NCBI RefSeq assembly: GCF_003353065.1
Contig: NZ_CP027806.1
Location: 1,325,001 to 1,389,000, forward strand
Reading direction: 5' to 3'
DNA length: 64,000 bases
Source: Cyclonatronum proteinivorum
Lineage (GTDB): Bacteria; Bacteroidota; Rhodothermia; Balneolales; Cyclonatronaceae
Shown: piece after piece, positions 1 to 64,000 of the stretch
Layout: every line of letters starts with the position of its first letter
Position numbering within the stretch: position 1 is the first letter of the stretch
Made by a program: the position numbers and the translations under genes
The notes under the pieces: generated by a model
Seen by the model: the letters and a program-made list of their open reading frames with translations, nothing else
What the model was told of the DNA's origin: nothing
Database searches by the model: none

Positions 1-24
1 GAGCAAAATGGCTTTTTAATTTGT

Positions 25-250
25 CCCGCATTATTCACGATTAAAGAGGGTTTATTTGCTAAGTTTTCATTTAAATTTGGCTTAGCAAAAAACACCAGTA
101 GCCCAAATTTGGGTGTGGTATAAAGACGTCGAAATTTCCCCGCTGGCTGCGTTGAAGCTGAAAACTCATGCTCAGGGTACTTAGGTACCCTTCCGCTGAT
201 TTTTCAGCTTCGCCTTGCCAGCAAGAAAATTTCTTGGTGAATAATGCGGG
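25..250 (+). mobile_element. MITE-like palindromic element, copy 1 (complete)
   Basis: The element is bounded by perfect 14-base terminal inverted repeats, CCCGCATTATTCAC at 25-38 and its complement at 237-250. Its right half (about 130-232) folds on itself: GAAATTT, GCTGGC and GAAGCTGAAAA on the left arm pair with GCCAGC, GAAAATTTC and TTTTCAGCTTC on the right arm, around an inner GGGTAC/GTACCC palindrome. It has no coding capacity. Related copies lie at 50636-50808 (inverted, one end missing) and 51513-51792. The structure resembles a non-autonomous mobile element; which transposase would move it is unknown. Confidence 0.75.
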
Positions 251-270
251 TTATATCCGCTCTGATTCGG

Positions 271-723
271 CTACAGGCGTATAACTTCTGTCTCCATCGG
301 GCAGCTTCGTTTCATCATCAGGTTTACGGGGCATTTTTCCGCGATAATGGAAGCCCGGTTCAAAAGCTTGTCTTCCATGTCTGATTTGATGTAAATCTTC
401 TTGTAGAGCTTGCGCACCTTGCCATTATTGGCCATGGCAATCAGTTCGTCAGAAGCACTGTTCTTGTCAATGCTCAGGAGCTCATGCGTAATGTGAACTT
501 CAATCTTTTCCCAGTTCAGCTTTTTATGTGCGAAATATATTTTCAGCGTCATAGCTGTACAGGCGCCAAGGGCGGAGAGCGCTATCGAAAGCGGGTCAGC
601 GGCTTTGTCGGTGCCGCCCATGTCTTCGGGTTCATCGGCAATCAGCTGATGATTTCCCGCTTTGATGTCGGTGAAGAATCCGTTTTTTGATTCTAAAACA
701 GAAATAATAGGATGTTGTGCCAT
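271..723 (-). CDS. OsmC/Ohr family protein
   Basis: A 150-residue protein of usual length for the OsmC family, which reduces organic peroxides through two conserved cysteines. Both cysteine contexts are present: LGACTAMTL near residue 54 at the start of the central helix, and AEKCPVN near residue 129. The N-terminal beta region (HPIISVLESKNGFFTDI) fits the family fold. The stop codon lies just beyond the complete MITE-like element. The gene is divergent from the sirtuin gene at 837, with which it shares a 113-base AT-rich promoter region. Family assignment is firm; whether the substrate is hydroperoxide is inferred. Confidence 0.88.
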   Translation of the reverse strand: MAQHPIISVLESKNGFFTDIKAGNHQLIADEPEDMGGTDKAADPLSIALSALGACTAMTLKIYFAHKKLNWEKIEVHITHELLSIDKNSASDELIAMANNGKVRKLYKKIYIKSDMEDKLLNRASIIAEKCPVNLMMKRSCPMETEVIRL

Positions 724-836
724 TTATGGAATATTTCAGAACTTCAGCATTCCGGAAATAAAGTTGCAGAATTGAGCTGAAGTAGTAAATTAATAGTTTG
801 TGTATTTGAATATTAGTCTTCAAAAATAAGCAAAAA

Positions 837-1544
837 ATGACAGATAAAAAAAAGACCGTAGTCGTGCTCACAGGTGCCGGGGTGAGTGCAGAAAGCGGTA
901 TTCAGACCTTCCGCGATTCTGACGGCCTATGGGAAGGCTACAGCGTTGATGAAGTAGCTACCATCGAAGCCTGGCAATGGAATAAGGAAAAAATGCTGGA
1001 ATTTTATAATCAGCGCAGGGCACAGGCCGCTTCCGTTCAGCCCAACGCCGCACACGAAGCCCTAAAAAAACTTGAAGATCACTTCAGGGTACACATTGTC
1101 ACCCAGAACGTTGACTCCCTGCATGAACGCGCAGGTTCATCGCACGTCCTTCATCTGCACGGAAAACTCTCTGAAGTGAAAAGTTCGCTGGATGACAGCC
1201 TGATCTACGAAATAGGCGACAAGCCCGTAGCCCTTGGCGACAAATGTGAAAAAGGCTCTCAGCTTCGGCCTAATGTCGTTTGGTTTGGCGAACAGGTACC
1301 CGAAATTCCGAATGCGCAGCTCATTATGGCACAGGCGGATATCTGCCTGATCATCGGTACATCACTCGTTGTGTACCCTGCGGCAGCGCTCGTGTACGAT
1401 GTGCCGTTACAGGCCCCCATATTCGTCGTAGATCCGCACAAACCCGCAGAGTTCCGGTTCGACCGGGATATCACTTACATTCAAAAAAGAGCTTCTGAAG
1501 GTGTTCCGGAGCTTGTAACCCATTTGATCAACAATTATGGCTGA
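837..1544 (+). CDS. cobB: Sir2-family NAD-dependent protein deacylase
   Basis: A sirtuin of 235 residues. The NAD-binding loop GAGVSAESGI is at 13-22, TQNVD at about 89-93 and the catalytic histidine at 108 in HLHG. Tyr57 and Arg60 (FYNQRR) match the Tyr-x-x-Arg pair that lets SIRT5/CobB-type enzymes accept succinyl- or malonyl-lysine, so desuccinylation is possible. The usual four zinc cysteines are almost absent: only GDKC remains, and the first pair reads KSSLDD. The gene overlaps the following SGNH-like gene by 8 bases, so the two are probably co-translated. Deacylase function is well supported; substrates are unknown. Confidence 0.9.
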   Translation: MTDKKKTVVVLTGAGVSAESGIQTFRDSDGLWEGYSVDEVATIEAWQWNKEKMLEFYNQRRAQAASVQPNAAHEALKKLEDHFRVHIVTQNVDSLHERAGSSHVLHLHGKLSEVKSSLDDSLIYEIGDKPVALGDKCEKGSQLRPNVVWFGEQVPEIPNAQLIMAQADICLIIGTSLVVYPAAALVYDVPLQAPIFVVDPHKPAEFRFDRDITYIQKRASEGVPELVTHLINNYG

Positions 1545-2451
1545 ACCCACCAAAAAAGAACAGGAAGTACAGGTCATTAAGGACTATCTCCTGCCGTACC
1601 TGAATCTGGAAAAAGAATATCCGTTGCTGCCGGGTGCGCAATCCATCGAAGGCGTTGCGGCATTTATCGGTCTCACGGCTAAAGAGCTGGCCGATTTACG
1701 TGCAGGGTGCGATGAACAGGCAGAGCTTGCTGCGCAGGAGTTACTTAAAGATGACGCCTTTTCTGAACTCACGACAAGGCTGCCGTTTAAAAAGGGCGAT
1801 CTCATCGTTGGTTTGGGAGACGCAGCGACAAGCGACCTTCAGGGCTGGTTCGAAATACTGCGGCATGTGCTCGAAATCAGCCGTCCGGAGCTTGAACTGC
1901 GCTTCCTGAATGCAGCGGTTCGGGGCGACTCTTCCTACGATGTGCTGCGCAGGCTCAATCGCGCGGTAGTCGATCCTAAAGCGTCGTGGGTGTTCGTATG
2001 CCTGGGCGCCAGCGACGCCATGCGGCTTGGCGCCATGCCGGAGCGCACGCTTGTTTCGCTCACCGATTTCTGGGAAAACCTAAATACCATTGGGCAGGTC
2101 GTCGAAGACGTAAGCGGAAACCCCGCTGTTTGGGTAACGCCTACCCCGGTTTTAACCGCAGAAATGGAGAAATTTGCGCTCTTTGAAGGCATTATCGACA
2201 ACGCGGATCTCAGTCAGTTCAGGGAAGTCTTTGCGGGCAGAAAAGGCTTTGTGGTCGATCCGCAGGGACGCAGATTCGGGAACCCGCCCGATGTCTGGAA
2301 CTACCTTGCTGACGGCCTTCATCCTTCTGTTGCAGGTCACGCCCTGACGGTAAAAAGCATTTTCAAAACCCTGCACGACCGCAAATCCGTCAAAAGCAAC
2401 TTGCTCGATTACGGACTTAATGACGATTTCTTTGAAACCGACGACAACTGA
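1537..2451 (+). CDS. SGNH/GDSL-hydrolase-like protein with altered nucleophile site
   Basis: A 304-residue soluble protein without signal peptide. Around residue 90 the block I region of SGNH hydrolases appears as VGLGDAATSD. Block III is LGASDA near 157 and block V is DGLHPSVAGH with Asp259 and His262. In block I the normal GDS nucleophile serine reads Ala96, and block III has Ser where Asn is usual, so hydrolysis by the standard mechanism is doubtful; Ser99 is a nearby candidate. The first 85 residues are helical and not recognised. It starts inside the end of cobB. Function is unknown beyond the fold. Confidence 0.7.
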   Translation: MAEPTKKEQEVQVIKDYLLPYLNLEKEYPLLPGAQSIEGVAAFIGLTAKELADLRAGCDEQAELAAQELLKDDAFSELTTRLPFKKGDLIVGLGDAATSDLQGWFEILRHVLEISRPELELRFLNAAVRGDSSYDVLRRLNRAVVDPKASWVFVCLGASDAMRLGAMPERTLVSLTDFWENLNTIGQVVEDVSGNPAVWVTPTPVLTAEMEKFALFEGIIDNADLSQFREVFAGRKGFVVDPQGRRFGNPPDVWNYLADGLHPSVAGHALTVKSIFKTLHDRKSVKSNLLDYGLNDDFFETDDN

Positions 2452-2504
2452 GTGCACAGCCTGAACATCGCTCAGCGTCAGGACAACCCCCGAATGCAGC
2501 CCTG

Positions 2505-2528
2505 AACCCGCCGGGGTTGCATTTTTTT
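2505..2528 (+). terminator. Intrinsic terminator after the cobB pair
   Basis: AACCC at 2505-2509 pairs with GGGTT at 2514-2518 and is followed by a T-run, 54 bases after the SGNH-like gene stop. Confidence 0.65.
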
Positions 2529-2540
2529 ATTTGTTTTTTT

Positions 2541-2618
2541 TTGGGGGAAACTTCCAGAACATCAGGGGTGCCGGGGTAAATTAGAGCTCCTAAAACGAAG
2601 ATGAATGCGTTGCTTTTT
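2541..2618 (-). repeat. Dispersed 85-90 bp intergenic repeat, copy 1
   Basis: On the minus strand this contains the family hallmarks in order: a diverged GCAA-rich start, a central spacer, then a CTGATGTT box and GTTTCCCCCAA. It is a degenerate copy of the element at 2997-3082. Confidence 0.5.
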
Positions 2619-2996
2619 TTCGGCTGCATGGCCTGATTCCCGGTTCAAAGCACGGCGCCCGGTGCTGTGGATTTACTTGCACAGAGAAGAGTCGTCCTAT
2701 GCAGGCTGTAAGAAACTGCGATCCGATCTTCCTTCCCAAAAATTGGCTGAGACAAGTTCTCCGAAATATCCCGTGTTTGGCTCTAAGCGACTTCGGCAGA
2801 GATCAGGCCGATAAACCTGACGACTTCATTTTGTGGTTCTTACATTTTCATTTCATACACTCCATCATCCGTTGTATAGCACATGGTTGCGATCAACGCG
2901 TTTGTCGCAGCCTGAAGCTGTTGCCTTTTCGGCGCTTTTGAAAGGCCTTTGATAGGGAGCTTTTGACAGGCTTCGGAGCCTGAGCCTGTTCGCGTA
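2619..2996. other. Non-coding spacer between two repeat copies
   Basis: Short ORFs occur here on the plus strand, but none has a recognisable domain, ribosome-binding site or signal peptide. I see no gene. The stretch separates two copies of the dispersed intergenic repeat. Confidence 0.5.
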
Positions 2997-3082
2997 CCCA
3001 AAAAGCAAGGGGTTCATCTTTGATTTGGGAAGTGAGTAAAACCACGAAAGACCGTGATGTTCACGGAGTTTCCCCCAAAAAA
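2997..3082 (+). repeat. Dispersed 85-90 bp intergenic repeat, copy 2
   Basis: Runs from CCCAAAAAGCAAGGGG through TCATCTTTGATTTGGG to the perfect hairpin CCGTGA-TGT-TCACGG and ends GAGTTTCCCCCAAA. Nearly identical to the copy at 32487-32570. Several copies abut a terminator, here the one at 3084. Confidence 0.8.
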
Positions 3083-3083
3083 T

Positions 3084-3126
3084 AAAAAAAGCCGGATTAC
3101 CAGCTCGTAAGCTTGAATCCGGCTTT
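3084..3126 (-). terminator. Terminator of the glycine-rich membrane protein gene
   Basis: AAAGCCGGATT (3088-3098) pairs with AATCCGGCTTT (3116-3126); on the minus strand the stem is followed by a T-run. It lies 31 bases past the stop of the gene at 3157. Confidence 0.85.
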
Positions 3127-3156
3127 GCGGGAATCTGAACGGCCTGTTATTTTTTG

Positions 3157-3858
3157 TCAGAAGCGGGCAGAGAAGCGAAGCATTTCAAGACCGGCTGACT
3201 GATTTACTGCGGTTAGGTTTCCGTTGGGGGTGATGGCGGTTTGGCTGTAAATCGCAGGTTGCAGGGCACTGATACGCGTATTTCCGAAGCTTCCGAGGGT
3301 TAGGAGTCCTTCTGACGGACTTGCTGTAGCTGATGGGGTTGCGGCGTAGTCGAAGAAATCGCCGTTGCCGCCGCTTCCGTGTGAAGCAAGGTAGAAGGCG
3401 TCGTACAAGCCAAAGGCGAAGCCGGCAAAGGCGCCTGCACCCGCGCCGTACTGCACGCCGTTAAGAATCGGGTTATCGCCAATGAGTGCTATGGCCATGC
3501 CGAGGAGCGCGCCCGTACCCGCGCCATAGATGGTATCCATAAATATGATGGCCCCGGAAAAGGGTGCGGTGTTAAAGAAGCCGTTTACCGTACCGCCCTG
3601 CGCGATGGTTGCAGCGTCGTAGATACCGATACCAAAACCAAACAGGGTTCCGAAGCCAACGCCAACCATCACGGGGCGATGGCTCGTGCTGTTGGCCAGC
3701 GCCATGCCTGCACCGCCAAGCGCTGCGCCGGTTGCTGCACTAATCAGCGTGTTTCCCGCTACAACATTGAGCGATTGGGCCTGCGCGCTTTGTCCCGTAT
3801 GATGGCTGAGGACAAAAATAAGAAGGCTGTTGAGCACAAGGCTTGTCAAAAATTTCAT
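3157..3858 (-). CDS. Glycine/alanine-rich exported or membrane protein, unknown function
   Basis: A 233-residue protein with an N-terminal signal peptide ending near SAQAQS. Two similar glycine-rich blocks follow, each with GAGTGALLGMA/GAALGGAGMA-type segments and then GFGIGIYDA or GFAFGLYDA, which suggests an internal duplication of a membrane hairpin. The C-terminal third is polar and ends in aromatic Phe (RFSARF), a pattern seen in outer-membrane beta proteins. I do not recognise a named family. It is a single gene with its own terminator. Confidence 0.65.
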   Translation of the reverse strand: MKFLTSLVLNSLLIFVLSHHTGQSAQAQSLNVVAGNTLISAATGAALGGAGMALANSTSHRPVMVGVGFGTLFGFGIGIYDAATIAQGGTVNGFFNTAPFSGAIIFMDTIYGAGTGALLGMAIALIGDNPILNGVQYGAGAGAFAGFAFGLYDAFYLASHGSGGNGDFFDYAATPSATASPSEGLLTLGSFGNTRISALQPAIYSQTAITPNGNLTAVNQSAGLEMLRFSARF

Positions 3859-3876
3859 TGTGTGAGATAAATAGGT

Positions 3877-4569
3877 TTAGGTTGGATCTGCCAGGGATAC
3901 CGGCAAAATTTTTCCGTTGAAGAAGCGGTGGGCTTCCGAAGCAAACTTCCCAATATAAGCACCCATTTGATGTGCTTCCACAGGTGCTTTGAGGCCGGGG
4001 AAAGCCGCTTCCAGCATTTCGGTTTGTACCGCGCCCAGGCATAAACAGTTCACGCTGATCTGATCGCCCGCCATTTCGGCCGCAAGGCACTCGGTGAGAA
4101 TGCTCAGCGCACCTTTCGATACCGAATAGGCCGCAAGTCCGGGGAACTTACTACTGCCCTGATAGCCACCCATGCTCCCGATAAAGAGCACGTGTGCGCC
4201 GGAGTTGAGCCGGGATTTGCAGCTTCTGACCAGCCGCACAGCCGACATCAGGTTGGCGTCGAGCAGGTACTGCCAGTCGGCGTCGCTTGTTTCGGTGAAG
4301 GGTTTGTTGAGCAGCGCCCCGGCATTATGCACAATGCCGTCGAGAGTGAGGTCTTTTTCCGCGAGCAGGGCGTCGAGCCGCGCGTAGGTTGTGTCGTCGC
4401 ACAGATCGCCGGTCAGGGTTTCGGCGGCGTCGGGCCAGGCCTTTCGGAGCGCGTCAAGTGGTTTGGCACTGCGCGCAAGGCCGATTACGCGGAAGCCTTT
4501 GCTGAGCAGCCAGTTTGCGGTCTCCAGACCAATGCCCCGGCTTGCGCCGGTTACAAGTATCGTCTTCAT
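3877..4569 (-). CDS. Short-chain dehydrogenase/reductase (SDR) family oxidoreductase
   Basis: A classical SDR: the nucleotide-binding motif TGASRGIG follows directly after the start, NAG is in IVHNAGAL, the catalytic serine is in FIGSMGG, and the Tyr/Lys pair is YSVSK. I chose the ATG at 4569 because MKTILVTGASRGIG is the expected N-terminus. An upstream in-frame ATG at 4629 would add 20 residues (MSTFCAAREH...) that look non-homologous and overlap a terminator. The protein is 230 residues, slightly short for the family. Substrate is unknown; the C-terminal half of the substrate loop is compact. Confidence 0.85.
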   Translation of the reverse strand: MKTILVTGASRGIGLETANWLLSKGFRVIGLARSAKPLDALRKAWPDAAETLTGDLCDDTTYARLDALLAEKDLTLDGIVHNAGALLNKPFTETSDADWQYLLDANLMSAVRLVRSCKSRLNSGAHVLFIGSMGGYQGSSKFPGLAAYSVSKGALSILTECLAAEMAGDQISVNCLCLGAVQTEMLEAAFPGLKAPVEAHQMGAYIGKFASEAHRFFNGKILPVSLADPT

Positions 4570-4630
4570 GAATTTGAGTTTTTTTTTAAATAGGGTGATG
4601 TGTTCCCGTGCAGCACAAAATGTTGACATA

Positions 4631-4665
4631 AAAAAAGGGTGCTGGTCTGAAAACCAACACCCTTT
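4631..4665 (-). terminator. Terminator of phhA
   Basis: AAAGGGTG-TGGT pairs with ACCA-CACCCTTT, with a minus-strand T-run (4631-4636). It lies 60 bases after the phhA stop and separates phhA from the SDR gene. Confidence 0.85.
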
Positions 4666-4724
4666 AAACTTACGGCATTTCAGCGACTTGCTGAAATCAT
4701 GCAGAAAGCTTTAACCCGCCGCGG

Positions 4725-6479
4725 TTAAACCAGCCGCTCCAGCCCCGCTGTGATCACATTCTCATACTGATCTGAGTGGGACTTCAGGGCTTCCAGCTCT
4801 GCGGTCAGGCTGGCGCGAAGGGGTTCTCCGCTGCCGTTGAAATTCTTGTTTACCAGTTCCAGCATTTCCAGACGCGGCAGCCACGAAAACGGATACTTTT
4901 CCTGCAGCTCCGCATGCAGGGCTTCCAGCGCGTCTGTGCTGACTCTACCCGAGTCACGCAAATCCCGGATTTCCTGATAGATTTCAAAGAGACGCAGTTG
5001 CTCGGGCGTGTATGCGTCTTTGATGGTGGTTTTGGTGGATTTCGGCGGGTAAACGTTGAAGTTTTCCTTATCGGCACTGCCGCTGTACACGGACGCGATT
5101 CGTGATCCGATACACAGGTCGTACACGCCCCAGTCCGGTGCAAACAGGGTTTCGCCATTCGGACCCGTTACCGTGCAGTCGCTGAACTGCATGAGCAGCA
5201 GCTTGCCGTCGCGGCGTATCACGTGATTGAGAAAGCCTTTCACGACTACTCCCGACGCATAAGCGATCTCGCTGTGCTTGCCCGCCGCTATGCCCAGTGC
5301 CTGAAGCTCGCCATCGCTGAGATCTTCGGGCGCCTTGTCGGTACCTTTGAAGTGCCCGATGGCCGAGCCGTAGCCGTCCGCGTGATAGTCGGTGCCGTGC
5401 CCTTCCAGTTCGGTATCGGCATAAGCGAGTTGGGAAGGCCCTTCGGTTTTGATGTAGAACTCCTTGCCGTCGGCGTCGGTCATCACGGATGTAAACACCC
5501 CGGAAACCTGAATACCGGAGCTGAACACGCAGGTGCCCACATTTTCGCTGTCGATCACGCGCTGCACCGATTTCGCGCCGCCCGTGCGGAAGCACATCTG
5601 ATCGGCGAATGCTTCGAGCACATCCAGCAAATGCTGGAAATCGCGCGCCACAAACAGCTGCGGCTGCATCTTGGTGATGTCGTAGTTGGTATTCACGCAG
5701 TCAACTGAGAGCGGGATTTTTTTGACCTCCGGACTCATGCACGCCTTGCTTTCTCCCACGGATGAAAGCAGACCGGCGCCGTACAGCTTGAAATCCTCCG
5801 GTGTGCCGACCAGCCCGTATTCGACCGTCCACCAGTGCATGCGCGATAGCAGCGCGGCCTCCGAGGGCACGGTATTGGCCGCGGTTTTTTCTTCGAGCAC
5901 GCGCTCGGCTTCTTCGATTTGCTCCGCCGTTGCGTTGGGATACTCTTTGATGATGGAGAGATAGCGGATGGCTTCGTAAATCTCGTAATCGAGCTTCGAG
6001 AAGACCGCTTTTGCGCCGTACTGTCCGAATTTCTGAAGGTACTCGGCATACAGCGGATCGGCGATGATGGGCGCATGACCCGCGGCTTCGTGCACGATGT
6101 CGGGCGCCGGGGTGTACAGGATGTTGCCGATGTTGCGCAGATCAGCGGAGATCACCAGAATTTTGTGCTCGGAAAACTCCATGAACGCCGCAGGCGGCAC
6201 GAAGCCGTCTACCACTACGGCACGCCAGCCGATCTGCCCCAGCCGCTCGTTCATTTCATTGATGTGCGGCACCGTATCAATGCTGATTCCCGTTTTCTTC
6301 AGTCCGTCGAGATAGGCTTCATGGGCCACATTTTTGAGATAGTCCACATTCCGGCGCATGATGTAGCGCCAGGTTGCGTGATGTTCGGGCGTGTACTCGT
6401 CGTAGTGCTGTTTTACCACAAACTGACGCAGATACGACGGAATCGACGCAATGACCTGATCCTGTGTTAGCTGTTCCAT
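4725..6479 (-). CDS. phhA: Aromatic amino acid hydroxylase (phenylalanine 4-monooxygenase type)
   Basis: A 584-residue protein. The N-terminal half carries the pterin-dependent hydroxylase core: iron ligands His130 and His135 in DIVHEAAGHAP and Glu220 in WWTVEYGL. It should convert phenylalanine to tyrosine using tetrahydrobiopterin and O2. Proteobacterial PhhA is about 260-300 residues. Here about 300 further C-terminal residues follow, without the N-terminal ACT domain of animal enzymes; Bacteroidota homologues of this length are known to me as a group. It is divergent from hisC and has its own terminator. The hydroxylase call is firm; the role of the C-terminal half is unknown. Confidence 0.9.
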   Translation of the reverse strand: MEQLTQDQVIASIPSYLRQFVVKQHYDEYTPEHHATWRYIMRRNVDYLKNVAHEAYLDGLKKTGISIDTVPHINEMNERLGQIGWRAVVVDGFVPPAAFMEFSEHKILVISADLRNIGNILYTPAPDIVHEAAGHAPIIADPLYAEYLQKFGQYGAKAVFSKLDYEIYEAIRYLSIIKEYPNATAEQIEEAERVLEEKTAANTVPSEAALLSRMHWWTVEYGLVGTPEDFKLYGAGLLSSVGESKACMSPEVKKIPLSVDCVNTNYDITKMQPQLFVARDFQHLLDVLEAFADQMCFRTGGAKSVQRVIDSENVGTCVFSSGIQVSGVFTSVMTDADGKEFYIKTEGPSQLAYADTELEGHGTDYHADGYGSAIGHFKGTDKAPEDLSDGELQALGIAAGKHSEIAYASGVVVKGFLNHVIRRDGKLLLMQFSDCTVTGPNGETLFAPDWGVYDLCIGSRIASVYSGSADKENFNVYPPKSTKTTIKDAYTPEQLRLFEIYQEIRDLRDSGRVSTDALEALHAELQEKYPFSWLPRLEMLELVNKNFNGSGEPLRASLTAELEALKSHSDQYENVITAGLERLV

Positions 6480-6773
6480 AAATTGAGATGTTTAAGTTTG
6501 ATTGTAAGCGCTTTTCTGTTTAACACGGGCTAAAAATAAGCAGAATGCGCACGCTATTAAGATTTATCTTGTTAATTTGCTGCAATATAAAAGTCCGTGC
6601 GGTTTGCCGAATGCCGCGAATTGTAATAAAGATTTAAGCAGGCATAATACCGTTTGACGGATCGCCCGCCAACCGGATTAAAACCGTATTTTCGGGCCGT
6701 TGAAACGCACATCCGCGTGCCTGAAATCAGCTCTTCCACCATGCCATTTCTAATTTTTAACATTTGATTCCCT
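6480..6773. promoter_or_regulatory. Divergent phhA-hisC intergenic region
   Basis: Holds the promoters for two divergent amino-acid genes. It is AT-rich close to phhA. I could not place promoter elements with confidence and see no attenuator or T-box-like structure. Confidence 0.4.
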
Positions 6774-7880
6774 GTGATTCCTGTACCCAAGCACATCGAA
6801 CAGCTCAAGCCTTACGTAGCCGGAAAAACCATCGAAGAAGTTGTGGCGCAGTACAATCCGCCACGCATTTCCAAGCTTGCTTCCAATGAAAACCGCCTGG
6901 GCTGCAGCCAGAAAGCCATAGACGCTGCGCAGCAGGCCGTCTCAACCATCATGAATTACCCCGATCCGGCCTGTACGCTCCTGCGTCAGAAAATAGCGGA
7001 AAAGACCGGCATACCGGCGGAGCGTATCTTGCCGGGCAGCGGTTCGGAAGGCGTGATGCAGCTCATCATCAAAACCTACTTTGAGCCGCACGAGCACGCG
7101 CTAACGGCTTCGGCAACCTTCATCGGCTTTCTCGTGCTCATCAACAGCCGGGGCGTCGGCCTGCGTCAGTTGCCGCTCACATCCGACTACCGCTTCGACA
7201 CCGAAGCCCTTGCCGATGCCATCACCGCCGATACCCGCATGGTGTACATCGCCAACCCCAACAACCCGACCGGCACCTACATCACCAAAACCGAGTTCGA
7301 AACCTTCATGGCCCGCGTGCCCGAACACGTGATGGTCATCATGGATGAAGCCTACCACGAGTTCGCCGCCGGCCTCGACGACTACCCCGATGCCGCAAGC
7401 TACGGCTACGACAACGTCATCAGCCTGCGCACCTTCTCCAAAGCCTACGGACTCGCCGGCTACCGCATCGGCTACTGCGTCGCCCACCCGGACATCATCA
7501 AAACCCTGATGAAGGTCAAGCTCCCCTTCGAGCCCAGCCTGCCCGCGCAGTACGCCGCCATGGGCGCCCTCGACGACGACGACTTCCTGCACCGAACCCA
7601 GGAAATGGTCGCCGCCGCACGCAACCGCCTCTACCGCTTCCTCACCGAAAAAGAGATGCAGTTCGTACCCTCGGCCTCCAACTCCGTCATGATGGTATTC
7701 GACACCGAAGCGCAGGCCGTATTCTTCACCGAAGAGATGCTCAAAAAAGGCGTCATCCTTCGCCGCCTGCCCGGCTTCGGCCTCGCCAACTGCGTCCGCG
7801 TCACCGTAGGCATCGACACCGAGATGGAGCACTTCGAACAAGCCTTCGAAGCCATTTACGAAAACTTGAACCCAGCCTGA
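6774..7880 (+). CDS. hisC: Histidinol-phosphate aminotransferase
   Basis: A 368-residue class I/II aminotransferase. It has the N-terminal KLASNEN motif of HisC, the NPNNPTGT substrate/PLP loop, DEAYHEF and the PLP lysine in TFSKAYGLAGYRIGY. It catalyses the transamination of imidazole-acetol phosphate with glutamate in histidine biosynthesis. The start is GTG at 6774, because an in-frame TGA at 6765 excludes anything upstream. No other his genes are adjacent, so it stands alone; related enzymes can also act on aromatic amino acids, which would fit the phhA neighbour. Confidence 0.9.
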   Translation: MIPVPKHIEQLKPYVAGKTIEEVVAQYNPPRISKLASNENRLGCSQKAIDAAQQAVSTIMNYPDPACTLLRQKIAEKTGIPAERILPGSGSEGVMQLIIKTYFEPHEHALTASATFIGFLVLINSRGVGLRQLPLTSDYRFDTEALADAITADTRMVYIANPNNPTGTYITKTEFETFMARVPEHVMVIMDEAYHEFAAGLDDYPDAASYGYDNVISLRTFSKAYGLAGYRIGYCVAHPDIIKTLMKVKLPFEPSLPAQYAAMGALDDDDFLHRTQEMVAAARNRLYRFLTEKEMQFVPSASNSVMMVFDTEAQAVFFTEEMLKKGVILRRLPGFGLANCVRVTVGIDTEMEHFEQAFEAIYENLNPA

Positions 7881-8202
7881 TTCCCCGACCCCCAGCCTCC
7901 CGGGTAGTGCTAAAGCTTCGTTATTATTTGGGGGAAACACCGAGAGCATCACGGTCAGCAGTGATGGTTTAGGCATCCCAAATCGGTCTCAGGGGCCCGT
8001 GGTTTTTGTTTGAAGTCCGGATGTTGGTCATCGCCCTTTCCCCCAAAACCGCAATGCCGCATCCACGCGAAGATAGCACGCGGATTGGACGCGTAGGGCA
8101 GGATCTATTGAATTTTTTCGGATATGAGCCCGCCAGCATTTATAGTACAAATCCAGCCGTACCACGGACGGGGTTATGATTTGCTGTACAAAGCGTTTCC
8201 GT
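7881..8202. other. Non-coding repeat-rich spacer, first part
   Basis: No gene recognised. Bases 7927-7985 (TTTGGGGGAAAC, then CATCACGG) look like a decayed copy of the 85-90 bp dispersed intergenic repeat. Confidence 0.45.
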
Positions 8203-8371
8203 CCCAAAATCCCGAAGGGATGTCATTTTTGTAGCAACCACGCATCCAACCCAACCAAAACCCCGAAGGGGTGAAATTATTCACGGCGGCTATAATGCCA
8301 CCCCTTCAGGGTTTTATGCATTGGGATTCCATTTTGCTACAATCATTTCACCCTTTCAGGGTTGATGGCAT
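8203..8371 (+). repeat. REP-like mini-palindrome block, copy 1
   Basis: A series of short palindromes separated by GTAGCAA- and TGCTACAAT-type linkers: AATCCCGAAGGGATG, AACCCCGAAGGGGTG, CACCCCTTCAGGGTT and CACCCTTTCAGGGTT. The first two read one way and the last two the other, so the block is itself an imperfect inverted repeat. A direct copy lies at 8695-8863. Confidence 0.8.
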
Positions 8372-8694
8372 CTTGCCTGGACCCTACATCAGTTTTACAC
8401 TTGTAGCGTCATCTGTAAGATCTCAGTTGGCTGAATAACCCGGAAGCTCACCAGCGTTGGAATAGTCCGCGCGACGCGGCCCCTGTGACCGGGCCAGTTT
8501 ACCGGGTGTACAAAAATGAAGGAGATCTCTCACATGCAGCCTTCACACATCCCGTGCTTGTTAAGCAGCCGTGGCTTCGAAGGGCCCCCACCAAATGAGA
8601 AGCGTTCGAAATGACAGGAGCGAAGTTTGGATGTCAGAAGCGTATCGGGCATTCGTCATTCCGCATCCAGCATCCGGCATCCGGCATCAGACCC

Positions 8695-8863
8695 CCCAAT
8701 CCCGAAGGGATGTCATTATTGTAGCAAACCACGCATCCAACCCAACAAAAAACCCCGAAGGGGTGAAATTATTCACGGCGGCTATATTGACACCCCTTCG
8801 GGGTTCATCGGCTGTGAAGCTTCGTTTTTGCTACAATCATATCACCCTTTCAGGGTTGATGGC
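8695..8863 (+). repeat. REP-like mini-palindrome block, copy 2
   Basis: Direct copy of 8203-8371 with the same order of units, including the shared segment CCACGCATCCAACCCAAC and TTCACGGCGGCTAT. Differences are scattered substitutions and short indels. ORFs called across it are artefacts. Confidence 0.8.
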
Positions 8864-8880
8864 GTTATTGTAGCGACTAT

Positions 8881-8968
8881 GAAAAAAAGCAACGCCTTTA
8901 TCTTAGGTTTGGGGGCTCGGAATTTGTCCCCGCAACTCCTGATGTTCACGGAGTTTTCCCCAAAAAAA
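8881..8968 (+). repeat. Dispersed 85-90 bp intergenic repeat, copy 3
   Basis: Starts AAAAAGCAACGCC, contains TAGGTTTGGGGGCTC, and ends CCTGATGTTCACGGAGTTTT followed by CCCCAAA. It abuts the terminator at 8961-9002, the same arrangement as at 2997-3126. Confidence 0.7.
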
Positions 8969-9002
8969 ATAAAAGCCCGGACTGCCAAAACAGCCGGGCT
9001 TT
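8961..9002 (-). terminator. Terminator of the solute-binding lipoprotein gene
   Basis: AAAGCCCGG (8972-8980) pairs with CCGGGCTTT (8994-9002), followed on the minus strand by a long T-run. It is about 107 bases after the stop at 9109. Confidence 0.8.
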
Positions 9003-9108
9003 CAGGGGTAAAAACCGGGTCAGCCTGTCTTAAATCTGACTTGGACGCCAAAAATTCGAAGACAACTCAGAAATCTGCACTCTGCACTCTGCACTCTGCA
9101 CTGAGAAC

Positions 9109-10593
9109 TCACTCCGCTTCAAAGGCTTCGAGTGAGATCCACCAGGGGGTGTTGTTGAATGTTATGCCGCTGATGTTGTGCGGGTGCAGGGCGTGGTTTT
9201 GATAGCTGAAGCGGACGGCTACGGCGCTGTTCAGCCCTATGCTGCGGGCGTGATGATCATCGGTGCTGTAGAAGAGCATGTCGCGGTTGGGGCGGTTCAG
9301 AATCAGCAGGCTTGGGTCGTGCGTGTCCTGAAACTGACTCAGCCACAGGGTCGCGGCGTAGGTTCCGAATCCCATCGGCCAGGCGCCGGCGGTTAGACCG
9401 GCAGGGAGCAAATTTTCAGACGGACGTTCGTCTTCACGAAGACCGGCCCAGTCCGGATGGAGCGTAAAGCTGAGATTGGCGGGAAGCTCATCGGTAAACT
9501 GTTCGGATGTGACGGGCTGCAGCAAGGCCCCCGCCTGTTCCGCTGAAATGCGTGCGAAGTTGTCTGCAATGAAATGAAAGCCGAAGCCGCTTTCGAAGGT
9601 GGGGATCAGGGTGTACATCTCGTCGAAGCCGGGGGCAAGCTGATCGCCGCTTTCGCTCAGGAGCGTCTTCGCCGTGCGCGGGCCCATTTGCGGGATGAGA
9701 TCGAGCTGACCGCTGCCCATGGCGGCAAAGAGCTCGGTTTCGCTATCGAAAAAGTGCCATTCCGCGGTCATGATGTTACCGCCTACCCGATCGGTGTCAA
9801 AATCAATCAGGTTGCGCTCAAGTACGATCAGAGAATCCCCCGAAGACGCGGCAAAGCGAAATTTGCCGGTACCGACCGGCTGTCCGTGCAGGCCGTTGCT
9901 GCGGTGTTCGAAGACTTCCTGCGGATAAATGACGGCATAGGGAGAAGCCAGTAAAACGGGGAAATCCGGCTCAGGGGCGTTCAGGGTGAAGCGCACGCGG
10001 TGTTCGTCCAGCACTTCAATGCCTTCGATACCGCCAAAGAGCACGTCCTGTTCGAAGAAGGTGTGACGCTCTTCCAGCACAAAAGCTTCCATGCCCTTGA
10101 TGTAGGTGCTGAACAGGTTTGCCGCATACACCGGCACGTTGTAAAGCGCCATCCGACGGAAGACAAAGGCGACGTCTTCGGCATTCACGCTGCGTCCGCG
10201 GCCCGCCGCAAAAGCGGGATCGTCATGGAAAAAGGCGTCCGTGCGCAGGGTGAAGGTGTATTGCAGGGAGTCGGGGCTGATTTCCCAACTTTCGGCCAGC
10301 TGTGGCACCGCGCGGCCTTCGGCGTCGAGACCGGTAAGGCCGTCATAAATGAATCGGATGAAGCGCTGTGCCCCGGGGCTGTGGGCGAACAGGGGATCCA
10401 TGCTGCCCGGTTTCTGCAATTCGCCCATGCGCAGGGTGAAGGGCTCCTGACCGGGTTCCGGACTTACCGGCTGCGGTGCCGGCTCAAAAGTACGGGCCTG
10501 ATCGCGGACCTGAACGGTTTCAGTGGAGGAGCCGCAGGCCTGCAGCAGCAGAAGCAGCGTTAGGGTTGCGAGCAGGGAAATGGGTGTGCGCAT
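9109..10593 (-). CDS. Family-5 extracellular solute-binding lipoprotein (peptide/nickel type)
   Basis: A 494-residue SBP_bac_5 protein. A lipoprotein signal peptide ends in the lipobox LLLQAC, placing Cys20 as the lipidated residue. The family core follows: LQKPGSMDPL, FIYDGLTGLD, PQLAESWEISPDSLQYTFTLR and later FTLNAPEPDFPVLL. Such proteins deliver oligopeptides or other solutes to an ABC importer. No permease or ATPase gene lies next to it, so it is either an orphan receptor or works with a transporter encoded elsewhere. The ddl gene upstream reads the same way with 38 bases between them, so a shared transcript is possible. Confidence 0.85.
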   Translation of the reverse strand: MRTPISLLATLTLLLLLQACGSSTETVQVRDQARTFEPAPQPVSPEPGQEPFTLRMGELQKPGSMDPLFAHSPGAQRFIRFIYDGLTGLDAEGRAVPQLAESWEISPDSLQYTFTLRTDAFFHDDPAFAAGRGRSVNAEDVAFVFRRMALYNVPVYAANLFSTYIKGMEAFVLEERHTFFEQDVLFGGIEGIEVLDEHRVRFTLNAPEPDFPVLLASPYAVIYPQEVFEHRSNGLHGQPVGTGKFRFAASSGDSLIVLERNLIDFDTDRVGGNIMTAEWHFFDSETELFAAMGSGQLDLIPQMGPRTAKTLLSESGDQLAPGFDEMYTLIPTFESGFGFHFIADNFARISAEQAGALLQPVTSEQFTDELPANLSFTLHPDWAGLREDERPSENLLPAGLTAGAWPMGFGTYAATLWLSQFQDTHDPSLLILNRPNRDMLFYSTDDHHARSIGLNSAVAVRFSYQNHALHPHNISGITFNNTPWWISLEAFEAE

Positions 10594-10631
10594 AGTGAAG
10601 CAATGAAATGGAGGGGTTGGGAAGAGTTGAA

Positions 10632-11813
10632 TCAGCCTTTGCCTTTCAGGCCTTTGATACCTTTAACTGCCTTTGTGCTGAGCAGGTTCGTGTCGTAGCT
10701 GCGGACGCGCCCGTTTTTTTCACGATGACGCGCAACGGCAATATCCAGCAGTTTTGTCATTAGTTGGGGGAAAGAAACGCCTGATTTATCCCACAGGTAG
10801 AAAGAAAAGGAGCCGGGTATGGTATTGATTTCGTTGAAATAGAATTTCCCGCTCGTATCGTTCACAAGAAAGTCGAAGCGCGCCACGCCAGCGGCGCCCA
10901 GCTCGCGAAACAGCTTTAGAGAAGCTTGCTGAATGGCGGTGGTGAGCTCGTCAGAAATCGGGGCTGGAATAATGCGGCTTGCGGAAGCCATGCCCTTGCC
11001 GGCGTCGCCCATGTACTTATCCTGAAAGGAGAGCAGTTCTTCCGCGCCTTTGGGCTGTTCGCACACGCTCGCTTGTGCGTCGGCGCCGTTGCCGAGTACC
11101 GCGCAGTTGACTTCGCGCAGCGGACGTACAGCTTTCTCTACAAGCAGGCGGGCGTCGTAGCGGAAGCCGGTTTCAATGGCGCGAATGAGGGGTTCTCGTC
11201 CGCTTACGACTTCGACCCCAATGCTACTGCCGAGCTGCATTGGCTTTACCACTACGGTGCTGTCGAGCGCGAGCAGCTGTTCGAGCAGGGTATCGCGCCC
11301 GGCGACCCACTCATATTCTCTGAAATCAATGCCTTCAACAACCGGCACCCCGCAGGAAACGGCCATGATTTTGGCCGCTTTTTTGTCCATGCCCACCGAA
11401 GAAGCCATCACGCCGCTTCCGGTGTAGGGCAGGTTATATTGCTCGCAGAGTCCCTGAAAGGCGCCGTTTTCGCCTTCCGCCCCGTGAAAGGCTACAAGCA
11501 CCACATCCACCGGCCAGCTTTTGGGCTTGCTGAACAGGCCGCCTTTGCGGGTTTCGGTGAGCACGGTCCGGCCCATCGCATCCGTCTGAAAGGCACAGGG
11601 CAGGGCTGTTTGCTCCAGGGTTTTCAGGTCTTTGTAGGATTCGAGTTCGAGCAGCTGCGGCCCGGTGAGGAAGCGTCCGCTTTTGGTTACGTAGAGCGGC
11701 AGCAGCTCAAGACCACTGTCCTTGAGGGCACTTGCGGCCTGCATGGCGCTGATCACCGAAACTTCGTGCTCAGGCGACGCGCCGCCAAAGGCAATTAAAA
11801 CATGCTGATACAT
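10632..11813 (-). CDS. ddl: D-alanine--D-alanine ligase
   Basis: A 393-residue ATP-grasp enzyme that makes the D-Ala-D-Ala dipeptide of peptidoglycan. Visible motifs are the N-terminal FGGASPEHEVSV, HGAEGENGAFQG, the ATP-grasp strand VVVKPMQLGSSIGVEVV, and the metal site FLVNDTSGKFYFNEINTIPGS. It is longer than the roughly 310-350 residues of many Ddl proteins, with a basic C-terminal tail after FPQLMTKLLDIAV. Unlike in many bacteria it is not inside the dcw cluster, which begins 4.8 kb away on the other strand. Confidence 0.93.
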   Translation of the reverse strand: MYQHVLIAFGGASPEHEVSVISAMQAASALKDSGLELLPLYVTKSGRFLTGPQLLELESYKDLKTLEQTALPCAFQTDAMGRTVLTETRKGGLFSKPKSWPVDVVLVAFHGAEGENGAFQGLCEQYNLPYTGSGVMASSVGMDKKAAKIMAVSCGVPVVEGIDFREYEWVAGRDTLLEQLLALDSTVVVKPMQLGSSIGVEVVSGREPLIRAIETGFRYDARLLVEKAVRPLREVNCAVLGNGADAQASVCEQPKGAEELLSFQDKYMGDAGKGMASASRIIPAPISDELTTAIQQASLKLFRELGAAGVARFDFLVNDTSGKFYFNEINTIPGSFSFYLWDKSGVSFPQLMTKLLDIAVARHREKNGRVRSYDTNLLSTKAVKGIKGLKGKG

Positions 11814-11919
11814 AGCGTAGGGTTGTGAATATTTTTTTATCGATGGATGGGCCTGTATGCCTGAACCCGCGTAAGGTGCTGTTTAAGCACGGGATACAAG
11901 CCGGTGTCAGGCCTGAAAC

Positions 11920-13344
11920 TCAGGTCGCTTTGGGCAGCCGGAACGTCATACGGGTTCCCTTTCCGGGCGCACTCTCGACCGATATTTCGGTACGATGGGC
12001 ATCAAGGATGGTCTTCACGACGGACAGACCGAGTCCGGTACCGCCGCTATCGCGGGAACGCGCCTTGTCGGTTCGGTAGAAGCGGTCGAAAAGATACGGA
12101 ATATGCTCGGCCTGTATGCCGATTCCGGTATCTTTCACGCTGATTTCCGCCTGATTGAGCGGATCGGGCAGAAGTCTCCAGCGGACTTCAACTGTGCCCT
12201 GCGCCGAATATTTGAGGGCATTGCTGATCAGGTTGTCCAGCACCTGTTCTATCTTATTGGGATCGGCATACACGCTGCAATAGGCAGGCCCGTCAAACAC
12301 GAGCTTCAGCTTCTTTTCTTCGGCAAGTGTGCTGTAGGCCTGTTCCAGATTCATCATCACCTTGCTCAGTACAAAATTGCGGGGATGTACGAAATTCGGG
12401 TCGAGGTCAGAGCGCTGCAGCGTCATCAGGTCCTGAAACAGCCGGTTCATGCGCTGCGACTGATTGCGGGCGCTCTGCAAAAAACGGGTTCGCTTTTCAT
12501 CGGGCAGGTTGTTCATGTCCAGCATTTCAAGCGCCCCGGAAATGGTATGCAACGGATTTCTGATTTCATGCGCGATATCGGCATAGAATTGTTTCTGCCG
12601 GTTGCTTGCCGCCAATAGTTTTTCATTTTCCTGACGCAGCCGGTCTGACATCTGATTCAGGGACTGTGCGAGGGTGCCGAACTCATCTGAGCGGTTCAGC
12701 TCGATTCTGTATTCGGTTTCTCCGCCGGCAATGCGTTTGGCGGCCTGCGTGAGCTGTGTGATGGGCCGCGCGAGGTAGTTGCTGAACATAAAGCTCACAA
12801 ACAGGATGATGGCAATCGAGACAAACATCCCCGAATAAATGATCCAGCGGATGGTGTGCACCGGCTGATAAATTTCGGATTTGAGCCGGCTTATTTCGAT
12901 GGTGTAGCGCGATTCTTCAAGCTGCAGATACAGGTTGCCGTACACAAAAATGCGGTCGTACTCTTCCCGGTGATGTACCGCAAGGGAAGTCGCGTGCATT
13001 TCCCCTAAAATTTCCTGAAGCTCGCCGGAAAGGGTTGTGTAAGCGGTCGGGTCCCAGTTTTGGGTGCGGACAGGCCGCAGCATGAGTTCGCCCGCATGAT
13101 CGAACACGCGAATGTCATAGATAGACTCGCGCCCGATAACCGGCAGAACTTCTACAAGATCGCGCTCGGTTTTGCTCGTAAGCTGCAGGGTCACCAGAAT
13201 CTGATTGGCATCTGCACGCATATCTGCCTCCGCCTGATTCATCAGATAGCCCCTGATAAACACAATGGAATAGCTACTGATGGCGGTTACGCCGAAAACC
13301 AGCAGCAGGATAAAGGTGAGGGAGAGCTTAAACTGAATGCGCAT
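11920..13344 (-). CDS. Sensor histidine kinase with HAMP domain
   Basis: A 474-residue membrane kinase. A first transmembrane segment is at about 9-30, a periplasmic sensor region at 31-165, a second segment at about 167-188, and HAMP at about 190-245. The HisKA box has phosphoacceptor His259 in FYADIAHEIRNPLH. The HATPase domain shows N-box NLISNALKYS, DTGIGI and GGTGLGLSVV. It lies 9 bases downstream of the response regulator at 13354-14052, so the two form one operon. The sensor region matches no family I recognise, so the signal is unknown. Confidence 0.92.
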   Translation of the reverse strand: MRIQFKLSLTFILLLVFGVTAISSYSIVFIRGYLMNQAEADMRADANQILVTLQLTSKTERDLVEVLPVIGRESIYDIRVFDHAGELMLRPVRTQNWDPTAYTTLSGELQEILGEMHATSLAVHHREEYDRIFVYGNLYLQLEESRYTIEISRLKSEIYQPVHTIRWIIYSGMFVSIAIILFVSFMFSNYLARPITQLTQAAKRIAGGETEYRIELNRSDEFGTLAQSLNQMSDRLRQENEKLLAASNRQKQFYADIAHEIRNPLHTISGALEMLDMNNLPDEKRTRFLQSARNQSQRMNRLFQDLMTLQRSDLDPNFVHPRNFVLSKVMMNLEQAYSTLAEEKKLKLVFDGPAYCSVYADPNKIEQVLDNLISNALKYSAQGTVEVRWRLLPDPLNQAEISVKDTGIGIQAEHIPYLFDRFYRTDKARSRDSGGTGLGLSVVKTILDAHRTEISVESAPGKGTRMTFRLPKAT

Positions 13345-13353
13345 GGCGGCTGA

Positions 13354-14052
13354 TTATCCCGCCATTTCTCGGTTCATGCCGTAGCCGGTGCCGCGGTAGG
13401 TTTTGATGGCTTCCCCCGCTGCACCCAGCTTGATACGCAGGTTTTTAACGTGAACATCAACCGTGCGGTCAAACACGAATTTCTGATCGTCGGAGATGTG
13501 CTCCAGAATTTCCTGCCGGGTGTACACTTTGTTGGGCTGTTGCAGGAAGAGTTCCAGAATCCGGAATTCGGTATGGGTGAGGTCAACCCGCTGATTATCG
13601 ACCTGTACTTCAAAATTGGTCGCATCCAGGTAGATGTTACGGAAGTGCAGCCATCCGGAAGAGCGGGCCGGCTGCCGCCGAAGCAGGCTCTTTACGCGCG
13701 CTTCAATCAGTTTAAAACTTGCGGGTTTAGCAATGTAGTCATCTGCACCCGCTTCAAGCCCTGATATTTCGTCGCTCTCCTGATCCTTGGCGGTAAGAAA
13801 TATGATAGGCACCGACGCAAGAATGGGGTTGTCGCGCATGCGCTTGCAGATTTCCATGCCATTGACCGAAGGCACCATGATATCAAGGATGGCGAGATCA
13901 ATCTTGTCGGGTCGCTGCGTGATGTACTCCATCGCCTGTTTGCCGTCGTAGGCCTGCAGGACTTCAAAATTGTGCATTTCGAGATAGTTGGCCAGCATGT
14001 CAGCGGCCTCTTTTTCATCTTCAAGAAGCAGGATTGCGTGCTTTACGTCCAC
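13354..14052 (-). CDS. OmpR/PhoB-family response regulator
   Basis: A 232-residue two-domain regulator. The receiver domain has acidic residues at 11-12, phosphoacceptor Asp57 in LAILDIMVP, and the conserved Thr and Lys in FLTAKDQ and DDYIAKP. The C-terminal winged-helix domain has the recognition region KVYTRQEILEHI and FDRTVDVHVKNLRIKLG. It is the first gene of the operon with its kinase. Target genes cannot be told from this window. Confidence 0.92.
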   Translation of the reverse strand: MDVKHAILLLEDEKEAADMLANYLEMHNFEVLQAYDGKQAMEYITQRPDKIDLAILDIMVPSVNGMEICKRMRDNPILASVPIIFLTAKDQESDEISGLEAGADDYIAKPASFKLIEARVKSLLRRQPARSSGWLHFRNIYLDATNFEVQVDNQRVDLTHTEFRILELFLQQPNKVYTRQEILEHISDDQKFVFDRTVDVHVKNLRIKLGAAGEAIKTYRGTGYGMNREMAG

Positions 14053-14116
14053 CGGATCAGGGTTAAAAAAATTAGGGTTTGATTGCTAAAGGTAGCAAAC
14101 ATCACAGGAACCCGCA

Positions 14117-14911
14117 TCATTTCTTAAACACTACCGAAACTACGGTTCCCTTGCGTGCGCTCAGCATTTCGGCTGCATTTCCGTCGCGCACAGAAATTTC
14201 GAGCATGCCGCTACTTCCGATCAGGGCCAGCGGCTCGCCTTCGGTTACGGAGCTGTAACAGTGCTCTACCGCATCCAGGATGGCAGAGCCGGCATAAATC
14301 TTGACGCCCGGATTCCCGTTTTCGGGCAGCAGGTTTTGCGGGATGTTGGTGATGAGGTTGCCGTAGGTATCGATGTGACTCACCCATCCCTGAACGCCTT
14401 CCTGATCCGCAATAGGTTCAGCCCAGCGGTAGTAAACAGGCTTCTCAACCACAGGACCGAAAGCTTCGGGCGGGGTGCCTGTGCTGAGGTAGGCTGCGGC
14501 CGGCGCGAAAATATCCCTGCCGTGAAAGGTGTTGGAAACAGGTTTCCGCATGAAATCCTGGTTCTGTATCTCCCGGGCACGCAGGTTTTTGCCGCTCGCG
14601 GTGAGCGGGAACAGTCCGTTATCCGGCCCTACAAAAAAATGCCCTTCGATTTCGCAAATCAAAGGGCGGCGGTCACTTCCGACACCGGGATCTACCACAC
14701 AAAGATGAACTGTACCGGGCGGGAAGTCGAAAGCTGCATTCTTGAGTACCCATGCGCCGGCCATAATGTCCTGAGGGGGCAGCGCATGGGAAATGTCTAT
14801 CATTCGCGCCTGCGGATTAATCCGCAAAATGGCGGCCTTCATGGCCGCGGTGTAGTAGTCCTGATATCCAAAGTCGGTCGTAAGCGTTATGAGAGGCGGA
14901 TTTTCACGCAT
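14117..14911 (-). CDS. SAM hydroxide adenosyltransferase (DUF62 family)
   Basis: A 264-residue protein of the fluorinase/chlorinase-like SAM hydrolase family, which splits S-adenosylmethionine to adenosine and methionine using water. The family N-terminus ITLTTDFGYQDYYTAAMKA is clear, as are DISH, VDPGVGSDRRPL, FVGPDNGLF and the C-terminal DTYGNLITNI. The usual housekeeping version has no halogenase activity, and nothing here suggests otherwise. It ends 65 bases downstream of the response regulator start, and dnaN starts 53 bases past its own start on the same strand; dnaN could be co-transcribed with it. Confidence 0.9.
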   Translation of the reverse strand: MRENPPLITLTTDFGYQDYYTAAMKAAILRINPQARMIDISHALPPQDIMAGAWVLKNAAFDFPPGTVHLCVVDPGVGSDRRPLICEIEGHFFVGPDNGLFPLTASGKNLRAREIQNQDFMRKPVSNTFHGRDIFAPAAAYLSTGTPPEAFGPVVEKPVYYRWAEPIADQEGVQGWVSHIDTYGNLITNIPQNLLPENGNPGVKIYAGSAILDAVEHCYSSVTEGEPLALIGSSGMLEISVRDGNAAEMLSARKGTVVSVVFKK

Positions 14912-14963
14912 GTACAGAAATTAGTGGAAAAGTCGGATCAGGCAGGCCGGGCGCAGCGCTGAT

Positions 14964-16076
14964 TTAATAGGTGTTGAGCATCACCGGCATCACAAGCATC
15001 AGAATATCTTTGCCTTCTTCCTGAGAAGCTGGTTTCACGATTCCGGCCCGGTTTGGGGTGGAGAACTCAAATTTAACTTCAGAATCATTTACATTGCTGA
15101 TCACATCGGCAAGGTAGCGGGCATTGAAGCCGATTTCGAGGGGCTCATCTGCATACTCAGCGGCAAGACGCTCTTCCGCTTCGCTACTCATATCAATGTC
15201 TTCGGCCTTAATGTTGAGCTCATCCGCTTCAAGACGAAGCCTGATTTGCTTGCTTGTGGAGCTTGAGAAAATGGACACCCGCTTAACGGTAGCAAGCAGT
15301 TCGTCCTTGCCGACAATCATGTTCTTGTCGTTGTCGCGGGGGATGACCGTTTCGTAGTTGGGGTATTGCTGATTGATGAGGCGGGCGATAATCTGTGTAT
15401 TGCCACTCTTGAAACTCACGTGCTGATCGGTCACGCTTACCACACACTCGAGTTCATCGAGTGATTTGCTGGTAAGATTCAGCGCTTTGTCAGGTACAAT
15501 GAAATTGATTTCATAGTCGGCTTTCAGCTCAGAAAGGGTGAGCTTCACGAGGCGGTGTCCGTCCGTTGCTACGACTTTGCTTTGCTCGGTACCAATCTGA
15601 AAATAAACGCCCATCATAGCGGGACGTAAGTCATCGGTTGAAACTGCAAAGCTGGTTTTCATGATGGCATCCCGGATAATGCCTGTTGAGGTCTCAATAT
15701 CCACAGCTTCTGTGAGGGAGGGCGTCTCCGGAAACTCATTTCCGTCTTCTCCGGCGAGACGGTACTGTCCTTTGTCGGTCTTAAATACAACATTAAAGCG
15801 GTCATCAATCATGAACGAAACCGGAATGTCGGGCAAGGCGCGAAGGGCGTCGAGCAAACGACGGGCCGGTACGGCGACAGAGCCCTCTTCTTCAATTTCG
15901 GCACTCACGTATTCAACAATTGTGACTTCAAGATCAGTAGCCGAGAGTTTTAGTTTGCCGTCCTCACTTTCAAAAAGCACCATTTCCAGAATGGGCATGG
16001 TCGCTTTGGCCGGTACAGCACCGGCTACAGCTGAAAGACTCTTGACAAGTTCACCGCTTGAGACATTAAATTTCAT
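14964..16076 (-). CDS. dnaN: DNA polymerase III subunit beta (sliding clamp)
   Basis: A 370-residue clamp protein of normal length. The N-terminus MKFNVSSGELVKSLSAVAGAVPAK, LEMVLFESEDGKLKLSATDLE, MGVYF, and VATDGHRLVKL are conserved clamp features; the C-terminus LMLVMPVMLNTY corresponds to the usual LVMPMRL/M ending. It tethers the replicative polymerase to DNA. dnaA and recF are not adjacent, so this is not a classical oriC neighbourhood. It is divergent from the dcw cluster. Confidence 0.95.
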   Translation of the reverse strand: MKFNVSSGELVKSLSAVAGAVPAKATMPILEMVLFESEDGKLKLSATDLEVTIVEYVSAEIEEEGSVAVPARRLLDALRALPDIPVSFMIDDRFNVVFKTDKGQYRLAGEDGNEFPETPSLTEAVDIETSTGIIRDAIMKTSFAVSTDDLRPAMMGVYFQIGTEQSKVVATDGHRLVKLTLSELKADYEINFIVPDKALNLTSKSLDELECVVSVTDQHVSFKSGNTQIIARLINQQYPNYETVIPRDNDKNMIVGKDELLATVKRVSIFSSSTSKQIRLRLEADELNIKAEDIDMSSEAEERLAAEYADEPLEIGFNARYLADVISNVNDSEVKFEFSTPNRAGIVKPASQEEGKDILMLVMPVMLNTY

Positions 16077-16499
16077 GGAAGAGTTGGAATAAGTTTTGAA
16101 TGTTGAATCAATATAAACAGGTGGTTAGGAGTGCCTAAACGCGTATTTGGTTTAATATTTAATAGTAAGGAATTAATAATGGGCTTGCAAACAGAATCGC
16201 GCCGGTTTGCAGGTGCTGCGCGACTGTAAACGGACGCTGCAAGGTTCGGAAATGCCGCTCAGAAAGCGCTTGTCAGCCTGTTTTATTTCTGCGCAAAGCC
16301 TGAGACCATCAGCGATTAATCTGACTGCATCCGCCCGCAAGGTAATTAAGTGAACAACTTCAGGGATGTTTGAAACTAAATAATATGTATGATATATATA
16401 AATTGTTGTGGATGAGTTGGGGAAAAGCAAGCAGTTAATTATTTGATGCTTAAACAGATGACCTGTTCTGTAAAACATGCAGGAGTTTTCTTTTTTGAT
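16077..16499. other. dnaN-mraZ divergent intergenic region
   Basis: This stretch has no convincing gene. It must hold the dnaN promoter. A near-consensus DnaA box (one mismatch to TGTGGATAA) is at 16407-16415, but it is alone, so I do not call an origin. Confidence 0.5.
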
Positions 16500-16530
16500 T
16501 TGACACATAAGGTATGAAAAGCCTACTTTG
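16500..16530 (+). promoter_or_regulatory. Candidate promoter of the dcw cluster
   Basis: TTGACA at 16500-16505 and TACTTTG at 16524-16530 are 18 bases apart and lie directly before the putative MraZ operator. The second box also resembles the TAnnTTTG element of Bacteroidota promoters with one base fewer. Placement is inferred. Confidence 0.45.
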
Positions 16531-16556
16531 GGGTAGAAAGTGGGAGAAAGTGGTAG
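16529..16556 (+). promoter_or_regulatory. Putative MraZ binding box
   Basis: Three consecutive 10-base direct repeats: GGGTAGAAAG (16531-16540), TGGGAGAAAG (16541-16550) and TGGTAG (16551-16556). MraZ is known to autoregulate mraZ by binding TGGGN/GTGG-type direct repeats, described in E. coli with 10-base periodicity and in mollicutes as AAAGTG repeats. Both descriptions fit here. The box is 50 bases before the mraZ start. Confidence 0.7.
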
Positions 16557-16605
16557 TTTATCCCAAATCACTGAAAATGACATTAAAACGCAGGTTTATT
16601 AGGTT

Positions 16606-17082
16606 GTGGCGAGCTTCAAAGGCGAATATGAGAATGCCATTGATAACAAAGGTCGCGTGTGCTTCCCTGCCAAACTGCGTAAAGTTGTAACCCCTGAATT
16701 CCAGGATCAATATGTAATTGTAATTGCAACAGACCCTTGCCTGTATGTGTACCCCCTCGATCACTGGGAGGAAGTGCGGACGAAGCTTTCAGGGCTCAAC
16801 AGCTTCAATAAAACGGCAAGTTTGCTGAAACGCAAGCTGCTGCGTAACTCTGTGGATGTAACCCTTGACAAGCAAAACCGGGTTGCCTTCAGTCCCAGAC
16901 AAATGGCGCATGCGGGGCTTCAAGATAAAGCCGTGTTTATTGGCTGCGACGACCGCATCGAAATTTGGTCGCCGGAGTACCTTGAGCAGGCAGATGCTGA
17001 ATTTACCGATGAAATGTTTGCGGCTTCTTTCGAGGCGCTGCTGGGTTCCGACCCACACCTAACCAATAATCATGACGACTGA
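16606..17082 (+). CDS. mraZ: Transcriptional regulator MraZ
   Basis: A 158-residue protein with two SpoVT/AbrB-like (MraZ) repeats: FKGEYENAIDNKGRVCFPAKLR at the N-terminus and VDVTLDKQNRVAFSPRQM near residue 85. It forms a ring that binds the direct repeats upstream of its own gene. The start codon is GTG at 16606, supported by homology from residue 2; only a weak AGG lies upstream. It overlaps rsmH by 11 bases and is the first gene of the dcw operon. Confidence 0.93.
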   Translation: MASFKGEYENAIDNKGRVCFPAKLRKVVTPEFQDQYVIVIATDPCLYVYPLDHWEEVRTKLSGLNSFNKTASLLKRKLLRNSVDVTLDKQNRVAFSPRQMAHAGLQDKAVFIGCDDRIEIWSPEYLEQADAEFTDEMFAASFEALLGSDPHLTNNHDD

Positions 17083-17998
17083 TACCTGGCATATTCCTGT
17101 AATGCCTGCCGAAACCCTTCAATGGCTGGTAACTGATACTGGGGGCGTGTATATCGACGCCACACTCGGTGCCGGGGGGCATGCTGCGCAGCTGCTGCGG
17201 CAGCTCGGTGAAAATGCCAGGGTTTTCGGTATTGATCAGGATGATGAAGCCCTTGCCGAAACAGCCCGTCGTATTCAGGACAGTCGTCTGCATCCGGTTA
17301 AGGGTAATTTCGGATTTGCCGCAACCCTTATTCATCCCAAATATCACGGGCAGGTGTCCGGGATTTTATTTGACTACGGGGTTTCAAGCCATCAGATTGA
17401 CGCACCGCAGCGGGGGTTCACCTTTCGGGAGGACGGTCCGCTCGATATGCGCATGGGCAACCTCAGTAGCCTGACCGCCCGGGATGTGGTCAATACCTAC
17501 ACCTTTGAGCGGCTGCGCAACCTGCTCTGGCAGTACGGTGAAGAACGCCGCTCCTCGGCCATAGCCCGGCAGATCACGGCAAGCCGTCCGCTGGAAACGA
17601 CTGCGGAACTGCGTAAATGTGTGGAATCCGTCATTAAAGGACCTCACCTGGTAAAAAGCCTCGCACGGGTTTTTCAGGCCATACGGATTGAAGTTAACCG
17701 CGAACTTGAGATGCTGCGTAGCGGACTGGAGCAAAGCCTTAAGCTGCTTCGGCCCGGCGGTCGCATTGTGACCATAGCCTATCACTCGCTGGAAGACCGG
17801 CTGGTCAAAAACTTTTTCCGCACCGGAAATTTCGACGGGAAGCAGGAAAAAGATTTCTATGGCAATATTGTGCGTCCTCTGCGACCGCTGCACAACAAAC
17901 CTGTAACAGCCACAGAAGCCGAGCGGCTTGAAAACCCGCGATCGCGAAGTGCGCGCCTGCGTGCTGCCGAAAAAAATGAGGCGGAGGTACAGGCATGA
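17072..17998 (+). CDS. rsmH: 16S rRNA (cytosine1402-N4)-methyltransferase
   Basis: A 308-residue SAM-dependent methyltransferase (MraW). HIPVMPAETLQWL, the SAM-binding DATLGAGGHA, GIDQDDEA, FDYGVSSHQID and the C-terminal GGRIVTIAYHSLEDRLVK are all present. It methylates the N4 position of C1402 in 16S rRNA. It overlaps mraZ upstream and the ftsL-like gene downstream by 4 bases, so the first genes of the cluster are translationally coupled. Confidence 0.95.
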   Translation: MTTDTWHIPVMPAETLQWLVTDTGGVYIDATLGAGGHAAQLLRQLGENARVFGIDQDDEALAETARRIQDSRLHPVKGNFGFAATLIHPKYHGQVSGILFDYGVSSHQIDAPQRGFTFREDGPLDMRMGNLSSLTARDVVNTYTFERLRNLLWQYGEERRSSAIARQITASRPLETTAELRKCVESVIKGPHLVKSLARVFQAIRIEVNRELEMLRSGLEQSLKLLRPGGRIVTIAYHSLEDRLVKNFFRTGNFDGKQEKDFYGNIVRPLRPLHNKPVTATEAERLENPRSRSARLRAAEKNEAEVQA

Positions 17999-18453
17999 GT
18001 TTGTATGCAGAGCGTTTGTCAGACGCAGCGACCACGCAGCAGGCGGAGCCCGCTGCACTACCGCAATTTGGTGAGCGTCGGCAGGAAAAAAATACCGCCC
18101 AGCCTGTACCCGGCCTTCCTGAAGCCGGGACTGATATCATGACGCCCAAAGCGCGCAAAAAAATCGCGGCTAAAGCCGGGCGCAGAAAGGAGTCTATGCT
18201 GCGCACCTATCTGTTCCTTTTTGCACTTGGCTTTGTTGCCATGATTTACATCACACATATTTTTGCGACCGAAAAGCTGCTTCAGCAGGTCAGTGCAGCC
18301 GAACAGGAGCTGGAGCGGGTACAGATGATTCACGACGCGCGGATGCTGCGCTATGAGCAGCTCACCGGGCCTTCAGCGGTTTTTGAGCGTGCCACTGAAC
18401 TGGGTTTTGAACATGCCGGACCGGCTGACTATGTAATTGAAAGGGGGCGCTAA
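17995..18453 (+). CDS. ftsL: FtsL-like divisome protein
   Basis: A 152-residue bitopic membrane protein between rsmH and ftsI, the usual place of ftsL. A charged cytoplasmic region of about 66 residues is rich in Lys/Arg before the membrane (KARKKIAAKAGRRKES). A single transmembrane segment follows (about 69-89, TYLFLFALGFVAMIYITHIF), then a coiled-coil-like stretch (EKLLQQVSAAEQELERVQ). FtsL sequence is poorly conserved, so the call rests on topology and position. The N-terminal cytoplasmic part is long for FtsL. It starts within the rsmH stop (ATGA). Confidence 0.82.
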   Translation: MSLYAERLSDAATTQQAEPAALPQFGERRQEKNTAQPVPGLPEAGTDIMTPKARKKIAAKAGRRKESMLRTYLFLFALGFVAMIYITHIFATEKLLQQVSAAEQELERVQMIHDARMLRYEQLTGPSAVFERATELGFEHAGPADYVIERGR

Positions 18454-18454
18454 A

Positions 18455-20614
18455 ATGAAACCGGACAAGAATGCCCTTGCAGCCCGCCTGCTCTTCGTAC
18501 TTGGTGCCCTCCTGATTCTGCCTGTGGCAATCATCCTGCAAATGCTTCGCATTCAGTATGTAGAGGGAGACGGTCTCCGGGAGCTATGGAGCCGTCAGAC
18601 CGAAGATGCCATCCCGATTCAGTCCCGCCGCGGGCAGATTCTCGACAGCAACGGGCGGGTGCTGGTAACCAATATTGCAAGTTACGCGGTGGCTGTGGAC
18701 CCGCATGTACCCAACCTGGAAGAAGGGGAAATTCAGCGCGTCCTCGCAATTCTTGCACATTTTACGAACCGCAGTCAGGCTGACTACATGCGCATGGTGC
18801 GGCAGGCGCCCGCCAACAGCCGCTATATTGTGCTGGGCCGGAATTTCGACCGGGCCGTGTATGACAGCCTGAGAGCCCATCGCTTCCGAAGCCTGATCCT
18901 TGAAGAGCGATTCCGCCGGCACTACACCTACGACGACCTCGCAGCGCATGTGATGGGCTATGTGAATCACGAAGTGCGCGGCATGGATGGACTGGAAAGA
19001 GCCTATGATGAGCTCCTGCGCGGTCGTGACGGTCAGCGGATTGTGCGCCGTGACAGCCGGGGCCGGATCCGGCAGTTTGTGCGCACACCGATTCAGCAGC
19101 CGCAGCAGGGGCACAACCTCATCACAACCCTTGATGCGCAGATTCAGGCTATCGCACAGCAGGAGCTCCGCGAAGGCATTGCGCGCACCGGCGCCCGGCA
19201 CGGCAGCGTCATCATCGTGGAGCCCGCTACCGGTGCTGTTATCGCTATGGCCAACTATCCGGATTTCAATCCCAACCGGCCCGGTACCGCAGGCCGTGAG
19301 ACCCGCCGCAATGCCGCCATCGCTGATATGATTGAGCCGGGCTCAACCTTTAAGCTGGTAGCTGCCGTTGCGGCCTACGAGCAGGGTGTGGTGCAGCTCG
19401 ATGAAGTGTTCTACACGCCGGAAAACGGTGCCCGCCGCATCTACGGACAGACCATGCGCGATCACATCCCGCTGGGAGATATCACCTTCAGGCAGGCCAT
19501 CGAGCGCTCATCAAATATCGCAACGGCAGAAGCAGCCATGCGGGTGGACCGAGATCAGTTTTTCCAGTATGTGCGCAACTTCGGCTTTGGCGCACTTTCC
19601 AGCATTGATCTGCCCAACGAAGAAAGTGGCAGACTTCGCCGTCCGCTGCACTGGAGCGGGGTAACACAGCCGTGGATGTCGATAGGCTACGAAATTCAGG
19701 TCACCCCCTTACAGCTTGTGATGGCCTATGCTTCTATTGCAAACGGTGGCCGGCTCATGCGCCCGTACGTAGTGGACCACGTACAGGATGAGTCCGGCCG
19801 TGTTGTGCAGCAAAACCGCCCGACTGTAATCCGGCAGTCAGTCCGGCCCGAAACGGTTGAAGCCCTGCGCCCGGCCTTTCAGAACGTGGTGTCTGAAGAC
19901 GGAACTGCGCGGCTCGCTTCCGTAGCCGGCCTGTCGATCGCCGGAAAAACCGGAACTGCCCAGAAATTCATCGATGGCCGCTATCAGCAAAGATACCGCG
20001 CTTCCTTTGTAGGCTACTTTCCCGCAGAAGCGCCGCGCTACGCCATGATTGTTCTCCTCGACGAGCCGCAGACAAGTATTTTTGGCGGCACAACCGCGGG
20101 TATTGTCTTCAGAGAAATCACCCGCCGCATCATGGGGGTTGATCCGCAGGTGCGTAACCTCGTACAGCGCACGCTCGATGAAGAAGCCGCTGCCGGACTG
20201 CGTGCGCCTCAGCTCACCGGTCTCTATGCCGGGCACGCACAGCGCAAGGCCGAAGGACTTGGCCTGAAGGTTGCCGTTTCCGGTGAAGGCACGCGCGTAG
20301 CATCACAGTATCCCGCGGCCGGTCAGGAAATGCAGGAAAACCAGCTTGTCAGGCTGCAGCTTGAGACGATTGTGCAGGGTGAGGCGGGTGAAGATCAGCT
20401 GCGTTCAACCGTACCCGATGTGCGGGGACTCAGTATGCGGGAGGCGGTTGCGGTGCTGCACGAAGCGGGCTATGACATTCAGCGCAATGGTTCCGGTACA
20501 GTTGCCGCGCAGTTCCCGGAGGCCGGTGCCGTCATGCAGCGGGGGCGTCCGGTAATCATCCGCGGTCGCGCGCCGGGCATGGAAATGCTTATCAGCGACA
20601 GGGGAGGAGGATAG
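18455..20614 (+). CDS. ftsI: Penicillin-binding protein 3 / FtsI with C-terminal PASTA domains
   Basis: A septal peptidoglycan transpeptidase of 719 residues. It has an N-terminal membrane anchor (about 10-33), a dimerisation/pedestal domain with RRGQILDSNGRVL, and a transpeptidase domain with Ser297-x-x-Lys300 (EPGSTFK), Ser352-x-Asn354 and KTGT at 498-501. Two PASTA-like modules follow (about 590-645 and 655-712), the second starting VPDVRGLSMREAV. I start at the ATG at 18455, which is preceded by a purine-rich GAAAGGGGG; an in-frame TTG six codons upstream is less likely. PASTA tails on FtsI are known in Bacteroidota relatives and may sense uncrosslinked wall. Confidence 0.94.
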   Translation: MKPDKNALAARLLFVLGALLILPVAIILQMLRIQYVEGDGLRELWSRQTEDAIPIQSRRGQILDSNGRVLVTNIASYAVAVDPHVPNLEEGEIQRVLAILAHFTNRSQADYMRMVRQAPANSRYIVLGRNFDRAVYDSLRAHRFRSLILEERFRRHYTYDDLAAHVMGYVNHEVRGMDGLERAYDELLRGRDGQRIVRRDSRGRIRQFVRTPIQQPQQGHNLITTLDAQIQAIAQQELREGIARTGARHGSVIIVEPATGAVIAMANYPDFNPNRPGTAGRETRRNAAIADMIEPGSTFKLVAAVAAYEQGVVQLDEVFYTPENGARRIYGQTMRDHIPLGDITFRQAIERSSNIATAEAAMRVDRDQFFQYVRNFGFGALSSIDLPNEESGRLRRPLHWSGVTQPWMSIGYEIQVTPLQLVMAYASIANGGRLMRPYVVDHVQDESGRVVQQNRPTVIRQSVRPETVEALRPAFQNVVSEDGTARLASVAGLSIAGKTGTAQKFIDGRYQQRYRASFVGYFPAEAPRYAMIVLLDEPQTSIFGGTTAGIVFREITRRIMGVDPQVRNLVQRTLDEEAAAGLRAPQLTGLYAGHAQRKAEGLGLKVAVSGEGTRVASQYPAAGQEMQENQLVRLQLETIVQGEAGEDQLRSTVPDVRGLSMREAVAVLHEAGYDIQRNGSGTVAAQFPEAGAVMQRGRPVIIRGRAPGMEMLISDRGGG

Positions 20615-20618
20615 CCGT

Positions 20619-22193
20619 ATGCCACAGCTTAGCTTACATACCATCAGAACCCTCTCCAAAGCTGACCGTGAAACCGGCCGGCTTCTTCCGTTTTACAACG
20701 GGGTGAGCGTAAACTCCCAAAAAGTTGTGCCGGAAGGCATTTTTGCCGCCATAGCCGGCTACAGCACGGACGGCCATCGCTTTCTTCCGCAGGCGGCGGA
20801 AGCCGGTGCTCGTCTGATGCTCACCGAGCGCGATCCCGAAGAAGTGCTTGCCGAAATCGGCCGCGACGATATCGGCGTGATGCAGGTGCCGGACATCCGT
20901 GCGGCTGTTGCACAGCTTGCGTTTGCCTACGCCGGAAATCCGCAGTACAGGCTCAAAATCGCCGGCATTACCGGCACCAACGGCAAGACAACGGTCAGCA
21001 CCCTGGTCCATCAGGCCCTCACCAAACTCGGCTACAAAGCCGGGCTCATGGGTACCATTTCCGTGGCCATTGGCAGTGAAAGCACGGAAAGCCGCCTGAC
21101 AACCGGTGATCCTGAGCAAATGGCAGAGGCCATGGCCGCTATGGCCGATGCGGGCTGTACGCATCTGGTGATGGAAGTTTCTTCACACGCCCTCGATCAG
21201 AAGCGCACCGACGCCATTAATTTCGATGTTGCGGCCTTTACCAATCTGAGCCATGATCATCTTGACTATCACAAAACCGAATCCGCCTATCTTCAGGCCA
21301 AGAAAAGGTTGTTTGACGGACTTTCAACCGACGCCATCGCTATCGTGAATGCGGATGACGCAAGCGCCGCCGAAATGGTGCGTGATACACAGGCTGCCGT
21401 CTGGAAGATCAGCATGGCTGAAGGCGGACTCCGCGTGTTGCGCAACGACGCCCGCGGTATCGAATTCGAAATGGACAACACCCGCATAGCTTCACCGCTG
21501 AGTGGTCATTTCAATGTGTACAACCTTGCGATGGCTTGGCTGATGTTGCGCGCCTTCGGCTGTACGGCCCAAAACGCCGCTTCCGCCCTGCAAAGCTGCA
21601 GCGGAGCCCGCGGACGGCTCGAGCGCGTGCCGCAGCCGGTGCCGGAGCAAGCCCAAGGTTCGGGACCGACCCGCGAAGCCATCACCCTACACCCGCTGCC
21701 CGAAGTATTTGTGGATTATGCGCACACGCCCGATGCGCTGCGGAACGTGCTCGAAACCCTGCGCAAGATGGCAGCACAGCGGCAGCTTACCGTCGTTTTT
21801 GGCTGTGGCGGGGATCGCGACAAAACCAAGCGGCCCGTCATGGGGCACATCGCTTCTGGTATTGCGGATGTGGTGATTGTCACTTCCGACAATCCGCGCA
21901 GCGAAGATCCGGATCAGATCATGCGGGATATCCTTGCCGGTGTGAGCGGAGGCAGCGCTGAAACGCACACCGAAACGGATCGTCGCGCCGCAATCGCGCA
22001 GGCCATTTCGCAGGCACAGCCCGATGGCCTCGTACTGATTGCCGGCAAGGGCCACGAAACCTATCAGGAAATCAGGGGTATTCGCTACCCGATGGATGAT
22101 GTCGCGCTTGCTGCGGCAGCCCTGCAAAAACGTGCTGAAACCGCGCGCGCTACGTCTTCACAAGAACAACCCGCTAGCCGAAAGGAGGCTTAA
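20619..22193 (+). CDS. murE: UDP-MurNAc-L-Ala-D-Glu:meso-diaminopimelate ligase
   Basis: A 524-residue Mur ligase with the ATP loop ITGTNGKTTVSTL and VFVDYAHTPDAL. The substrate-recognition tetrad DNPR (SDNPRSED, near residue 425) marks meso-diaminopimelate specificity rather than lysine. It adds the third residue of the peptidoglycan stem. A linker with a Pro/Gly-rich insertion (QPVPEQAQGSGPT) precedes VFVDYAHT and lengthens the protein. A strong ribosome-binding site, GGGGAGGAGG, lies 8 bases before the ATG. murF does not follow, as it would in E. coli; mraY comes next. Confidence 0.95.
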   Translation: MPQLSLHTIRTLSKADRETGRLLPFYNGVSVNSQKVVPEGIFAAIAGYSTDGHRFLPQAAEAGARLMLTERDPEEVLAEIGRDDIGVMQVPDIRAAVAQLAFAYAGNPQYRLKIAGITGTNGKTTVSTLVHQALTKLGYKAGLMGTISVAIGSESTESRLTTGDPEQMAEAMAAMADAGCTHLVMEVSSHALDQKRTDAINFDVAAFTNLSHDHLDYHKTESAYLQAKKRLFDGLSTDAIAIVNADDASAAEMVRDTQAAVWKISMAEGGLRVLRNDARGIEFEMDNTRIASPLSGHFNVYNLAMAWLMLRAFGCTAQNAASALQSCSGARGRLERVPQPVPEQAQGSGPTREAITLHPLPEVFVDYAHTPDALRNVLETLRKMAAQRQLTVVFGCGGDRDKTKRPVMGHIASGIADVVIVTSDNPRSEDPDQIMRDILAGVSGGSAETHTETDRRAAIAQAISQAQPDGLVLIAGKGHETYQEIRGIRYPMDDVALAAAALQKRAETARATSSQEQPASRKEA

Positions 22194-22194
22194 G

Positions 22195-23331
22195 ATGCTG
22201 TATTTGCTGCTTGATTACCTCCGTCAGGAGTTTGGGGTGCCCGGTTTTGGGGCGTTCGGATTTATCACGGTACGTGCCGCCATGGCGGCGGGCATGGCGC
22301 TGATTATCAGCATCATTTTTGGTAAGCGCATCATCCGTCTGCTGCAGCGGCTGCAGCTTGGGGAAACCATTCGCGAAGACATTGGTCTTGACAGCCATAA
22401 GTCCAAGGCCGGTACCCCGAGCATGGGCGGGCTCATCATCATCCTTGCAGTTGTGGTGCCCAGCCTGCTGTGGATGAACCCGACGAGTATTTACAAGTGG
22501 TTGATTTTATTTGTAGTTATTGGTCTTGGTGCTGTTGGCTTTCTGGATGACTACATCAAAATCATCCGGAATCAAAAGGAAGGGCTGCTGGCCCGTTTCA
22601 AGCTGATCGGGCAGATTTCCATCGGGCTCATTCTCGGGGCCTTCCTCTATTTCTGGCCCGCTTTCAGCGATTACAACACGATCACGACCGTCCCTTTTCT
22701 GAAAGATGTAAACCTGAACTACGCTTTTCTGGGCGATGAACTGGGGTGGCTGATTTACATCCCGGTTGTGGTTTTCATCGTGACCGCGCTGAGCAATGCG
22801 GTAAATCTCACGGACGGACTCGACGGTCTTGCTGCCGGTACGACGGCCATCGCGGGCATGGCGCTGGGCGTGCTGGCCTATGTGTCGGGCCGGGTAGATT
22901 ACTCCGGTTACCTTGACCTGCTTTTCCTGCCCGGTGTGGGCGAGCTGGCCATCTTCTGTGCCGCACTGGTCGGGGCCTGCTTTGGCTTTCTGTGGTACAA
23001 CACCTATCCGGCGCAGGTTTTTATGGGGGATACGGGTTCCCTTGCGCTTGGCGGTACCATCGGGGCAATCGCGCTAATGGTGCATAAAGAGCTGCTGCTG
23101 CCGGTGTTGTGCGGGGTCTTTTTGATGGAAACCGTCTCCGTGATCATACAGACGACATATTTCAAATACACCAAAAAACGCTATGGCGAAGGGCGCCGGG
23201 TTTTTCTTATGGCGCCGGTGCATCATCATTTTGAGAAGCAGGGCTGGCAGGAGCCAAAAATTGTAGTCCGCTTCTGGATTATTGCCATCATGCTGGCTGT
23301 CTTCACCATTATAACACTCAAGTTGCGATGA
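22195..23331 (+). CDS. mraY: Phospho-MurNAc-pentapeptide translocase
   Basis: A 378-residue polytopic membrane enzyme that makes lipid I. Conserved segments include DSHKSKAGTPSMGGL, GFLDDYIKI with the catalytic aspartates, NAVNLTDGLDGLA, and FMGDTGSLALGG, followed by HHHFEKQGW. I start at the ATG at 22195, with AAAGGAGG seven bases upstream; an open frame continues into murE but has no homology. The next gene, murD, overlaps by 4 bases. Confidence 0.95.
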   Translation: MLYLLLDYLRQEFGVPGFGAFGFITVRAAMAAGMALIISIIFGKRIIRLLQRLQLGETIREDIGLDSHKSKAGTPSMGGLIIILAVVVPSLLWMNPTSIYKWLILFVVIGLGAVGFLDDYIKIIRNQKEGLLARFKLIGQISIGLILGAFLYFWPAFSDYNTITTVPFLKDVNLNYAFLGDELGWLIYIPVVVFIVTALSNAVNLTDGLDGLAAGTTAIAGMALGVLAYVSGRVDYSGYLDLLFLPGVGELAIFCAALVGACFGFLWYNTYPAQVFMGDTGSLALGGTIGAIALMVHKELLLPVLCGVFLMETVSVIIQTTYFKYTKKRYGEGRRVFLMAPVHHHFEKQGWQEPKIVVRFWIIAIMLAVFTIITLKLR

Positions 23332-24695
23332 AAGAAATCAGCGGAAAATCAATTGTGATTGTGGGAGGTGCCCGCAGCGGTGTGGCTGCCTCCGTACTGC
23401 TCAAAGGCATGGGGGCAAAGGTGTTTGTGACCGATGCGGGTATGCTTTCAGAGCAATCGCGTCAGACGCTTATCGCGCAGCAGATTCCCTTTGAGGAGGG
23501 CGGGCATTCGGAGCGCGCCAAAGATGCGGAATTTGTGGTTGTTAGCCCCGGTGTGCCGGATGAAGCGCCGCTGATTCGGCATTTTTCCTACACTGGCATT
23601 CCGGTGTACAGCGAAATGGAAGTCGCCTGCTGGTTCAACAAGAGTCCGCTGACCGCAGTAACCGGCAGCAACGGGAAAACCACCACGACAAGCTGGCTGC
23701 GGCATCTGTGGGAAACGGCCTCAAAACAGGCTCTGATTGCGGGAAACATCGGCGTACCCGTGTCAGATCTCGTGCTCGATACCGCTCCGGACAAAGATCT
23801 GATTCTGGAGGTGAGCAGTTTTCAGCTCGATAACATCAAAACCTTCAGGCCGCGGGTGAGCGTGATTCTGAACATCACGCCGGATCACCTGAACCGGTAT
23901 CAGAACAAGTTCAAGTACTACGTGGCCTCAAAAATGAAGATTATCCGCAACCAGGGCGAGACGGATTTTCTGATTTACAACTATGATGATCCCGTGCTTA
24001 AAGAGCAGATCGGAGGCATAGGGGTGAAGCCGAAAGGTCCTGCGCGCATTCCGTTTTCCCTTGCAGAGGAGCTTGAAACCGGCGCCTTCATTCGCGATGA
24101 GCACATTGTGGTGCGCCTCGACGGCAGCGAAGAAGTGCTGATGCACAAAGATGAGGTGAGCCTGAAAGGTCCGCATAACCTTGCCAACAGCCTTGCAGTG
24201 GTTTTAGCGGGTCGTCTCAACGGTGTTGAAAGCAGTCACATCCGGGAAAGCTTGCGAACCTTTGAGGGGGTCGAGCACCGCCTGGAGCAGGTACGTATTC
24301 TCCGCGGCGTACGCTACATCAACGACAGTAAAGCGACCAATGTGAACGCGGTTTGGTACGCCCTTCGCGGCATTACTGCGCCCGTTGTGCTGATTCTCGG
24401 TGGTCAGGACAAGGGAAACAATTACCGCGAACTGACCGACCAAATCCGGAAAAAAGTGCACAGCCTGATTGCAATCGGGGAGGCAAAGGCCGCTATCCGG
24501 GAGCAGATCTCGCGGGAAGCGCTCTATTATTTTGAAGCGGAAACCATGGCACAGGCCGTGCAGCAGGCAAGCAAACAGGCCCGAAAAGGGGAGGTCGTGC
24601 TGCTGAGTCCCGCCTGCGCTTCTTTTGATATGTTTGAAAATTACGAGCACCGCGGGCGCGCTTTCAAAGAAGCCGTCATGGACCTGCCGGATTAA
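23328..24695 (+). CDS. murD: UDP-MurNAc-L-alanine:D-glutamate ligase
   Basis: A 455-residue Mur ligase. The N-terminal Rossmann region is IVIVGGARSGVAAS, the ATP loop VTGSNGKTTTTSWL, LEVSSFQLD is present, and the C-terminal domain has YINDSKATNVNAVWYAL and LILGGQDKG. It adds D-glutamate to UDP-MurNAc-L-alanine. The start ATG overlaps the mraY stop (ATGA), showing translational coupling. Confidence 0.95.
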   Translation: MKEISGKSIVIVGGARSGVAASVLLKGMGAKVFVTDAGMLSEQSRQTLIAQQIPFEEGGHSERAKDAEFVVVSPGVPDEAPLIRHFSYTGIPVYSEMEVACWFNKSPLTAVTGSNGKTTTTSWLRHLWETASKQALIAGNIGVPVSDLVLDTAPDKDLILEVSSFQLDNIKTFRPRVSVILNITPDHLNRYQNKFKYYVASKMKIIRNQGETDFLIYNYDDPVLKEQIGGIGVKPKGPARIPFSLAEELETGAFIRDEHIVVRLDGSEEVLMHKDEVSLKGPHNLANSLAVVLAGRLNGVESSHIRESLRTFEGVEHRLEQVRILRGVRYINDSKATNVNAVWYALRGITAPVVLILGGQDKGNNYRELTDQIRKKVHSLIAIGEAKAAIREQISREALYYFEAETMAQAVQQASKQARKGEVVLLSPACASFDMFENYEHRGRAFKEAVMDLPD

Positions 24696-24767
24696 CCTCA
24701 ACCTTTTGGAAGGCCTCAGAAGCCATCACCCGAAAAGAAAAACACAGTACAAAAAGCCACATTAGTA

Positions 24768-25937
24768 ATGAATACCGTATCCCTAAATAGCGTGTCACAT
24801 GCTGCCGAACAGGCGGATGGGCGTAAGCCTGCCGACGGCGTATTGCTGTTCTGCGTGATCGCGCTGATGGTGTTTGGATGCCTCGCCGTGTATTCATCTG
24901 TCGCGTATTTTGCTGAAAACAAGGGCGATACCGCAGCGGGCTTTCTCTTTAAACACGGCTACAAACTGGTGCTGGCTTTTATTGCGATGTTTGTGGCGGC
25001 CAAAATTAACTATTACTATGTCGCTGCCTTCAGCAAAGCGGTTCTGATTTTAAGCTGGCTGCTGCTGCTGTGGGTCAATTTTTACGGAGGGGATGTTCAC
25101 GGTGCCCGCCGGTCCCTTACCGTTGCCGGTTTTGCTTTTCAGCCTTCATCGGTTGCCATGCTTGCACTGCTGATGTACCTGTGCCGGATGATGGCCGAAA
25201 AACGCAGCTATATCGAAGATTTCTGGCGCTCGTTCGTGCCCGCGCTGACGTGGATTGGGGTCACGGCCCTGCTGGTCGGCCTGCAGGATTTTTCGAGTGC
25301 GGCCCTGATTCTCGGACTCAGTTTTATGATGATGTTTGTGGGAAGGATGAGCCTGAAACATCTCGGGCTGCTGTTGCTGCTGGGCGGTGTGCTGGGCGGC
25401 ATACTCGTTTCCCAAACGCTTGAGCGGCAGTCGCGCCTCACCAACTATGTGGGGCATGTGCTTACGATTCAAAGTCAGGTGCTGGTCGGAAGCGATGCGG
25501 GCTATCAGGCGCAGCAGGCACATATCGCGATTGCGCAGGGTGGTTTGCTGGGCGTTGGCGCCGGCAAATCAACGCAGCGGAACTTCCTGCCCGCCCCGTA
25601 CAACGATTATATTTACGCCATCATAGCGGAAGAGTATGGCCTGATTGGCGCCCTGATTCTGCTTTTTATTTACGTGGTGATTTTGCTGAGGGGAATCATT
25701 TTTGTGGCTAACAGGGCCCGCGATGAGCTGGGAACCTACATGGCGATGGCCTGCACGCTTGCGATTGTGGTCTATGGGTTTGTGAATGCCGCGGTGGCGA
25801 CCGGCCTGTTTCCGGTTACCGGACTCCCCATGCCGTTTATCAGCTATGGGGGCACAAGTATGCTTACCGCCGGATTCATGATGGGCGTCCTTATGAACAT
25901 TTCCAAACACCCGCAGGAGGAGCCAGAAGATGCCTAA
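24768..25937 (+). CDS. ftsW: Septal peptidoglycan polymerase FtsW (SEDS family)
   Basis: A 389-residue SEDS protein with about ten transmembrane segments. The motif GARRSL appears early, YQAQQAHIAIAQGGLLGVG in the middle, and GLFPVTGLPMPFISYGGTSM near the C-terminus; these are FtsW/RodA signatures. Its place between murD and murG identifies it as FtsW, working with FtsI to build septal wall. The 72-base gap to murD is the largest in this part of the operon. Confidence 0.94.
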   Translation: MNTVSLNSVSHAAEQADGRKPADGVLLFCVIALMVFGCLAVYSSVAYFAENKGDTAAGFLFKHGYKLVLAFIAMFVAAKINYYYVAAFSKAVLILSWLLLLWVNFYGGDVHGARRSLTVAGFAFQPSSVAMLALLMYLCRMMAEKRSYIEDFWRSFVPALTWIGVTALLVGLQDFSSAALILGLSFMMMFVGRMSLKHLGLLLLLGGVLGGILVSQTLERQSRLTNYVGHVLTIQSQVLVGSDAGYQAQQAHIAIAQGGLLGVGAGKSTQRNFLPAPYNDYIYAIIAEEYGLIGALILLFIYVVILLRGIIFVANRARDELGTYMAMACTLAIVVYGFVNAAVATGLFPVTGLPMPFISYGGTSMLTAGFMMGVLMNISKHPQEEPEDA

Positions 25938-27072
25938 GCCAAAGTGGACTTTTTTGCTTTCCGGCGGCGGTACCGGCGGACACGTGTACCCGGCCATCGC
26001 CCTTGCGGATGCCATCCGTGAGCGAATGCCGGATACGGTCATTCGTTTTGCAGGTGCACCGGACCGTATCGAATGGAAGGCTGTTCCGAAAGCAGGTTAC
26101 GAAATCTCGCCTGTATGGATCAGCGGCCTGCAGCGCCGGTTCACCCTTTCCAACCTGCTGGTACCGGTGAAGCTGCTGGTAAGCCTGTTTCAAAGTTTGC
26201 TGATCATTCGCAGGCTGCGGCCGCATGCGGTTATCTGCACCGGCGGCTATGTTTCAGGTCCGGTGGGCTTCATGGCGGCCGTGCTGGGCGTGCCCCTGTT
26301 CCTGCAGGAGCAGAACGGATATCCGGGCGTAACGACCCGCCTGCTCGCCCGCTTTGCGCGCAAGATTTATCTCGGCTTCGACGGGGCGGATGAATGGTTG
26401 CGTCAGCACAAAGGCAAGCTGTTTCTCTCCGGCAACCCGACCCGGAAAGAAATTGTGGTCTCCATCGAAGCGGAGCCGGATGCCATGCCGTACGGGATGG
26501 ATCCGGAGAAACGCACGCTGCTCGTGCTGGGCGGCAGCGGGGGCGCAAAAGCGATCAATGATTCTGTTTGGGCGCAGCTTGAGCGGATTCACGATAAAAT
26601 GGGCGTGCAGATTCTGTGGCAGTGCGGCCCTGCCTACTATGATAAACTCAGCGCACAGCTTGATAAGGAGCGCTGGCCCCATGTACACCTGACCGCCTTC
26701 ATCGACGACATGGCTGCGGCCTACAAAGCCGCCGATGTCGTTTTTGCACGCGCAGGGGCCGGTACCTGCACCGAACTTCTGATTGCCGCCAAACCCTCCA
26801 TCCTTATGCCCTCGCCTCATGTAGCGGGCAACCATCAGTTTCACAATGCCGCTGATATGGTCGGCTTGGGGGTTTCCATCATGCTGGAAGATGATGAAGG
26901 CCCCATCGTGCTGGCTGATTTTCTCAGCGATATTTTTACTGAAAAAGGAAGGATGGAAGCCATGATTGCCGCCGCGAAGAAAGCGGCAAAGCCTAAGGCA
27001 GCGCTCAACATTGCCACGGATATTCTCAACACCACCTTTACCCTTCACCCAACGACAGGCGGAAACGCATGA
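25930..27072 (+). CDS. murG: UDP-GlcNAc:lipid I N-acetylglucosaminyltransferase
   Basis: A 380-residue glycosyltransferase making lipid II. It has the N-terminal GGGTGGHVYPAIALADAI, the second glycine loop (ICTGGYVSGPVGF), LVLGGSGGAKAIND and the donor-binding FARAGAGTCTELL, followed by PSPHVAGNHQFHNA. The gene overlaps ftsW by 8 bases, with the ribosome-binding site CAGGAGGAG inside the ftsW end, and overlaps murC by 4 bases. Confidence 0.95.
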   Translation: MPKPKWTFLLSGGGTGGHVYPAIALADAIRERMPDTVIRFAGAPDRIEWKAVPKAGYEISPVWISGLQRRFTLSNLLVPVKLLVSLFQSLLIIRRLRPHAVICTGGYVSGPVGFMAAVLGVPLFLQEQNGYPGVTTRLLARFARKIYLGFDGADEWLRQHKGKLFLSGNPTRKEIVVSIEAEPDAMPYGMDPEKRTLLVLGGSGGAKAINDSVWAQLERIHDKMGVQILWQCGPAYYDKLSAQLDKERWPHVHLTAFIDDMAAAYKAADVVFARAGAGTCTELLIAAKPSILMPSPHVAGNHQFHNAADMVGLGVSIMLEDDEGPIVLADFLSDIFTEKGRMEAMIAAAKKAAKPKAALNIATDILNTTFTLHPTTGGNA

Positions 27073-28544
27073 CCCTGACCCCTCCTCATACAGACCCGGC
27101 AGCAAAGCCCGCATTTATGCAGCAGCCCATATTCGGCAACACCCGCCATATCCACATGGTAGGCATTGGCGGCATTGGGATGAGCGGTATGGCCGAAATT
27201 CTGATCCGCAGAGGCTACAAGGTGAGCGGGTCTGACGGCGCGCAGTCAGAGACGACCGAGCGTCTCGAGCGGATCGGAGCGAAGGTTTTTATCGGGCATG
27301 AGGCGGGCAATATTGCCGGTGCTGATGTGGTCGTCTATACAAGTGCGGTGCGGGCAACCGAGAATGTGGAGACGCGGGCCGCGCTCGAGCAGCGTATCCC
27401 AACAATCAAGCGCGCCGAGATGCTGGCCGAGCTGATGCGCATGAAATTCGGAATCGGCATTGCCGGTACGCACGGCAAAACGACGACGACTACCATGGCC
27501 GGTCAGGTCGTGCAGCGGGGCGGATTTGACCCTACCATTATTGTGGGCGGGCGGGTGCACAGCTTTGATAAAACCAATGCCGTTGTAGGCGGTGGCGACA
27601 TCATTATAGTGGAGGCGGATGAGTACGACCGCACCTTCCTGAAGCTCTCCCCATCCATGGCCGTCATCACCAACATTGAAGCCGAGCACCTTGATATTTA
27701 TGAAGATGTGGATGACATCAAGCAGGCTTTCCTGGAATTCGCAAATAAGGTACCGTTTTACGGCTCTGTCATTCTGTGTCTTGATGATGAGGAAGTCCGC
27801 AGCATTTTACCCGGTATCGAGCGGAAAACGCTGACCTACGGCTTCACCCCGCAGGCACGGCTCAGGCCTTCGAAAGTAGAGACCGCCGGACTTTCAACCC
27901 ATTTTGATGTGAAGCTCGATGGCGAAACACTGGGGCGGATTCGCATTCAGGCACCCGGTGCACACAACGTGCAGAATGCCCTTGCAGCGGTAGGCGTAGG
28001 TCTGGAGCTCAACATGAAATTTGAGCATATTGCCGCCGGTCTTGAGTCCTACACGGGCGTATTCCGCCGCTTTCAGCCCAAGTACGAGGGCAAAGAGGTG
28101 CTGGTGATTGACGACTATGCCCATCACCCTACAGAAGTGCGGGCAACGCTGGCCGCCGCGCGCAAAGGCTGGCCTGATCGCCGCATTGTGGCTGTCTTTC
28201 AGCCGCACCTGTACAGCCGCACCCGCGATATGTGTCAGGAGTTCGGCTCTTCTTTCTTTGATGCGGATGTGATGGTGGTTACCGACATCTACCCTGCGCG
28301 GGAACAGCCGATTGAGGGCGTTAGCGGGCAGATGGTAGCTGATGTGGCGTCCCGCTACGGACACCGCGACGTGCATTTTGTGGCCGACAAGCATGAACTG
28401 CCGGTCGCCCTGCATAGCATGGTGAAAGCCGGTGATCTGGTCATTACCATGGGCGCCGGTGACATTTACAAATACGGCGAACAGTTTGTGCAGGAGCTTA
28501 AACGCAATCCCAAAAACGGGGAGGGGCAGGATGAGCAAGGCTGA
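27069..28544 (+). CDS. murC: UDP-MurNAc:L-alanine ligase
   Basis: A 491-residue Mur ligase. A Rossmann start HIHMVGIGGIGMSGMAEIL, the ATP loop IAGTHGKTTTTTM, VEADEYDRTFLKL and DDYAHHPTEV are all present. It adds the first amino acid of the stem peptide. A Pro-rich N-terminal extension of about 25 residues precedes the domain. It overlaps murG and ftsQ. MurB, often next, is absent from the cluster. Confidence 0.95.
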   Translation: MTLTPPHTDPAAKPAFMQQPIFGNTRHIHMVGIGGIGMSGMAEILIRRGYKVSGSDGAQSETTERLERIGAKVFIGHEAGNIAGADVVVYTSAVRATENVETRAALEQRIPTIKRAEMLAELMRMKFGIGIAGTHGKTTTTTMAGQVVQRGGFDPTIIVGGRVHSFDKTNAVVGGGDIIIVEADEYDRTFLKLSPSMAVITNIEAEHLDIYEDVDDIKQAFLEFANKVPFYGSVILCLDDEEVRSILPGIERKTLTYGFTPQARLRPSKVETAGLSTHFDVKLDGETLGRIRIQAPGAHNVQNALAAVGVGLELNMKFEHIAAGLESYTGVFRRFQPKYEGKEVLVIDDYAHHPTEVRATLAAARKGWPDRRIVAVFQPHLYSRTRDMCQEFGSSFFDADVMVVTDIYPAREQPIEGVSGQMVADVASRYGHRDVHFVADKHELPVALHSMVKAGDLVITMGAGDIYKYGEQFVQELKRNPKNGEGQDEQG

Positions 28545-29337
28545 TTTCCATACACAGTCAGGCAAAGGGCCGGCGCAAACCCGTAAAGGGAAAGCAACCG
28601 GGCAAAGCACGGGACTGCGCAGCATGCTGTCGGGCTGGCTGTATCCGATCATTTTAATTGCGCTCATCACGGCTTCGGTTGCGGCTTCATGGCAGCTGCA
28701 GGACCGAAGCGTGGTGCAGCATTTCGAAATCCAAAGCGCCGGATTTACGCCCGAAGCCCAGATTCTGGCGGTCAGCGGCCTGGAGACGGGCATGGCCGCC
28801 GCGGAAGTGCGCCCGCTTGAGGTGCAGGCCCGGATTGACAGCCTGCCCTGGATTGCGGAAAGCAGCGTACGCCTCGTACCCGGCGGACGCGTCCTCATCG
28901 GGTTCACCGAGCGTGAGCCTGTGGCCCTGCTCATTGAGGGCAGCCGGCTGATGCTTACCGATGCCGCAGGCGTGGCGCTCGATATTCCGGAAGGCTTCGC
29001 GCCTGACCTGCCGCTTCTGTACGGTTTCCGGCTTCCGGCACACGGCGAACGCCTGCCAGAAGCGCAGTTCGCGCCCCTGGGGTCTTTTCTGGCGGCGCTT
29101 CAGCAGTCTGCTTTAGCCGGGCTGCTGATCAGTGAAGTAGGCTTTCATCCTGAAGAAGGCGTTATCGCGCTGAGCCGGGAAAATGCAGTCAGGCTTGTAT
29201 TCGGAACAGAATCCTTTGCGCAGAAAATCGACCGCTGGGAAGCTTTTTACCGGCAGGTAGCTCCGGTGAAGGGGATGGCTGCATTCACGCGGCTGGATTT
29301 CCGCTTTGAAAATCAGATCGTAGCCCTGCACTCCTGA
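28531..29337 (+). CDS. ftsQ: Cell division protein FtsQ
   Basis: A 268-residue bitopic protein with a charged cytoplasmic tail (about 1-33), one transmembrane segment (about 36-54) and a POTRA domain starting near FEIQSAGFTPEAQILAVSGL. SLPWIAESSVRLVPGGRVLIGFTEREPVALL is the characteristic FtsQ/DivIB stretch. I use the ATG at 28531, preceded by GGGGAGGGGCAGG, which lies inside the end of murC. It links early and late divisome proteins. A 76-base gap precedes ftsA, where a separate promoter is possible. Confidence 0.9.
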   Translation: MSKADFHTQSGKGPAQTRKGKATGQSTGLRSMLSGWLYPIILIALITASVAASWQLQDRSVVQHFEIQSAGFTPEAQILAVSGLETGMAAAEVRPLEVQARIDSLPWIAESSVRLVPGGRVLIGFTEREPVALLIEGSRLMLTDAAGVALDIPEGFAPDLPLLYGFRLPAHGERLPEAQFAPLGSFLAALQQSALAGLLISEVGFHPEEGVIALSRENAVRLVFGTESFAQKIDRWEAFYRQVAPVKGMAAFTRLDFRFENQIVALHS

Positions 29338-29413
29338 ATCCGCTTTTTATATCACAAATAGCATTAAAAATTCACCTCATCCCTCATCTTAAGCATAAGC
29401 AACACCTTACAAC

Positions 29414-30838
29414 ATGAAATTTGAGCAAATGGAAGAACAAATTGTGGTTGGCCTGGATATCGGCACAACAAAAGTGTGCGCGATAATTGCCTCAATGAAT
29501 GAGGACCGGACCATCAACATCCTTGGTGTGGGCAAAGCACCCAGTGAGGGGCTGAACCGGGGTGTTGTGGTCAATATTGACAAAACGGTAAACGCGATCC
29601 GCTCTGCGATTGAAAAAGCCGAGCTTGCCTCCGGCATTAAAGTGAAAGCCGTAAATGTGGGCATTGCCGGAGATCACATCAGCAGCATGCGCAGCCGGGG
29701 TGCAGTGACGAACATCAATCAGGATTCGGAGATTACGGCCAAGGATGTGGAGCGCCTGCTCATTGACTGTCAGCAGGTTGCCCTGCCAGCGGGTCAGCAG
29801 ATCATTCACGTGATACCGCAGGAATACGTGGTGGACGGGCAGGACGGCATCACCGACCCGATCGGGATGTGCGGCATCCGGCTGGAGGCGAATGTGCACA
29901 TCATTACAGGCATGGTATCGGCCATCAAGAACATGTACCGCTGCGTGGAAAAAGCCGGATACAAGGTTCAGGATATGATTCTTGAACCCCTCGCCTCATC
30001 CTACGCGGTGCTTGAAAAAGATGAGAAGGAAGCCGGTGTGGTGCTTGTGGATATTGGCGGCGGCACGACTGATATCGCCATTTTCAAAGGCAACACCATC
30101 CGGCATACGGCGGTCTGTGCGATTGCCGGACAAAAGGTGACCGACGACATCAAGGACGGTCTGAGCATACTCGAAGATCAGGCGCACCGACTGAAGCATC
30201 AGCACGGACATGCCTGGGCGGATCTGATCGAAGAAGAGGAAGTGATTCCCGTGCCGGGCATAGCCGGGCGACCGCCCAAAGAAGTGCGGAAGACCATTCT
30301 CGCAAATATCATACAGCCGCGGCTTGAAGAAATCCTGGAGATTGTGGGCATCGAAATCAAGCGCAGCGGGCTGGGCAATCAGTTGAGCGCAGGCGTAGTG
30401 CTTACCGGCGGCGGATCGATGATTAATGGCATGGTGCCGCTTGCCGCCGAGTATCTTGGGCTTGATACCAAACTCGGCACGCCCCGCGGCCTCACCGGCG
30501 GACTTATAGAAGAAGTAAACAGCCCCATACACAGTACAGGTGTAGGGCTGGTGATGCACGCTTTTGAAAGTGTACAGAATGCCTACTTGGCACAAATGAA
30601 CCCGATGTCGGCCGCACAGCCGCACGGGGCAGGCGTAACTCCGGCTACGGAGCCGGTGCGGCAAAACGACCGCGCCGGGGAATCAACCGAAACACATGAA
30701 AACAGCAGCTCGCCAAAAAACGATACAACTGAGCAGGAAGACGGGGAAAATCCTTTACAGACCGGCGGAAAACAAACGGCTGAAAGTCTGATGCAAAAAA
30801 TTACGAAGCAGATGAAAATCTGGTTCAGAGAGTTTTAG
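29414..30838 (+). CDS. ftsA: Cell division protein FtsA
   Basis: A 474-residue actin-like protein. VVGLDIGTTKVCAII is the phosphate 1 loop; the SHS2/1C domain follows (AVNVGIAGDHI, VIPQEYVVDGQDGI). Later are VLVDIGGGTTDIAIF and VVLTGGGSMINGM. The C-terminus carries about 70 polar residues, then a basic amphipathic end (MQKITKQMKIWFREF) that should be the membrane anchor tethering FtsZ. The first ATG is at 29414; a second, MEEQI, five codons on, is possible. Confidence 0.95.
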   Translation: MKFEQMEEQIVVGLDIGTTKVCAIIASMNEDRTINILGVGKAPSEGLNRGVVVNIDKTVNAIRSAIEKAELASGIKVKAVNVGIAGDHISSMRSRGAVTNINQDSEITAKDVERLLIDCQQVALPAGQQIIHVIPQEYVVDGQDGITDPIGMCGIRLEANVHIITGMVSAIKNMYRCVEKAGYKVQDMILEPLASSYAVLEKDEKEAGVVLVDIGGGTTDIAIFKGNTIRHTAVCAIAGQKVTDDIKDGLSILEDQAHRLKHQHGHAWADLIEEEEVIPVPGIAGRPPKEVRKTILANIIQPRLEEILEIVGIEIKRSGLGNQLSAGVVLTGGGSMINGMVPLAAEYLGLDTKLGTPRGLTGGLIEEVNSPIHSTGVGLVMHAFESVQNAYLAQMNPMSAAQPHGAGVTPATEPVRQNDRAGESTETHENSSSPKNDTTEQEDGENPLQTGGKQTAESLMQKITKQMKIWFREF

Positions 30839-30871
30839 TTAAACAAACCGAGAAACCAACAGGGAACAGTT

Positions 30872-32281
30872 ATGGAAACAAATCAAAACGACAACACAGG
30901 TTCAAGATTCGTGTTTGACAGCGAAAGTGTAGATAACGCGAGAATAAAAGTCATTGGCGTAGGCGGCGGCGGGGGCAATGCCATCAACACCATGATCAAG
31001 AACGGTCTCAACAATGTGGAGTACATTGCGCTGAACACCGATAGTCAGGCCCTGAAAAAAAGTAAGGCCGATACCGTAATTCAGGTAGGTACAAGCCTGA
31101 CAAATGGCCTTGGAGCCGGTGCGCGTCCGGAAGTTGGGCGCGAAGCCGTAGAAGAAAACCGCCACGAAATTGAAGACGCTATTGAGGGCAGTGATATGAT
31201 TTTTGTGACTGCCGGCATGGGGGGCGGCACAGGAACCGGAGGCGCTCCTGTTGTGGCCGGTATTGCCAAACGCAAGGGTATTCTCACCGTTGGCGTGGTT
31301 ACGACACCCTTCGATTTCGAGGGCAAACCCCGCATGAAATACGCACTGGAAGGTATCAAAGAACTCAAGAAAAACTGCGATACCCTCATTGTGATTCCGA
31401 ACGAACGTCTTTTTGAAGTGAGCGAGGAAAATACCACGCTGATGGAAGCCTTCAAGATGGCCGATGACGTGCTGCTGAATGCCACACGCGGTATCACCGA
31501 CCTCATTCTGATGCCCGGGGTGGTGAACGTGGATTTTGCCGATGTGCGCACAACCATGCTCGACGGCGGCGCGGCTATCATGGGTTCGGCCTGTGCCTCC
31601 GGGCAGGACCGCGCTGAAATTGCAACCCGAAAGGCGATCAACTCGCCCCTGCTCGACGGTCTCAGCATCCGGGGCTCGCGCAATGTGCTGCTCAACATTT
31701 CCTCAAGCAGTCAGCTGATGATGAACGAGATCAAGCTTGCGACCAAAATCATTCAGGATGAAGTGGGTGAGGATGCGGAAATGATCTGGGGTACGGTGCT
31801 TGATGAGGAGTATGGCGAGGAGCTGCGGGTTACCGTTATTGCAACCGGTTTTGATCTGGGTGGCAGCGATGCGAAGAAAACGCTTGTACAGCCCAAGAAA
31901 CCGGGAGGAGGGTTTACGCCTCCAAATGCCGGCGCACAGGAAACTGCAAAAGCGAAGCTTCCGCCCCTTCCCGGTGCGGCACCGCGCGTGCCAAACCCGA
32001 AACTCTCTACGGTGAATACCCGCAAGAGTGCCCCGCCCCGTTTCAAGACGCAGGAAGACGGTAACCCTGACGACAAGTTCTACAAGGGTGAGGAAAACCT
32101 CAAAAATCTGGATAAGCCGGCCTTTACACGTCGTGAGCGGGTGCTGCGTAAAGGGAATGATCAGAACATTTCCCGGGAAGACGATCAGGAAGGCGGTGGT
32201 TCTTCGCAATCACGCTTCAAAATCAGAAAAGCCAGCGGCGGCGGGAATCAGCCTCCGTTTCTGGAAAATCTGATGGACTAA
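30872..32281 (+). CDS. ftsZ: Cell division protein FtsZ
   Basis: A 469-residue tubulin homologue that forms the Z-ring. GTP-binding motifs are [14 protein letters not shown] and the tubulin signature [13 protein letters not shown]; the T7 loop [11 protein letters not shown] supplies the catalytic residues. After the core (to about 330) is a long Pro/Lys-rich linker. The conserved FtsA-binding-type peptide [12 protein letters not shown] lies about 50 residues before the end, and a further tail ends [10 protein letters not shown]. This internal placement matches what I know of Bacteroidota FtsZ tails. It is the last gene of the cluster and is followed by a strong terminator. Confidence 0.96.
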
Positions 32282-32297
32282 TAACATTCCACCTTTG

Positions 32298-32350
32298 CAG
32301 GGGTTCCACAGAAAGGTCACACGGCCTGCTGTGGAATCCCTGTTTTTTTT
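32298..32350 (+). terminator. Terminator of the dcw operon
   Basis: CAGGGGTTCCACAG pairs with CTGTGGAATCCCTG, followed by at least eight T residues. It lies 17 bases after ftsZ. Confidence 0.88.
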
Positions 32351-32486
32351 TGGGGATGGATAAAGAAGGGGTGGCATGCTTTAGTAGCCGCGACTCCGGC
32401 TGCGGGTTTGTGCTGTTTTTGCAGCGCTGACCGGGATGGCGTGTTCAGGAAAGAGGATGCTGCACGGTTTGAAATGCCTGGTGTGC

Positions 32487-32570
32487 TCCCAAAAAGCAAG
32501 GGACTCATCTTTGATTTGGGGTGCCTGTAAAACCACGAAAGACCGTGATGTTCACGGAGTTTCCCCCAAA
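32487..32570 (+). repeat. Dispersed 85-90 bp intergenic repeat, copy 4
   Basis: CCCAAAAAGCAAGGG, TCATCTTTGATTTGGG, the CCGTGA-TGT-TCACGG hairpin and GAGTTTCCCCCAAA occur in the same order and spacing as at 2997-3082. It lies in the 371-base gap between ftsZ and the convergent PAP2 gene. Confidence 0.8.
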
Positions 32571-32652
32571 TAAAAAAAACCTTGGAATGGCGATACATTC
32601 TGGTTTCGGGGAAAGGTGATGTCTGGCAAACGCGATCCAATCGGGTCGCGTA

Positions 32653-33345
32653 TCAGAGGCGGTCTTTGGCGAGATGCGCGAACAGCTGTGCCCAGTACAT
32701 GACGATGCTGCCGAGCCAGATGCCGGCGAGTACATCAGCCGGAAAGTGCTCCCCAAGAAAAAGCCTGCTGCTAAGGATGAGCAGGGTGAGGGTGAGGGCA
32801 AGCAGCCGGTAGGCGGTTTCATGGCGCAGCTGAAAAACGGCGATGCACATGGCGGTAACGGCCGTTGCGTGTCCGGAAGGCAGGGAGTGAAAGCTGCGAC
32901 CGGTCTGGAAGCCGAAGAAGCCGGTATACCCTTCCCCAAACCATATTTCGGGACGTGCTCGGCCCAATGAAAACTTCAGAAGGGTGGTGAAAATCAGGCT
33001 GACCAGCACTGCGGATAAAAGAATGACCGTCCGGTCGGTTTCAATCCTTTTCTTGTTGCGCCGCAGCGTCATAATTTGCAGTCCAATGATCCCTGCTGTG
33101 GCAATGAAGATGGTGTAGGGGTTGATGTAGAGCGCCAATATGCGCAGGCCTTCGTGCCAAAGCGTGTATTCCATCTGACTGAAATAGGTGACTACCGCAA
33201 TATCCACGTACTGAATAAGCGCAACGCTTGCAAAAAGAAACGCAAGTGTGGCAATGGTGCTGTTACGCGCAACGACAAGGGCCGGGTTTTGATGGCGGGA
33301 AGGGGGAGGCAAAACGGGATTCAGATGTTGGGTTTGGTGTTTCAT
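32653..33345 (-). CDS. PAP2-family membrane phosphatase
   Basis: A 230-residue polytopic protein with the three-part phosphatidic-acid-phosphatase signature: KFSLGRARPE, then SLPSGHATAV, then SRLFLGEHFPADV. About five transmembrane segments surround these. Substrates in the family include undecaprenyl pyrophosphate, phosphatidate and phosphatidylglycerophosphate; proximity to the wall-synthesis cluster makes undecaprenyl pyrophosphate attractive, but this is only inference. It is convergent with ftsZ. Confidence 0.9.
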   Translation of the reverse strand: MKHQTQHLNPVLPPPSRHQNPALVVARNSTIATLAFLFASVALIQYVDIAVVTYFSQMEYTLWHEGLRILALYINPYTIFIATAGIIGLQIMTLRRNKKRIETDRTVILLSAVLVSLIFTTLLKFSLGRARPEIWFGEGYTGFFGFQTGRSFHSLPSGHATAVTAMCIAVFQLRHETAYRLLALTLTLLILSSRLFLGEHFPADVLAGIWLGSIVMYWAQLFAHLAKDRL

Positions 33346-33419
33346 TGACTGACGGATGGTGTTGTGATGTCAGGCAACGAAACTTAGTAATTTAATGGCT
33401 TAATCCATTTTGAACAACT

Positions 33420-33692
33420 CTAAACCCGAACAGCGCCAAAGTGGCCTGCAAGCACTAAGCAATTGATCAATATTGATGTCGTCTGAAGGGAAGTGGGATA
33501 AAAAATCTCTGCATCGGACGTACTTTCTATAATGAAAGTTTGAAATTCATGCACTGGGGTTTCGGTGATGAAGTGATCAATTGGCGTTGTGAAATCAACA
33601 CGTTTTGCGGTTGCCTCATGTTCTGAGTTAGCTATGTTGCAGGAGGTAAGCAGAGAAGCTGTGATTAAGAAGGATAGTACTGTATATCGCAT
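33420..33692 (-). CDS. Short lipoprotein ORF, possibly a truncated fourth cassette gene
   Basis: A 90-residue ORF with a lipoprotein-like start: a hydrophobic stretch then LLTSC. It directly follows the third attC-like site in the reading direction, so it sits where a fourth cassette gene should begin. Its end (SILINCLVLAGHFGAVRV) looks unrelated to the polar middle, and no attC follows. The expected partner boundary (plus-strand GTTATTTAGC) is not found downstream. I suspect deletion of the cassette's 3' part. Function unknown. Confidence 0.45.
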   Translation of the reverse strand: MRYTVLSFLITASLLTSCNIANSEHEATAKRVDFTTPIDHFITETPVHEFQTFIIESTSDAEIFYPTSLQTTSILINCLVLAGHFGAVRV

Positions 33693-33731
33693 GAGAATTT
33701 CATTTGTGTTTCATTGGTTTTGTTTTGTGCT

Positions 33732-33821
33732 AAATAACGGTCTTGCGTTTCTGCTGCCGAGCTCAAAGCGCCGGTGTTTAGCAAACGATCTGAACCGGTC
33801 AGCAGGAAACGCTTGTTATGT
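33732..33821 (-). other. attC-like recombination site of cassette 3
   Basis: On the minus strand it reads CATAACAAGCGTTTCCTGCT ... GCAGCAGAAACGCAAGACCG then TTATTT. The arms pair as GCGTTT/AAACGC and CTGCTG-A-CCG/CGG-CAGCAG, leaving an unpaired A as in the extrahelical bases that orient attC hairpins. About 90 bases long. Confidence 0.85.
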
Positions 33822-33837
33822 ACAATGACGCAAGGGA

Positions 33838-34503
33838 TTAATTAATTTTATACCCTATTAATAGGCGAAAGTGGTTTTGTCTAAAACTCATATTTTGAGC
33901 TGCTTGACTGTTATTTTGTAAGTCTGTCAATCCAAACCAACCTTCTGCTCCAATTGAAAATTTTTCATTTAATATATACTCACCTCTGAGCCCCGCGTCT
34001 ATTGAAGAGTTGGCAAAAAAAGCATCATAATTTCGCCAGTCCCAATCTGCAGTTGCAGAAATGAAGTAGTCATAACGATCTGAGATGGTCAAATGATGAT
34101 TATACTTTGCACCCAAACCAAAGCGAAAATCCGCAATAGGGTAAAGACCAAACAGGCCAAATTCTAAAGCTTGTATTTTTACCTGACTGCTAAATTTAAC
34201 ATCACCTGCCGGATAGTCACCGGAATCTTTCCCGCCAAATTGATTATAGCCTGCAAATGAGTGGATTGCAAAACCAGTTGAAGTATTTAATTCAAGATAT
34301 ATTCTGGCAGAAGGCATAACAGAAAAGGCGGTTCTATCATGCATTGCAGGTGAATCTGCTTGCATAAATAGTTGATTGTGACCACCCCCAAGTTCAATTC
34401 CAAAATTCAGAAGTGTACTCGACGCATTCTGACCAAAAGATGACAATGGTAGAATCAAAAAAAGAATCCCAATGATAACGGTGTGATTTGTTTTTTTTGT
34501 CAT
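33838..34503 (-). CDS. Cassette 3: putative outer-membrane beta-barrel protein
   Basis: A 221-residue protein with a signal peptide ending near LSSFGQ. Alternating hydrophobic/polar strands end in aromatic residues throughout (FGIELGGGHNQLF, FGLGAKYNHHLTI, DAGLRGEYIL, FSIGAEGWFGL), and the C-terminal strand FRLLIGYKIN fits an outer-membrane beta-barrel of 8-10 strands. No named family recognised. Codon use is AT-rich like the other two cassette genes. Its attC site begins 16 bases after the stop; its start is 17 bases inside the cassette boundary. Confidence 0.72.
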   Translation of the reverse strand: MTKKTNHTVIIGILFLILPLSSFGQNASSTLLNFGIELGGGHNQLFMQADSPAMHDRTAFSVMPSARIYLELNTSTGFAIHSFAGYNQFGGKDSGDYPAGDVKFSSQVKIQALEFGLFGLYPIADFRFGLGAKYNHHLTISDRYDYFISATADWDWRNYDAFFANSSIDAGLRGEYILNEKFSIGAEGWFGLTDLQNNSQAAQNMSFRQNHFRLLIGYKIN

Positions 34504-34525
34504 GGCACTTAGGTTTTTTATTGTA

Positions 34526-34613
34526 CATAACGGCTTGGCGTTTGTGCTGCGGGGCGACCAAGACTGAGTTTAAGCAACCAGCGCTCAGCCGTCAGCACGA
34601 AACGCTTGTTATA
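34526..34613 (-). other. attC-like recombination site of cassette 2
   Basis: On the minus strand: TATAACAAGCGTTTCGTGCT ... GCAGCACAAACGCCAAGCCG then TTATG. The arms pair as GCGTTT/AAACGC and GTGCTG-A-CGG/CCG-CAGCAC with the same unpaired A. It starts ten bases after the stop of the nuclease-like gene. Confidence 0.87.
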
Positions 34614-34622
34614 GGTAATAGC

Positions 34623-35306
34623 TTATGAGATTTCAATAAAATCCCATCTCATCTTAAATTTAGACCAGCTTTTTTCCCAACAAGTATCAACATATGCTTC
34701 TATCTGTATCATTTGTATGGAAAAGCCACAATAATCATTTAAGTATCTAACAGTCTTTTTCAATTGTGTTTTAAAGTCCTCATCAATAAGAAGTCCTGAT
34801 TTTGGTAGCAATCTTATTTCTTTGTTTGTTAAATTATTAACTTTTATAAAATTACTATATTTCCGTTTTAGTATGTTTCTTGTTGTATCATTGACAATCT
34901 TAGCAAGATATTTATCATTATGAATATTTAAGTAGTCTATATTGATATCTTGATAGAATAAATCAGATATATATCTCAATAATTGTCCATGAGAATCATG
35001 GGAATTCCCACCAATCTTCAACTCACATGGTAAAACTGCTCCATCTTCCCTTAAATATAAAAAATCAATTCTTTGATCTTCGTCACCACCTTTGAATTCA
35101 GCCCCAACCAATGTATATCCCTGAGCAGGAAAGTTATTCCAAATATCACTTTTCTGAATTATTTTCGCTAGATCTTTTACTTCTTTATAACCTAAATCTT
35201 CTTTTAAATTGATTCGATTATTTAAAGGAGTCTCGTATTCAATCCATTCATCTGGATTTGGTGGCTGAATACCAAAGGCTCCGTCTTCGTTAAAATATAG
35301 TTTCAT
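34623..35306 (-). CDS. Cassette 2: PD-(D/E)XK nuclease-like protein
   Basis: A 227-residue soluble protein. Its centre has a PD-(D/E)XK pattern: Glu70, Asp81 in RIDFLYL, Glu95-Leu-Lys97 in PCELKIGG after a beta turn, and Gln108 in GQLLRYI. This spacing is typical of restriction-like endonuclease folds such as DUF91/NucS-related proteins. The C-terminal third (KTVRYLNDYCGFSIQMIQIEAYV) is not recognised. Sessile cassettes often carry defence or toxin-like genes, and a nuclease would fit, but activity and target are unknown. AT-rich codon use. Confidence 0.72.
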   Translation of the reverse strand: MKLYFNEDGAFGIQPPNPDEWIEYETPLNNRINLKEDLGYKEVKDLAKIIQKSDIWNNFPAQGYTLVGAEFKGGDEDQRIDFLYLREDGAVLPCELKIGGNSHDSHGQLLRYISDLFYQDINIDYLNIHNDKYLAKIVNDTTRNILKRKYSNFIKVNNLTNKEIRLLPKSGLLIDEDFKTQLKKTVRYLNDYCGFSIQMIQIEAYVDTCWEKSWSKFKMRWDFIEIS

Positions 35307-35531
35307 ATTTGAAGTGGCTTAGGTTCATTGGAATTTGTGTTTGATTTATTTAGCATGAATGTTAATTATTGAGCAAAAGGTTAATGAATTAAGATTGATG
35401 TAATATCAACAATGGAAGAATATCTGAGAAGTTTATTATAAATCTCAATTAATTCTTATCAAGAATCAAAGAGTTCTTTTCCTTCAAATAATATTTCGGT
35501 AGTAAATAAATAAATGCTAAAGGGGTAAACC
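35307..35531. other. Cassette 2 leader
   Basis: AT-rich stretch between the cassette 2 boundary and its gene. A plus-strand palindrome-poor sequence with no ORF; it may hold the cassette's own promoter. Confidence 0.4.
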
Positions 35532-35661
35532 TATAACGACCCAGCGTTTAATGGGCTTGGCCTTTAAAGCAAATAATGTGAGAAATTTATAAATAGGGTG
35601 CAAGCGCCGAACGCGAAATCATGCCTTGCGTGGCCAAGTCCCATTGAAACGCTTGTTATGG
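35532..35661 (-). other. attC-like recombination site of cassette 1
   Basis: On the minus strand: CATAACAAGCGTTTCAATGG, then GACTTGGCC ... GGCCAAGCCCATTAAACGCT, GGGTCG then TTATAGG. The arms AATGGG-A-CTTGGCC and GGCCAAG-CCCATT pair perfectly except for one unpaired A. At 130 bases it is the longest of the three. Confidence 0.88.
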
Positions 35662-35669
35662 CTCATGTG

Positions 35670-36353
35670 CTAAAGCCCTAATATTTTTTGCTTCTTTGAT
35701 TTGAATTCTTCCTCAGATATTACGCCTCTTTCTTTGAGATTGGCAAGCTTTTCCAAATATTCCAGATCAGTAATTTTATAATCATGAGTTAAACTTTGTT
35801 CATTCTCTCTGTTTGGTTTATTTTTTGAGAACGATGGTTTTATAAATTCACGATTCGTTATCCGCTCACTTTTCTTTGGATCTTCTCCAAATTCATTTTT
35901 TCCAGGGTAACTATCTTTGATAAGCATGAAAATATAAAAGAATAGATTTACTATCGGCACTAACAACAAGAAAACAAATACCCCTTCGAGATTCATGTCA
36001 TGTAATCTTTTCACCCCCTGAATCATGCTTACTATTCCCAAACCTATAATGATTAGAAGAAAAAATATGATTATACCAGGGTATTGGTAAAGACCAGTAT
36101 CTGATGGAAATGCAAAGAAAAGATTAGGTATTGCTAGTAGTAGGCTACGAATAAAATATGTACTTCTTCTAATTCGCCCATCGGTTGAAAAAAAATCATC
36201 TTCAACTATATGTAGATTGTTTCCCTTTTCTATGATATTTAGGCTACCTGAATAACTTTTAGAGAGAAAATTGTGGTTGCATGTCACGCATCTTGGATAA
36301 GCTTTATGCATTACCTCTCCACATTTGGGACACTCTTTTAAACCTTTTGCCAT
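35670..36353 (-). CDS. Cassette 1: zinc-ribbon, DUF805 and SHOCT membrane protein
   Basis: A 227-residue membrane protein. An N-terminal zinc ribbon has Cys8, Cys11, Cys22 and Cys25. A DUF805-type membrane domain follows (about 58-147), with GRIRRSTYFIRSLLLAIPNL, GVKRLHDMNLEG and FLLLVPIVNLFFYIFMLI. A SHOCT helix pair closes it (about 197-226, LANLKERGVISEEEFKSKK). DUF805 proteins are common in cassettes and mobile regions but have no proven function. The stop is 9 bases from its attC site. Confidence 0.82.
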   Translation of the reverse strand: MAKGLKECPKCGEVMHKAYPRCVTCNHNFLSKSYSGSLNIIEKGNNLHIVEDDFFSTDGRIRRSTYFIRSLLLAIPNLFFAFPSDTGLYQYPGIIIFFLLIIIGLGIVSMIQGVKRLHDMNLEGVFVFLLLVPIVNLFFYIFMLIKDSYPGKNEFGEDPKKSERITNREFIKPSFSKNKPNRENEQSLTHDYKITDLEYLEKLANLKERGVISEEEFKSKKQKILGL

Positions 36354-36385
36354 ATAAGGTATTATTTTTTAGTTAGAGCCATAAC

Positions 36386-36559
36386 TACTTATTGAGCGAC
36401 GGTCAATATACTCCCACTAGTCGTATAAGTAAAGAATTATCTACTTATGCGACGCCCGGGTACGCATTAAGTACTTCAATTGTCACTTAATGATTATCCA
36501 GATCAACCAATTCTCTGAGTTGTATAAGGAAATACTTATACGATTTCAATCAATAAGTG
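36386..36559. repeat. Nested inverted repeats beside the cassette boundary
   Basis: TACTTATTGA at 36386-36395 is mirrored by TCAATAAGTG at 36550-36559. Between them lie the hairpins GTCGTATAAGTA/TACTTATGCGAC (36420-36453) and GTATAAG/CTTATAC (36522-36541). All share an ACTTAT/ATAAGT core. The block begins exactly at the outermost cassette boundary. No gene recognised; it could be an attI remnant or regulatory DNA. Confidence 0.5.
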
Positions 36560-36669
36560 CACGCTGCGAACCGGAGCAGAAGGTAATCGTTCTGACAGGG
36601 CAAGTATCATCGTTTTATTTGCCAAAAATTGTCATCACCGGCTCAATCGGTGCATATCGCTTCCTCCAC

Positions 36670-36854
36670 CTCCCAAACCGCACCCAAACACCATTTCCCC
36701 CAAGCCTACCGTGAAATCCGGTTATGCCATGTGCATTTTTCATGGTAGATATTAAAAAGTACCGTGAAAATCGATTATGCCATGCGCGGATTTCACGGTA
36801 GGCTTGTAGGGTTTACCGTGAAAATCGATTATATTGTGAGCGATTTTCACGGTT
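36670..36854 (+). repeat. 41-bp palindromic repeats upstream of the ATPase gene (three units)
   Basis: Three 41-base units at 36707-36747, 36760-36800 and 36814-36854, each of the form ACCGTGAAA ... TTTCACGGT around a TTATG/TTATA core. Units 1 and 2 are 12 bases apart. Together with the preceding C-rich stretch from 36670, units 1-2 match 38092-38225 in direct orientation, on the other side of the ATPase gene. Confidence 0.85.
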
Positions 36855-36898
36855 AGCGACCTTTCCGGTAAGCTTCAACATTCAGGACGGAACCACAA

Positions 36899-38074
36899 AT
36901 GGATATATCTTTATACACCCGCACCAAACAGGCCAAGCTCGAGGATCTGATGATTGATTACCCCGCGGTCGCAATTGTTGGGGCACGTCAGGTTGGTAAG
37001 ACAACATTGGCGAGACAAATTGCGGCTTCACGGCAAAAAGAAGCACTCTATCTTGATATGGAGTCACCCCGGGATGTTTCCAAACTTCAGGAAGCAGAGC
37101 TCTTTTTTGAGCTGCATGCGGATAAGCTGATCATTATCGATGAAATTCAGCATAAACCGGAGCTTTTTGGCGTACTTCGGTCCGTGATTGACAGCGATCA
37201 GCGAGGGGGTAGATTTCTGATTTTAGGTTCAGCATCTCCGGTGCTGATTCGAAAAACGATGGAGTCACTGGCGGGCCGCATATCTTATCAGGAGCTGCAT
37301 CCTTTAAGCTTTATTGAGGTTGGCGGGCAGGATTTACTCAAGAAGCTGTGGTTTCGGGGAGGTTTCCCCAAGTCTTTTCTTGCCCGAAATGATGATGTTG
37401 CTATGCAATGGCACAGGGATTTTCTGATTACGTTTGTAGAGCGCGATTTGTCCGTTTTGGGTCTCAACACGGACTACACCAAACTCCGTGAGTTTCTCAT
37501 TCTTCTTGCGCAGCAACAGGGTTCACACCTAAATCAGGAAACGCTCGGGCGCTCGCTCGGTGTGAGCCGCTCAACCATTAACCGCTACATTCACTACCTG
37601 ACGCACGCGTACATTATTCGTTTGCTGCGGCCCTGGTCCACCAATGTTGGTAAGCGCATGGTGAAAGCACCGAAGGTGTACATCCGGGATAGCGGTTATT
37701 TTCACTCCCTGCTCGATATTGACAGTTATGATGACCTTCAGGTGAATATCGCGGTTGGAGGCTCGTGGGAAGGCTTTGTGGTAGAGCAGACGATGGCGGT
37801 GCTGCCGACAAGCTGCAAGCTTTATTTTTCACGAACCCATCACGGGGCAGAGGCAGATTTAGTGCTGGTAAAACATGGTAAGCCGATTGCCTGTGCCGAT
37901 GCCAAGCGGAGTCAGGCCCCGAAACTGGAGAAGGGGTTTCTCAATGTGATTGAGGACAACGATACCTCCCGAAACTTCATGATTATTCCCGCTGATGAAG
38001 ACTATCCGGTACACCGGAAGGTTCAGGTAACCGGACTTCAGCAATGGCTGGATTTTGTGCAGGCGCAGGAGTGA
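36899..38074 (+). CDS. AAA-family ATPase with DUF4143 domain
   Basis: A 391-residue cytosolic ATPase. Walker A GARQVGKTT is at 28-36 and Walker B LIIIDE at 77-82; SASPVLIRK and the arginine-containing LAGRISYQELHPLSF follow. The C-terminal DUF4143 region includes DSGYFHSLL and GGSWEGFVVEQ, then an HHGAEADLVL...KPIACADAK stretch that resembles a degenerate PD-(D/E)XK nuclease core. Length is normal for the family. Function of these abundant, often multi-copy ATPases is unknown. The gene lies between direct repeats made of 41-bp palindromes and next to a cassette cluster, which suggests it moved in with them. Confidence 0.88.
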   Translation: MDISLYTRTKQAKLEDLMIDYPAVAIVGARQVGKTTLARQIAASRQKEALYLDMESPRDVSKLQEAELFFELHADKLIIIDEIQHKPELFGVLRSVIDSDQRGGRFLILGSASPVLIRKTMESLAGRISYQELHPLSFIEVGGQDLLKKLWFRGGFPKSFLARNDDVAMQWHRDFLITFVERDLSVLGLNTDYTKLREFLILLAQQQGSHLNQETLGRSLGVSRSTINRYIHYLTHAYIIRLLRPWSTNVGKRMVKAPKVYIRDSGYFHSLLDIDSYDDLQVNIAVGGSWEGFVVEQTMAVLPTSCKLYFSRTHHGAEADLVLVKHGKPIACADAKRSQAPKLEKGFLNVIEDNDTSRNFMIIPADEDYPVHRKVQVTGLQQWLDFVQAQE

Positions 38075-38091
38075 GATGAGAAACGCTCGCC

Positions 38092-38225
38092 CCCCCCAAA
38101 ACCCCACCCAAACACCCTTTTCCCCAAACCAACCGTGAAATCCGGTTATGTCGTGTGCGATTTTCACGGTAGATTTTAAAAAGTACCGTGAAAATCGATT
38201 ATATCATGCGCGGATTTCACGGTAG
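38092..38225 (+). repeat. 41-bp palindromic repeats downstream of the ATPase gene (two units)
   Basis: Units at 38131-38171 and 38184-38224, again 12 bases apart and with the same order as upstream units 1-2. The C-rich lead-in CACCCAAACACC is also shared, so the whole 130-base block is a direct duplication flanking the ATPase gene. Confidence 0.85.
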
Positions 38226-38385
38226 AACGGTCGGGCTGATTTTGGTCGCCTGGTATTTGAGATGCATGCTATCCTTGATTTGTGCGTGCCGATGCAAGCG
38301 GTCGCATTTCCGCGGTACTTTGAGATTCGCGCAAATCTGTTTCAATCCTGCAATTCGGTTATCGAGCAGAAGCAGGGAGGAGGTC

Positions 38386-38982
38386 TCAGATTCTGTCGCG
38401 GGTCATGAGTTTGCCGAGTTGGGGTGGGGTGAAGGCTTCGATTTTTTTGAGGAGGGCTTCGGGCTCGGTGTCGTGGATGAAGATGTGCCGGTGGGCTTCG
38501 CGGATGAAGCCTTTTTGGAACATGGTTTCGGCGAGCAGCAGCAGCGGGTCGTAGAAGCCGCCGGTGTTGAGCAGGCCAATGGGTTTCTGATGGAGGCCGA
38601 GCTGCGCCCAGGTGAGCATTTCGAAGAGTTCTTCCATGGTGCCGAAACCGCCGGGCAGGGCGAGGATGACGTCGGCGCGCTCGTACATCATCAGCTTGCG
38701 TTCGTGCATGGTTTCGACCATAATCAGCTCGGTGAGGCCGTGATGCGCGACTTCGCGGGCTTCCAGGAATTGGGGCAGGATGCCGGTCACCGTGCCGCCG
38801 GCTGCAAGGGCACCATCGGCGACCGCGCCCATGACCCCGACTTTGGCCCCGCCGTACACGATGCCCATGCCGCGCGAAGCGATGAGGCGTCCGGTTTGAG
38901 CGGCCTGTTCGCAGTATTCGGCTTGATTGCCGGGGGAAGATCCGCAGTAAACAGCGATGGTAGAAATAGGGTGAGGTTGCAT
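38386..38982 (-). CDS. LOG-family nucleoside-5'-monophosphate phosphoribohydrolase-like protein
   Basis: A 198-residue protein formerly annotated as lysine decarboxylase-like. AVYCGSS starts the fold, VYGGAKVGVMG is the phosphate-binding region, Arg/Lys in MHERKLMMYERAD and the signature PGGFGTMEELFE are complete. LOG enzymes release the base from cytokinin nucleotides or related AMP derivatives. The physiological substrate in bacteria of this kind is unknown. It stands alone, reading toward the palindrome repeats. Confidence 0.92.
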   Translation of the reverse strand: MQPHPISTIAVYCGSSPGNQAEYCEQAAQTGRLIASRGMGIVYGGAKVGVMGAVADGALAAGGTVTGILPQFLEAREVAHHGLTELIMVETMHERKLMMYERADVILALPGGFGTMEELFEMLTWAQLGLHQKPIGLLNTGGFYDPLLLLAETMFQKGFIREAHRHIFIHDTEPEALLKKIEAFTPPQLGKLMTRDRI

Positions 38983-39472
38983 GGGATGTAAGTCAGGTTA
39001 AGGGTTGGGCTGCATAATAGGTGGTTTGATCGCAAAATGCACCGCTTAGGATTCGATTCTTTTGGAGAGGGGGGACAGACCGCGGACCGCTGACCGCAGG
39101 GGTGCCGTTAAGGTATCTTTCCCTGTTGCGCGGAAATTTTACCTTGGTTCATTAGATCAAGTAGTTCGGTATTGGTACAAAACCCAAAAAGCAAGGGATT
39201 AATCTCCGGTTTGGGGGCTTTTGATCTTTCAGGGAGCCCCTGATGTTCACGGAGTTTTCCCTAAAAAAACAGAGCTATTTTCAGCTTGTGGCTGGTAGCA
39301 GGGGGAAATGGCGGGGTAAGCGGTTTCCGGTGGGGGTCTTGCTGAGCGTGTGATAGGGGCGGGTAAGGCGGATTTGAAAAGTGGTGAAAGGCGGCGGCTT
39401 CATTTTATTGTGAGCCGCTTTTTTTATAGCTTACAGAATTATAACCATACTGTTCACCAATTGGGAAGCTTC
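38983..39472. other. Intergenic region with a dispersed repeat
   Basis: No gene recognised except the doubtful N-terminal extension of the DUF432 gene. It holds dispersed repeat copy 5 and a short GGACCGCTGACCGC segment (39075) that recurs near 61036. Confidence 0.5.
39183..39268 (+). repeat. Dispersed 85-90 bp intergenic repeat, copy 5
   Basis: CCCAAAAAGCAAGGG start, GGTTTGGGGGCTT centre, CCTGATGTTCACGGAGTTTT end. Its centre is closest to copy 3. Confidence 0.7.
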
Positions 39473-40327
39473 ATGATTTGGGGAGATTATTCGCTGGAAG
39501 ACGGGGTGCGTAAGTCTGTGTGTCTCGATGATTTACTGAATATTCACCTGAAGGGGAACGGGTCGGAGCTTTGGCTGGCCTATGACCGGAACCGTGAGCT
39601 GCCGCCGGATATTAATGATGAGGATGACGCTGACCATGATGGCGGTGCAGATGATGATGAGGGGCAGGCTTCGTCGGATGATACTGATCATGATGTGCAT
39701 ACCATTGATGAAAATCAGTGGACCCGCTGGCGGCTGCGGTCTGCAAAGCCGGTTATCAGCCTGAGTCCGGCTTTTCCTAACCTGCCGTTCGTGGTGCACC
39801 CCGAGCACAATTATCAGCTTGCGCCGGGTGCGGAAACGCGTCTGTTTATGCGTATTCCGGTCGCGGTTACGGTCGCGGATAAAACGGATAACAACCTGAG
39901 GCTGACCGAAATTAATGCCGTGGAACTGGTAAAGACCTGGTTTGGCACGTTTGAGAGCGGGGAGGTTTGCTATTGGGTGAAGACGGTGGCTTCGCTGAAA
40001 GTGCGGCCCGAAATGGTGCGTGCACACCGCTGTTACTGTCCGGTGCTGATCCGCAATGAATCAGACGATTTCCTGCATATCGAAAAAATCTGCCTGCGCG
40101 TGGAGCGGCTTTCGATTTTCGAAAAGAACGGCATGCTTTGGAGCGATCAGATGAGGGTTGTGCATAAAGGCGGGGATAATTTCAGTGACCTTACGGTTGA
40201 CGGGCGTCCGCCCGCCGAGGCTGAAGGCGCTACGCTGCTGACCCGGCCCCGCAATCCTGTACGGGAGGGGATTGCGCTGCGTACGTTCAAGGCGCTCAAT
40301 CAGCTGCCTGTCATCAACATGTTCTGA
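39473..40327 (+). CDS. DUF432-family protein
   Basis: A 285-residue protein beginning MIWGDYSLEDGVRKS, which matches the DUF432 N-terminus. An acidic insertion (about 55-82, rich in Asp/Glu) interrupts the N-terminal part. The core includes FPNLPFVVHPEHNYQLAPG, RIPVAVTV and VELVKTWFGTFESGEVCYW. I start at the ATG at 39473 because homology begins there; an upstream ATG at 39350 would add 41 residues. DUF432 genes are commonly next to mscS, as here, which suggests a role in channel assembly or control. The function is not established. Confidence 0.78.
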   Translation: MIWGDYSLEDGVRKSVCLDDLLNIHLKGNGSELWLAYDRNRELPPDINDEDDADHDGGADDDEGQASSDDTDHDVHTIDENQWTRWRLRSAKPVISLSPAFPNLPFVVHPEHNYQLAPGAETRLFMRIPVAVTVADKTDNNLRLTEINAVELVKTWFGTFESGEVCYWVKTVASLKVRPEMVRAHRCYCPVLIRNESDDFLHIEKICLRVERLSIFEKNGMLWSDQMRVVHKGGDNFSDLTVDGRPPAEAEGATLLTRPRNPVREGIALRTFKALNQLPVINMF

Positions 40328-40376
40328 GCCCGCTCACGGCGGGTTAACTTTAAGTTATTACAGAGAGATTTGCATT

Positions 40377-41234
40377 ATGGAATTTTGGAATTACACGCTG
40401 AATGTAGAAGTCCTGATCCGCGTGAGCGTGCTGGTATTTGTCGGGATTCCGCTGCTGGGGTTGATCCGGAAGTGGGTACGGACTTTTGTGTCAGAAAAAT
40501 ACAGTCCGCATTACGCGATGCTGTTTTCGAAAATCGTGTTTTATGTGGGTTTCATCATGGTGGTCGTACTTGTATTGCATGAGTTTGGTTTTAGTCTGGG
40601 GCCGCTGCTCGGGGCCGCCGGTATTTTGGGTATCGGCATTTCATTTGCATCCCAAACGAGCCTTTCCAATATCATCAGCGGTTTTTTTCTGATCGGGGAG
40701 AAGCCGTTTCAGGTGGGGGATATTGTAAAGGTGAATGATATTGTGGGCGTTGTGATGAGTATCGATACGCTTTCGGTAAAAATCCGGGTATTTGACAATC
40801 ATCTTGTGCGGATTCCGAATGAAACTATGCTGAAATCACCGGTCACGAATTTTACCCGTTTTCCGATCCGGCGGGCTTCCATCAAAGTTTCTGTTGCCTA
40901 TAAAGAGGATCTCGACCGGGTTCGTAAAGTGCTCACGGATATTGTGGATGATAATCCCTATGCCCTGCAGGAGCCCGCGGCGGCTATCCATTTCGACTCG
41001 TTTAACAACTCTTCGGTTGATCTCAATTTGCGGGTTTGGTCCCAAAAAGATGATTTCATCAGCATGCTTACATCGATCAATCTGGAAATCAAAAAACGCT
41101 TTGATGCGTTTGGAATCGAAATCCCGTTCCCGCATGTCACGGTGTATACGGGGGATGTCACCAAGCCCTTTCCGATTGCCATGCAGGAAGAGCGCATTGC
41201 CGACACCGATAAACTTCCCCCTAAAAAGGACTAA
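40377..41234 (+). CDS. mscS: Small-conductance mechanosensitive channel, MscS family
   Basis: A 285-residue MscS protein. Three transmembrane segments end in the pore helix LGAAGILGIGISFASQTSLSN; the beta domain follows with GDIVKVNDIVGVV and RIPNETMLKSPVTNFTRFPIRR. The C-terminal alpha/beta cage includes FDSFNNSSVDLNLRVW and FPHVTVYT. It releases osmolytes on hypo-osmotic shock. The ATG at 40377 is the family start; the frame is open upstream into the DUF432 gene. It lies 49 bases after DUF432, forming one operon. Confidence 0.93.
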   Translation: MEFWNYTLNVEVLIRVSVLVFVGIPLLGLIRKWVRTFVSEKYSPHYAMLFSKIVFYVGFIMVVVLVLHEFGFSLGPLLGAAGILGIGISFASQTSLSNIISGFFLIGEKPFQVGDIVKVNDIVGVVMSIDTLSVKIRVFDNHLVRIPNETMLKSPVTNFTRFPIRRASIKVSVAYKEDLDRVRKVLTDIVDDNPYALQEPAAAIHFDSFNNSSVDLNLRVWSQKDDFISMLTSINLEIKKRFDAFGIEIPFPHVTVYTGDVTKPFPIAMQEERIADTDKLPPKKD

Positions 41235-41252
41235 CTTTCGGGAGCTCAGATC

Positions 41253-41561
41253 ATGCATTTATACGTCGTAAGCATTCACATCCAAAAAGCTGCGGAGTCC
41301 CGCTGGGTTGCGTGGATGACCGAAACGCACATCCCAGAAGTGCTCGATACCGGCCTGTTTCACGGCTGTCGGATGTTCCGGTCCGAACTGCAGCACCGCG
41401 AGGGATACACAACTTACAGAATGCACTACACCCTGAAAAGCCGGCAAGCTTTCGATACGTATGAGAAAGTATTCGCGCCCGCTCTTCGCAACAGCGCACC
41501 GCCTGAATTTACCGGCAGGTTTACCGCGGAACGGGATCTTCTTGAAATGGTTGAAGAATAA
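41253..41561 (+). CDS. DUF4286-family protein
   Basis: A 102-residue protein with the DUF4286 pattern: YVVSIHIQKAAESRWVAWM near the N-terminus, HIPEVLDTGLFHGCRMFR, and YRMHYTLKSRQAFDTYEKVFAPALR. These small alpha/beta proteins look like ferredoxin-like dimers and occur widely in Bacteroidota. Function is unknown. It begins 18 bases after mscS, so it belongs to the DUF432-mscS operon. Confidence 0.88.
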   Translation: MHLYVVSIHIQKAAESRWVAWMTETHIPEVLDTGLFHGCRMFRSELQHREGYTTYRMHYTLKSRQAFDTYEKVFAPALRNSAPPEFTGRFTAERDLLEMVEE

Positions 41562-41563
41562 AA

Positions 41564-41770
41564 CAGTATGTCAGTATTTCAGTATGTCAGTGTGTCGCCG
41601 GACAGATGGTGTAATGTATTTTAGTGCTGAAACTTAAGGACGATAATAGCGAAAATTCATATTTTCTAAAATAAAATTATGGTATTTACTACAATGAACT
41701 GGTGTATGATGATGAAACACTGACATACTGACATACTGTTACACTGACATACTGTTCTACTGCCATACTG
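41564..41770. repeat. Long inverted repeat of CAGTATGTCAG units
   Basis: CAGTATGTCAGTATTTCAGT starts the left arm (41564-41596). The right arm (41717-41770) carries several CTGACATACTG copies. Each arm is itself a short tandem repeat, and about 120 AT-rich bases separate them. Confidence 0.75.
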
Positions 41771-41772
41771 AA

Positions 41773-41820
41773 AATAAAAAAAGCTCCCGCGTTCTTCGAT
41801 GAACGGGGAGCTTTTTTTTG
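41773..41820. terminator. Bidirectional terminator
   Basis: AAAGCTCCCG pairs with CGGGGAGCTTT; an A-run lies on the left and a T-run on the right. It can serve both the DUF4286 operon and the convergent protease gene. Confidence 0.88.
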
Positions 41821-41858
41821 TGCTGAAACAGCTTGAGCTATCGGTTGAAGCCGGGGGC

Positions 41859-44800
41859 TTATTTCACGAGCATCATTTTTTGGGTTTGGACGAAGCTGCC
41901 TGCGCGGAGGCGGTAGATGTAGATTCCGCTTGAGAGGTTGGCCGCGTCGAAGGTTGCGCCGTGGTTTCCGGCGTTTTGCATTTCGTTTACGAGCACTGCT
42001 ACCCGCTGACCCTGTACGTTGAAGACTTCGAGGGTAACCTGAGCGGCTTCCGGCAGGGCGTATTCAATGCGTGTGGTGGGGTTGAACGGGTTCGGGTAGT
42101 TCTGGTTCAGGCTGAACGACGTGGGTACGCTACCTTCGGGCTCGGTTGAAACATCGGTGACTACCGTGAGGAACAGGTTGACGGTACGCTGTGGTTTGGC
42201 GGGGTCGTTGCTTTCCACAAACATGGTTGCGGTGTAATCGCCCGGAGGTACGTTGCCCCTGAAGCGCACGGTGATTTCCCGGGTGACGCCGGGCTCAACG
42301 GAACCGGTGGGAACCGGGAAGAGAATCCATATCGGAAAGCTTTGCGTTTCGCCGTTCAGCTCGGCCGGAACAGCGGTGTAACCGTCTTCTGAGGGCGCTT
42401 CACCAATAGGGCGACTGGTTGTTTCAACAAAGTCAATGGCGTAGGTCAGCAAGCTTTCCCCGGCATTGCGGATGGTCATGGGAACGCCTACGAGTCCGCC
42501 TTCGGGCACTTCAGCGGTAAGCTGCGCGCGGTTTAGACGGATATCCGGTGCGCCGGCTGCGCTGCCGTTCAGGGCAATCTCAAACGCGTGCGTAGCGGGA
42601 TCGTCGGTCTGAATGCTGAGTACCGTTTCCAGTGTCTCTGTTTGAACCGGATCGTAGGTTACCGTCAGTACGGCTGAGCCGAGGGGCGGTACCGTCATTT
42701 CTTCGTTGAGGCTCACGCTAATACCTTCATTGTCGGTGCTGACTTCGGTGAAAACAAGCGGCGCACGGCCGGTATTGGTGAACTCAATCTCAAGGCTTTC
42801 GGGCCAGTCGAGATATACGAGGCCGAAATCGAGGCTGTTTGTGTCGGCGCTTACCTGCGGGGTACCACCAACGGCTTCTATGCTGACCGGCACACGCACG
42901 AGCGTGTTATCGCTGTCATTATTGAGGATAATGATCTCTGTTTCGTAGAGTCCGTTAACGAATAAATTACCGTCAATAACAAGCTCGATTTCTTCACTAC
43001 TGCCGGGGGCAACAACGCCTGAAGCGGGGCTGAGGTTTACCCACTCGGGGAGGGCCGTGCCAATGTGAACCGCTTTGAAGTTATCGGCAAAGGGGGTACG
43101 GAACGAAATCTGAAGCGCGTCCTGATTGTTGCGCGGCTGAATACCGATGGTTGCGCGATCCGTAATGCCGCTCATGTTCAGGTACTGAAAACTAATGGCG
43201 CCGGAAGCCGAAAGTATGGCCTGGAAAGTATAGCTGCCGGGCGTATTGCCGTCGCCTTCAATAAGATTGTCCCACTGAATGATGAAGCGTTCGGTTGCTT
43301 GATCGTAGTAGGTGTAGATCCCGCCTTCATCACCCAGGGCCATGTTGTACCAGAACGGCACGATGAGGTCGTTCGGGAAGGTGCCGTTACCGGGTATCGG
43401 GTTGTTGTTCGGCAGGCCGTTTGCGGGGATGGTGTTGAAACTTGCAAAGCCGTTTACCGCAATGCCGATTTCGGTTTTCAGCTCATCATAGAACGGGAAC
43501 GCAAAAGGCAGGTCTGTTGCACCAAAACCATTGTCGGGGTTGGAGACTTCAAGGGCTGTTCCGATTTCAGATATGTCAAGCCAGCTGAAGGTGAGGCCCT
43601 GAAGCTCTTCATCATCAAACCAGAAGTATCCGAAGTTGTCAGGTCCGCCTGCGCCGGTGAGGACGGGGTTTCCTGTTTCGGTGCCATCCGCGCCGGGGGT
43701 GAGGCGGAACAGGGCGTCGGCTGCATTTACAGGATTGCCTGCGCGCGCTGCGGTTTCGGCGAGCTCACCGGTAGGAATCACATAGCGGAGCTGACCACTA
43801 CCGTTGTTGGATACGGTGAAGGTGAAGCTCGGGGTGGTTTCTACCTGTACCTGATCGGTAATACTATCCACGGATACGGCAATGGAGGCGGGTTCTTCGG
43901 TTGTGGTTGAGGCCACATTGCTCAGTTCAGAGATGTTGTTGAAGGCGTCAGTTGCGCGGATCGCGAAGTAGTAAGTAGTGCCGGGTTCGAGGTTACGCAC
44001 CAGGTAGCTTTCAGCGGTACCGGAGTCGGCGGGACGCGAAACGCCTTCTACCTGTTCTGCGGCTTCAAAATTACCATCCGTAATTGGGGTAGTGCTAATG
44101 CGCACATCGTAGGCAAAAGCGCGGCCTTCCGTATCACTTGAACCGGTAGCGGTCCATTCGAGTTTGGCGAGGGTTGCATCGGTAAAGGTGACGCTCAGGT
44201 CTGTGATGGGAGCCGGTGCAATGCCGTCATCGACGAGGATGGCTTCCGCTGCATTCAGCCTGCCGCCCGAAATGGAGATGTTGGCAAAAGCCGGCAGCTG
44301 ATCAACCGATTCCATCAGCCGCTCCTTGATGAACAGGTAATCGGCATTGGGATTGGCGGATAAGATCAGTCCTGCCGCGCCGGCAACATGTGGTGAGGCC
44401 ATGGAAGTACCGCTTAGGTTGGCGTAGCCATTGTTAAGTACGGTAGAACGGATACCGGTGCCGGGTGCAAACATGTGGACGGTTTCAAGACCGAAACAGG
44501 AGCCGGTGTTACGTACGTCATTTGCGGTTGAATTCCCGATCGACATCACATTGTCAAAGTCGCGCATCAGGTTTGCGGGCCATACATTCAGGATATCGTT
44601 GTTGTTGGCTGAATTACCCGCAGAGGTAATGAAAAGGTGACCGGCAGCCTGCGCAGCTTCCATCATGGAAACATAGGCCGGCGGAGGATTCGGGTTGGAG
44701 GTTGGGGTCTGCGTACCATAGCTGTTGTTGGAAATCATGGCGCCGTTTTCGATGGCGTAGGCAAGGCCCTGCACAATCGCGCTTTGCGGACATCCGCTCG

Positions 44801-45575
44801 TGCCGCATACCCGCACGGCCATGATTTGCGCATTCCACATCACCCCTACTACGCCAATGCCGTTGTTACCGACGGCAGCAACCGTACCCGCAACGTGTGT
44901 GCCGTGCCGGTTCAAATCCATGGGATCGTTTACGGGTCCGCCTGCAAAGTTGGCACCGAAGTTTCCGTTTTCATCCTGCCACATGTTGGCCGCAAGATCA
45001 GGGTGATTATAGTCCACACCGGAGTCAAGTACTGCGATAATTACGTTCGGATCGCCCGTTTCAAGCGCCCAGGCTTGTGGTGCGGAGATACGATCCATCC
45101 CCCAGAGAACGCCGTAAAGAGGGTCGTTGGGGATAATGCCTTCATTAAAAGGTGCCGTCTGAACGTCCTGGTCCAGGGGTTCGTGATATTCTTCCACAAC
45201 ATCGGGCAGATGGTATACAATGTCAGGCTGAATCCATTCGATGGCTTCATGTCCGCTGAATTCGGCCATGATATTCTCAACAGAGCGTCCGTTGAGTCGC
45301 CAGACTTCCGCGCCGATAAAAGGAAGGGGAATCTCGAGTTCGGCACTCATGGCAGCGCGCAGCTGTTCAGCTTGTGCTTCCATCATCAGCCCGTCTTTCA
45401 TTTTTACAATCACGCGGTTTTCGACGAATTCAATTTCGCCGAAGCCCTGCACTTCTGCAGTGACCGTGCGTTGCTCTTCGGTAAAATCATTGGCGTTCAG
45501 CTTAGCTGGCTGATATAAGCCGGCAACGAGGAGCGCAATGAGTGCGAGTAGTTTTAAGGGTAGTGTTTTCTTCAT
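41859..45575 (-). CDS. Secreted subtilisin-like serine protease with T9SS sorting domain
   Basis: A 1238-residue exported S8 protease. A signal peptide (about 1-28) is followed by an inhibitor-I9-like propeptide region (about 50-125). The catalytic triad is Asp184 (AVLDSGVDYNHPD), His224 (RHGTHVAGT) and Ser391 (GTSMASPHVAG). A fibronectin type III domain follows (about 456-555), then a lectin-like stretch and two HYDIN/choice-of-anchor-D beta repeats (FGLVYLDWP). The last 85 residues are a T9SS C-terminal domain with NYPNPFNPTT, LEVFNVQGQRV and a terminal KMMLVK. It should be secreted across the outer membrane, processed and attached to the surface. Confidence 0.93.
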   Translation of the reverse strand: MKKTLPLKLLALIALLVAGLYQPAKLNANDFTEEQRTVTAEVQGFGEIEFVENRVIVKMKDGLMMEAQAEQLRAAMSAELEIPLPFIGAEVWRLNGRSVENIMAEFSGHEAIEWIQPDIVYHLPDVVEEYHEPLDQDVQTAPFNEGIIPNDPLYGVLWGMDRISAPQAWALETGDPNVIIAVLDSGVDYNHPDLAANMWQDENGNFGANFAGGPVNDPMDLNRHGTHVAGTVAAVGNNGIGVVGVMWNAQIMAVRVCGTSGCPQSAIVQGLAYAIENGAMISNNSYGTQTPTSNPNPPPAYVSMMEAAQAAGHLFITSAGNSANNNDILNVWPANLMRDFDNVMSIGNSTANDVRNTGSCFGLETVHMFAPGTGIRSTVLNNGYANLSGTSMASPHVAGAAGLILSANPNADYLFIKERLMESVDQLPAFANISISGGRLNAAEAILVDDGIAPAPITDLSVTFTDATLAKLEWTATGSSDTEGRAFAYDVRISTTPITDGNFEAAEQVEGVSRPADSGTAESYLVRNLEPGTTYYFAIRATDAFNNISELSNVASTTTEEPASIAVSVDSITDQVQVETTPSFTFTVSNNGSGQLRYVIPTGELAETAARAGNPVNAADALFRLTPGADGTETGNPVLTGAGGPDNFGYFWFDDEELQGLTFSWLDISEIGTALEVSNPDNGFGATDLPFAFPFYDELKTEIGIAVNGFASFNTIPANGLPNNNPIPGNGTFPNDLIVPFWYNMALGDEGGIYTYYDQATERFIIQWDNLIEGDGNTPGSYTFQAILSASGAISFQYLNMSGITDRATIGIQPRNNQDALQISFRTPFADNFKAVHIGTALPEWVNLSPASGVVAPGSSEEIELVIDGNLFVNGLYETEIIILNNDSDNTLVRVPVSIEAVGGTPQVSADTNSLDFGLVYLDWPESLEIEFTNTGRAPLVFTEVSTDNEGISVSLNEEMTVPPLGSAVLTVTYDPVQTETLETVLSIQTDDPATHAFEIALNGSAAGAPDIRLNRAQLTAEVPEGGLVGVPMTIRNAGESLLTYAIDFVETTSRPIGEAPSEDGYTAVPAELNGETQSFPIWILFPVPTGSVEPGVTREITVRFRGNVPPGDYTATMFVESNDPAKPQRTVNLFLTVVTDVSTEPEGSVPTSFSLNQNYPNPFNPTTRIEYALPEAAQVTLEVFNVQGQRVAVLVNEMQNAGNHGATFDAANLSSGIYIYRLRAGSFVQTQKMMLVK

Positions 45576-46107
45576 GTGGTTGGTTAATCAGATTGAGTAG
45601 TAGTAGCTACTTAGGTTGTTACGGTTGTGAAATAAATAAGTAAAACTGAGATACAGTCCGGCTTTCAGCTTCGCCATCTGAACAGCATACATCCTGCAAA
45701 ACCTGTGGAAGGGCAGAGGAAGTCTGAAACAGGCAATTGACCGGAATCTGAATGGGGAAAGTGGGGCAGGGTTCCCGAAAAACCATTGGAAGCTGAGCAA
45801 TGGAGATCAACAATTGAAAAGCTGAGAAAAGCGGCAAGGCAGAAAAAGGTGTACTATGGATAGGCTTTGTTCCGGTATCACAGCTTGCAACTGTGGATAA
45901 GCTTAACAATATAGCCTATTATTTTTTTAAAGTTAAACTTCGGGATCTGTGAATCAAGTGTGAATCAGCGCAGAAACAAATCCATCCTTAACAAAGCGCT
46001 TTTGTGAAGGTTCCGGAAATGAAGGGGAATCTCCCGATTTATTTGTAATTTTAAATGTTGATATTCATGTTTAAATCCTGATCATAAAACCAGACTATCC
46101 CGTACCA
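45576..46107. other. Intergenic region before the DUF4920 operon
   Basis: No gene recognised; short ORFs lack support. One perfect DnaA-type 9-mer (TGTGGATAA) lies at 45892-45900, alone, so I do not call an origin. It must hold the promoters of the divergent protease and DUF4920 genes. Confidence 0.5.
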
Positions 46108-46602
46108 ATGATTAAATACGCTTACCTCCTGATTCTTTTCACAGCGCTGATCGCGGCTGCATGCAGTTCGGATACTTCCGCAGATTATTCCGCTGCACCT
46201 GAAGCTACTGAAACTGAAACCGTGTTCGGTGCCCCCTTTACGCCGGCTGCATACCTGACCGCTGATGAACTTCTCCCCCTGATTACTGATGAGGAAAGCG
46301 AACTCATGCAGGTAAGTGCTGAAGTAACCGAAGTTTGTCAGACCAAAGGGTGCTGGCTGGTAATGCAGACGAGTGACGGTCAGCCGATTCGGGTTACCTT
46401 CAAAGATTACGCCTACTTCGTGCCCAAAGACCTTGCAGGGCAGCGGGTATTGATGGAGGGTGTAAGCTGGAAAGAAATTACCTCCGTTGCGCATCAACAG
46501 CATTATCTGGAAGACGCATATGCGTCAGAAGAGGAAATAGCGGCGATTACCGAGCCTAAAACCGGGTATTATTTCGAAGCAACGGGTGTCGTAATCCTAT
46601 GA
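46108..46602 (+). CDS. DUF4920 lipoprotein
   Basis: A 164-residue lipoprotein: the signal peptide ends in IAAACSS with Cys19 as the lipid site. The DUF4920 core is EVTEVCQTKGCWLVM, VTFKDYAYFVPKDLAGQRVLMEG and KTGYYFEATGVVI. The two cysteines in VCQTKGCW suggest a metal or redox site; the family has OB-fold-like features but no proven function. It overlaps the next gene by 4 bases (ATGA), and the two are co-translated. Confidence 0.85.
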   Translation: MIKYAYLLILFTALIAAACSSDTSADYSAAPEATETETVFGAPFTPAAYLTADELLPLITDEESELMQVSAEVTEVCQTKGCWLVMQTSDGQPIRVTFKDYAYFVPKDLAGQRVLMEGVSWKEITSVAHQQHYLEDAYASEEEIAAITEPKTGYYFEATGVVIL

Positions 46603-47036
46603 TGAACCGCTGTGTGCTGTGCTTGTTTTTGCTCAGCTTATTCGGAACAGGACTCCTTTTTTCATGCGACTCCGCTGAAGATGAAGCGCAAAGTCTTTCG
46701 GAGCTTATGCGTGAGCGTACCAACCAAATGCAGGCGTTGCAGGCTGTTTTCGAAGCCGGCGAAATACCGGACACCGCTTCTCTGAGCTTCATCCCCTTTG
46801 TGCAGGGAGAACCTTCCCGGGAAGCACTCCGCGATCCGGGTGTGATAGGGCAGATGGAAGGCTTCGACGCCTTTTATGCCCGTTTCATGGACCATCCTAC
46901 GCCCCAAAATTATCAGATTGTGGTGCAAAGCTGTGTGAGCTGTCATGAGCGGCTGTGTCCCGGCCCGCTCCGTCTCATCCGGGGCCTTGCACTGGAAGAA
47001 ATTCCCGAACCGGGGCTACAGTTTTTTGATCGCTGA
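46599..47036 (+). CDS. Small lipoprotein with a haem c motif
   Basis: A 145-residue protein. A signal peptide ends in LLFSC (Cys23), so it is probably lipid-anchored. Near the C-terminus Cys112-x-x-Cys115-His116 (SCVSCHERLCPGPL) is a c-type haem attachment motif. The fold around it is too short for a standard class I cytochrome c, and the axial methionine is not evident after the motif; an upstream helix with Met residues (MERT/QMQAL) could serve. It may be a monohaem protein of the periplasm. It is coupled to the DUF4920 gene. Confidence 0.72.
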   Translation: MMNRCVLCLFLLSLFGTGLLFSCDSAEDEAQSLSELMRERTNQMQALQAVFEAGEIPDTASLSFIPFVQGEPSREALRDPGVIGQMEGFDAFYARFMDHPTPQNYQIVVQSCVSCHERLCPGPLRLIRGLALEEIPEPGLQFFDR

Positions 47037-47076
47037 CCTTACAACGACTTAGCACAGCATTGAGCAAAGGCATATT

Positions 47077-48765
47077 TTGAAGTTTGTTTCTTCCATACTG
47101 GTTGCGTTCATGCAGGAAAAAGAAGCCAAATCCAACCTGTCGGGTTTGATGAAGTTCCTGCTGTTCCTTGCAGCCATCATAGCCCTTTTCTCCATCTTGT
47201 TTCATTTACTGATGGTGTACGAAGGGCAGGATCACAGCTGGGTTTCGGGCTTTTACTGGACGCTCACGGTGATGTCAACGCTGGGCTTCGGTGATATCAC
47301 TTTTCAAAGTGATTTAGGCAGGATATTTTCGATGGTCGTGCTGCTATCGGGGGTAATTTTGCTGCTTGTGCTGCTCCCCTTTACCTTCATACGGTTTTTC
47401 TATGCCCCCTGGCTGGAAGCGTATAATAAGGTTAAAACACCGACCGAGCTGCATCCGAGCATAAAGGGGCACGTGATTATTACCAATTTTGATTCGGTAG
47501 CCCGCTCCCTTATTGAGAAGCTGAATCACTTTGGTCACTCGTACTACATCCTTGTGGGCGAGCATCAGCGGGCGCTTGATCTGTATAATGAGGGCTACAA
47601 AGTTCTGGTGGGCTCTTTGGATGACCCCGAGACCTACCGCAAGATTCAGATTCAGAATGCGGCCATGGTTGTTGCAACCTGCAATGATATGCTCAATACA
47701 AACATCGCCTTCACCGTCCGTGAAATCAGCGAAAAGGTGCGCATTATCACGTTTGCAAGTTTTGAGGATTCGGTCGATATCCACAAACTGGCCGGCAGCA
47801 ATACGGTCGTGCAGCTTGCGCGCATACTGGGGCAGTCGCTCGCGCGGCGTACCCTTGGCGGCAGTGCGCGGGTTCATGTGATTGGCCGTATGGATCAGCT
47901 CATTATCGGGGAGGCCCCCGTAATTGATACGCCGCTTGTTGGCAAAACGCTGGCAGAATCGAAGCTGCGGCAAATGACCGGGGTCAGCGTAATCGGGGTG
48001 TGGGAGCGCGGAAAGTTTGAATCGGCCCTGCCCGAAACGGTCATCAGAAAACATACCGTGCTGGTGCTTGCCGGTAAAGTAGATCAGCTTCGAAATTATG
48101 ACGAGTATTTTGGCATCTACCATTCGGAAGATAAACCCGTCATTATCATAGGCGGCGGCAGGGTTGGCCTTTCAACGGCCAAATCGCTGGAAGACCGCAT
48201 GATGGACTATGTGATTGTTGAGCGGGATCCCGCACGGGTGAAAGATCCGGCTAAATTTGTGAAGGGCGACGCGGCTGATCTTGCTACGCTCAAGAAAGCC
48301 GGCATTGACACTGCCCATACGGTCATCATTACCACGAATCTCGATGAGATGAATATCTACCTCACGCTGTACTGCCGAAGGCTGCGGCCCGATATTCAGA
48401 TTACCGCCCGGGCAACGGATGACCGGAATGTGAGTAGTATGCACCGGGCAGGCGCTGATTTTGTGATGTCGTACGCTACAATGGGGGCCAACATCATTTA
48501 CAATGCGCTGGATTCATCGGAAATCATTACCCTTGCTGAAGGACTTAACATATTCAGGCTTGGCGTACCCGATAAACTTGTTGGCGTTACCCTGCTTGAA
48601 TCTGACATCCGGCAGGAAACCGGCTGCAGCGTTATCGCTATTAATTGTGAGGGTGAAATGAACGTGAATCCGAATCCTGAAAACAAAATACCCGCCGGCT
48701 GTGAGCTTGTTGTGATCGGGACCAAAGAGAATGAAGCTAAATTTATGGAGTACGTTAAAGCATGA
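47077..48765 (+). CDS. Potassium channel protein with two RCK (TrkA-N/TrkA-C) modules
   Basis: A 562-residue two-transmembrane channel. Helix 1 is about 23-48, the pore loop has TLGFGD (about 67-72), and helix 2 is about 83-108. The first TrkA-N domain begins GHVIITNFDSVARSLIEKL, the second PVIIIGGGRVGLSTAKSL; each is followed by a TrkA-C-like beta region. The filter differs from TVGYGD by Leu for Val and Phe for Tyr. Start uncertain: TTG at 47077 has AAAGG upstream, while ATG at 47110 would shorten it by 11 residues. It is 40 bases after the haem-motif gene. Confidence 0.88.
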   Translation: MKFVSSILVAFMQEKEAKSNLSGLMKFLLFLAAIIALFSILFHLLMVYEGQDHSWVSGFYWTLTVMSTLGFGDITFQSDLGRIFSMVVLLSGVILLLVLLPFTFIRFFYAPWLEAYNKVKTPTELHPSIKGHVIITNFDSVARSLIEKLNHFGHSYYILVGEHQRALDLYNEGYKVLVGSLDDPETYRKIQIQNAAMVVATCNDMLNTNIAFTVREISEKVRIITFASFEDSVDIHKLAGSNTVVQLARILGQSLARRTLGGSARVHVIGRMDQLIIGEAPVIDTPLVGKTLAESKLRQMTGVSVIGVWERGKFESALPETVIRKHTVLVLAGKVDQLRNYDEYFGIYHSEDKPVIIIGGGRVGLSTAKSLEDRMMDYVIVERDPARVKDPAKFVKGDAADLATLKKAGIDTAHTVIITTNLDEMNIYLTLYCRRLRPDIQITARATDDRNVSSMHRAGADFVMSYATMGANIIYNALDSSEIITLAEGLNIFRLGVPDKLVGVTLLESDIRQETGCSVIAINCEGEMNVNPNPENKIPAGCELVVIGTKENEAKFMEYVKA

Positions 48766-49142
48766 GCCCGGGAGCGACGCCCAAAATATATGTCGCGGGT
48801 TTTTCTTTTACGGCTAAAGATGTTGATCAGGGTACCTTTCAGATCATCACAAAAGAGACGACGCAGCACAGGGCAGAAAAAAAGTTCATCAAAAAAATCA
48901 GGGCCTGGTCCGAGGCCTTTCCCGAACGCAGACCCGTGACGGTTTTCATACTTGATATTGCCGAGATACCGGCTAACCCTGACTTAGAGACCGTGCTGTT
49001 CTTCGAAGAGAAAGTCAGCTATGACGGAGATATGCAACGAACGGCTTTTACCGCTTTGCCACTGCGCGAACCCGGTGTAGAAACCTATGCCCTGAGCATG
49101 CCCGCCGAGCCCGTATTGTTTTGGGAGTCTGATCCGCCCTGA
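48762..49142 (+). CDS. Hypothetical protein coupled to the potassium channel
   Basis: A 126-residue soluble protein with no signal peptide. It overlaps the channel gene by 4 bases (ATGA), which supports it being real and co-translated. A basic helix (HRAEKKFIKKIRAW) precedes beta-rich segments (VTVFILDIAEIP, TVLFFEEKVSYDGD). I do not recognise a family. A role with the channel is inferred only from coupling. Confidence 0.65.
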   Translation: MSPGATPKIYVAGFSFTAKDVDQGTFQIITKETTQHRAEKKFIKKIRAWSEAFPERRPVTVFILDIAEIPANPDLETVLFFEEKVSYDGDMQRTAFTALPLREPGVETYALSMPAEPVLFWESDPP

Positions 49143-49280
49143 TACAAACGAACCTCATCGGGCATAATCTACAGAATCAGGATAATTTCGTATATTCGTG
49201 TCAGATTATTAATCTATACCCCGCTGCATCACAAAAAGGGCGCAAATCCTACAGTGCAGATCATTGCTAATCCGTTTTGA

Positions 49281-49302
49281 AGCCGGCAACTGCCGGTTTT
49301 TT
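49281..49302 (+). terminator. Terminator before pgk
   Basis: CCGGCA and TGCCGG form a tight stem followed by six T residues. It lies between the channel operon and pgk, only 35 bases before the pgk start, so it could also act as an attenuator for pgk. Confidence 0.65.
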
Positions 49303-49336
49303 GTGTGCAGCTTAACCTTCCAAACTGTGTTATACC

Positions 49337-50533
49337 ATGGCAAAACTAACCATTGAAGACCTCAGCCTTTCAGGCAAAAAAGTAGTCATGCGCGTTGATT
49401 TTAACGTGCCTCTAAAAGACGGTGTAATCACCGATGATAACCGCATTGTGCAGGCACTGCCAACGATTAAGTATGCCCTTGAAAAAGGGGCGGTTGTCAT
49501 CTTGCTGAGTCACCTCGGCCGGCCAAAGGGCGAGCCCAATCCTGACTTCAGCCTTCGTCCCGTAGCTGATTACCTGGAAAAAGCACTTCCCGGAAACGTA
49601 TTTTTTGGGGAAGACTGCGTGGGTGAAGCCGCGGAATCCGCCATCGCGCAAGCAAAATCCGGCGATGTCGTACTGCTCGAGAACGTGCGCTTCCACGCGG
49701 GTGAAACCAAGAATGATCCTGAGCTGTCTCAAAAGTTTGCAGCCCTCGGCGATGTTTTCGTGAACGACGCCTTCGGCAGTAGCCATCGTGCGCACTGCTC
49801 CGTTGCGGGTATTACTGAACACCTGCAGCCTGCAGCCGCCGGCTATCTCCTGCAGAAAGAGATTCAGTTCCTGAGCGACAGCGTCAACAGTCCGGAGCGT
49901 CCGTTTGTAGCCGTGCTTGGCGGCGCAAAAGTTTCCGACAAAATCGGTGTGATCCGCAACCTGCTTCCTAAGGTAAACACCATCATAATCGGCGGTGGTA
50001 TGGCCTATACCTTTATGAAAGCAAAAGGCCTGCCTATCGGTAAATCTTTGCTGGAAGCCGATAAAGTAGATCTTGCGAAACAGCTGATTTCAGAAGCGGA
50101 AGCGCAGGGCGTGAAGCTTATGCTTCCGGTTGATTCGGTTGTTTCTAAGGAATTCAGCAACGAAGCCGAATTCAAAACGGTAGCTGAAGACGGCATCGAA
50201 GACGATTGGATGGCCCTTGATATTGGCGCTGAAACAACTAAGCTGTACAGTGATGAAGTACGCGCTGCCAAAACTGTAATCTGGAACGGCCCGATGGGGG
50301 TGTTTGAAATGTCTAATTTCAACAAGGGCACTTTTGCGCTCGCACAGGCCATGGCGGATGCTACGGCTGGTGGTGCCGTAACCATTATCGGTGGAGGCGA
50401 CTCTGCTTCGGCTATTAAAAAAGCCGGACTCGCAGATAAGGTGAGTCACGTTTCAACAGGCGGAGGCGCTTCTCTTGAATACCTTGAAGGAAAAGACCTC
50501 CCGGGCATTTCCAGCCTTACCGATAAAGGCTAA
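49337..50533 (+). CDS. pgk: Phosphoglycerate kinase
   Basis: A 398-residue glycolytic enzyme of normal length that transfers phosphate from 1,3-bisphosphoglycerate to ADP. It has VVMRVDFNVPL, LLSHLGRPKG, LENVRFHAGETKND, FGSSHRAHCS, VLGGAKVSDKIGV, GGGMAYTF and the C-terminal GGGDSASAIKKAG. It stands alone with terminators on both sides, consistent with its own promoter; TATATTCG at 49191-49198 is a possible promoter element. Confidence 0.97.
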   Translation: MAKLTIEDLSLSGKKVVMRVDFNVPLKDGVITDDNRIVQALPTIKYALEKGAVVILLSHLGRPKGEPNPDFSLRPVADYLEKALPGNVFFGEDCVGEAAESAIAQAKSGDVVLLENVRFHAGETKNDPELSQKFAALGDVFVNDAFGSSHRAHCSVAGITEHLQPAAAGYLLQKEIQFLSDSVNSPERPFVAVLGGAKVSDKIGVIRNLLPKVNTIIIGGGMAYTFMKAKGLPIGKSLLEADKVDLAKQLISEAEAQGVKLMLPVDSVVSKEFSNEAEFKTVAEDGIEDDWMALDIGAETTKLYSDEVRAAKTVIWNGPMGVFEMSNFNKGTFALAQAMADATAGGAVTIIGGGDSASAIKKAGLADKVSHVSTGGGASLEYLEGKDLPGISSLTDKG

Positions 50534-50559
50534 TCGCCAAGCCGGTTATCAGACATTAC

Positions 50560-50598
50560 AAGACCCGCTGCAGACATCTGTAGCGGGTCTTGCTTTTT
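50560..50598 (+). terminator. Terminator of pgk
   Basis: AAGACCCGCT pairs with AGCGGGTCTT, followed by GCTTTTT. It lies 27 bases after the pgk stop and borders a truncated MITE-like copy. Confidence 0.85.
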
Positions 50599-50635
50599 CC
50601 GGGAAACCCGCTTGGCGGATGAGGCGCAGTATGAC

Positions 50636-50808
50636 CGGAAGGGTACCTAAGTACCCTGAGTATGAGTTTTCAGCTTCAACGCCGCCAGCGGGGAAATTTC
50701 GCAGTCTTAACACCACACACAGATTAAGGCTACCGGTGTTTTTTTCGCTAAGCCATATTTAAACTTACACTTAGCAAATAAATCCTGTTTAATTGTGAAT
50801 AATGCGGG
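50636..50808 (-). mobile_element. MITE-like palindromic element, copy 2 (inverted, truncated)
   Basis: Minus-strand match to copy 1 from its CCCGCATTATTCAC end (at 50808) through GCTAAG, GAAATTTCCCCGCTGGC and GAAGCTGAAAACTCATACTC to GGGTACTTAGGTACCCTTCC. The second half of the hairpin and the other terminal repeat are missing. Its outer base directly abuts the stop codon of the acetyltransferase gene. Confidence 0.78.
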
Positions 50809-51480
50809 CTAAGAGTGCTCCTTCATCCAAAACATCATCTCTTTAGCGGATGAGGTATTTTCATCAAGGTCTTGCCACGAAAAAGTTGTCCGCATATCAG
50901 GCTGCATGCGGTAGCCCATCATTTCCCAGAACGAATGCAGGTTTCGGTATCCCGCTGGCTTGCGCGGGTGATTATCGGGTCGCTGTACTCCGCAAAACGC
51001 AGTAAAACGATACCCCAGTGAAAGCGCGTGTTTTTCCCGCTCCCTGATAAAGACTTTGCCGATACCCAGACCGCGATATTGTTTCAGCAAAACAGATTCA
51101 CCAAAATAGAAGACCTCCTCCGGATTGATTCCTTTTGCAAGAAATGGGGCTTGTACTTCATCGGTTTCGAGCTTAAGCGGCATTCCTGAAGCCGCGCCGA
51201 TAACCTTATTGTGATCTTTAGCCAGTACAAAAAGGCTTTCATTGCTGCGAAGGTAAGTTTTGAGGTATTCCCGCTCATACTCGTCAGATCCGTCGTAGAG
51301 GTACGGGAATTCATGGAAAACAGTAATGCGAAGCCAGGCAAGTACGGGTATATACTGCGCAATATCAGCGCCGCGTGCAATTTCCGTTTCGTATGCTGCG
51401 TGAGCGGTTGAAGGCATAAAATGAGGGCTTGAGCGGAATTTCCGCGATTGAAGGTTTGATGAGTTCGGCGTATCAATCAT
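50809..51480 (-). CDS. GNAT-family acetyltransferase
   Basis: A 223-residue protein with a GNAT core: RITVFHEFPYLYDGSDEYEREYL, VIGAASGMPL and the acetyl-CoA loop QYRGLGIGK, then HALSLGYRFTAFCGV. The substrate is unknown. A shorter start at 51417 (MPSTAHAAYETEI) is equally possible and closer to where homologues begin. The stop codon touches inverted MITE-like copy 2, and copy 3 starts 33 bases before the start codon, so the gene is bracketed by inverted copies. Confidence 0.85.
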   Translation of the reverse strand: MIDTPNSSNLQSRKFRSSPHFMPSTAHAAYETEIARGADIAQYIPVLAWLRITVFHEFPYLYDGSDEYEREYLKTYLRSNESLFVLAKDHNKVIGAASGMPLKLETDEVQAPFLAKGINPEEVFYFGESVLLKQYRGLGIGKVFIREREKHALSLGYRFTAFCGVQRPDNHPRKPAGYRNLHSFWEMMGYRMQPDMRTTFSWQDLDENTSSAKEMMFWMKEHS

Positions 51481-51512
51481 CTAATATACAATGCTATGGC
51501 AGCGAAATTAAA

Positions 51513-51792
51513 CCCGCATTATTCACAATTAAACTGAATTTATGAGTTAAGTATTGGTTCAATTTGGCTTATCGAAAATAAGGTTAAGCCAAATTTGGAT
51601 GCGGTTTAAAGACTGTGCACAGGGCGAAGCGATTCCCACGAAGTGCACCGAGCGAAGCGATTCCCGCGCAGCGAAATTTCCCCGCTGGCTGCGTTGAAGC
51701 TGAAACCTCATGCTCATGGTACTCAGGTACCCCTCCGCTGAGTTTTTGGCTTCGCCTTGCCAGCAAGAAAATTTCCTGGTGAATAATGCGGG
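51513..51792 (+). mobile_element. MITE-like palindromic element, copy 3 (complete, with insert)
   Basis: Terminal repeats CCCGCATTATTCAC (51513-51526) and complement (51779-51792). It matches copy 1 but carries an insert of about 55 bases near 51615-51670 made of two GCGAAGCGATTCCC units. TTAAA occurs immediately outside both ends and could be a 5-base target duplication, though it is partly palindromic with the ends. Confidence 0.78.
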
Positions 51793-52075
51793 TTAAACCT
51801 CTGAATCGCCAAATTCACCAAAAAACGTTTAAGGTTCTCAGGATTATGGCTTATATTCATAAATAAATGAAAATCAGAAAAAACAGCTCAGACGGCATTA
51901 TTCAGGCGATTATTCAATCAGAATGTGCTAAAAACCTTCAGCCTTCCTACCACAACTTGTACAAAAATGGTGGTTATGTAATAGTGGGCTTGTTGGCGGA
52001 CGTCAGCGGGACTGTTTTCTCTTTTTTCGACAACCCACATATTCATCAGAAACGATTAAACCCACCCAATTAAGC

Positions 52076-52507
52076 ATGGCAACCAACAGAACCCTGACCA
52101 TCCTGAAACCTGACTGTGTCCGTAAAAACCACGTTGGCGATGTAATTGCCCATATCCAAAAAGCCGGCTTCAAAATTGTAGCCATGAAAATGACCCGCCT
52201 CACCGCGGCAACTGCGGGCGGATTCTACGAAGTACATAAAGAGCGTCCTTTCTATGGCGAACTCTGTGCCTTCATGAGCTCCGGCCCCTGTGTACCCATG
52301 ATTCTTGAAAAAGAAAACGCCGTTGCTGATTTCCGTAAACTGATTGGCGCAACCGACCCTGCTGAAGCTGCGGAAGGAACCATTCGTAAACTTTATGCGG
52401 ACAGCAAAGGCGAAAATATTATTCACGGCTCTGATTCTGACGAAAATGCCGCCATTGAATCAGCCTACTTTTTTGCGAAATCTGAAGAAGTTGCGAATCT
52501 CGCATAA
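52076..52507 (+). CDS. ndk: Nucleoside diphosphate kinase
   Basis: A 143-residue enzyme that balances nucleoside triphosphate pools. [17 protein letters not shown] begins the fold, [13 protein letters not shown] and [12 protein letters not shown] follow; the histidine in NIIHGSD is the phosphorylated residue. Length is normal. It is preceded by about 280 bases of AT-rich DNA after the MITE-like copy and is 30 bases before the NamZ-like gene, so the two may be co-transcribed. Confidence 0.96.
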
Positions 52508-52537
52508 TAGCGCGCAACGTATTCAGTTATAAAATAA

Positions 52538-53815
52538 ATGAGTGTTCCCGGTTTCCGCTTCTGTAGCTTGCTTTTACTTGCAGTATTGTTTTGGTGTACT
52601 GTTAGTTGTGCGGACCGGGAACACACTCATATACACCAATCCCACGCGCAGCATTCCGCCCCGGAAATAAAGTTAGGGGCGCAACAGCTTATCTCCCATT
52701 CAGTTGAAGAACTGCGCGACCGAAGCATAGGGCTGCTTGCCAACCCTGCTTCCCGTATCGGCTCAGCCCACCTGCTCGATACGCTGCTCACCCACGAAAT
52801 ACCGGTTACCGCACTGTTTGCAGCCGAGCATGGCTTCAGGGGTGATGTGCCCGCCGGAGAAGAAATTCAGGACGGCACAGACCTTGCAACGGGCCTTCCC
52901 GTTTTTTCGCTCTACGGACAAACGCGTCGCCCGACATCAGATATGCTCGCCGGAATTGACCTGCTTCTCTTCGACCTGCAGGACGCAGGCGTGCGCTTTT
53001 ATACCTATATCTCAACCCTCGGACTCGTACTTGAAGCCGCTGCCGAACACGATGTGGAAGTATGGGTACTCGACCGACCCAATCCGTTGGGCGGCACCTA
53101 TGTTTCAGGCTGGGTGCTTGAACCGGATCTCACCTCGTTTGTAGGTGCTTTCCCGATACCGATTGTCCACGGGATGACTATTGGTGAACTTGCGCGCATG
53201 ATGGTGGGAGAAGGTTGGCTTACTACGGAATCAGAGCCCCGATTGAGGGTGATCCCTATGGAAAACTGGACACGCGATCAAAACTGGGATGATACCGGTT
53301 TGAATTGGGTGCCGCCATCGCCGAACCTGCCGCATTTCACCAACGCACTTGTATATCCCGGAACCTGCTTTTTCGAGGGCAGCACGATGTCAGAAGGGCG
53401 CGGTACGTTCGATCCGTTTATGAAGATTGGCTCACCCGGTCTTGTCTTTCCGGATGAAAGCCGTCAGCGGTTGCAGCAAAGCTACCCTGCGCTGCTTGAG
53501 CCCGTCGTTTTTACTCCGGTTGATATACCCGGCATGGCGACCAATCCTAAACACCGCGGCACCGAAGTGAGCGGCATCCGACTGAGCCCGCTCACCCTAC
53601 AGGCCGATTCGCTGCGTCCCCTCGAGCTTGGGCTTGAAATCTTCCGCGAAATGCTGCGATACGCACCGAATGCTGAAACCAACCGCTTCCTCTACAATCT
53701 CGCAGGTACCCGGCAGATTGACAGCTTTCTTGAAAGCGACGCTGCCCCGGAGACTTTTTGGGAAGAAGAATTGGAAGTTTTTATGAAAGCCCGTGAGCCA
53801 TACCTGCTGTATTAG
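52538..53815 (+). CDS. DUF1343 / NamZ-like exo-beta-N-acetylmuramidase
   Basis: A 425-residue exported protein. A lipoprotein-type signal peptide ends in TVSCAD (Cys24). The DUF1343 core is complete: IGLLANPASRIG, VTALFAAEHGFRGDVPAGE, LPVFSLYGQTRRP, LLLFDLQDAGVRFYTYISTL, VWVLDRPNPLGG and YPGTCFFEGSTMSEGRGT. Characterised NamZ releases terminal N-acetylmuramic acid from peptidoglycan fragments, so this would recycle cell wall. The exact activity here is inferred from the family. Confidence 0.9.
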   Translation: MSVPGFRFCSLLLLAVLFWCTVSCADREHTHIHQSHAQHSAPEIKLGAQQLISHSVEELRDRSIGLLANPASRIGSAHLLDTLLTHEIPVTALFAAEHGFRGDVPAGEEIQDGTDLATGLPVFSLYGQTRRPTSDMLAGIDLLLFDLQDAGVRFYTYISTLGLVLEAAAEHDVEVWVLDRPNPLGGTYVSGWVLEPDLTSFVGAFPIPIVHGMTIGELARMMVGEGWLTTESEPRLRVIPMENWTRDQNWDDTGLNWVPPSPNLPHFTNALVYPGTCFFEGSTMSEGRGTFDPFMKIGSPGLVFPDESRQRLQQSYPALLEPVVFTPVDIPGMATNPKHRGTEVSGIRLSPLTLQADSLRPLELGLEIFREMLRYAPNAETNRFLYNLAGTRQIDSFLESDAAPETFWEEELEVFMKAREPYLLY

Positions 53816-53947
53816 CAGCTTGCCTGTCATCAGAGAGGGCTGTCACAAGATGTATTGGCGAAGATGGATAGGGGGTAAGCACTTTAATTCATTCCTGATG
53901 GCTTTTTAGGGGCAAATATACCTGCTGTGCCGAAGCGGAACAGCGGG

Positions 53948-55828
53948 TTAATCGAATTTCTGCAGTCCGGCAGCCTTTGCAAAATCTCCCCCTTTTGCGA
54001 TGAGCGCATCAAAAGTGCCCTGCTCGGTGATGCGGCCCTGCTGCAGGTAATAGATCACATCGGCATTTCGGATGGTTGAAAGCCGGTGCGAAACCTGAAT
54101 GACCGTCAGTTTGCCCTTGAGTCCGTCAATACTTTGACGAATGATGTGCTCTGATTCAGAATCAAGGGCGCTTGTTGCTTCATCCAAAAACAGTACCCGC
54201 GGCTGCTTGAACAGCTCCCGTGCGATGCAAAGCCGCTGCTTTTGTCCGCCGGATAGACGCATGCCGCGGTCGCCGATCACGGTATTAAAGCCGTCGGGCA
54301 TGGCTTCAATGAAGCTAAGGGCGTGTGCGCTTCGGGCTGCCTCACGAATCTGTTCCATCAGCTCCGGCTCGCGCTCCGGGTCGCCCTTCCACATACAGAT
54401 ATTGTTGGCAACGGTATCATCAAACAAAACAGAATCCTGAGAAACGTAGCCAAGCTGCCTGCGCCAGCTTTCAAGCTTTATTTCGGAGGTGTTGATACCG
54501 TCTATATACAGGCTGCCGTACTGCGGACGGTGCAGCAGCAGCAAAACATCAAGCAGGGTGGATTTGCCGGAACCGGACTCCCCGACAAAGGCAACGGTTG
54601 TGTTGGCATTAATGGTAACGTTAAGGTGATGCAGCACCGGAACAATATCCGGTGTTTCCTCTTCCTCCTCATGCAGCTTCATCAGGCTGCGCGGCGGTTC
54701 CTTCATCGGATCCGGGGATTTGTAGCTCAGATAGGAGAAACTGACATCACGCAGCTCAATCCGATCGCTGAAGGCTGCAAGTGTAGTACGGCCATCCTGC
54801 ACCTGCCCGGTCTTCACCTTGCGCATTTCGCGTTCTACCATTTCGATGGGCCCGATGTGATTGATAACGCCCAGCCATGAACCCTGCAGCGACATAATCT
54901 GACCAAATGCACGGTGTATCAGAATGAGGGATACGATAATCGGGGCGAGGGGCGCTTCAAAAACCACAAGCTGCAGCACCATGATCCCCAGCACGAGCCC
55001 AACGGAAAGGGGCTCCCGTACAGCTGACGCAAAGCCCTTATAAATACCGTAGCGCCTGAAATAGTCAACCAGCACTTTAATACTGCTTACCACGTTCCGT
55101 CCGCTGCGATCAAGCCCCGCAGTTGCGCTCAGATACTTAAACCCCTGCATGGTCTGTACCAGCTGCATGTTGAGCGTCGCATACTCCCTGCTGATGTGAC
55201 GCGACATCTTCCTTACAAATGCATTGAGTGGGCGAAACACAATCAGGTACAAGATGCCCCCGGCAACAGCCATTAATGTAAACTGCCATGAAATGAGAAA
55301 AGAAAACAGCACAAACACAAAGGTTTGAATCAGCAGTACATTAAAGCTCTTAAAAGCGAAGAAGCCGTTGATCAGCTGATAAATCTGATGGATCAGGATG
55401 TTGATGTAATGGCCGGTATTTTGCCTGCTGTAAAAGGTGTAGGTCATGTTTTTATACAACTCAAAAAGCTCAGCGCGGATATCATACTGAAGCCGGGCTG
55501 ATATGAAAACGCCAAAAACGCTTGTGCCAAAATGAAACAATCCTTTGAAAGCAAACACAGCGGCCATCAGCAGCAGAATGCCGGGTACAGAACCATCAAA
55601 TCCAAAAAAGGCCACAACCTGATACATCAGCTGTGCTACCGTACCGGACTCCCCAGGATCAGGGCTGCCGCCGGAATCAACCATTTCGATGAGCGGCAGC
55701 AGCAGCGCAATGCCAAAAGACGTAATCACCACAAGGATGAGATTCAGAAAGAAAACCGCATACATTTTAGCGCCAACGTAGCGGTAAAACACATTATGGA
55801 GCTGTATGTATTCTCTGAGTAAAGACAA
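53948..55828 (-). CDS. ABC exporter, fused membrane and ATPase domains
   Basis: A 626-residue half-transporter. Six transmembrane helices occupy about 22-310; the nucleotide-binding domain has Walker A GESGSGKS at 416-423, signature LSGGQ at 525-529 and Walker B VLFLDE at 545-550. An acidic insert (about 366-395, HEEEEETPD) precedes the ATPase. It resembles MsbA/lipid- or polysaccharide-type exporters, but the cargo cannot be told. It stands alone, so it probably forms a homodimer. Confidence 0.92.
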   Translation of the reverse strand: MSLLREYIQLHNVFYRYVGAKMYAVFFLNLILVVITSFGIALLLPLIEMVDSGGSPDPGESGTVAQLMYQVVAFFGFDGSVPGILLLMAAVFAFKGLFHFGTSVFGVFISARLQYDIRAELFELYKNMTYTFYSRQNTGHYINILIHQIYQLINGFFAFKSFNVLLIQTFVFVLFSFLISWQFTLMAVAGGILYLIVFRPLNAFVRKMSRHISREYATLNMQLVQTMQGFKYLSATAGLDRSGRNVVSSIKVLVDYFRRYGIYKGFASAVREPLSVGLVLGIMVLQLVVFEAPLAPIIVSLILIHRAFGQIMSLQGSWLGVINHIGPIEMVEREMRKVKTGQVQDGRTTLAAFSDRIELRDVSFSYLSYKSPDPMKEPPRSLMKLHEEEEETPDIVPVLHHLNVTINANTTVAFVGESGSGKSTLLDVLLLLHRPQYGSLYIDGINTSEIKLESWRRQLGYVSQDSVLFDDTVANNICMWKGDPEREPELMEQIREAARSAHALSFIEAMPDGFNTVIGDRGMRLSGGQKQRLCIARELFKQPRVLFLDEATSALDSESEHIIRQSIDGLKGKLTVIQVSHRLSTIRNADVIYYLQQGRITEQGTFDALIAKGGDFAKAAGLQKFD

Positions 55829-55949
55829 AAGCGGACAAAATTAGGGCTGTTTTCGAAACAGGCACCCCGGTGAAAAATAGAAAAAACGCAAAATACACAT
55901 TAAAGCACACACCACGAACCACTAACCAACGCTTTCCCTGCTATCCGGT

Positions 55950-56520
55950 GTTACCTGCGGCGCGCTGGCGCGCCGGGGACGGGTTCGTGACGCGATTCCG
56001 GGGTGGCTGACGCGTGTGGGGGCGGGCACATAGGCACCGCCCCTACGTTCGTGTTCGCCGGATATATCGCGGCGCGCTGGCGCGCCGGTTTCTTCGCGGT
56101 AATTTGGAGCCAAAAAAACCAAACCCATTGGCCGACCCCGAAAATCCATACCACATCAGGGCCTCCCAATTCCCCTCTCGAGAGGGGTGGCCCCGGGATT
56201 AAGCTATTCAACGGCAATGGGTTATAAATGCACCAAATTCAAAAAGGCCACGGTGGTGGCGGGACGGGGTGTGGAAATGTTGTTGCAGCCCACGAAACCC
56301 TGATAACGGACATGGAGGCCTGCGTTTGTTTTCGGTTCCGGTTTTATTTCGACTCGCGGATATGGGCGGCTGACGCACGCGGGGCGAGCACAAGGCGTCG
56401 CCCCTACCGCACACGGGGCGGGCACGTAGGCGCCGCCCCTACCATCGGGTTCGCCGATATATCGCGGCGCGCGCAAGGCGCGCCGCATGCGAGGCCCACC
56501 ATACCGCGCAACCCCATCAA
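55950..56520. repeat. GC-rich palindrome array, distant copy
   Basis: Contains the same blocks as 61600-63640: GGCGCGC-GGCGCGCC palindromes, CCCCTCTCGAGAGGGG, a CCACGGTGGTGGCGGGACGG segment and GGGGCGAGCACAAGGCGTCG hairpins. Confidence 0.8.
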
Positions 56521-56523
56521 TCA

Positions 56524-56570
56524 CCTGCTCGGCCTGCACCCAAACAAGCAGGCCGAGCAGGCTTTTTTTA
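56524..56570 (+). terminator. Orphan intrinsic terminator
   Basis: A perfect 14-base stem CCTGCTCGGCCTGC / GCAGGCCGAGCAGG is followed by seven T residues. No plus-strand gene precedes it within 2.7 kb. Confidence 0.75.
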
Positions 56571-56575
56571 TTTTG

Positions 56576-56663
56576 TGGGGGGGGAAACGCTTTGAACATC
56601 ACGGTCTTTCGTGACAGCACGGAAGCCTCCTAATCAAAGATGAGACCCTTGCTTTTTGGGGGG
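56576..56663 (-). repeat. Dispersed 85-90 bp intergenic repeat, copy 6
   Basis: On the minus strand: CCCAAAAAGCAAGGGTCTCA, then TCTTTGATTAGG, GTCACGAAAGACCGTGATGT and GTTTCCCCCCC. It again abuts a terminator hairpin (56524-56570). Confidence 0.7.
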
Positions 56664-56764
56664 GGCTTATACGAAGTCGGTAGCTGACATGCACAATGGC
56701 TGCCCTCCGCCACAGCCCCCCTATCCCGACTGGAGGAGGCCGGGAAATCCTCGGAGCATTTGTG

Positions 56765-56808
56765 GAGCAATCCCGGAGCAATCCCGGGGCGATCCCGGGG
56801 CAATCCGG
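56765..56808 (+). repeat. Four-fold 11-base tandem repeat
   Basis: GAGCAATCCCG twice, then GGGCGATCCCG and GGGCAATCCGG, in a row without gaps. Confidence 0.8.
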
Positions 56809-57591
56809 AAGGATTGGGATCATTATTAAGCGGCTTAAATGAGTAGTTGCATTAAAAGCCGATGAGCTCTTGAACCCTCGCGTTACAGTAAAGAATGGTA
56901 TCCTATAGCTGACCTGCCACAGGCATAAAGTGATGTAGTCCTGATAAAGCAGACCTTTTTCGGTATAATAGGTTTGATGCTGTTATTCAGATAATTAGAA
57001 AAAAATCCTAACCATTACCGCCTTATTATTGCAGTACCAAAACGGCACAGTAAACCCGCCGCTCAATCTAAGTTCCATTCCCGGGCCCTCTTTGGGGCTT
57101 CGGCTGCTCTCTTCCGAAAAAGTGCTGCCGTTTCTGACAACCGCCCATATTTTTGCCCTTGCATGGCTAACGTTTTTAGAAAATAGCCTTTGTCATTGCC
57201 TGGGAAAAAGTGATTATGCGCAGCTTCATCGGCAATGAACAGAATAAATCGTATCTCTACCAACATAAAGGCCGATTTTTAAACAAGCTAATATGGTAAT
57301 GATAACAAAGCCTTAACTTGAAGATTTCGGCTTGTAAGCTTAGATTAACCGCGGTAATAACGACCCCTTTCAAAACTTTAAAAATTCACAGATTCTGAAC
57401 GGCAGACAGATTGATATGCTTTAAGCCCACATATTTGTTGCTGTGCTTTTAACAGGAATCTACCATTTGTGAGGGAGCTTACATTTTGCTGCTTGGTACC
57501 ATTATGAACTGTGTGTCATGATGACGATTTAAAAAGACTATGTCACATCTTCTAACCGCTTTATATCTATATTAATATAAATACTTTCGAT

Positions 57592-60500
57592 ATGATAAAT
57601 ACGATACCCTCTTTACACCATAATTTTCCGTTAAACCCGAACCGAATTCGGTTAACCAGCTGGATTACGGGTTTGTTGGCAATAATTTTACTATTGGGGT
57701 TCGCTACGAGCGCAAGTGCCCAGATTGCACTCTGGAATTTCGAGGATAATGTTTCACCAACCGGTGTTTCAGCGTCAATACTAGCTTCTAATGTTACCAT
57801 TTCAACTGGGAGTATTAATTTCCAAAATGGAGATGATGATGGTGGAACAAAAATAGGAAATGCAGGGAGCTGGAATCAGGGGGCTTTTGATGTAGCAGAA
57901 AAATATTTGCAGTTTTCTGTAACACCCAATTCGGGATTTGGTATAGATTACTCATCTATAACGTTGCGTTTTGGTAGAACTAGTTCCGGGCCAACAGCAG
58001 TTACAGTTCAATACAGTTTGGATAATTTTGCCACGGCCGGTGTAACCATCTTAGATGGTGAATCAGTTTCAAGTACAAACACTGGAAGTTTAAATAGTTT
58101 TACTATACCTGCCTCTGCATTACCCAGCGGTGATGTGGAAGAAACCCTTACAATCAGAATATGGGGGCATGATGCTACAGGTACAGGAAATTTAAGATTT
58201 AACAATTTCAGGGTATTTGGCGATGTAAATTCAACAACTACAAATCCGATATTACTGGCTTCCGTAGCTTCTATCGAAGGTCTTGATTATCCGGAAGGGC
58301 AAGCAGAGCCTCCGGCACAAAGCTTTACCGTAACTGGTGAAAATATGGATGGCACTAATGATGTAACAGTTACAGCTCCTACAAGCTTTCAGGTTTCCAA
58401 TACATCAGGTACGGCAGATTTCGGACCAACTGTTACTTTAACTGATTATGACGGTTCACCGGTAACAATTTGGGTAAGATTGCAGCCGGGACTTGGGATT
58501 GGGAGTTACTCTGGAGACTTGACTATTACAGGCGGTGGAGCACCAGTAGAAAATGAAGCAGAAGTAGCACTTAGTGGCGAGGTAGCGGAAGCTAAATTTC
58601 TGATTTATGAATTTATAGGTAATACTGTAGAACCTGCGCAGTCACCTGTTGATGCTACGGCATCGGATTTTCAACTTTCTGATGGAAATATAACTTTTGG
58701 TTCCACAGGTACATGGTCAGGCTCTGGTACGCCTTATGCCCAGGGAACTGGAGGCTGGGATGAAGAATCATCCGACGAGGCTAAGTTTTTTTTCTTTACA
58801 CTCGAGGCCGATCCGGGTTTTGTAATTGACGCAACTGAGTTGTCATTCGAACATACACGTACTGGAGCAGGGCCTGAGCAAATGACCGTTACAGCTAATG
58901 GCTTTGTACTATTTAGTGATGAAATTGGAGAGGTTGTAACTGGCTTTGCTGAATCATTACCATCTGTTGGCTTCAGGAATCTTAGTGAAATTGAGGTCAG
59001 AATAAAAGGCTGGGATGGTGGCAGTGGCCAGTTTCGGGTTAATGATGTTTTTCTTGACGGATCTGTTAGTGAGACCCAAAACTTGTCCTTACCATATTCA
59101 AACGAATTCAGAACAGTTACAGAACTGGGTGATGCGTTCGATAATTTCTTTTTTGCTAACACGAACGTAGAGTTAAGGACTAGTGCAGGTGGATATCTTA
59201 ACATTTTAAGGGAAGGAATTTTTGAGTCTCCAGCCATTGATTTCACTGAGTTAACCGGCTTAATGCTTGAGTTTGATTTAGAAACATTTGGTGGAGAATC
59301 AGGACAAGAGCTTACCCTATTCTTATCAGATGATGATGGTGACACATATACATCTTTCCGATCATTTAAAGTGCCCTCAGATTACGAAACCTTTACAGCT
59401 TATGTCGATCTGACTGGTGATTTAAATGTTGAAAGGGGAAAATTTAAGTTTGAAATGACAGATGGTGATGTAGGGTCAGGCACTCGCTTCAGAGATTTTT
59501 CAGTTCAAGAAGCGTCTGTTGCTACTATTCGTGAAGGTGCCGGTGATGGCTGGCGATTCCTCTCTTCTCCCGTTGAAGGAGCTACCTATAGTACATTGCT
59601 CGATCCAATATGGACCCAGGGGCCTTTAAATTCAAACGATCCTGGCTCTTCCCACCCTAATATTTTACTTTTTGACGGTACTGCCTCAGTAAACGATGAA
59701 TATAGTCCCTTAGCGGATATGAACACCGCAATACCTGCCGGTGAGGGATTTGCAGTTTATGTTTTTGCTCAGGATATACACAATGAACCGACGAGCATCT
59801 CATGGCCTAAAATTTTGGGCCTTCCGGGCGAACCCAGAAACTCGAATGTTGAGCTTGATGACATCCTAGCCCAGGGAGCAGGTAACTTTACGCTGCTGGG
59901 CAACCCCTTTTCACAGTCAATTACGTTTGGCGACTTCGAAACAACAGATATTTCAAATGTTGTTTACGTATACCAGCATAATTACGATGCCGGATTCAGT
60001 GAATTTGGAGGGGATGATGAAGAAGTAACAGAGGATGTTGGTGGCGGTTTTCGAACCTGGAACGGAACTACAGGGGGCCTTACAGGTGGTGTTATTGCGC
60101 CTTTCCAGGGTTTCTTCGTACAAGCAACAAGCAATAGTGCTGAACTCACAATTCCGACATCAGCAATATCAGGATCGGGTGAATTACATTCTGTACCTAA
60201 GGATACCGAATCCTTTGGTATCCAAATTGCTGCTCGTATAAATGGTCAGCAAGCCGGCGACATGTTCTTTAGTTTTGCCGAAAGCGGAAGCCAAAATCGG
60301 AATAACTACGACGCCCACATGATATATCCGCTTGACTTCAGCGCTTTTCTAACCATGTTTACAAGCACGGAAGGTTCAGCGCTTCAAACTAAACACCTTC
60401 CTATTGAGCTGGCTGAGCCTCTTTCTATGCCGATTCACATTGAGGCTTGGAAACCAAATCAGTCGCAAACTGCTTATGAGCCTCTCACAGGAACCGTTGA

Positions 60501-61020
60501 AATGATTTGGCCCCAAATGGATAACGTTCCTGATGGATGGAGTATCTTCCTTACGGATAGCGTAACAGGTACGGTGATCGACTTACTCGTAGAGGATAGT
60601 TATAGTTTTGAAATGGGCGAAACACAATCAGCACGAGTTCTTGAGCATAAATTCGCTATGCGTTCTGCTGATTTAACTGAAAAGGCTGTGTCCCGCTTCA
60701 GCGTGACGTTTATCTCTGAAACTTCCACATCCACCCCAGAACAGGGAGAGCTGCCGCGTGAAGTGAGTCTCAGTCAGAACTACCCCAACCCCTTCAACCC
60801 CACAACACTGATTAACTTTGAGCTTCCGGCTGCGGAGGAAGTGCGTCTCGAGGTGTTCAACGTGCAGGGGCAGCGGGTCGCAACCCTGGTGAACGGCACC
60901 GTTCAGGCAGGGGTACACAACGTGAGCTTCGACGCCTCAGCCCTCTCCAGCGGCGTGTACCTGTACCGCCTGCAGGCCGCCAATCAGGTCCTCACCCGCA
61001 AGATGACGCTGATCAAGTAA
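57592..61020 (+). CDS. Large secreted protein with T9SS sorting domain, chimeric composition
   Basis: A 1142-residue exported protein. A signal peptide with a hydrophobic core (about 23-40) ends near SASAQ. Beta-sandwich modules follow: two related segments starting ALWNFEDNVS (about 46-210) and FLIYEFIGNTVEP (about 337-500), separated by a SFTVTGENMDGTNDVTVTAP choice-of-anchor/Ig-like unit. A region beginning GDGWRFLSSPV lies at about 655. The last 85 residues are a T9SS domain with QNYPNPFNPTT, LEVFNVQGQRV and final KMTLIK. The body is AT-rich, while from about 60,720 the DNA turns sharply GC-rich. No catalytic motif recognised; probably an adhesin or matrix protein. Confidence 0.85.
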   Translation: MINTIPSLHHNFPLNPNRIRLTSWITGLLAIILLLGFATSASAQIALWNFEDNVSPTGVSASILASNVTISTGSINFQNGDDDGGTKIGNAGSWNQGAFDVAEKYLQFSVTPNSGFGIDYSSITLRFGRTSSGPTAVTVQYSLDNFATAGVTILDGESVSSTNTGSLNSFTIPASALPSGDVEETLTIRIWGHDATGTGNLRFNNFRVFGDVNSTTTNPILLASVASIEGLDYPEGQAEPPAQSFTVTGENMDGTNDVTVTAPTSFQVSNTSGTADFGPTVTLTDYDGSPVTIWVRLQPGLGIGSYSGDLTITGGGAPVENEAEVALSGEVAEAKFLIYEFIGNTVEPAQSPVDATASDFQLSDGNITFGSTGTWSGSGTPYAQGTGGWDEESSDEAKFFFFTLEADPGFVIDATELSFEHTRTGAGPEQMTVTANGFVLFSDEIGEVVTGFAESLPSVGFRNLSEIEVRIKGWDGGSGQFRVNDVFLDGSVSETQNLSLPYSNEFRTVTELGDAFDNFFFANTNVELRTSAGGYLNILREGIFESPAIDFTELTGLMLEFDLETFGGESGQELTLFLSDDDGDTYTSFRSFKVPSDYETFTAYVDLTGDLNVERGKFKFEMTDGDVGSGTRFRDFSVQEASVATIREGAGDGWRFLSSPVEGATYSTLLDPIWTQGPLNSNDPGSSHPNILLFDGTASVNDEYSPLADMNTAIPAGEGFAVYVFAQDIHNEPTSISWPKILGLPGEPRNSNVELDDILAQGAGNFTLLGNPFSQSITFGDFETTDISNVVYVYQHNYDAGFSEFGGDDEEVTEDVGGGFRTWNGTTGGLTGGVIAPFQGFFVQATSNSAELTIPTSAISGSGELHSVPKDTESFGIQIAARINGQQAGDMFFSFAESGSQNRNNYDAHMIYPLDFSAFLTMFTSTEGSALQTKHLPIELAEPLSMPIHIEAWKPNQSQTAYEPLTGTVEMIWPQMDNVPDGWSIFLTDSVTGTVIDLLVEDSYSFEMGETQSARVLEHKFAMRSADLTEKAVSRFSVTFISETSTSTPEQGELPREVSLSQNYPNPFNPTTLINFELPAAEEVRLEVFNVQGQRVATLVNGTVQAGVHNVSFDASALSSGVYLYRLQAANQVLTRKMTLIK

Positions 61021-61178
61021 TTGTAATGTTGACGGCGGACCGCTGACCGCGGACGGCAGATGGCACAGCGGTGCTGTCTGAGCGCTCGCGGTCAGCGGTC
61101 ACAGCCGTATGACCCTGTGCAGCCGCACTTCTGATTTTTTTAAAAAACGACTTTTTTGAACTGATACCTTCCGGACCT

Positions 61179-61439
61179 ATGAAAAGACTTATTGCAACAC
61201 TCTCAACCCTTTTTGTTTTCGCCTTTTTACTCACCCCGCCTGCCGATGTGCAGGCGCAATCACAACCTCGTGGCGACATTTGGGAAACCCAGGGTAATGG
61301 CAACGGCGACGGACCCGGCGGCCCGCCAGCACCTCCCGGCGCCCCGATTCAAACCCCGATAGGCAGCGGCCTCGGTATTCTGCTCGCCGCCGGCGGCGCC
61401 TACGCCGTACGCCGTCTGCGTCAACAGAAACAAGACTAA
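61179..61439 (+). CDS. Small exported protein with CTERM-type sorting signal
   Basis: An 86-residue protein made of three parts. A signal peptide ends near DVQAQS. A Gly/Pro-rich centre follows (GNGNGDGPGGPPAPPG). The C-terminus has the tripartite form of a sorting signal: the motif TPIGSG, a hydrophobic segment (LGILLAAGGAYAV) and a basic tail (RRLRQQKQ). It resembles the PID-CTERM class of Bacteroidota proteins, thought to be cleaved by an exosortase-like enzyme; that link is from memory and the sortase is not in the window. It is 158 bases after the T9SS protein and has its own terminator. Confidence 0.72.
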   Translation: MKRLIATLSTLFVFAFLLTPPADVQAQSQPRGDIWETQGNGNGDGPGGPPAPPGAPIQTPIGSGLGILLAAGGAYAVRRLRQQKQD

Positions 61440-61491
61440 GCCAACGCATCACGTTGCTACGTAGCTTCAAATTATAGCTTCATTAAAAAAT

Positions 61492-61532
61492 AAGGGATAA
61501 GGCCGCTTTCAAAGGCGCTTATCCCTTTTTTT
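61492..61532 (+). terminator. Terminator of the CTERM protein gene
   Basis: AAGGGATAAG pairs with CTTATCCCTT, followed by a T-run. Confidence 0.88.
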
Positions 61533-61559
61533 ATGTGTTGGAATCGTCATCGGTGACGT

Positions 61560-63640
61560 GCGCTTACAATGCGCACTTACGCGTGGTTCGGCATGGAAAT
61601 TTGGGCAACTGACGCGTATGGGGCGAGCACAAGGCGTCGCCCCTACGGTGCGCGGGGGCACTGGTTCTTTGCGGCGCGCGCAGGGCGCGCCGGGTTCTTC
61701 GCTGTAATTTGGAACCGAAAATCAATACCAAATTCAATCGCCGACCACGAAATTTTATTCAACCACCGATCTCCCCAATTCCCCTCTCGAGAGGGGTGGC
61801 CCCGGAACTAAACCATTCAACGGCAATGGGTTATAAATGCGCCAAAATTAAAAAAAGCCACGGTGGTGGCGGGACGGGGTGTGACGCGGGCGTTCGATTC
61901 ATCACCAAAATCCGATCAGGTTCAAAATCTTTGATAAACCCACAGACCAACAGGCATCGGTGTCGGAATCAAGGTCGTCGCTCTACGCAGTGTGCAGCCA
62001 CACACGAGTCGGCAGGTATATTTGGGTGGCTGACGCGTATGGGGCGAGCACAAGGCGTCGCCCCTACAGTGCGCGGGGGCACTGGTTCTTCGCGGCGCGC
62101 GCAGGGCGCGCCGGGTTCGGTTTCGTGACGCAATTCCGTGGCGGCTGCCGCACGCGGGGCGGGCACGTAGGCGTCGCCCCTACCGTCGGGTTCGCCGATA
62201 TATCACGGCGCGCGGGCGCGCCGGGTTCTTCGCGATAATTTGATTGCGAAAATCAACACCAAATTTAATCGCCGACCACGAAATTTCATTCCACCTCAGG
62301 GCCTCCCAATTCCCCTCTCGAGAGGGGTGGCCCCGGTACTAAACCATTCAACGGCAATTGGGTATAAATGCACCAAAATGCAAAAAGGCCACGGTGTTGG
62401 CGGGACGGGGTGTGGAAATGTTGTTGCAGGCCTCGAAACCCTGATAACGGCTATGGCGGCCTGCCTTCGGTTTCAATTTCGGATTCGGGAATGTGGAGGC
62501 GGGATCGAAATGCCGAAATGGCTTGCGCACACGGGGGCGAGCACAAGGTGTCGCCCCTACCGCACGCGGGGCGGGCACGTAGGCGCCGCCCCTACGTGCG
62601 GGTTCGACGATATATCGCGGCGCGCGGGCGCGCCGGTTTGTTCGCGATAATTTAAATCCGCAACGCCCCGTACCCTGAATTCAGGCGCTCCCCTCTCCTG
62701 AGCAAAAACCGCATGAGGGTTGCAAAAGCAGTTCAGGAGAGGGGCCGGGGGTGAGGTCCGGCAGGCGGCTGACGCGACCAGGATCTGCAGGGCTTCGTGA
62801 CGCAATTCCGAAATGGCTGCCGCACGCGGGGCGAGCACAAGGCGCCGCCCCTACCGTGCGCGGGGGCACTGGTTATTCGCGGCGCGCGCGGAGCGCGCCG
62901 GAGGCGGATTCGGGATTTGATTGCGAAAAACAAAACCACATTCAATCGCCGACCACGATATTTTTTACCACCTCAGGGCCTCCCAATTCCCCTCTCGAGA
63001 GGGGTGGCCCCGGGACTAAATTATTCAACGGCAATAGGTTATAAATGCGCCAAAATTAAAAAAAGCCACGGTGGTGGCAGGACGGGGTGTGGAAATGTTG
63101 TTGCAGGCCTCGAAACCCTGATAACGGCTATGGCGGCCTGCCTTCGGTTTCAATTTCGGATTCGGGAATGTGGAGGCGGGATCGAAATGCCGGGGTGGCT
63201 GACGCGTATGGGGCGAGCACAAGGCGTCGCCCCTACCCACACGGGGCGGGCACGTAGGCGCTGCCCCTACGTGCGGGTTCACCAATACATCGCGGCGCGT
63301 GGGCGCGCCGGTTTGTTCGCGATAATTTAAATCCGCAACGTCCCGTACCCTGGATTCAGGCGCTCCCCTCTCCTGAGCAAAAACCGCATGAGGCTTACAG
63401 GTCTTGTTCAGGAGAGGGGCCGGGGGTGAGGTCAGGCAGGCGGCTGACGCGACCAGGACCTGCTGGGCTTCGTGTCGCAATTCCGAAATGGCACACGCAC
63501 GCGGGGCGAGCACAAGGCGTCGCCCCTACCGCACGCGGGGCGGGCACGTAGGCGCCGCCCCTACGATGCGGGCTCGCCGATATATCGCGGCGCGCGGGCG
63601 CGTCGGGTGGGTTGCGCGATTTGCGGTTGTCGGGCATTTT
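61560..63640. repeat. GC-rich palindrome array with ~676-bp tandem repeat
   Basis: A 2-kb non-coding mosaic of palindromes: GGGGCGAG-n-CGCCCC hairpins, GGCGCGC-GGCGCGCC, CCCCTCTCGAGAGGGG and CCCCTCTCCTGA/TCAGGAGAGGGG. The segment from about 62228 to 62860 recurs at about 62905-63535 (the CCTCCCAATTCCCCTCTCGA anchors are 677 bases apart). A shorter related unit lies at 61700-61890. No frame is conserved between units. Confidence 0.85.
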
Positions 63641-64000
63641 CATAAACAACCGCGCCCATTCATGCTATGCCATGCCAACCCGGTTAACCCGCGTGCTATA
63701 CCCGCGCACGGCCTTGCCTGCCCCGCGTGCGTAACGTTCGGATAGCGGCCTATGTGAACGGTCCCCCTTTTTATCCTGCGCTTCGTGTTTGCTTTGCACG
63801 CTTTGCCTGCGTTATGTGCGTACCTTTGTGCTGCCGGCCTATGATCCCCTCGTGCTGCGATTGGTGACTGTTTTGCGGGGAAATGTTTTTTGTTGACCTT
63901 AACCCGCTGTTTATATGATTTTTTGTTAGGCTTGGGTATTTTGCGGCGGTTCACACGAATCGTACGGTTCGCATGCTTTGCGCTTGATTTCCCCTGATGC
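63641..64000. other. Window end, no feature recognised
   Basis: Beyond the palindrome array I see no gene, terminator or repeat with support. A long minus-strand ORF is Lys/Arg-rich, has no domain pattern and is not called. Confidence 0.4.

Follow-up and report, generated by a model that had tools for sequence, protein, structure and literature searches.

Five palindromes of about 40 bp (ACCGTGAAA...TTTCACGGT) surround a DUF4143/AAA_14 ATPase gene in the genome of Cyclonatronum proteinivorum, three of them upstream and two downstream, and the question raised by this locus is what such repeats do beside such a gene. The window referred to below is the whole stretch of DNA analyzed, 64 kb in length.

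Palindromes and direct repeats at the locus

The palindromic unit measured 39 bp between its outer bases, with arms ACCGTGAAAATCG and CGATTTTCACGGT, and spacers of 14 to 15 bp between palindromes gave a period of 53 or 54 bp (Table 1). This fixed length and spacing agrees with an earlier model's reading of the letters alone (the sequence-only reading), in which the palindromes were taken to look like a recognition sequence. The motif ACCGTGAAA was found 10 times in the window, compared to 0.5 expected, and nine of these copies were at the ATPase locus. As the same reading had described, a palindrome block with a C-rich leader was present in the same direction on both sides of the gene; the repeated block was 136 bp long with 88% identity, and gapped alignment extended it slightly further upstream, through the leader. 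The third palindrome that had been placed upstream exists, but it follows the upstream block and precedes the gene.

Table 1. Features of the ATPase locus (positions within the window)
Feature	Position	Strand	Basis
Upstream block: C-rich leader and palindromes 1 and 2	36666..36801	+	repeat search, 88% identical to 38090-38225
Palindrome unit 1, right arm imperfect (one mismatch)	36707..36747		repeat search
Palindrome unit 2	36760..36800		repeat search
Palindrome unit 3, 13-bp perfect arms, -84 to -46 from ATG	36814..36854		repeat search
ATPase gene, AAA+ (AAA_14), winged helix-turn-helix and PD-(D/E)XK (DUF4143), 391 aa, PADLOC PDC-S01	36899..38074	+	domain profiles, AF2 model
Walker A, residues 28-36, GARQVGKTT	36980..37006	+	near-invariant in 87 homologs
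Helix-turn-helix, residues 208-238	37520..37612	+	HTH_11 match; model helices 213-220, 224-236
PD-(D/E)XK nuclease-like domain, residues 263-391 (E291, D320, D334, K336)	37685..38071	+	conservation, fold comparison
Downstream block: leader and palindromes 1' and 2', locus-specific duplication	38090..38225	+	repeat search, gapped alignment
Palindrome unit 1'	38131..38170		repeat search
Palindrome unit 2'	38184..38224		repeat search

Other repeats were also present in the window. A dispersed repeat of about 92 bp (CCCAAAAAGCAAGGG...CACGAAAGACCGTGATGTTCACGGAGTTTCCCCCAAA) had three window copies (32488-32579, 2997-3088, and 39183-39274), and most of the 43 matches in sister genome G005 mapped to it. 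Two further stretches, 56000-56510 and 61567-63616, contained GC-rich repeat families, dispersed or tandem, with as many as nine copies in the window.

Domain composition of the ATPase

In domain profile searches, the window protein matched DUF4143 (E = 2e-36, 99.8 bits, with a cut-off of 27) and AAA_14 (E = 1.5e-28, 125.6 bits, with a cut-off of 28.1). The PDC-S01 profile also matched it, with a best E value of 1.7e-82, and matched three paralogs as well. The AF2 model (pLDDT, 94.7) consisted of an AAA+ domain, a winged helix-turn-helix (HTH; helices 193-205, 213-220, and 224-236; strands 240-243 and 259-262), and a C-terminal nuclease-like domain. The C-terminal part had been called a decayed nuclease core, a description contradicted by the conservation of the PD-(D/E)XK residues in 87 homologs, where E291, E318, and K336 were invariant and D320 and E/D334 nearly so. 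Modeled alone, this domain had its best matches among PD-(D/E)XK enzymes and included McrC, AgeI, EcoT38I, VRR-NUC, and Card1, all with weak E values. The nearest solved folds for residues 1-273 were the archaeal ATPases PAB2304 (2qen; Z 16.8, rmsd 3.0, 249 residues) and SSO1545 (2fna; Z 16.5, rmsd 3.1, 252 residues), which have an AAA+ core and winged helix like those of the window ATPase but align with residues 1-273 only, at about 17% identity. Foldseek matches also included Cdc6/Orc1, and a PDB sequence search with the window protein gave no match.

Distribution and inheritance of the motif

No further copy of the window motif was found in its own 4.29-Mb genome. The exact motif was present in 4 of 41 relatives' genomes, always beside the orthologous ATPase gene, so that the co-occurrence of palindrome and ATPase expected from the sequence-only reading was seen for every exact copy. 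The motif of the paralog L007 was likewise confined, in the two genomes searched, to the roughly 500 bp that precede its gene; genome-wide searches were done for these two motifs, and neither was found elsewhere in the genomes tested. A further palindrome of the L007 private motif was located about 450 bp upstream of that gene (L007 445-472), apart from the array at the start codon. The window motif was also considered as a phage target and rejected, since it was absent from IMG/VR.

Array motifs were common to orthologs and different between paralogs, and they drifted along with the protein, from ACCGTGAAA at 72 to 74% protein identity to ACCATGAAA at about 60% and ACCC[TC]GAAA at about 50%. 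The site lies upstream of its own start codon and is specific to its gene, as an operator would be.

Arrays upstream of DUF4143 genes

The window's genome had 14 DUF4143 matches. Immediately ahead of the start codon, most of these genes carried a repeated palindrome or a short tandem repeat, and the array sequence was different for each paralog. Truncated DUF4143 copies were also present in this genome (L015 and L016), and two palindromes still preceded the L015 remnant.

Across a larger collection of 192 DUF4143 genes (93 in a discovery set, 85 in a separate set, and 14 named plasmid-borne genes), a palindrome or tandem repeat was found upstream of 108 genes (56%), compared to 12 of 175 neighboring genes (7%) (P = 4e-26, a value that overstates independence because genes in the sets are related). 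Arrays were counted when within about 200 bp of the predicted start codon, and at the thresholds used, 44% of the 192 genes had none. In the discovery set, upstream palindromes with a score of ≥10 were found for 60% of the 93 genes and 8.6% of neighbor genes, with the controls at 0% in gene bodies and 13% downstream, and the mean best upstream score was 11.1, compared to 6.2 in shuffles and 7.0 in neighbor genes. The separate 85 genes were picked by protein similarity alone, and most of them belonged to other classes and phyla (Pseudomonadota, Acidobacteria, Verrucomicrobia, and other Bacteroidota); upstream palindromes were found for 36% of them, compared to 4.6% of controls (P = 4e-10, subject to the same relatedness among genes). 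The collection was scanned with a subfamily alignment, as 11 diverse paralogs proved too divergent when aligned together. Palindromes downstream were not clearly enriched in the DUF4143 family (8 to 13%, compared to 5 to 9% in controls). The upstream array is a general feature, and the downstream copy is peculiar to the window locus.

Palindrome centers peaked 10 to 40 bp before the start codon, often with overlap of the codon itself. Array architecture was variable, and many DUF4143 genes had a single palindrome only. A Collinsella gene carried three repeat copies with a 33-bp period and an Agathobacter gene a repeat at 33 bp, both as direct repeats without strong palindromes; the Collinsella motif CATTTTCCGATGGAAAA resembled the CACTTTTTCGATGGAAAAA of a 47%-identical homolog (L008). 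The repeat of the single archaeal gene examined was below threshold. In G005, which has at least 14 DUF4143 copies, DUF4143 genes were found in tandem pairs with a distinct array for each (L091 and L092). Similar REP-like palindromes (GATGAAAA..CATGCTCA-type core around GGTAC) were found at L017 2032-2089 and 3' of the gene at L026. The DUF4143 copies that they follow are unrelated and come from different genera, and the palindromes are possibly a dispersed element of the family.

Helical phasing and stem mismatches

Array periods clustered at 22 to 23, 32 to 33, 53 to 54, 76, and 108 bp. In 21 protein groups formed at 45% linkage, 10.5 bp was the repeat length with the strongest phase concentration (R = 0.64; Rayleigh P = 2e-4), so that the repeated sites are helically phased, as operator sites would be. 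Mismatches within stems were G-T in 26 cases and A-C in 20, with no bias toward G-U. Periods of whole turns and the lack of G-U bias are together better explained by proteins lined up on one face of a DNA duplex than by an RNA hairpin. Coincidences of the arrays with the Bacteroidota -7 box numbered 5, no more than the 6.1 expected, and sigma-70 scans were uninformative.

Candidate binding protein

No neighbor family recurred at more than 3 of 80 loci searched for a partner gene. The ATPase is therefore the sole protein always coinherited with the array and the obvious candidate for binding it. Among divergent pairs, array similarity tracked the identity of the HTH (partial rho = 0.134, P = 0.008, a small correlation for one of several regions tested) but not that of the AAA+ domain or wing, and the nuclease domain showed a weaker trend (P = 0.034). 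The correlation is suggestive only of the ATPase's HTH as the putative reader of the array. A whole-protein Mantel test against the arrays gave a weak association, which was gone after close orthologs were removed.

History of the locus

The downstream block was absent from the other nine of ten clade members read, and the upstream flank was not conserved in sister genomes. In three sister species (G002 to G004), the ortholog was located beside clpB, and in the window's genome it is beside a LOG-family gene; gene and array have therefore moved together. We read the downstream block as an old duplicate of the array that has no gene attached. Either a tandem duplication in the past, after which one gene was lost, or a circle integrated at a block would explain the direct repeats. 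A remnant of a second DUF4143 gene was sought beside the downstream block and rejected, with no convincing match (best E = 0.005).

Proposed function and alternative explanations

The upstream array is probably, though with considerable room for doubt, a gene-private, self-recognizing operator of the ATPase gene behind it; we infer binding by the ATPase itself, cooperativity, repression, and an inducing signal. The winged HTH of the DUF4143 protein would read a half-site (ACCGTGAAAATCG at the window locus), and subunits would occupy alternating inverted half-sites, which would lie on one helix face because units repeat at whole turns (here, 53 bp is five turns). Cooperative assembly of the AAA+ domains along the array may then mask the start region, and the nuclease-ATPase gene would be kept repressed until its release by a nucleotide state or by a signal, for example phage infection. 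The HTH and the array are proposed to evolve together, so that each paralog, including the 14 in the window's genome, would have its own non-cross-reacting array.

Other explanations account for parts of these data. The array could be an initiator-type nucleation site, at which the AAA+ protein on a private, iteron-like array would load, melt, or cut DNA, in the manner of Orc1/Cdc6 or plasmid Rep proteins, and transcription control would not be primary. This is unlikely, even with an AAA+ and winged-HTH fold related to those of SSO1545 and PAB2304 and matched by Cdc6/Orc1, intact PD-(D/E)XK residues, and tandem sites that are helically phased and separated by AT-rich 14-bp spacers in the arrays of the window's clade, since DUF4143 genes are solitary and chromosomal, many have a single palindrome, and the arrays abut the ATG, where an operator would be placed. 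Linked replication or partition genes, as in an iteron replicon, were not found, nor was a recurrent neighbor family in the 80 loci. Quite improbable is a mobile unit, in which the ATPase would bind the repeats and move or spread the gene in the manner of REP/RAYT or of a transposon with end repeats. The sequence-only reading had proposed a unit of repeat plus ATPase, and the relocation of gene and array between sister species, together with the 136-bp direct repeats flanking the gene and the 14 paralogs in the genome, is compatible with it, but as stated it is not supported by the data. The window palindromes lack a dispersed distribution, since their own genome and 40 others together had 0 exact copies at a distance from the gene, and terminal repeats of the transposon type were not seen in independent copies, with the downstream repeat in 1 of 10 clade members and the family near background. 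No target-site duplication or empty site was seen, and the G005 contig ends at the site, about 10 bp beyond the LOG gene.

Regulation by unlinked host proteins would make the arrays an ordinary promoter feature unrelated to DNA binding by the ATPase, which is itself something we infer. Palindromic operators are common at ordinary genes, and about 7% of control genes passed the same threshold, but each gene of a genome has a different motif, the two searched genome-wide were found nowhere else, and motifs travel with the gene to new neighborhoods. One private unlinked regulator would be needed for each paralog, which makes this explanation very unlikely. Slighter still is the probability of an RNA role, in which the palindromes would form hairpins in the 5' leader and either sequester the start codon or serve as a protein-binding site: many overlap the ribosome-binding site or ATG, but the period is quantized to DNA turns, stem mismatches show no G-U excess, and the Collinsella and Agathobacter arrays lack strong palindromes. 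The array may also, with low probability, be a licensing or antidote site, which would hold the AAA+ nuclease assembled on it inactive or would mark self until array loss or host DNA damage in phage infection freed the active nuclease. If true, this would make the gene a solitary, one-gene defense system carrying its own DNA antitoxin.

Relation to known systems and implications

PDC-S01, an ATPase fused to PD-(D/E)XK, is the fourth most common defense across prokaryotes and is experimentally unvalidated (PMC12988326). The window protein passes both domain cut-offs and has the PD-(D/E)XK residues of this PADLOC phage defense candidate (COG1373; AAA_14 plus DUF4143), and no report of repeats or operators at PDC-S01 genes was found in the open-access literature, where DUF4143 itself came up in one paper.

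In Orc1/Cdc6 with origin recognition boxes and in plasmid Rep proteins with iterons, phased repeats likewise adjoin the gene for an AAA+ or winged-HTH protein. DUF4143 genes differ from these in the lack of a replicon context, the paralog-private motif, and the attached nuclease domain. The autoregulated control proteins of restriction-modification and toxin-antitoxin systems bind DNA at palindromic operators in their own promoters, whereas the putative binder here is the AAA+ nuclease itself, with 1 to 5 phased units at a solitary gene. As in RAYT/REP (REPtron), an enzyme gene is accompanied by palindromes that its product may recognize, but those of DUF4143 genes are not dispersed in the genome and no Y1 transposase is present.

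DUF4143/PDC-S01 genes are among the most numerous unvalidated "defense" genes in prokaryotes. Were every member to have its recognition site next to the gene, specificity would be readable from sequence, one oligonucleotide for each protein would suffice to test binding, and both sensing and the control of expression would become accessible. The arrays would then supply many natural pairs of protein and site from which winged-HTH specificity could be decoded.
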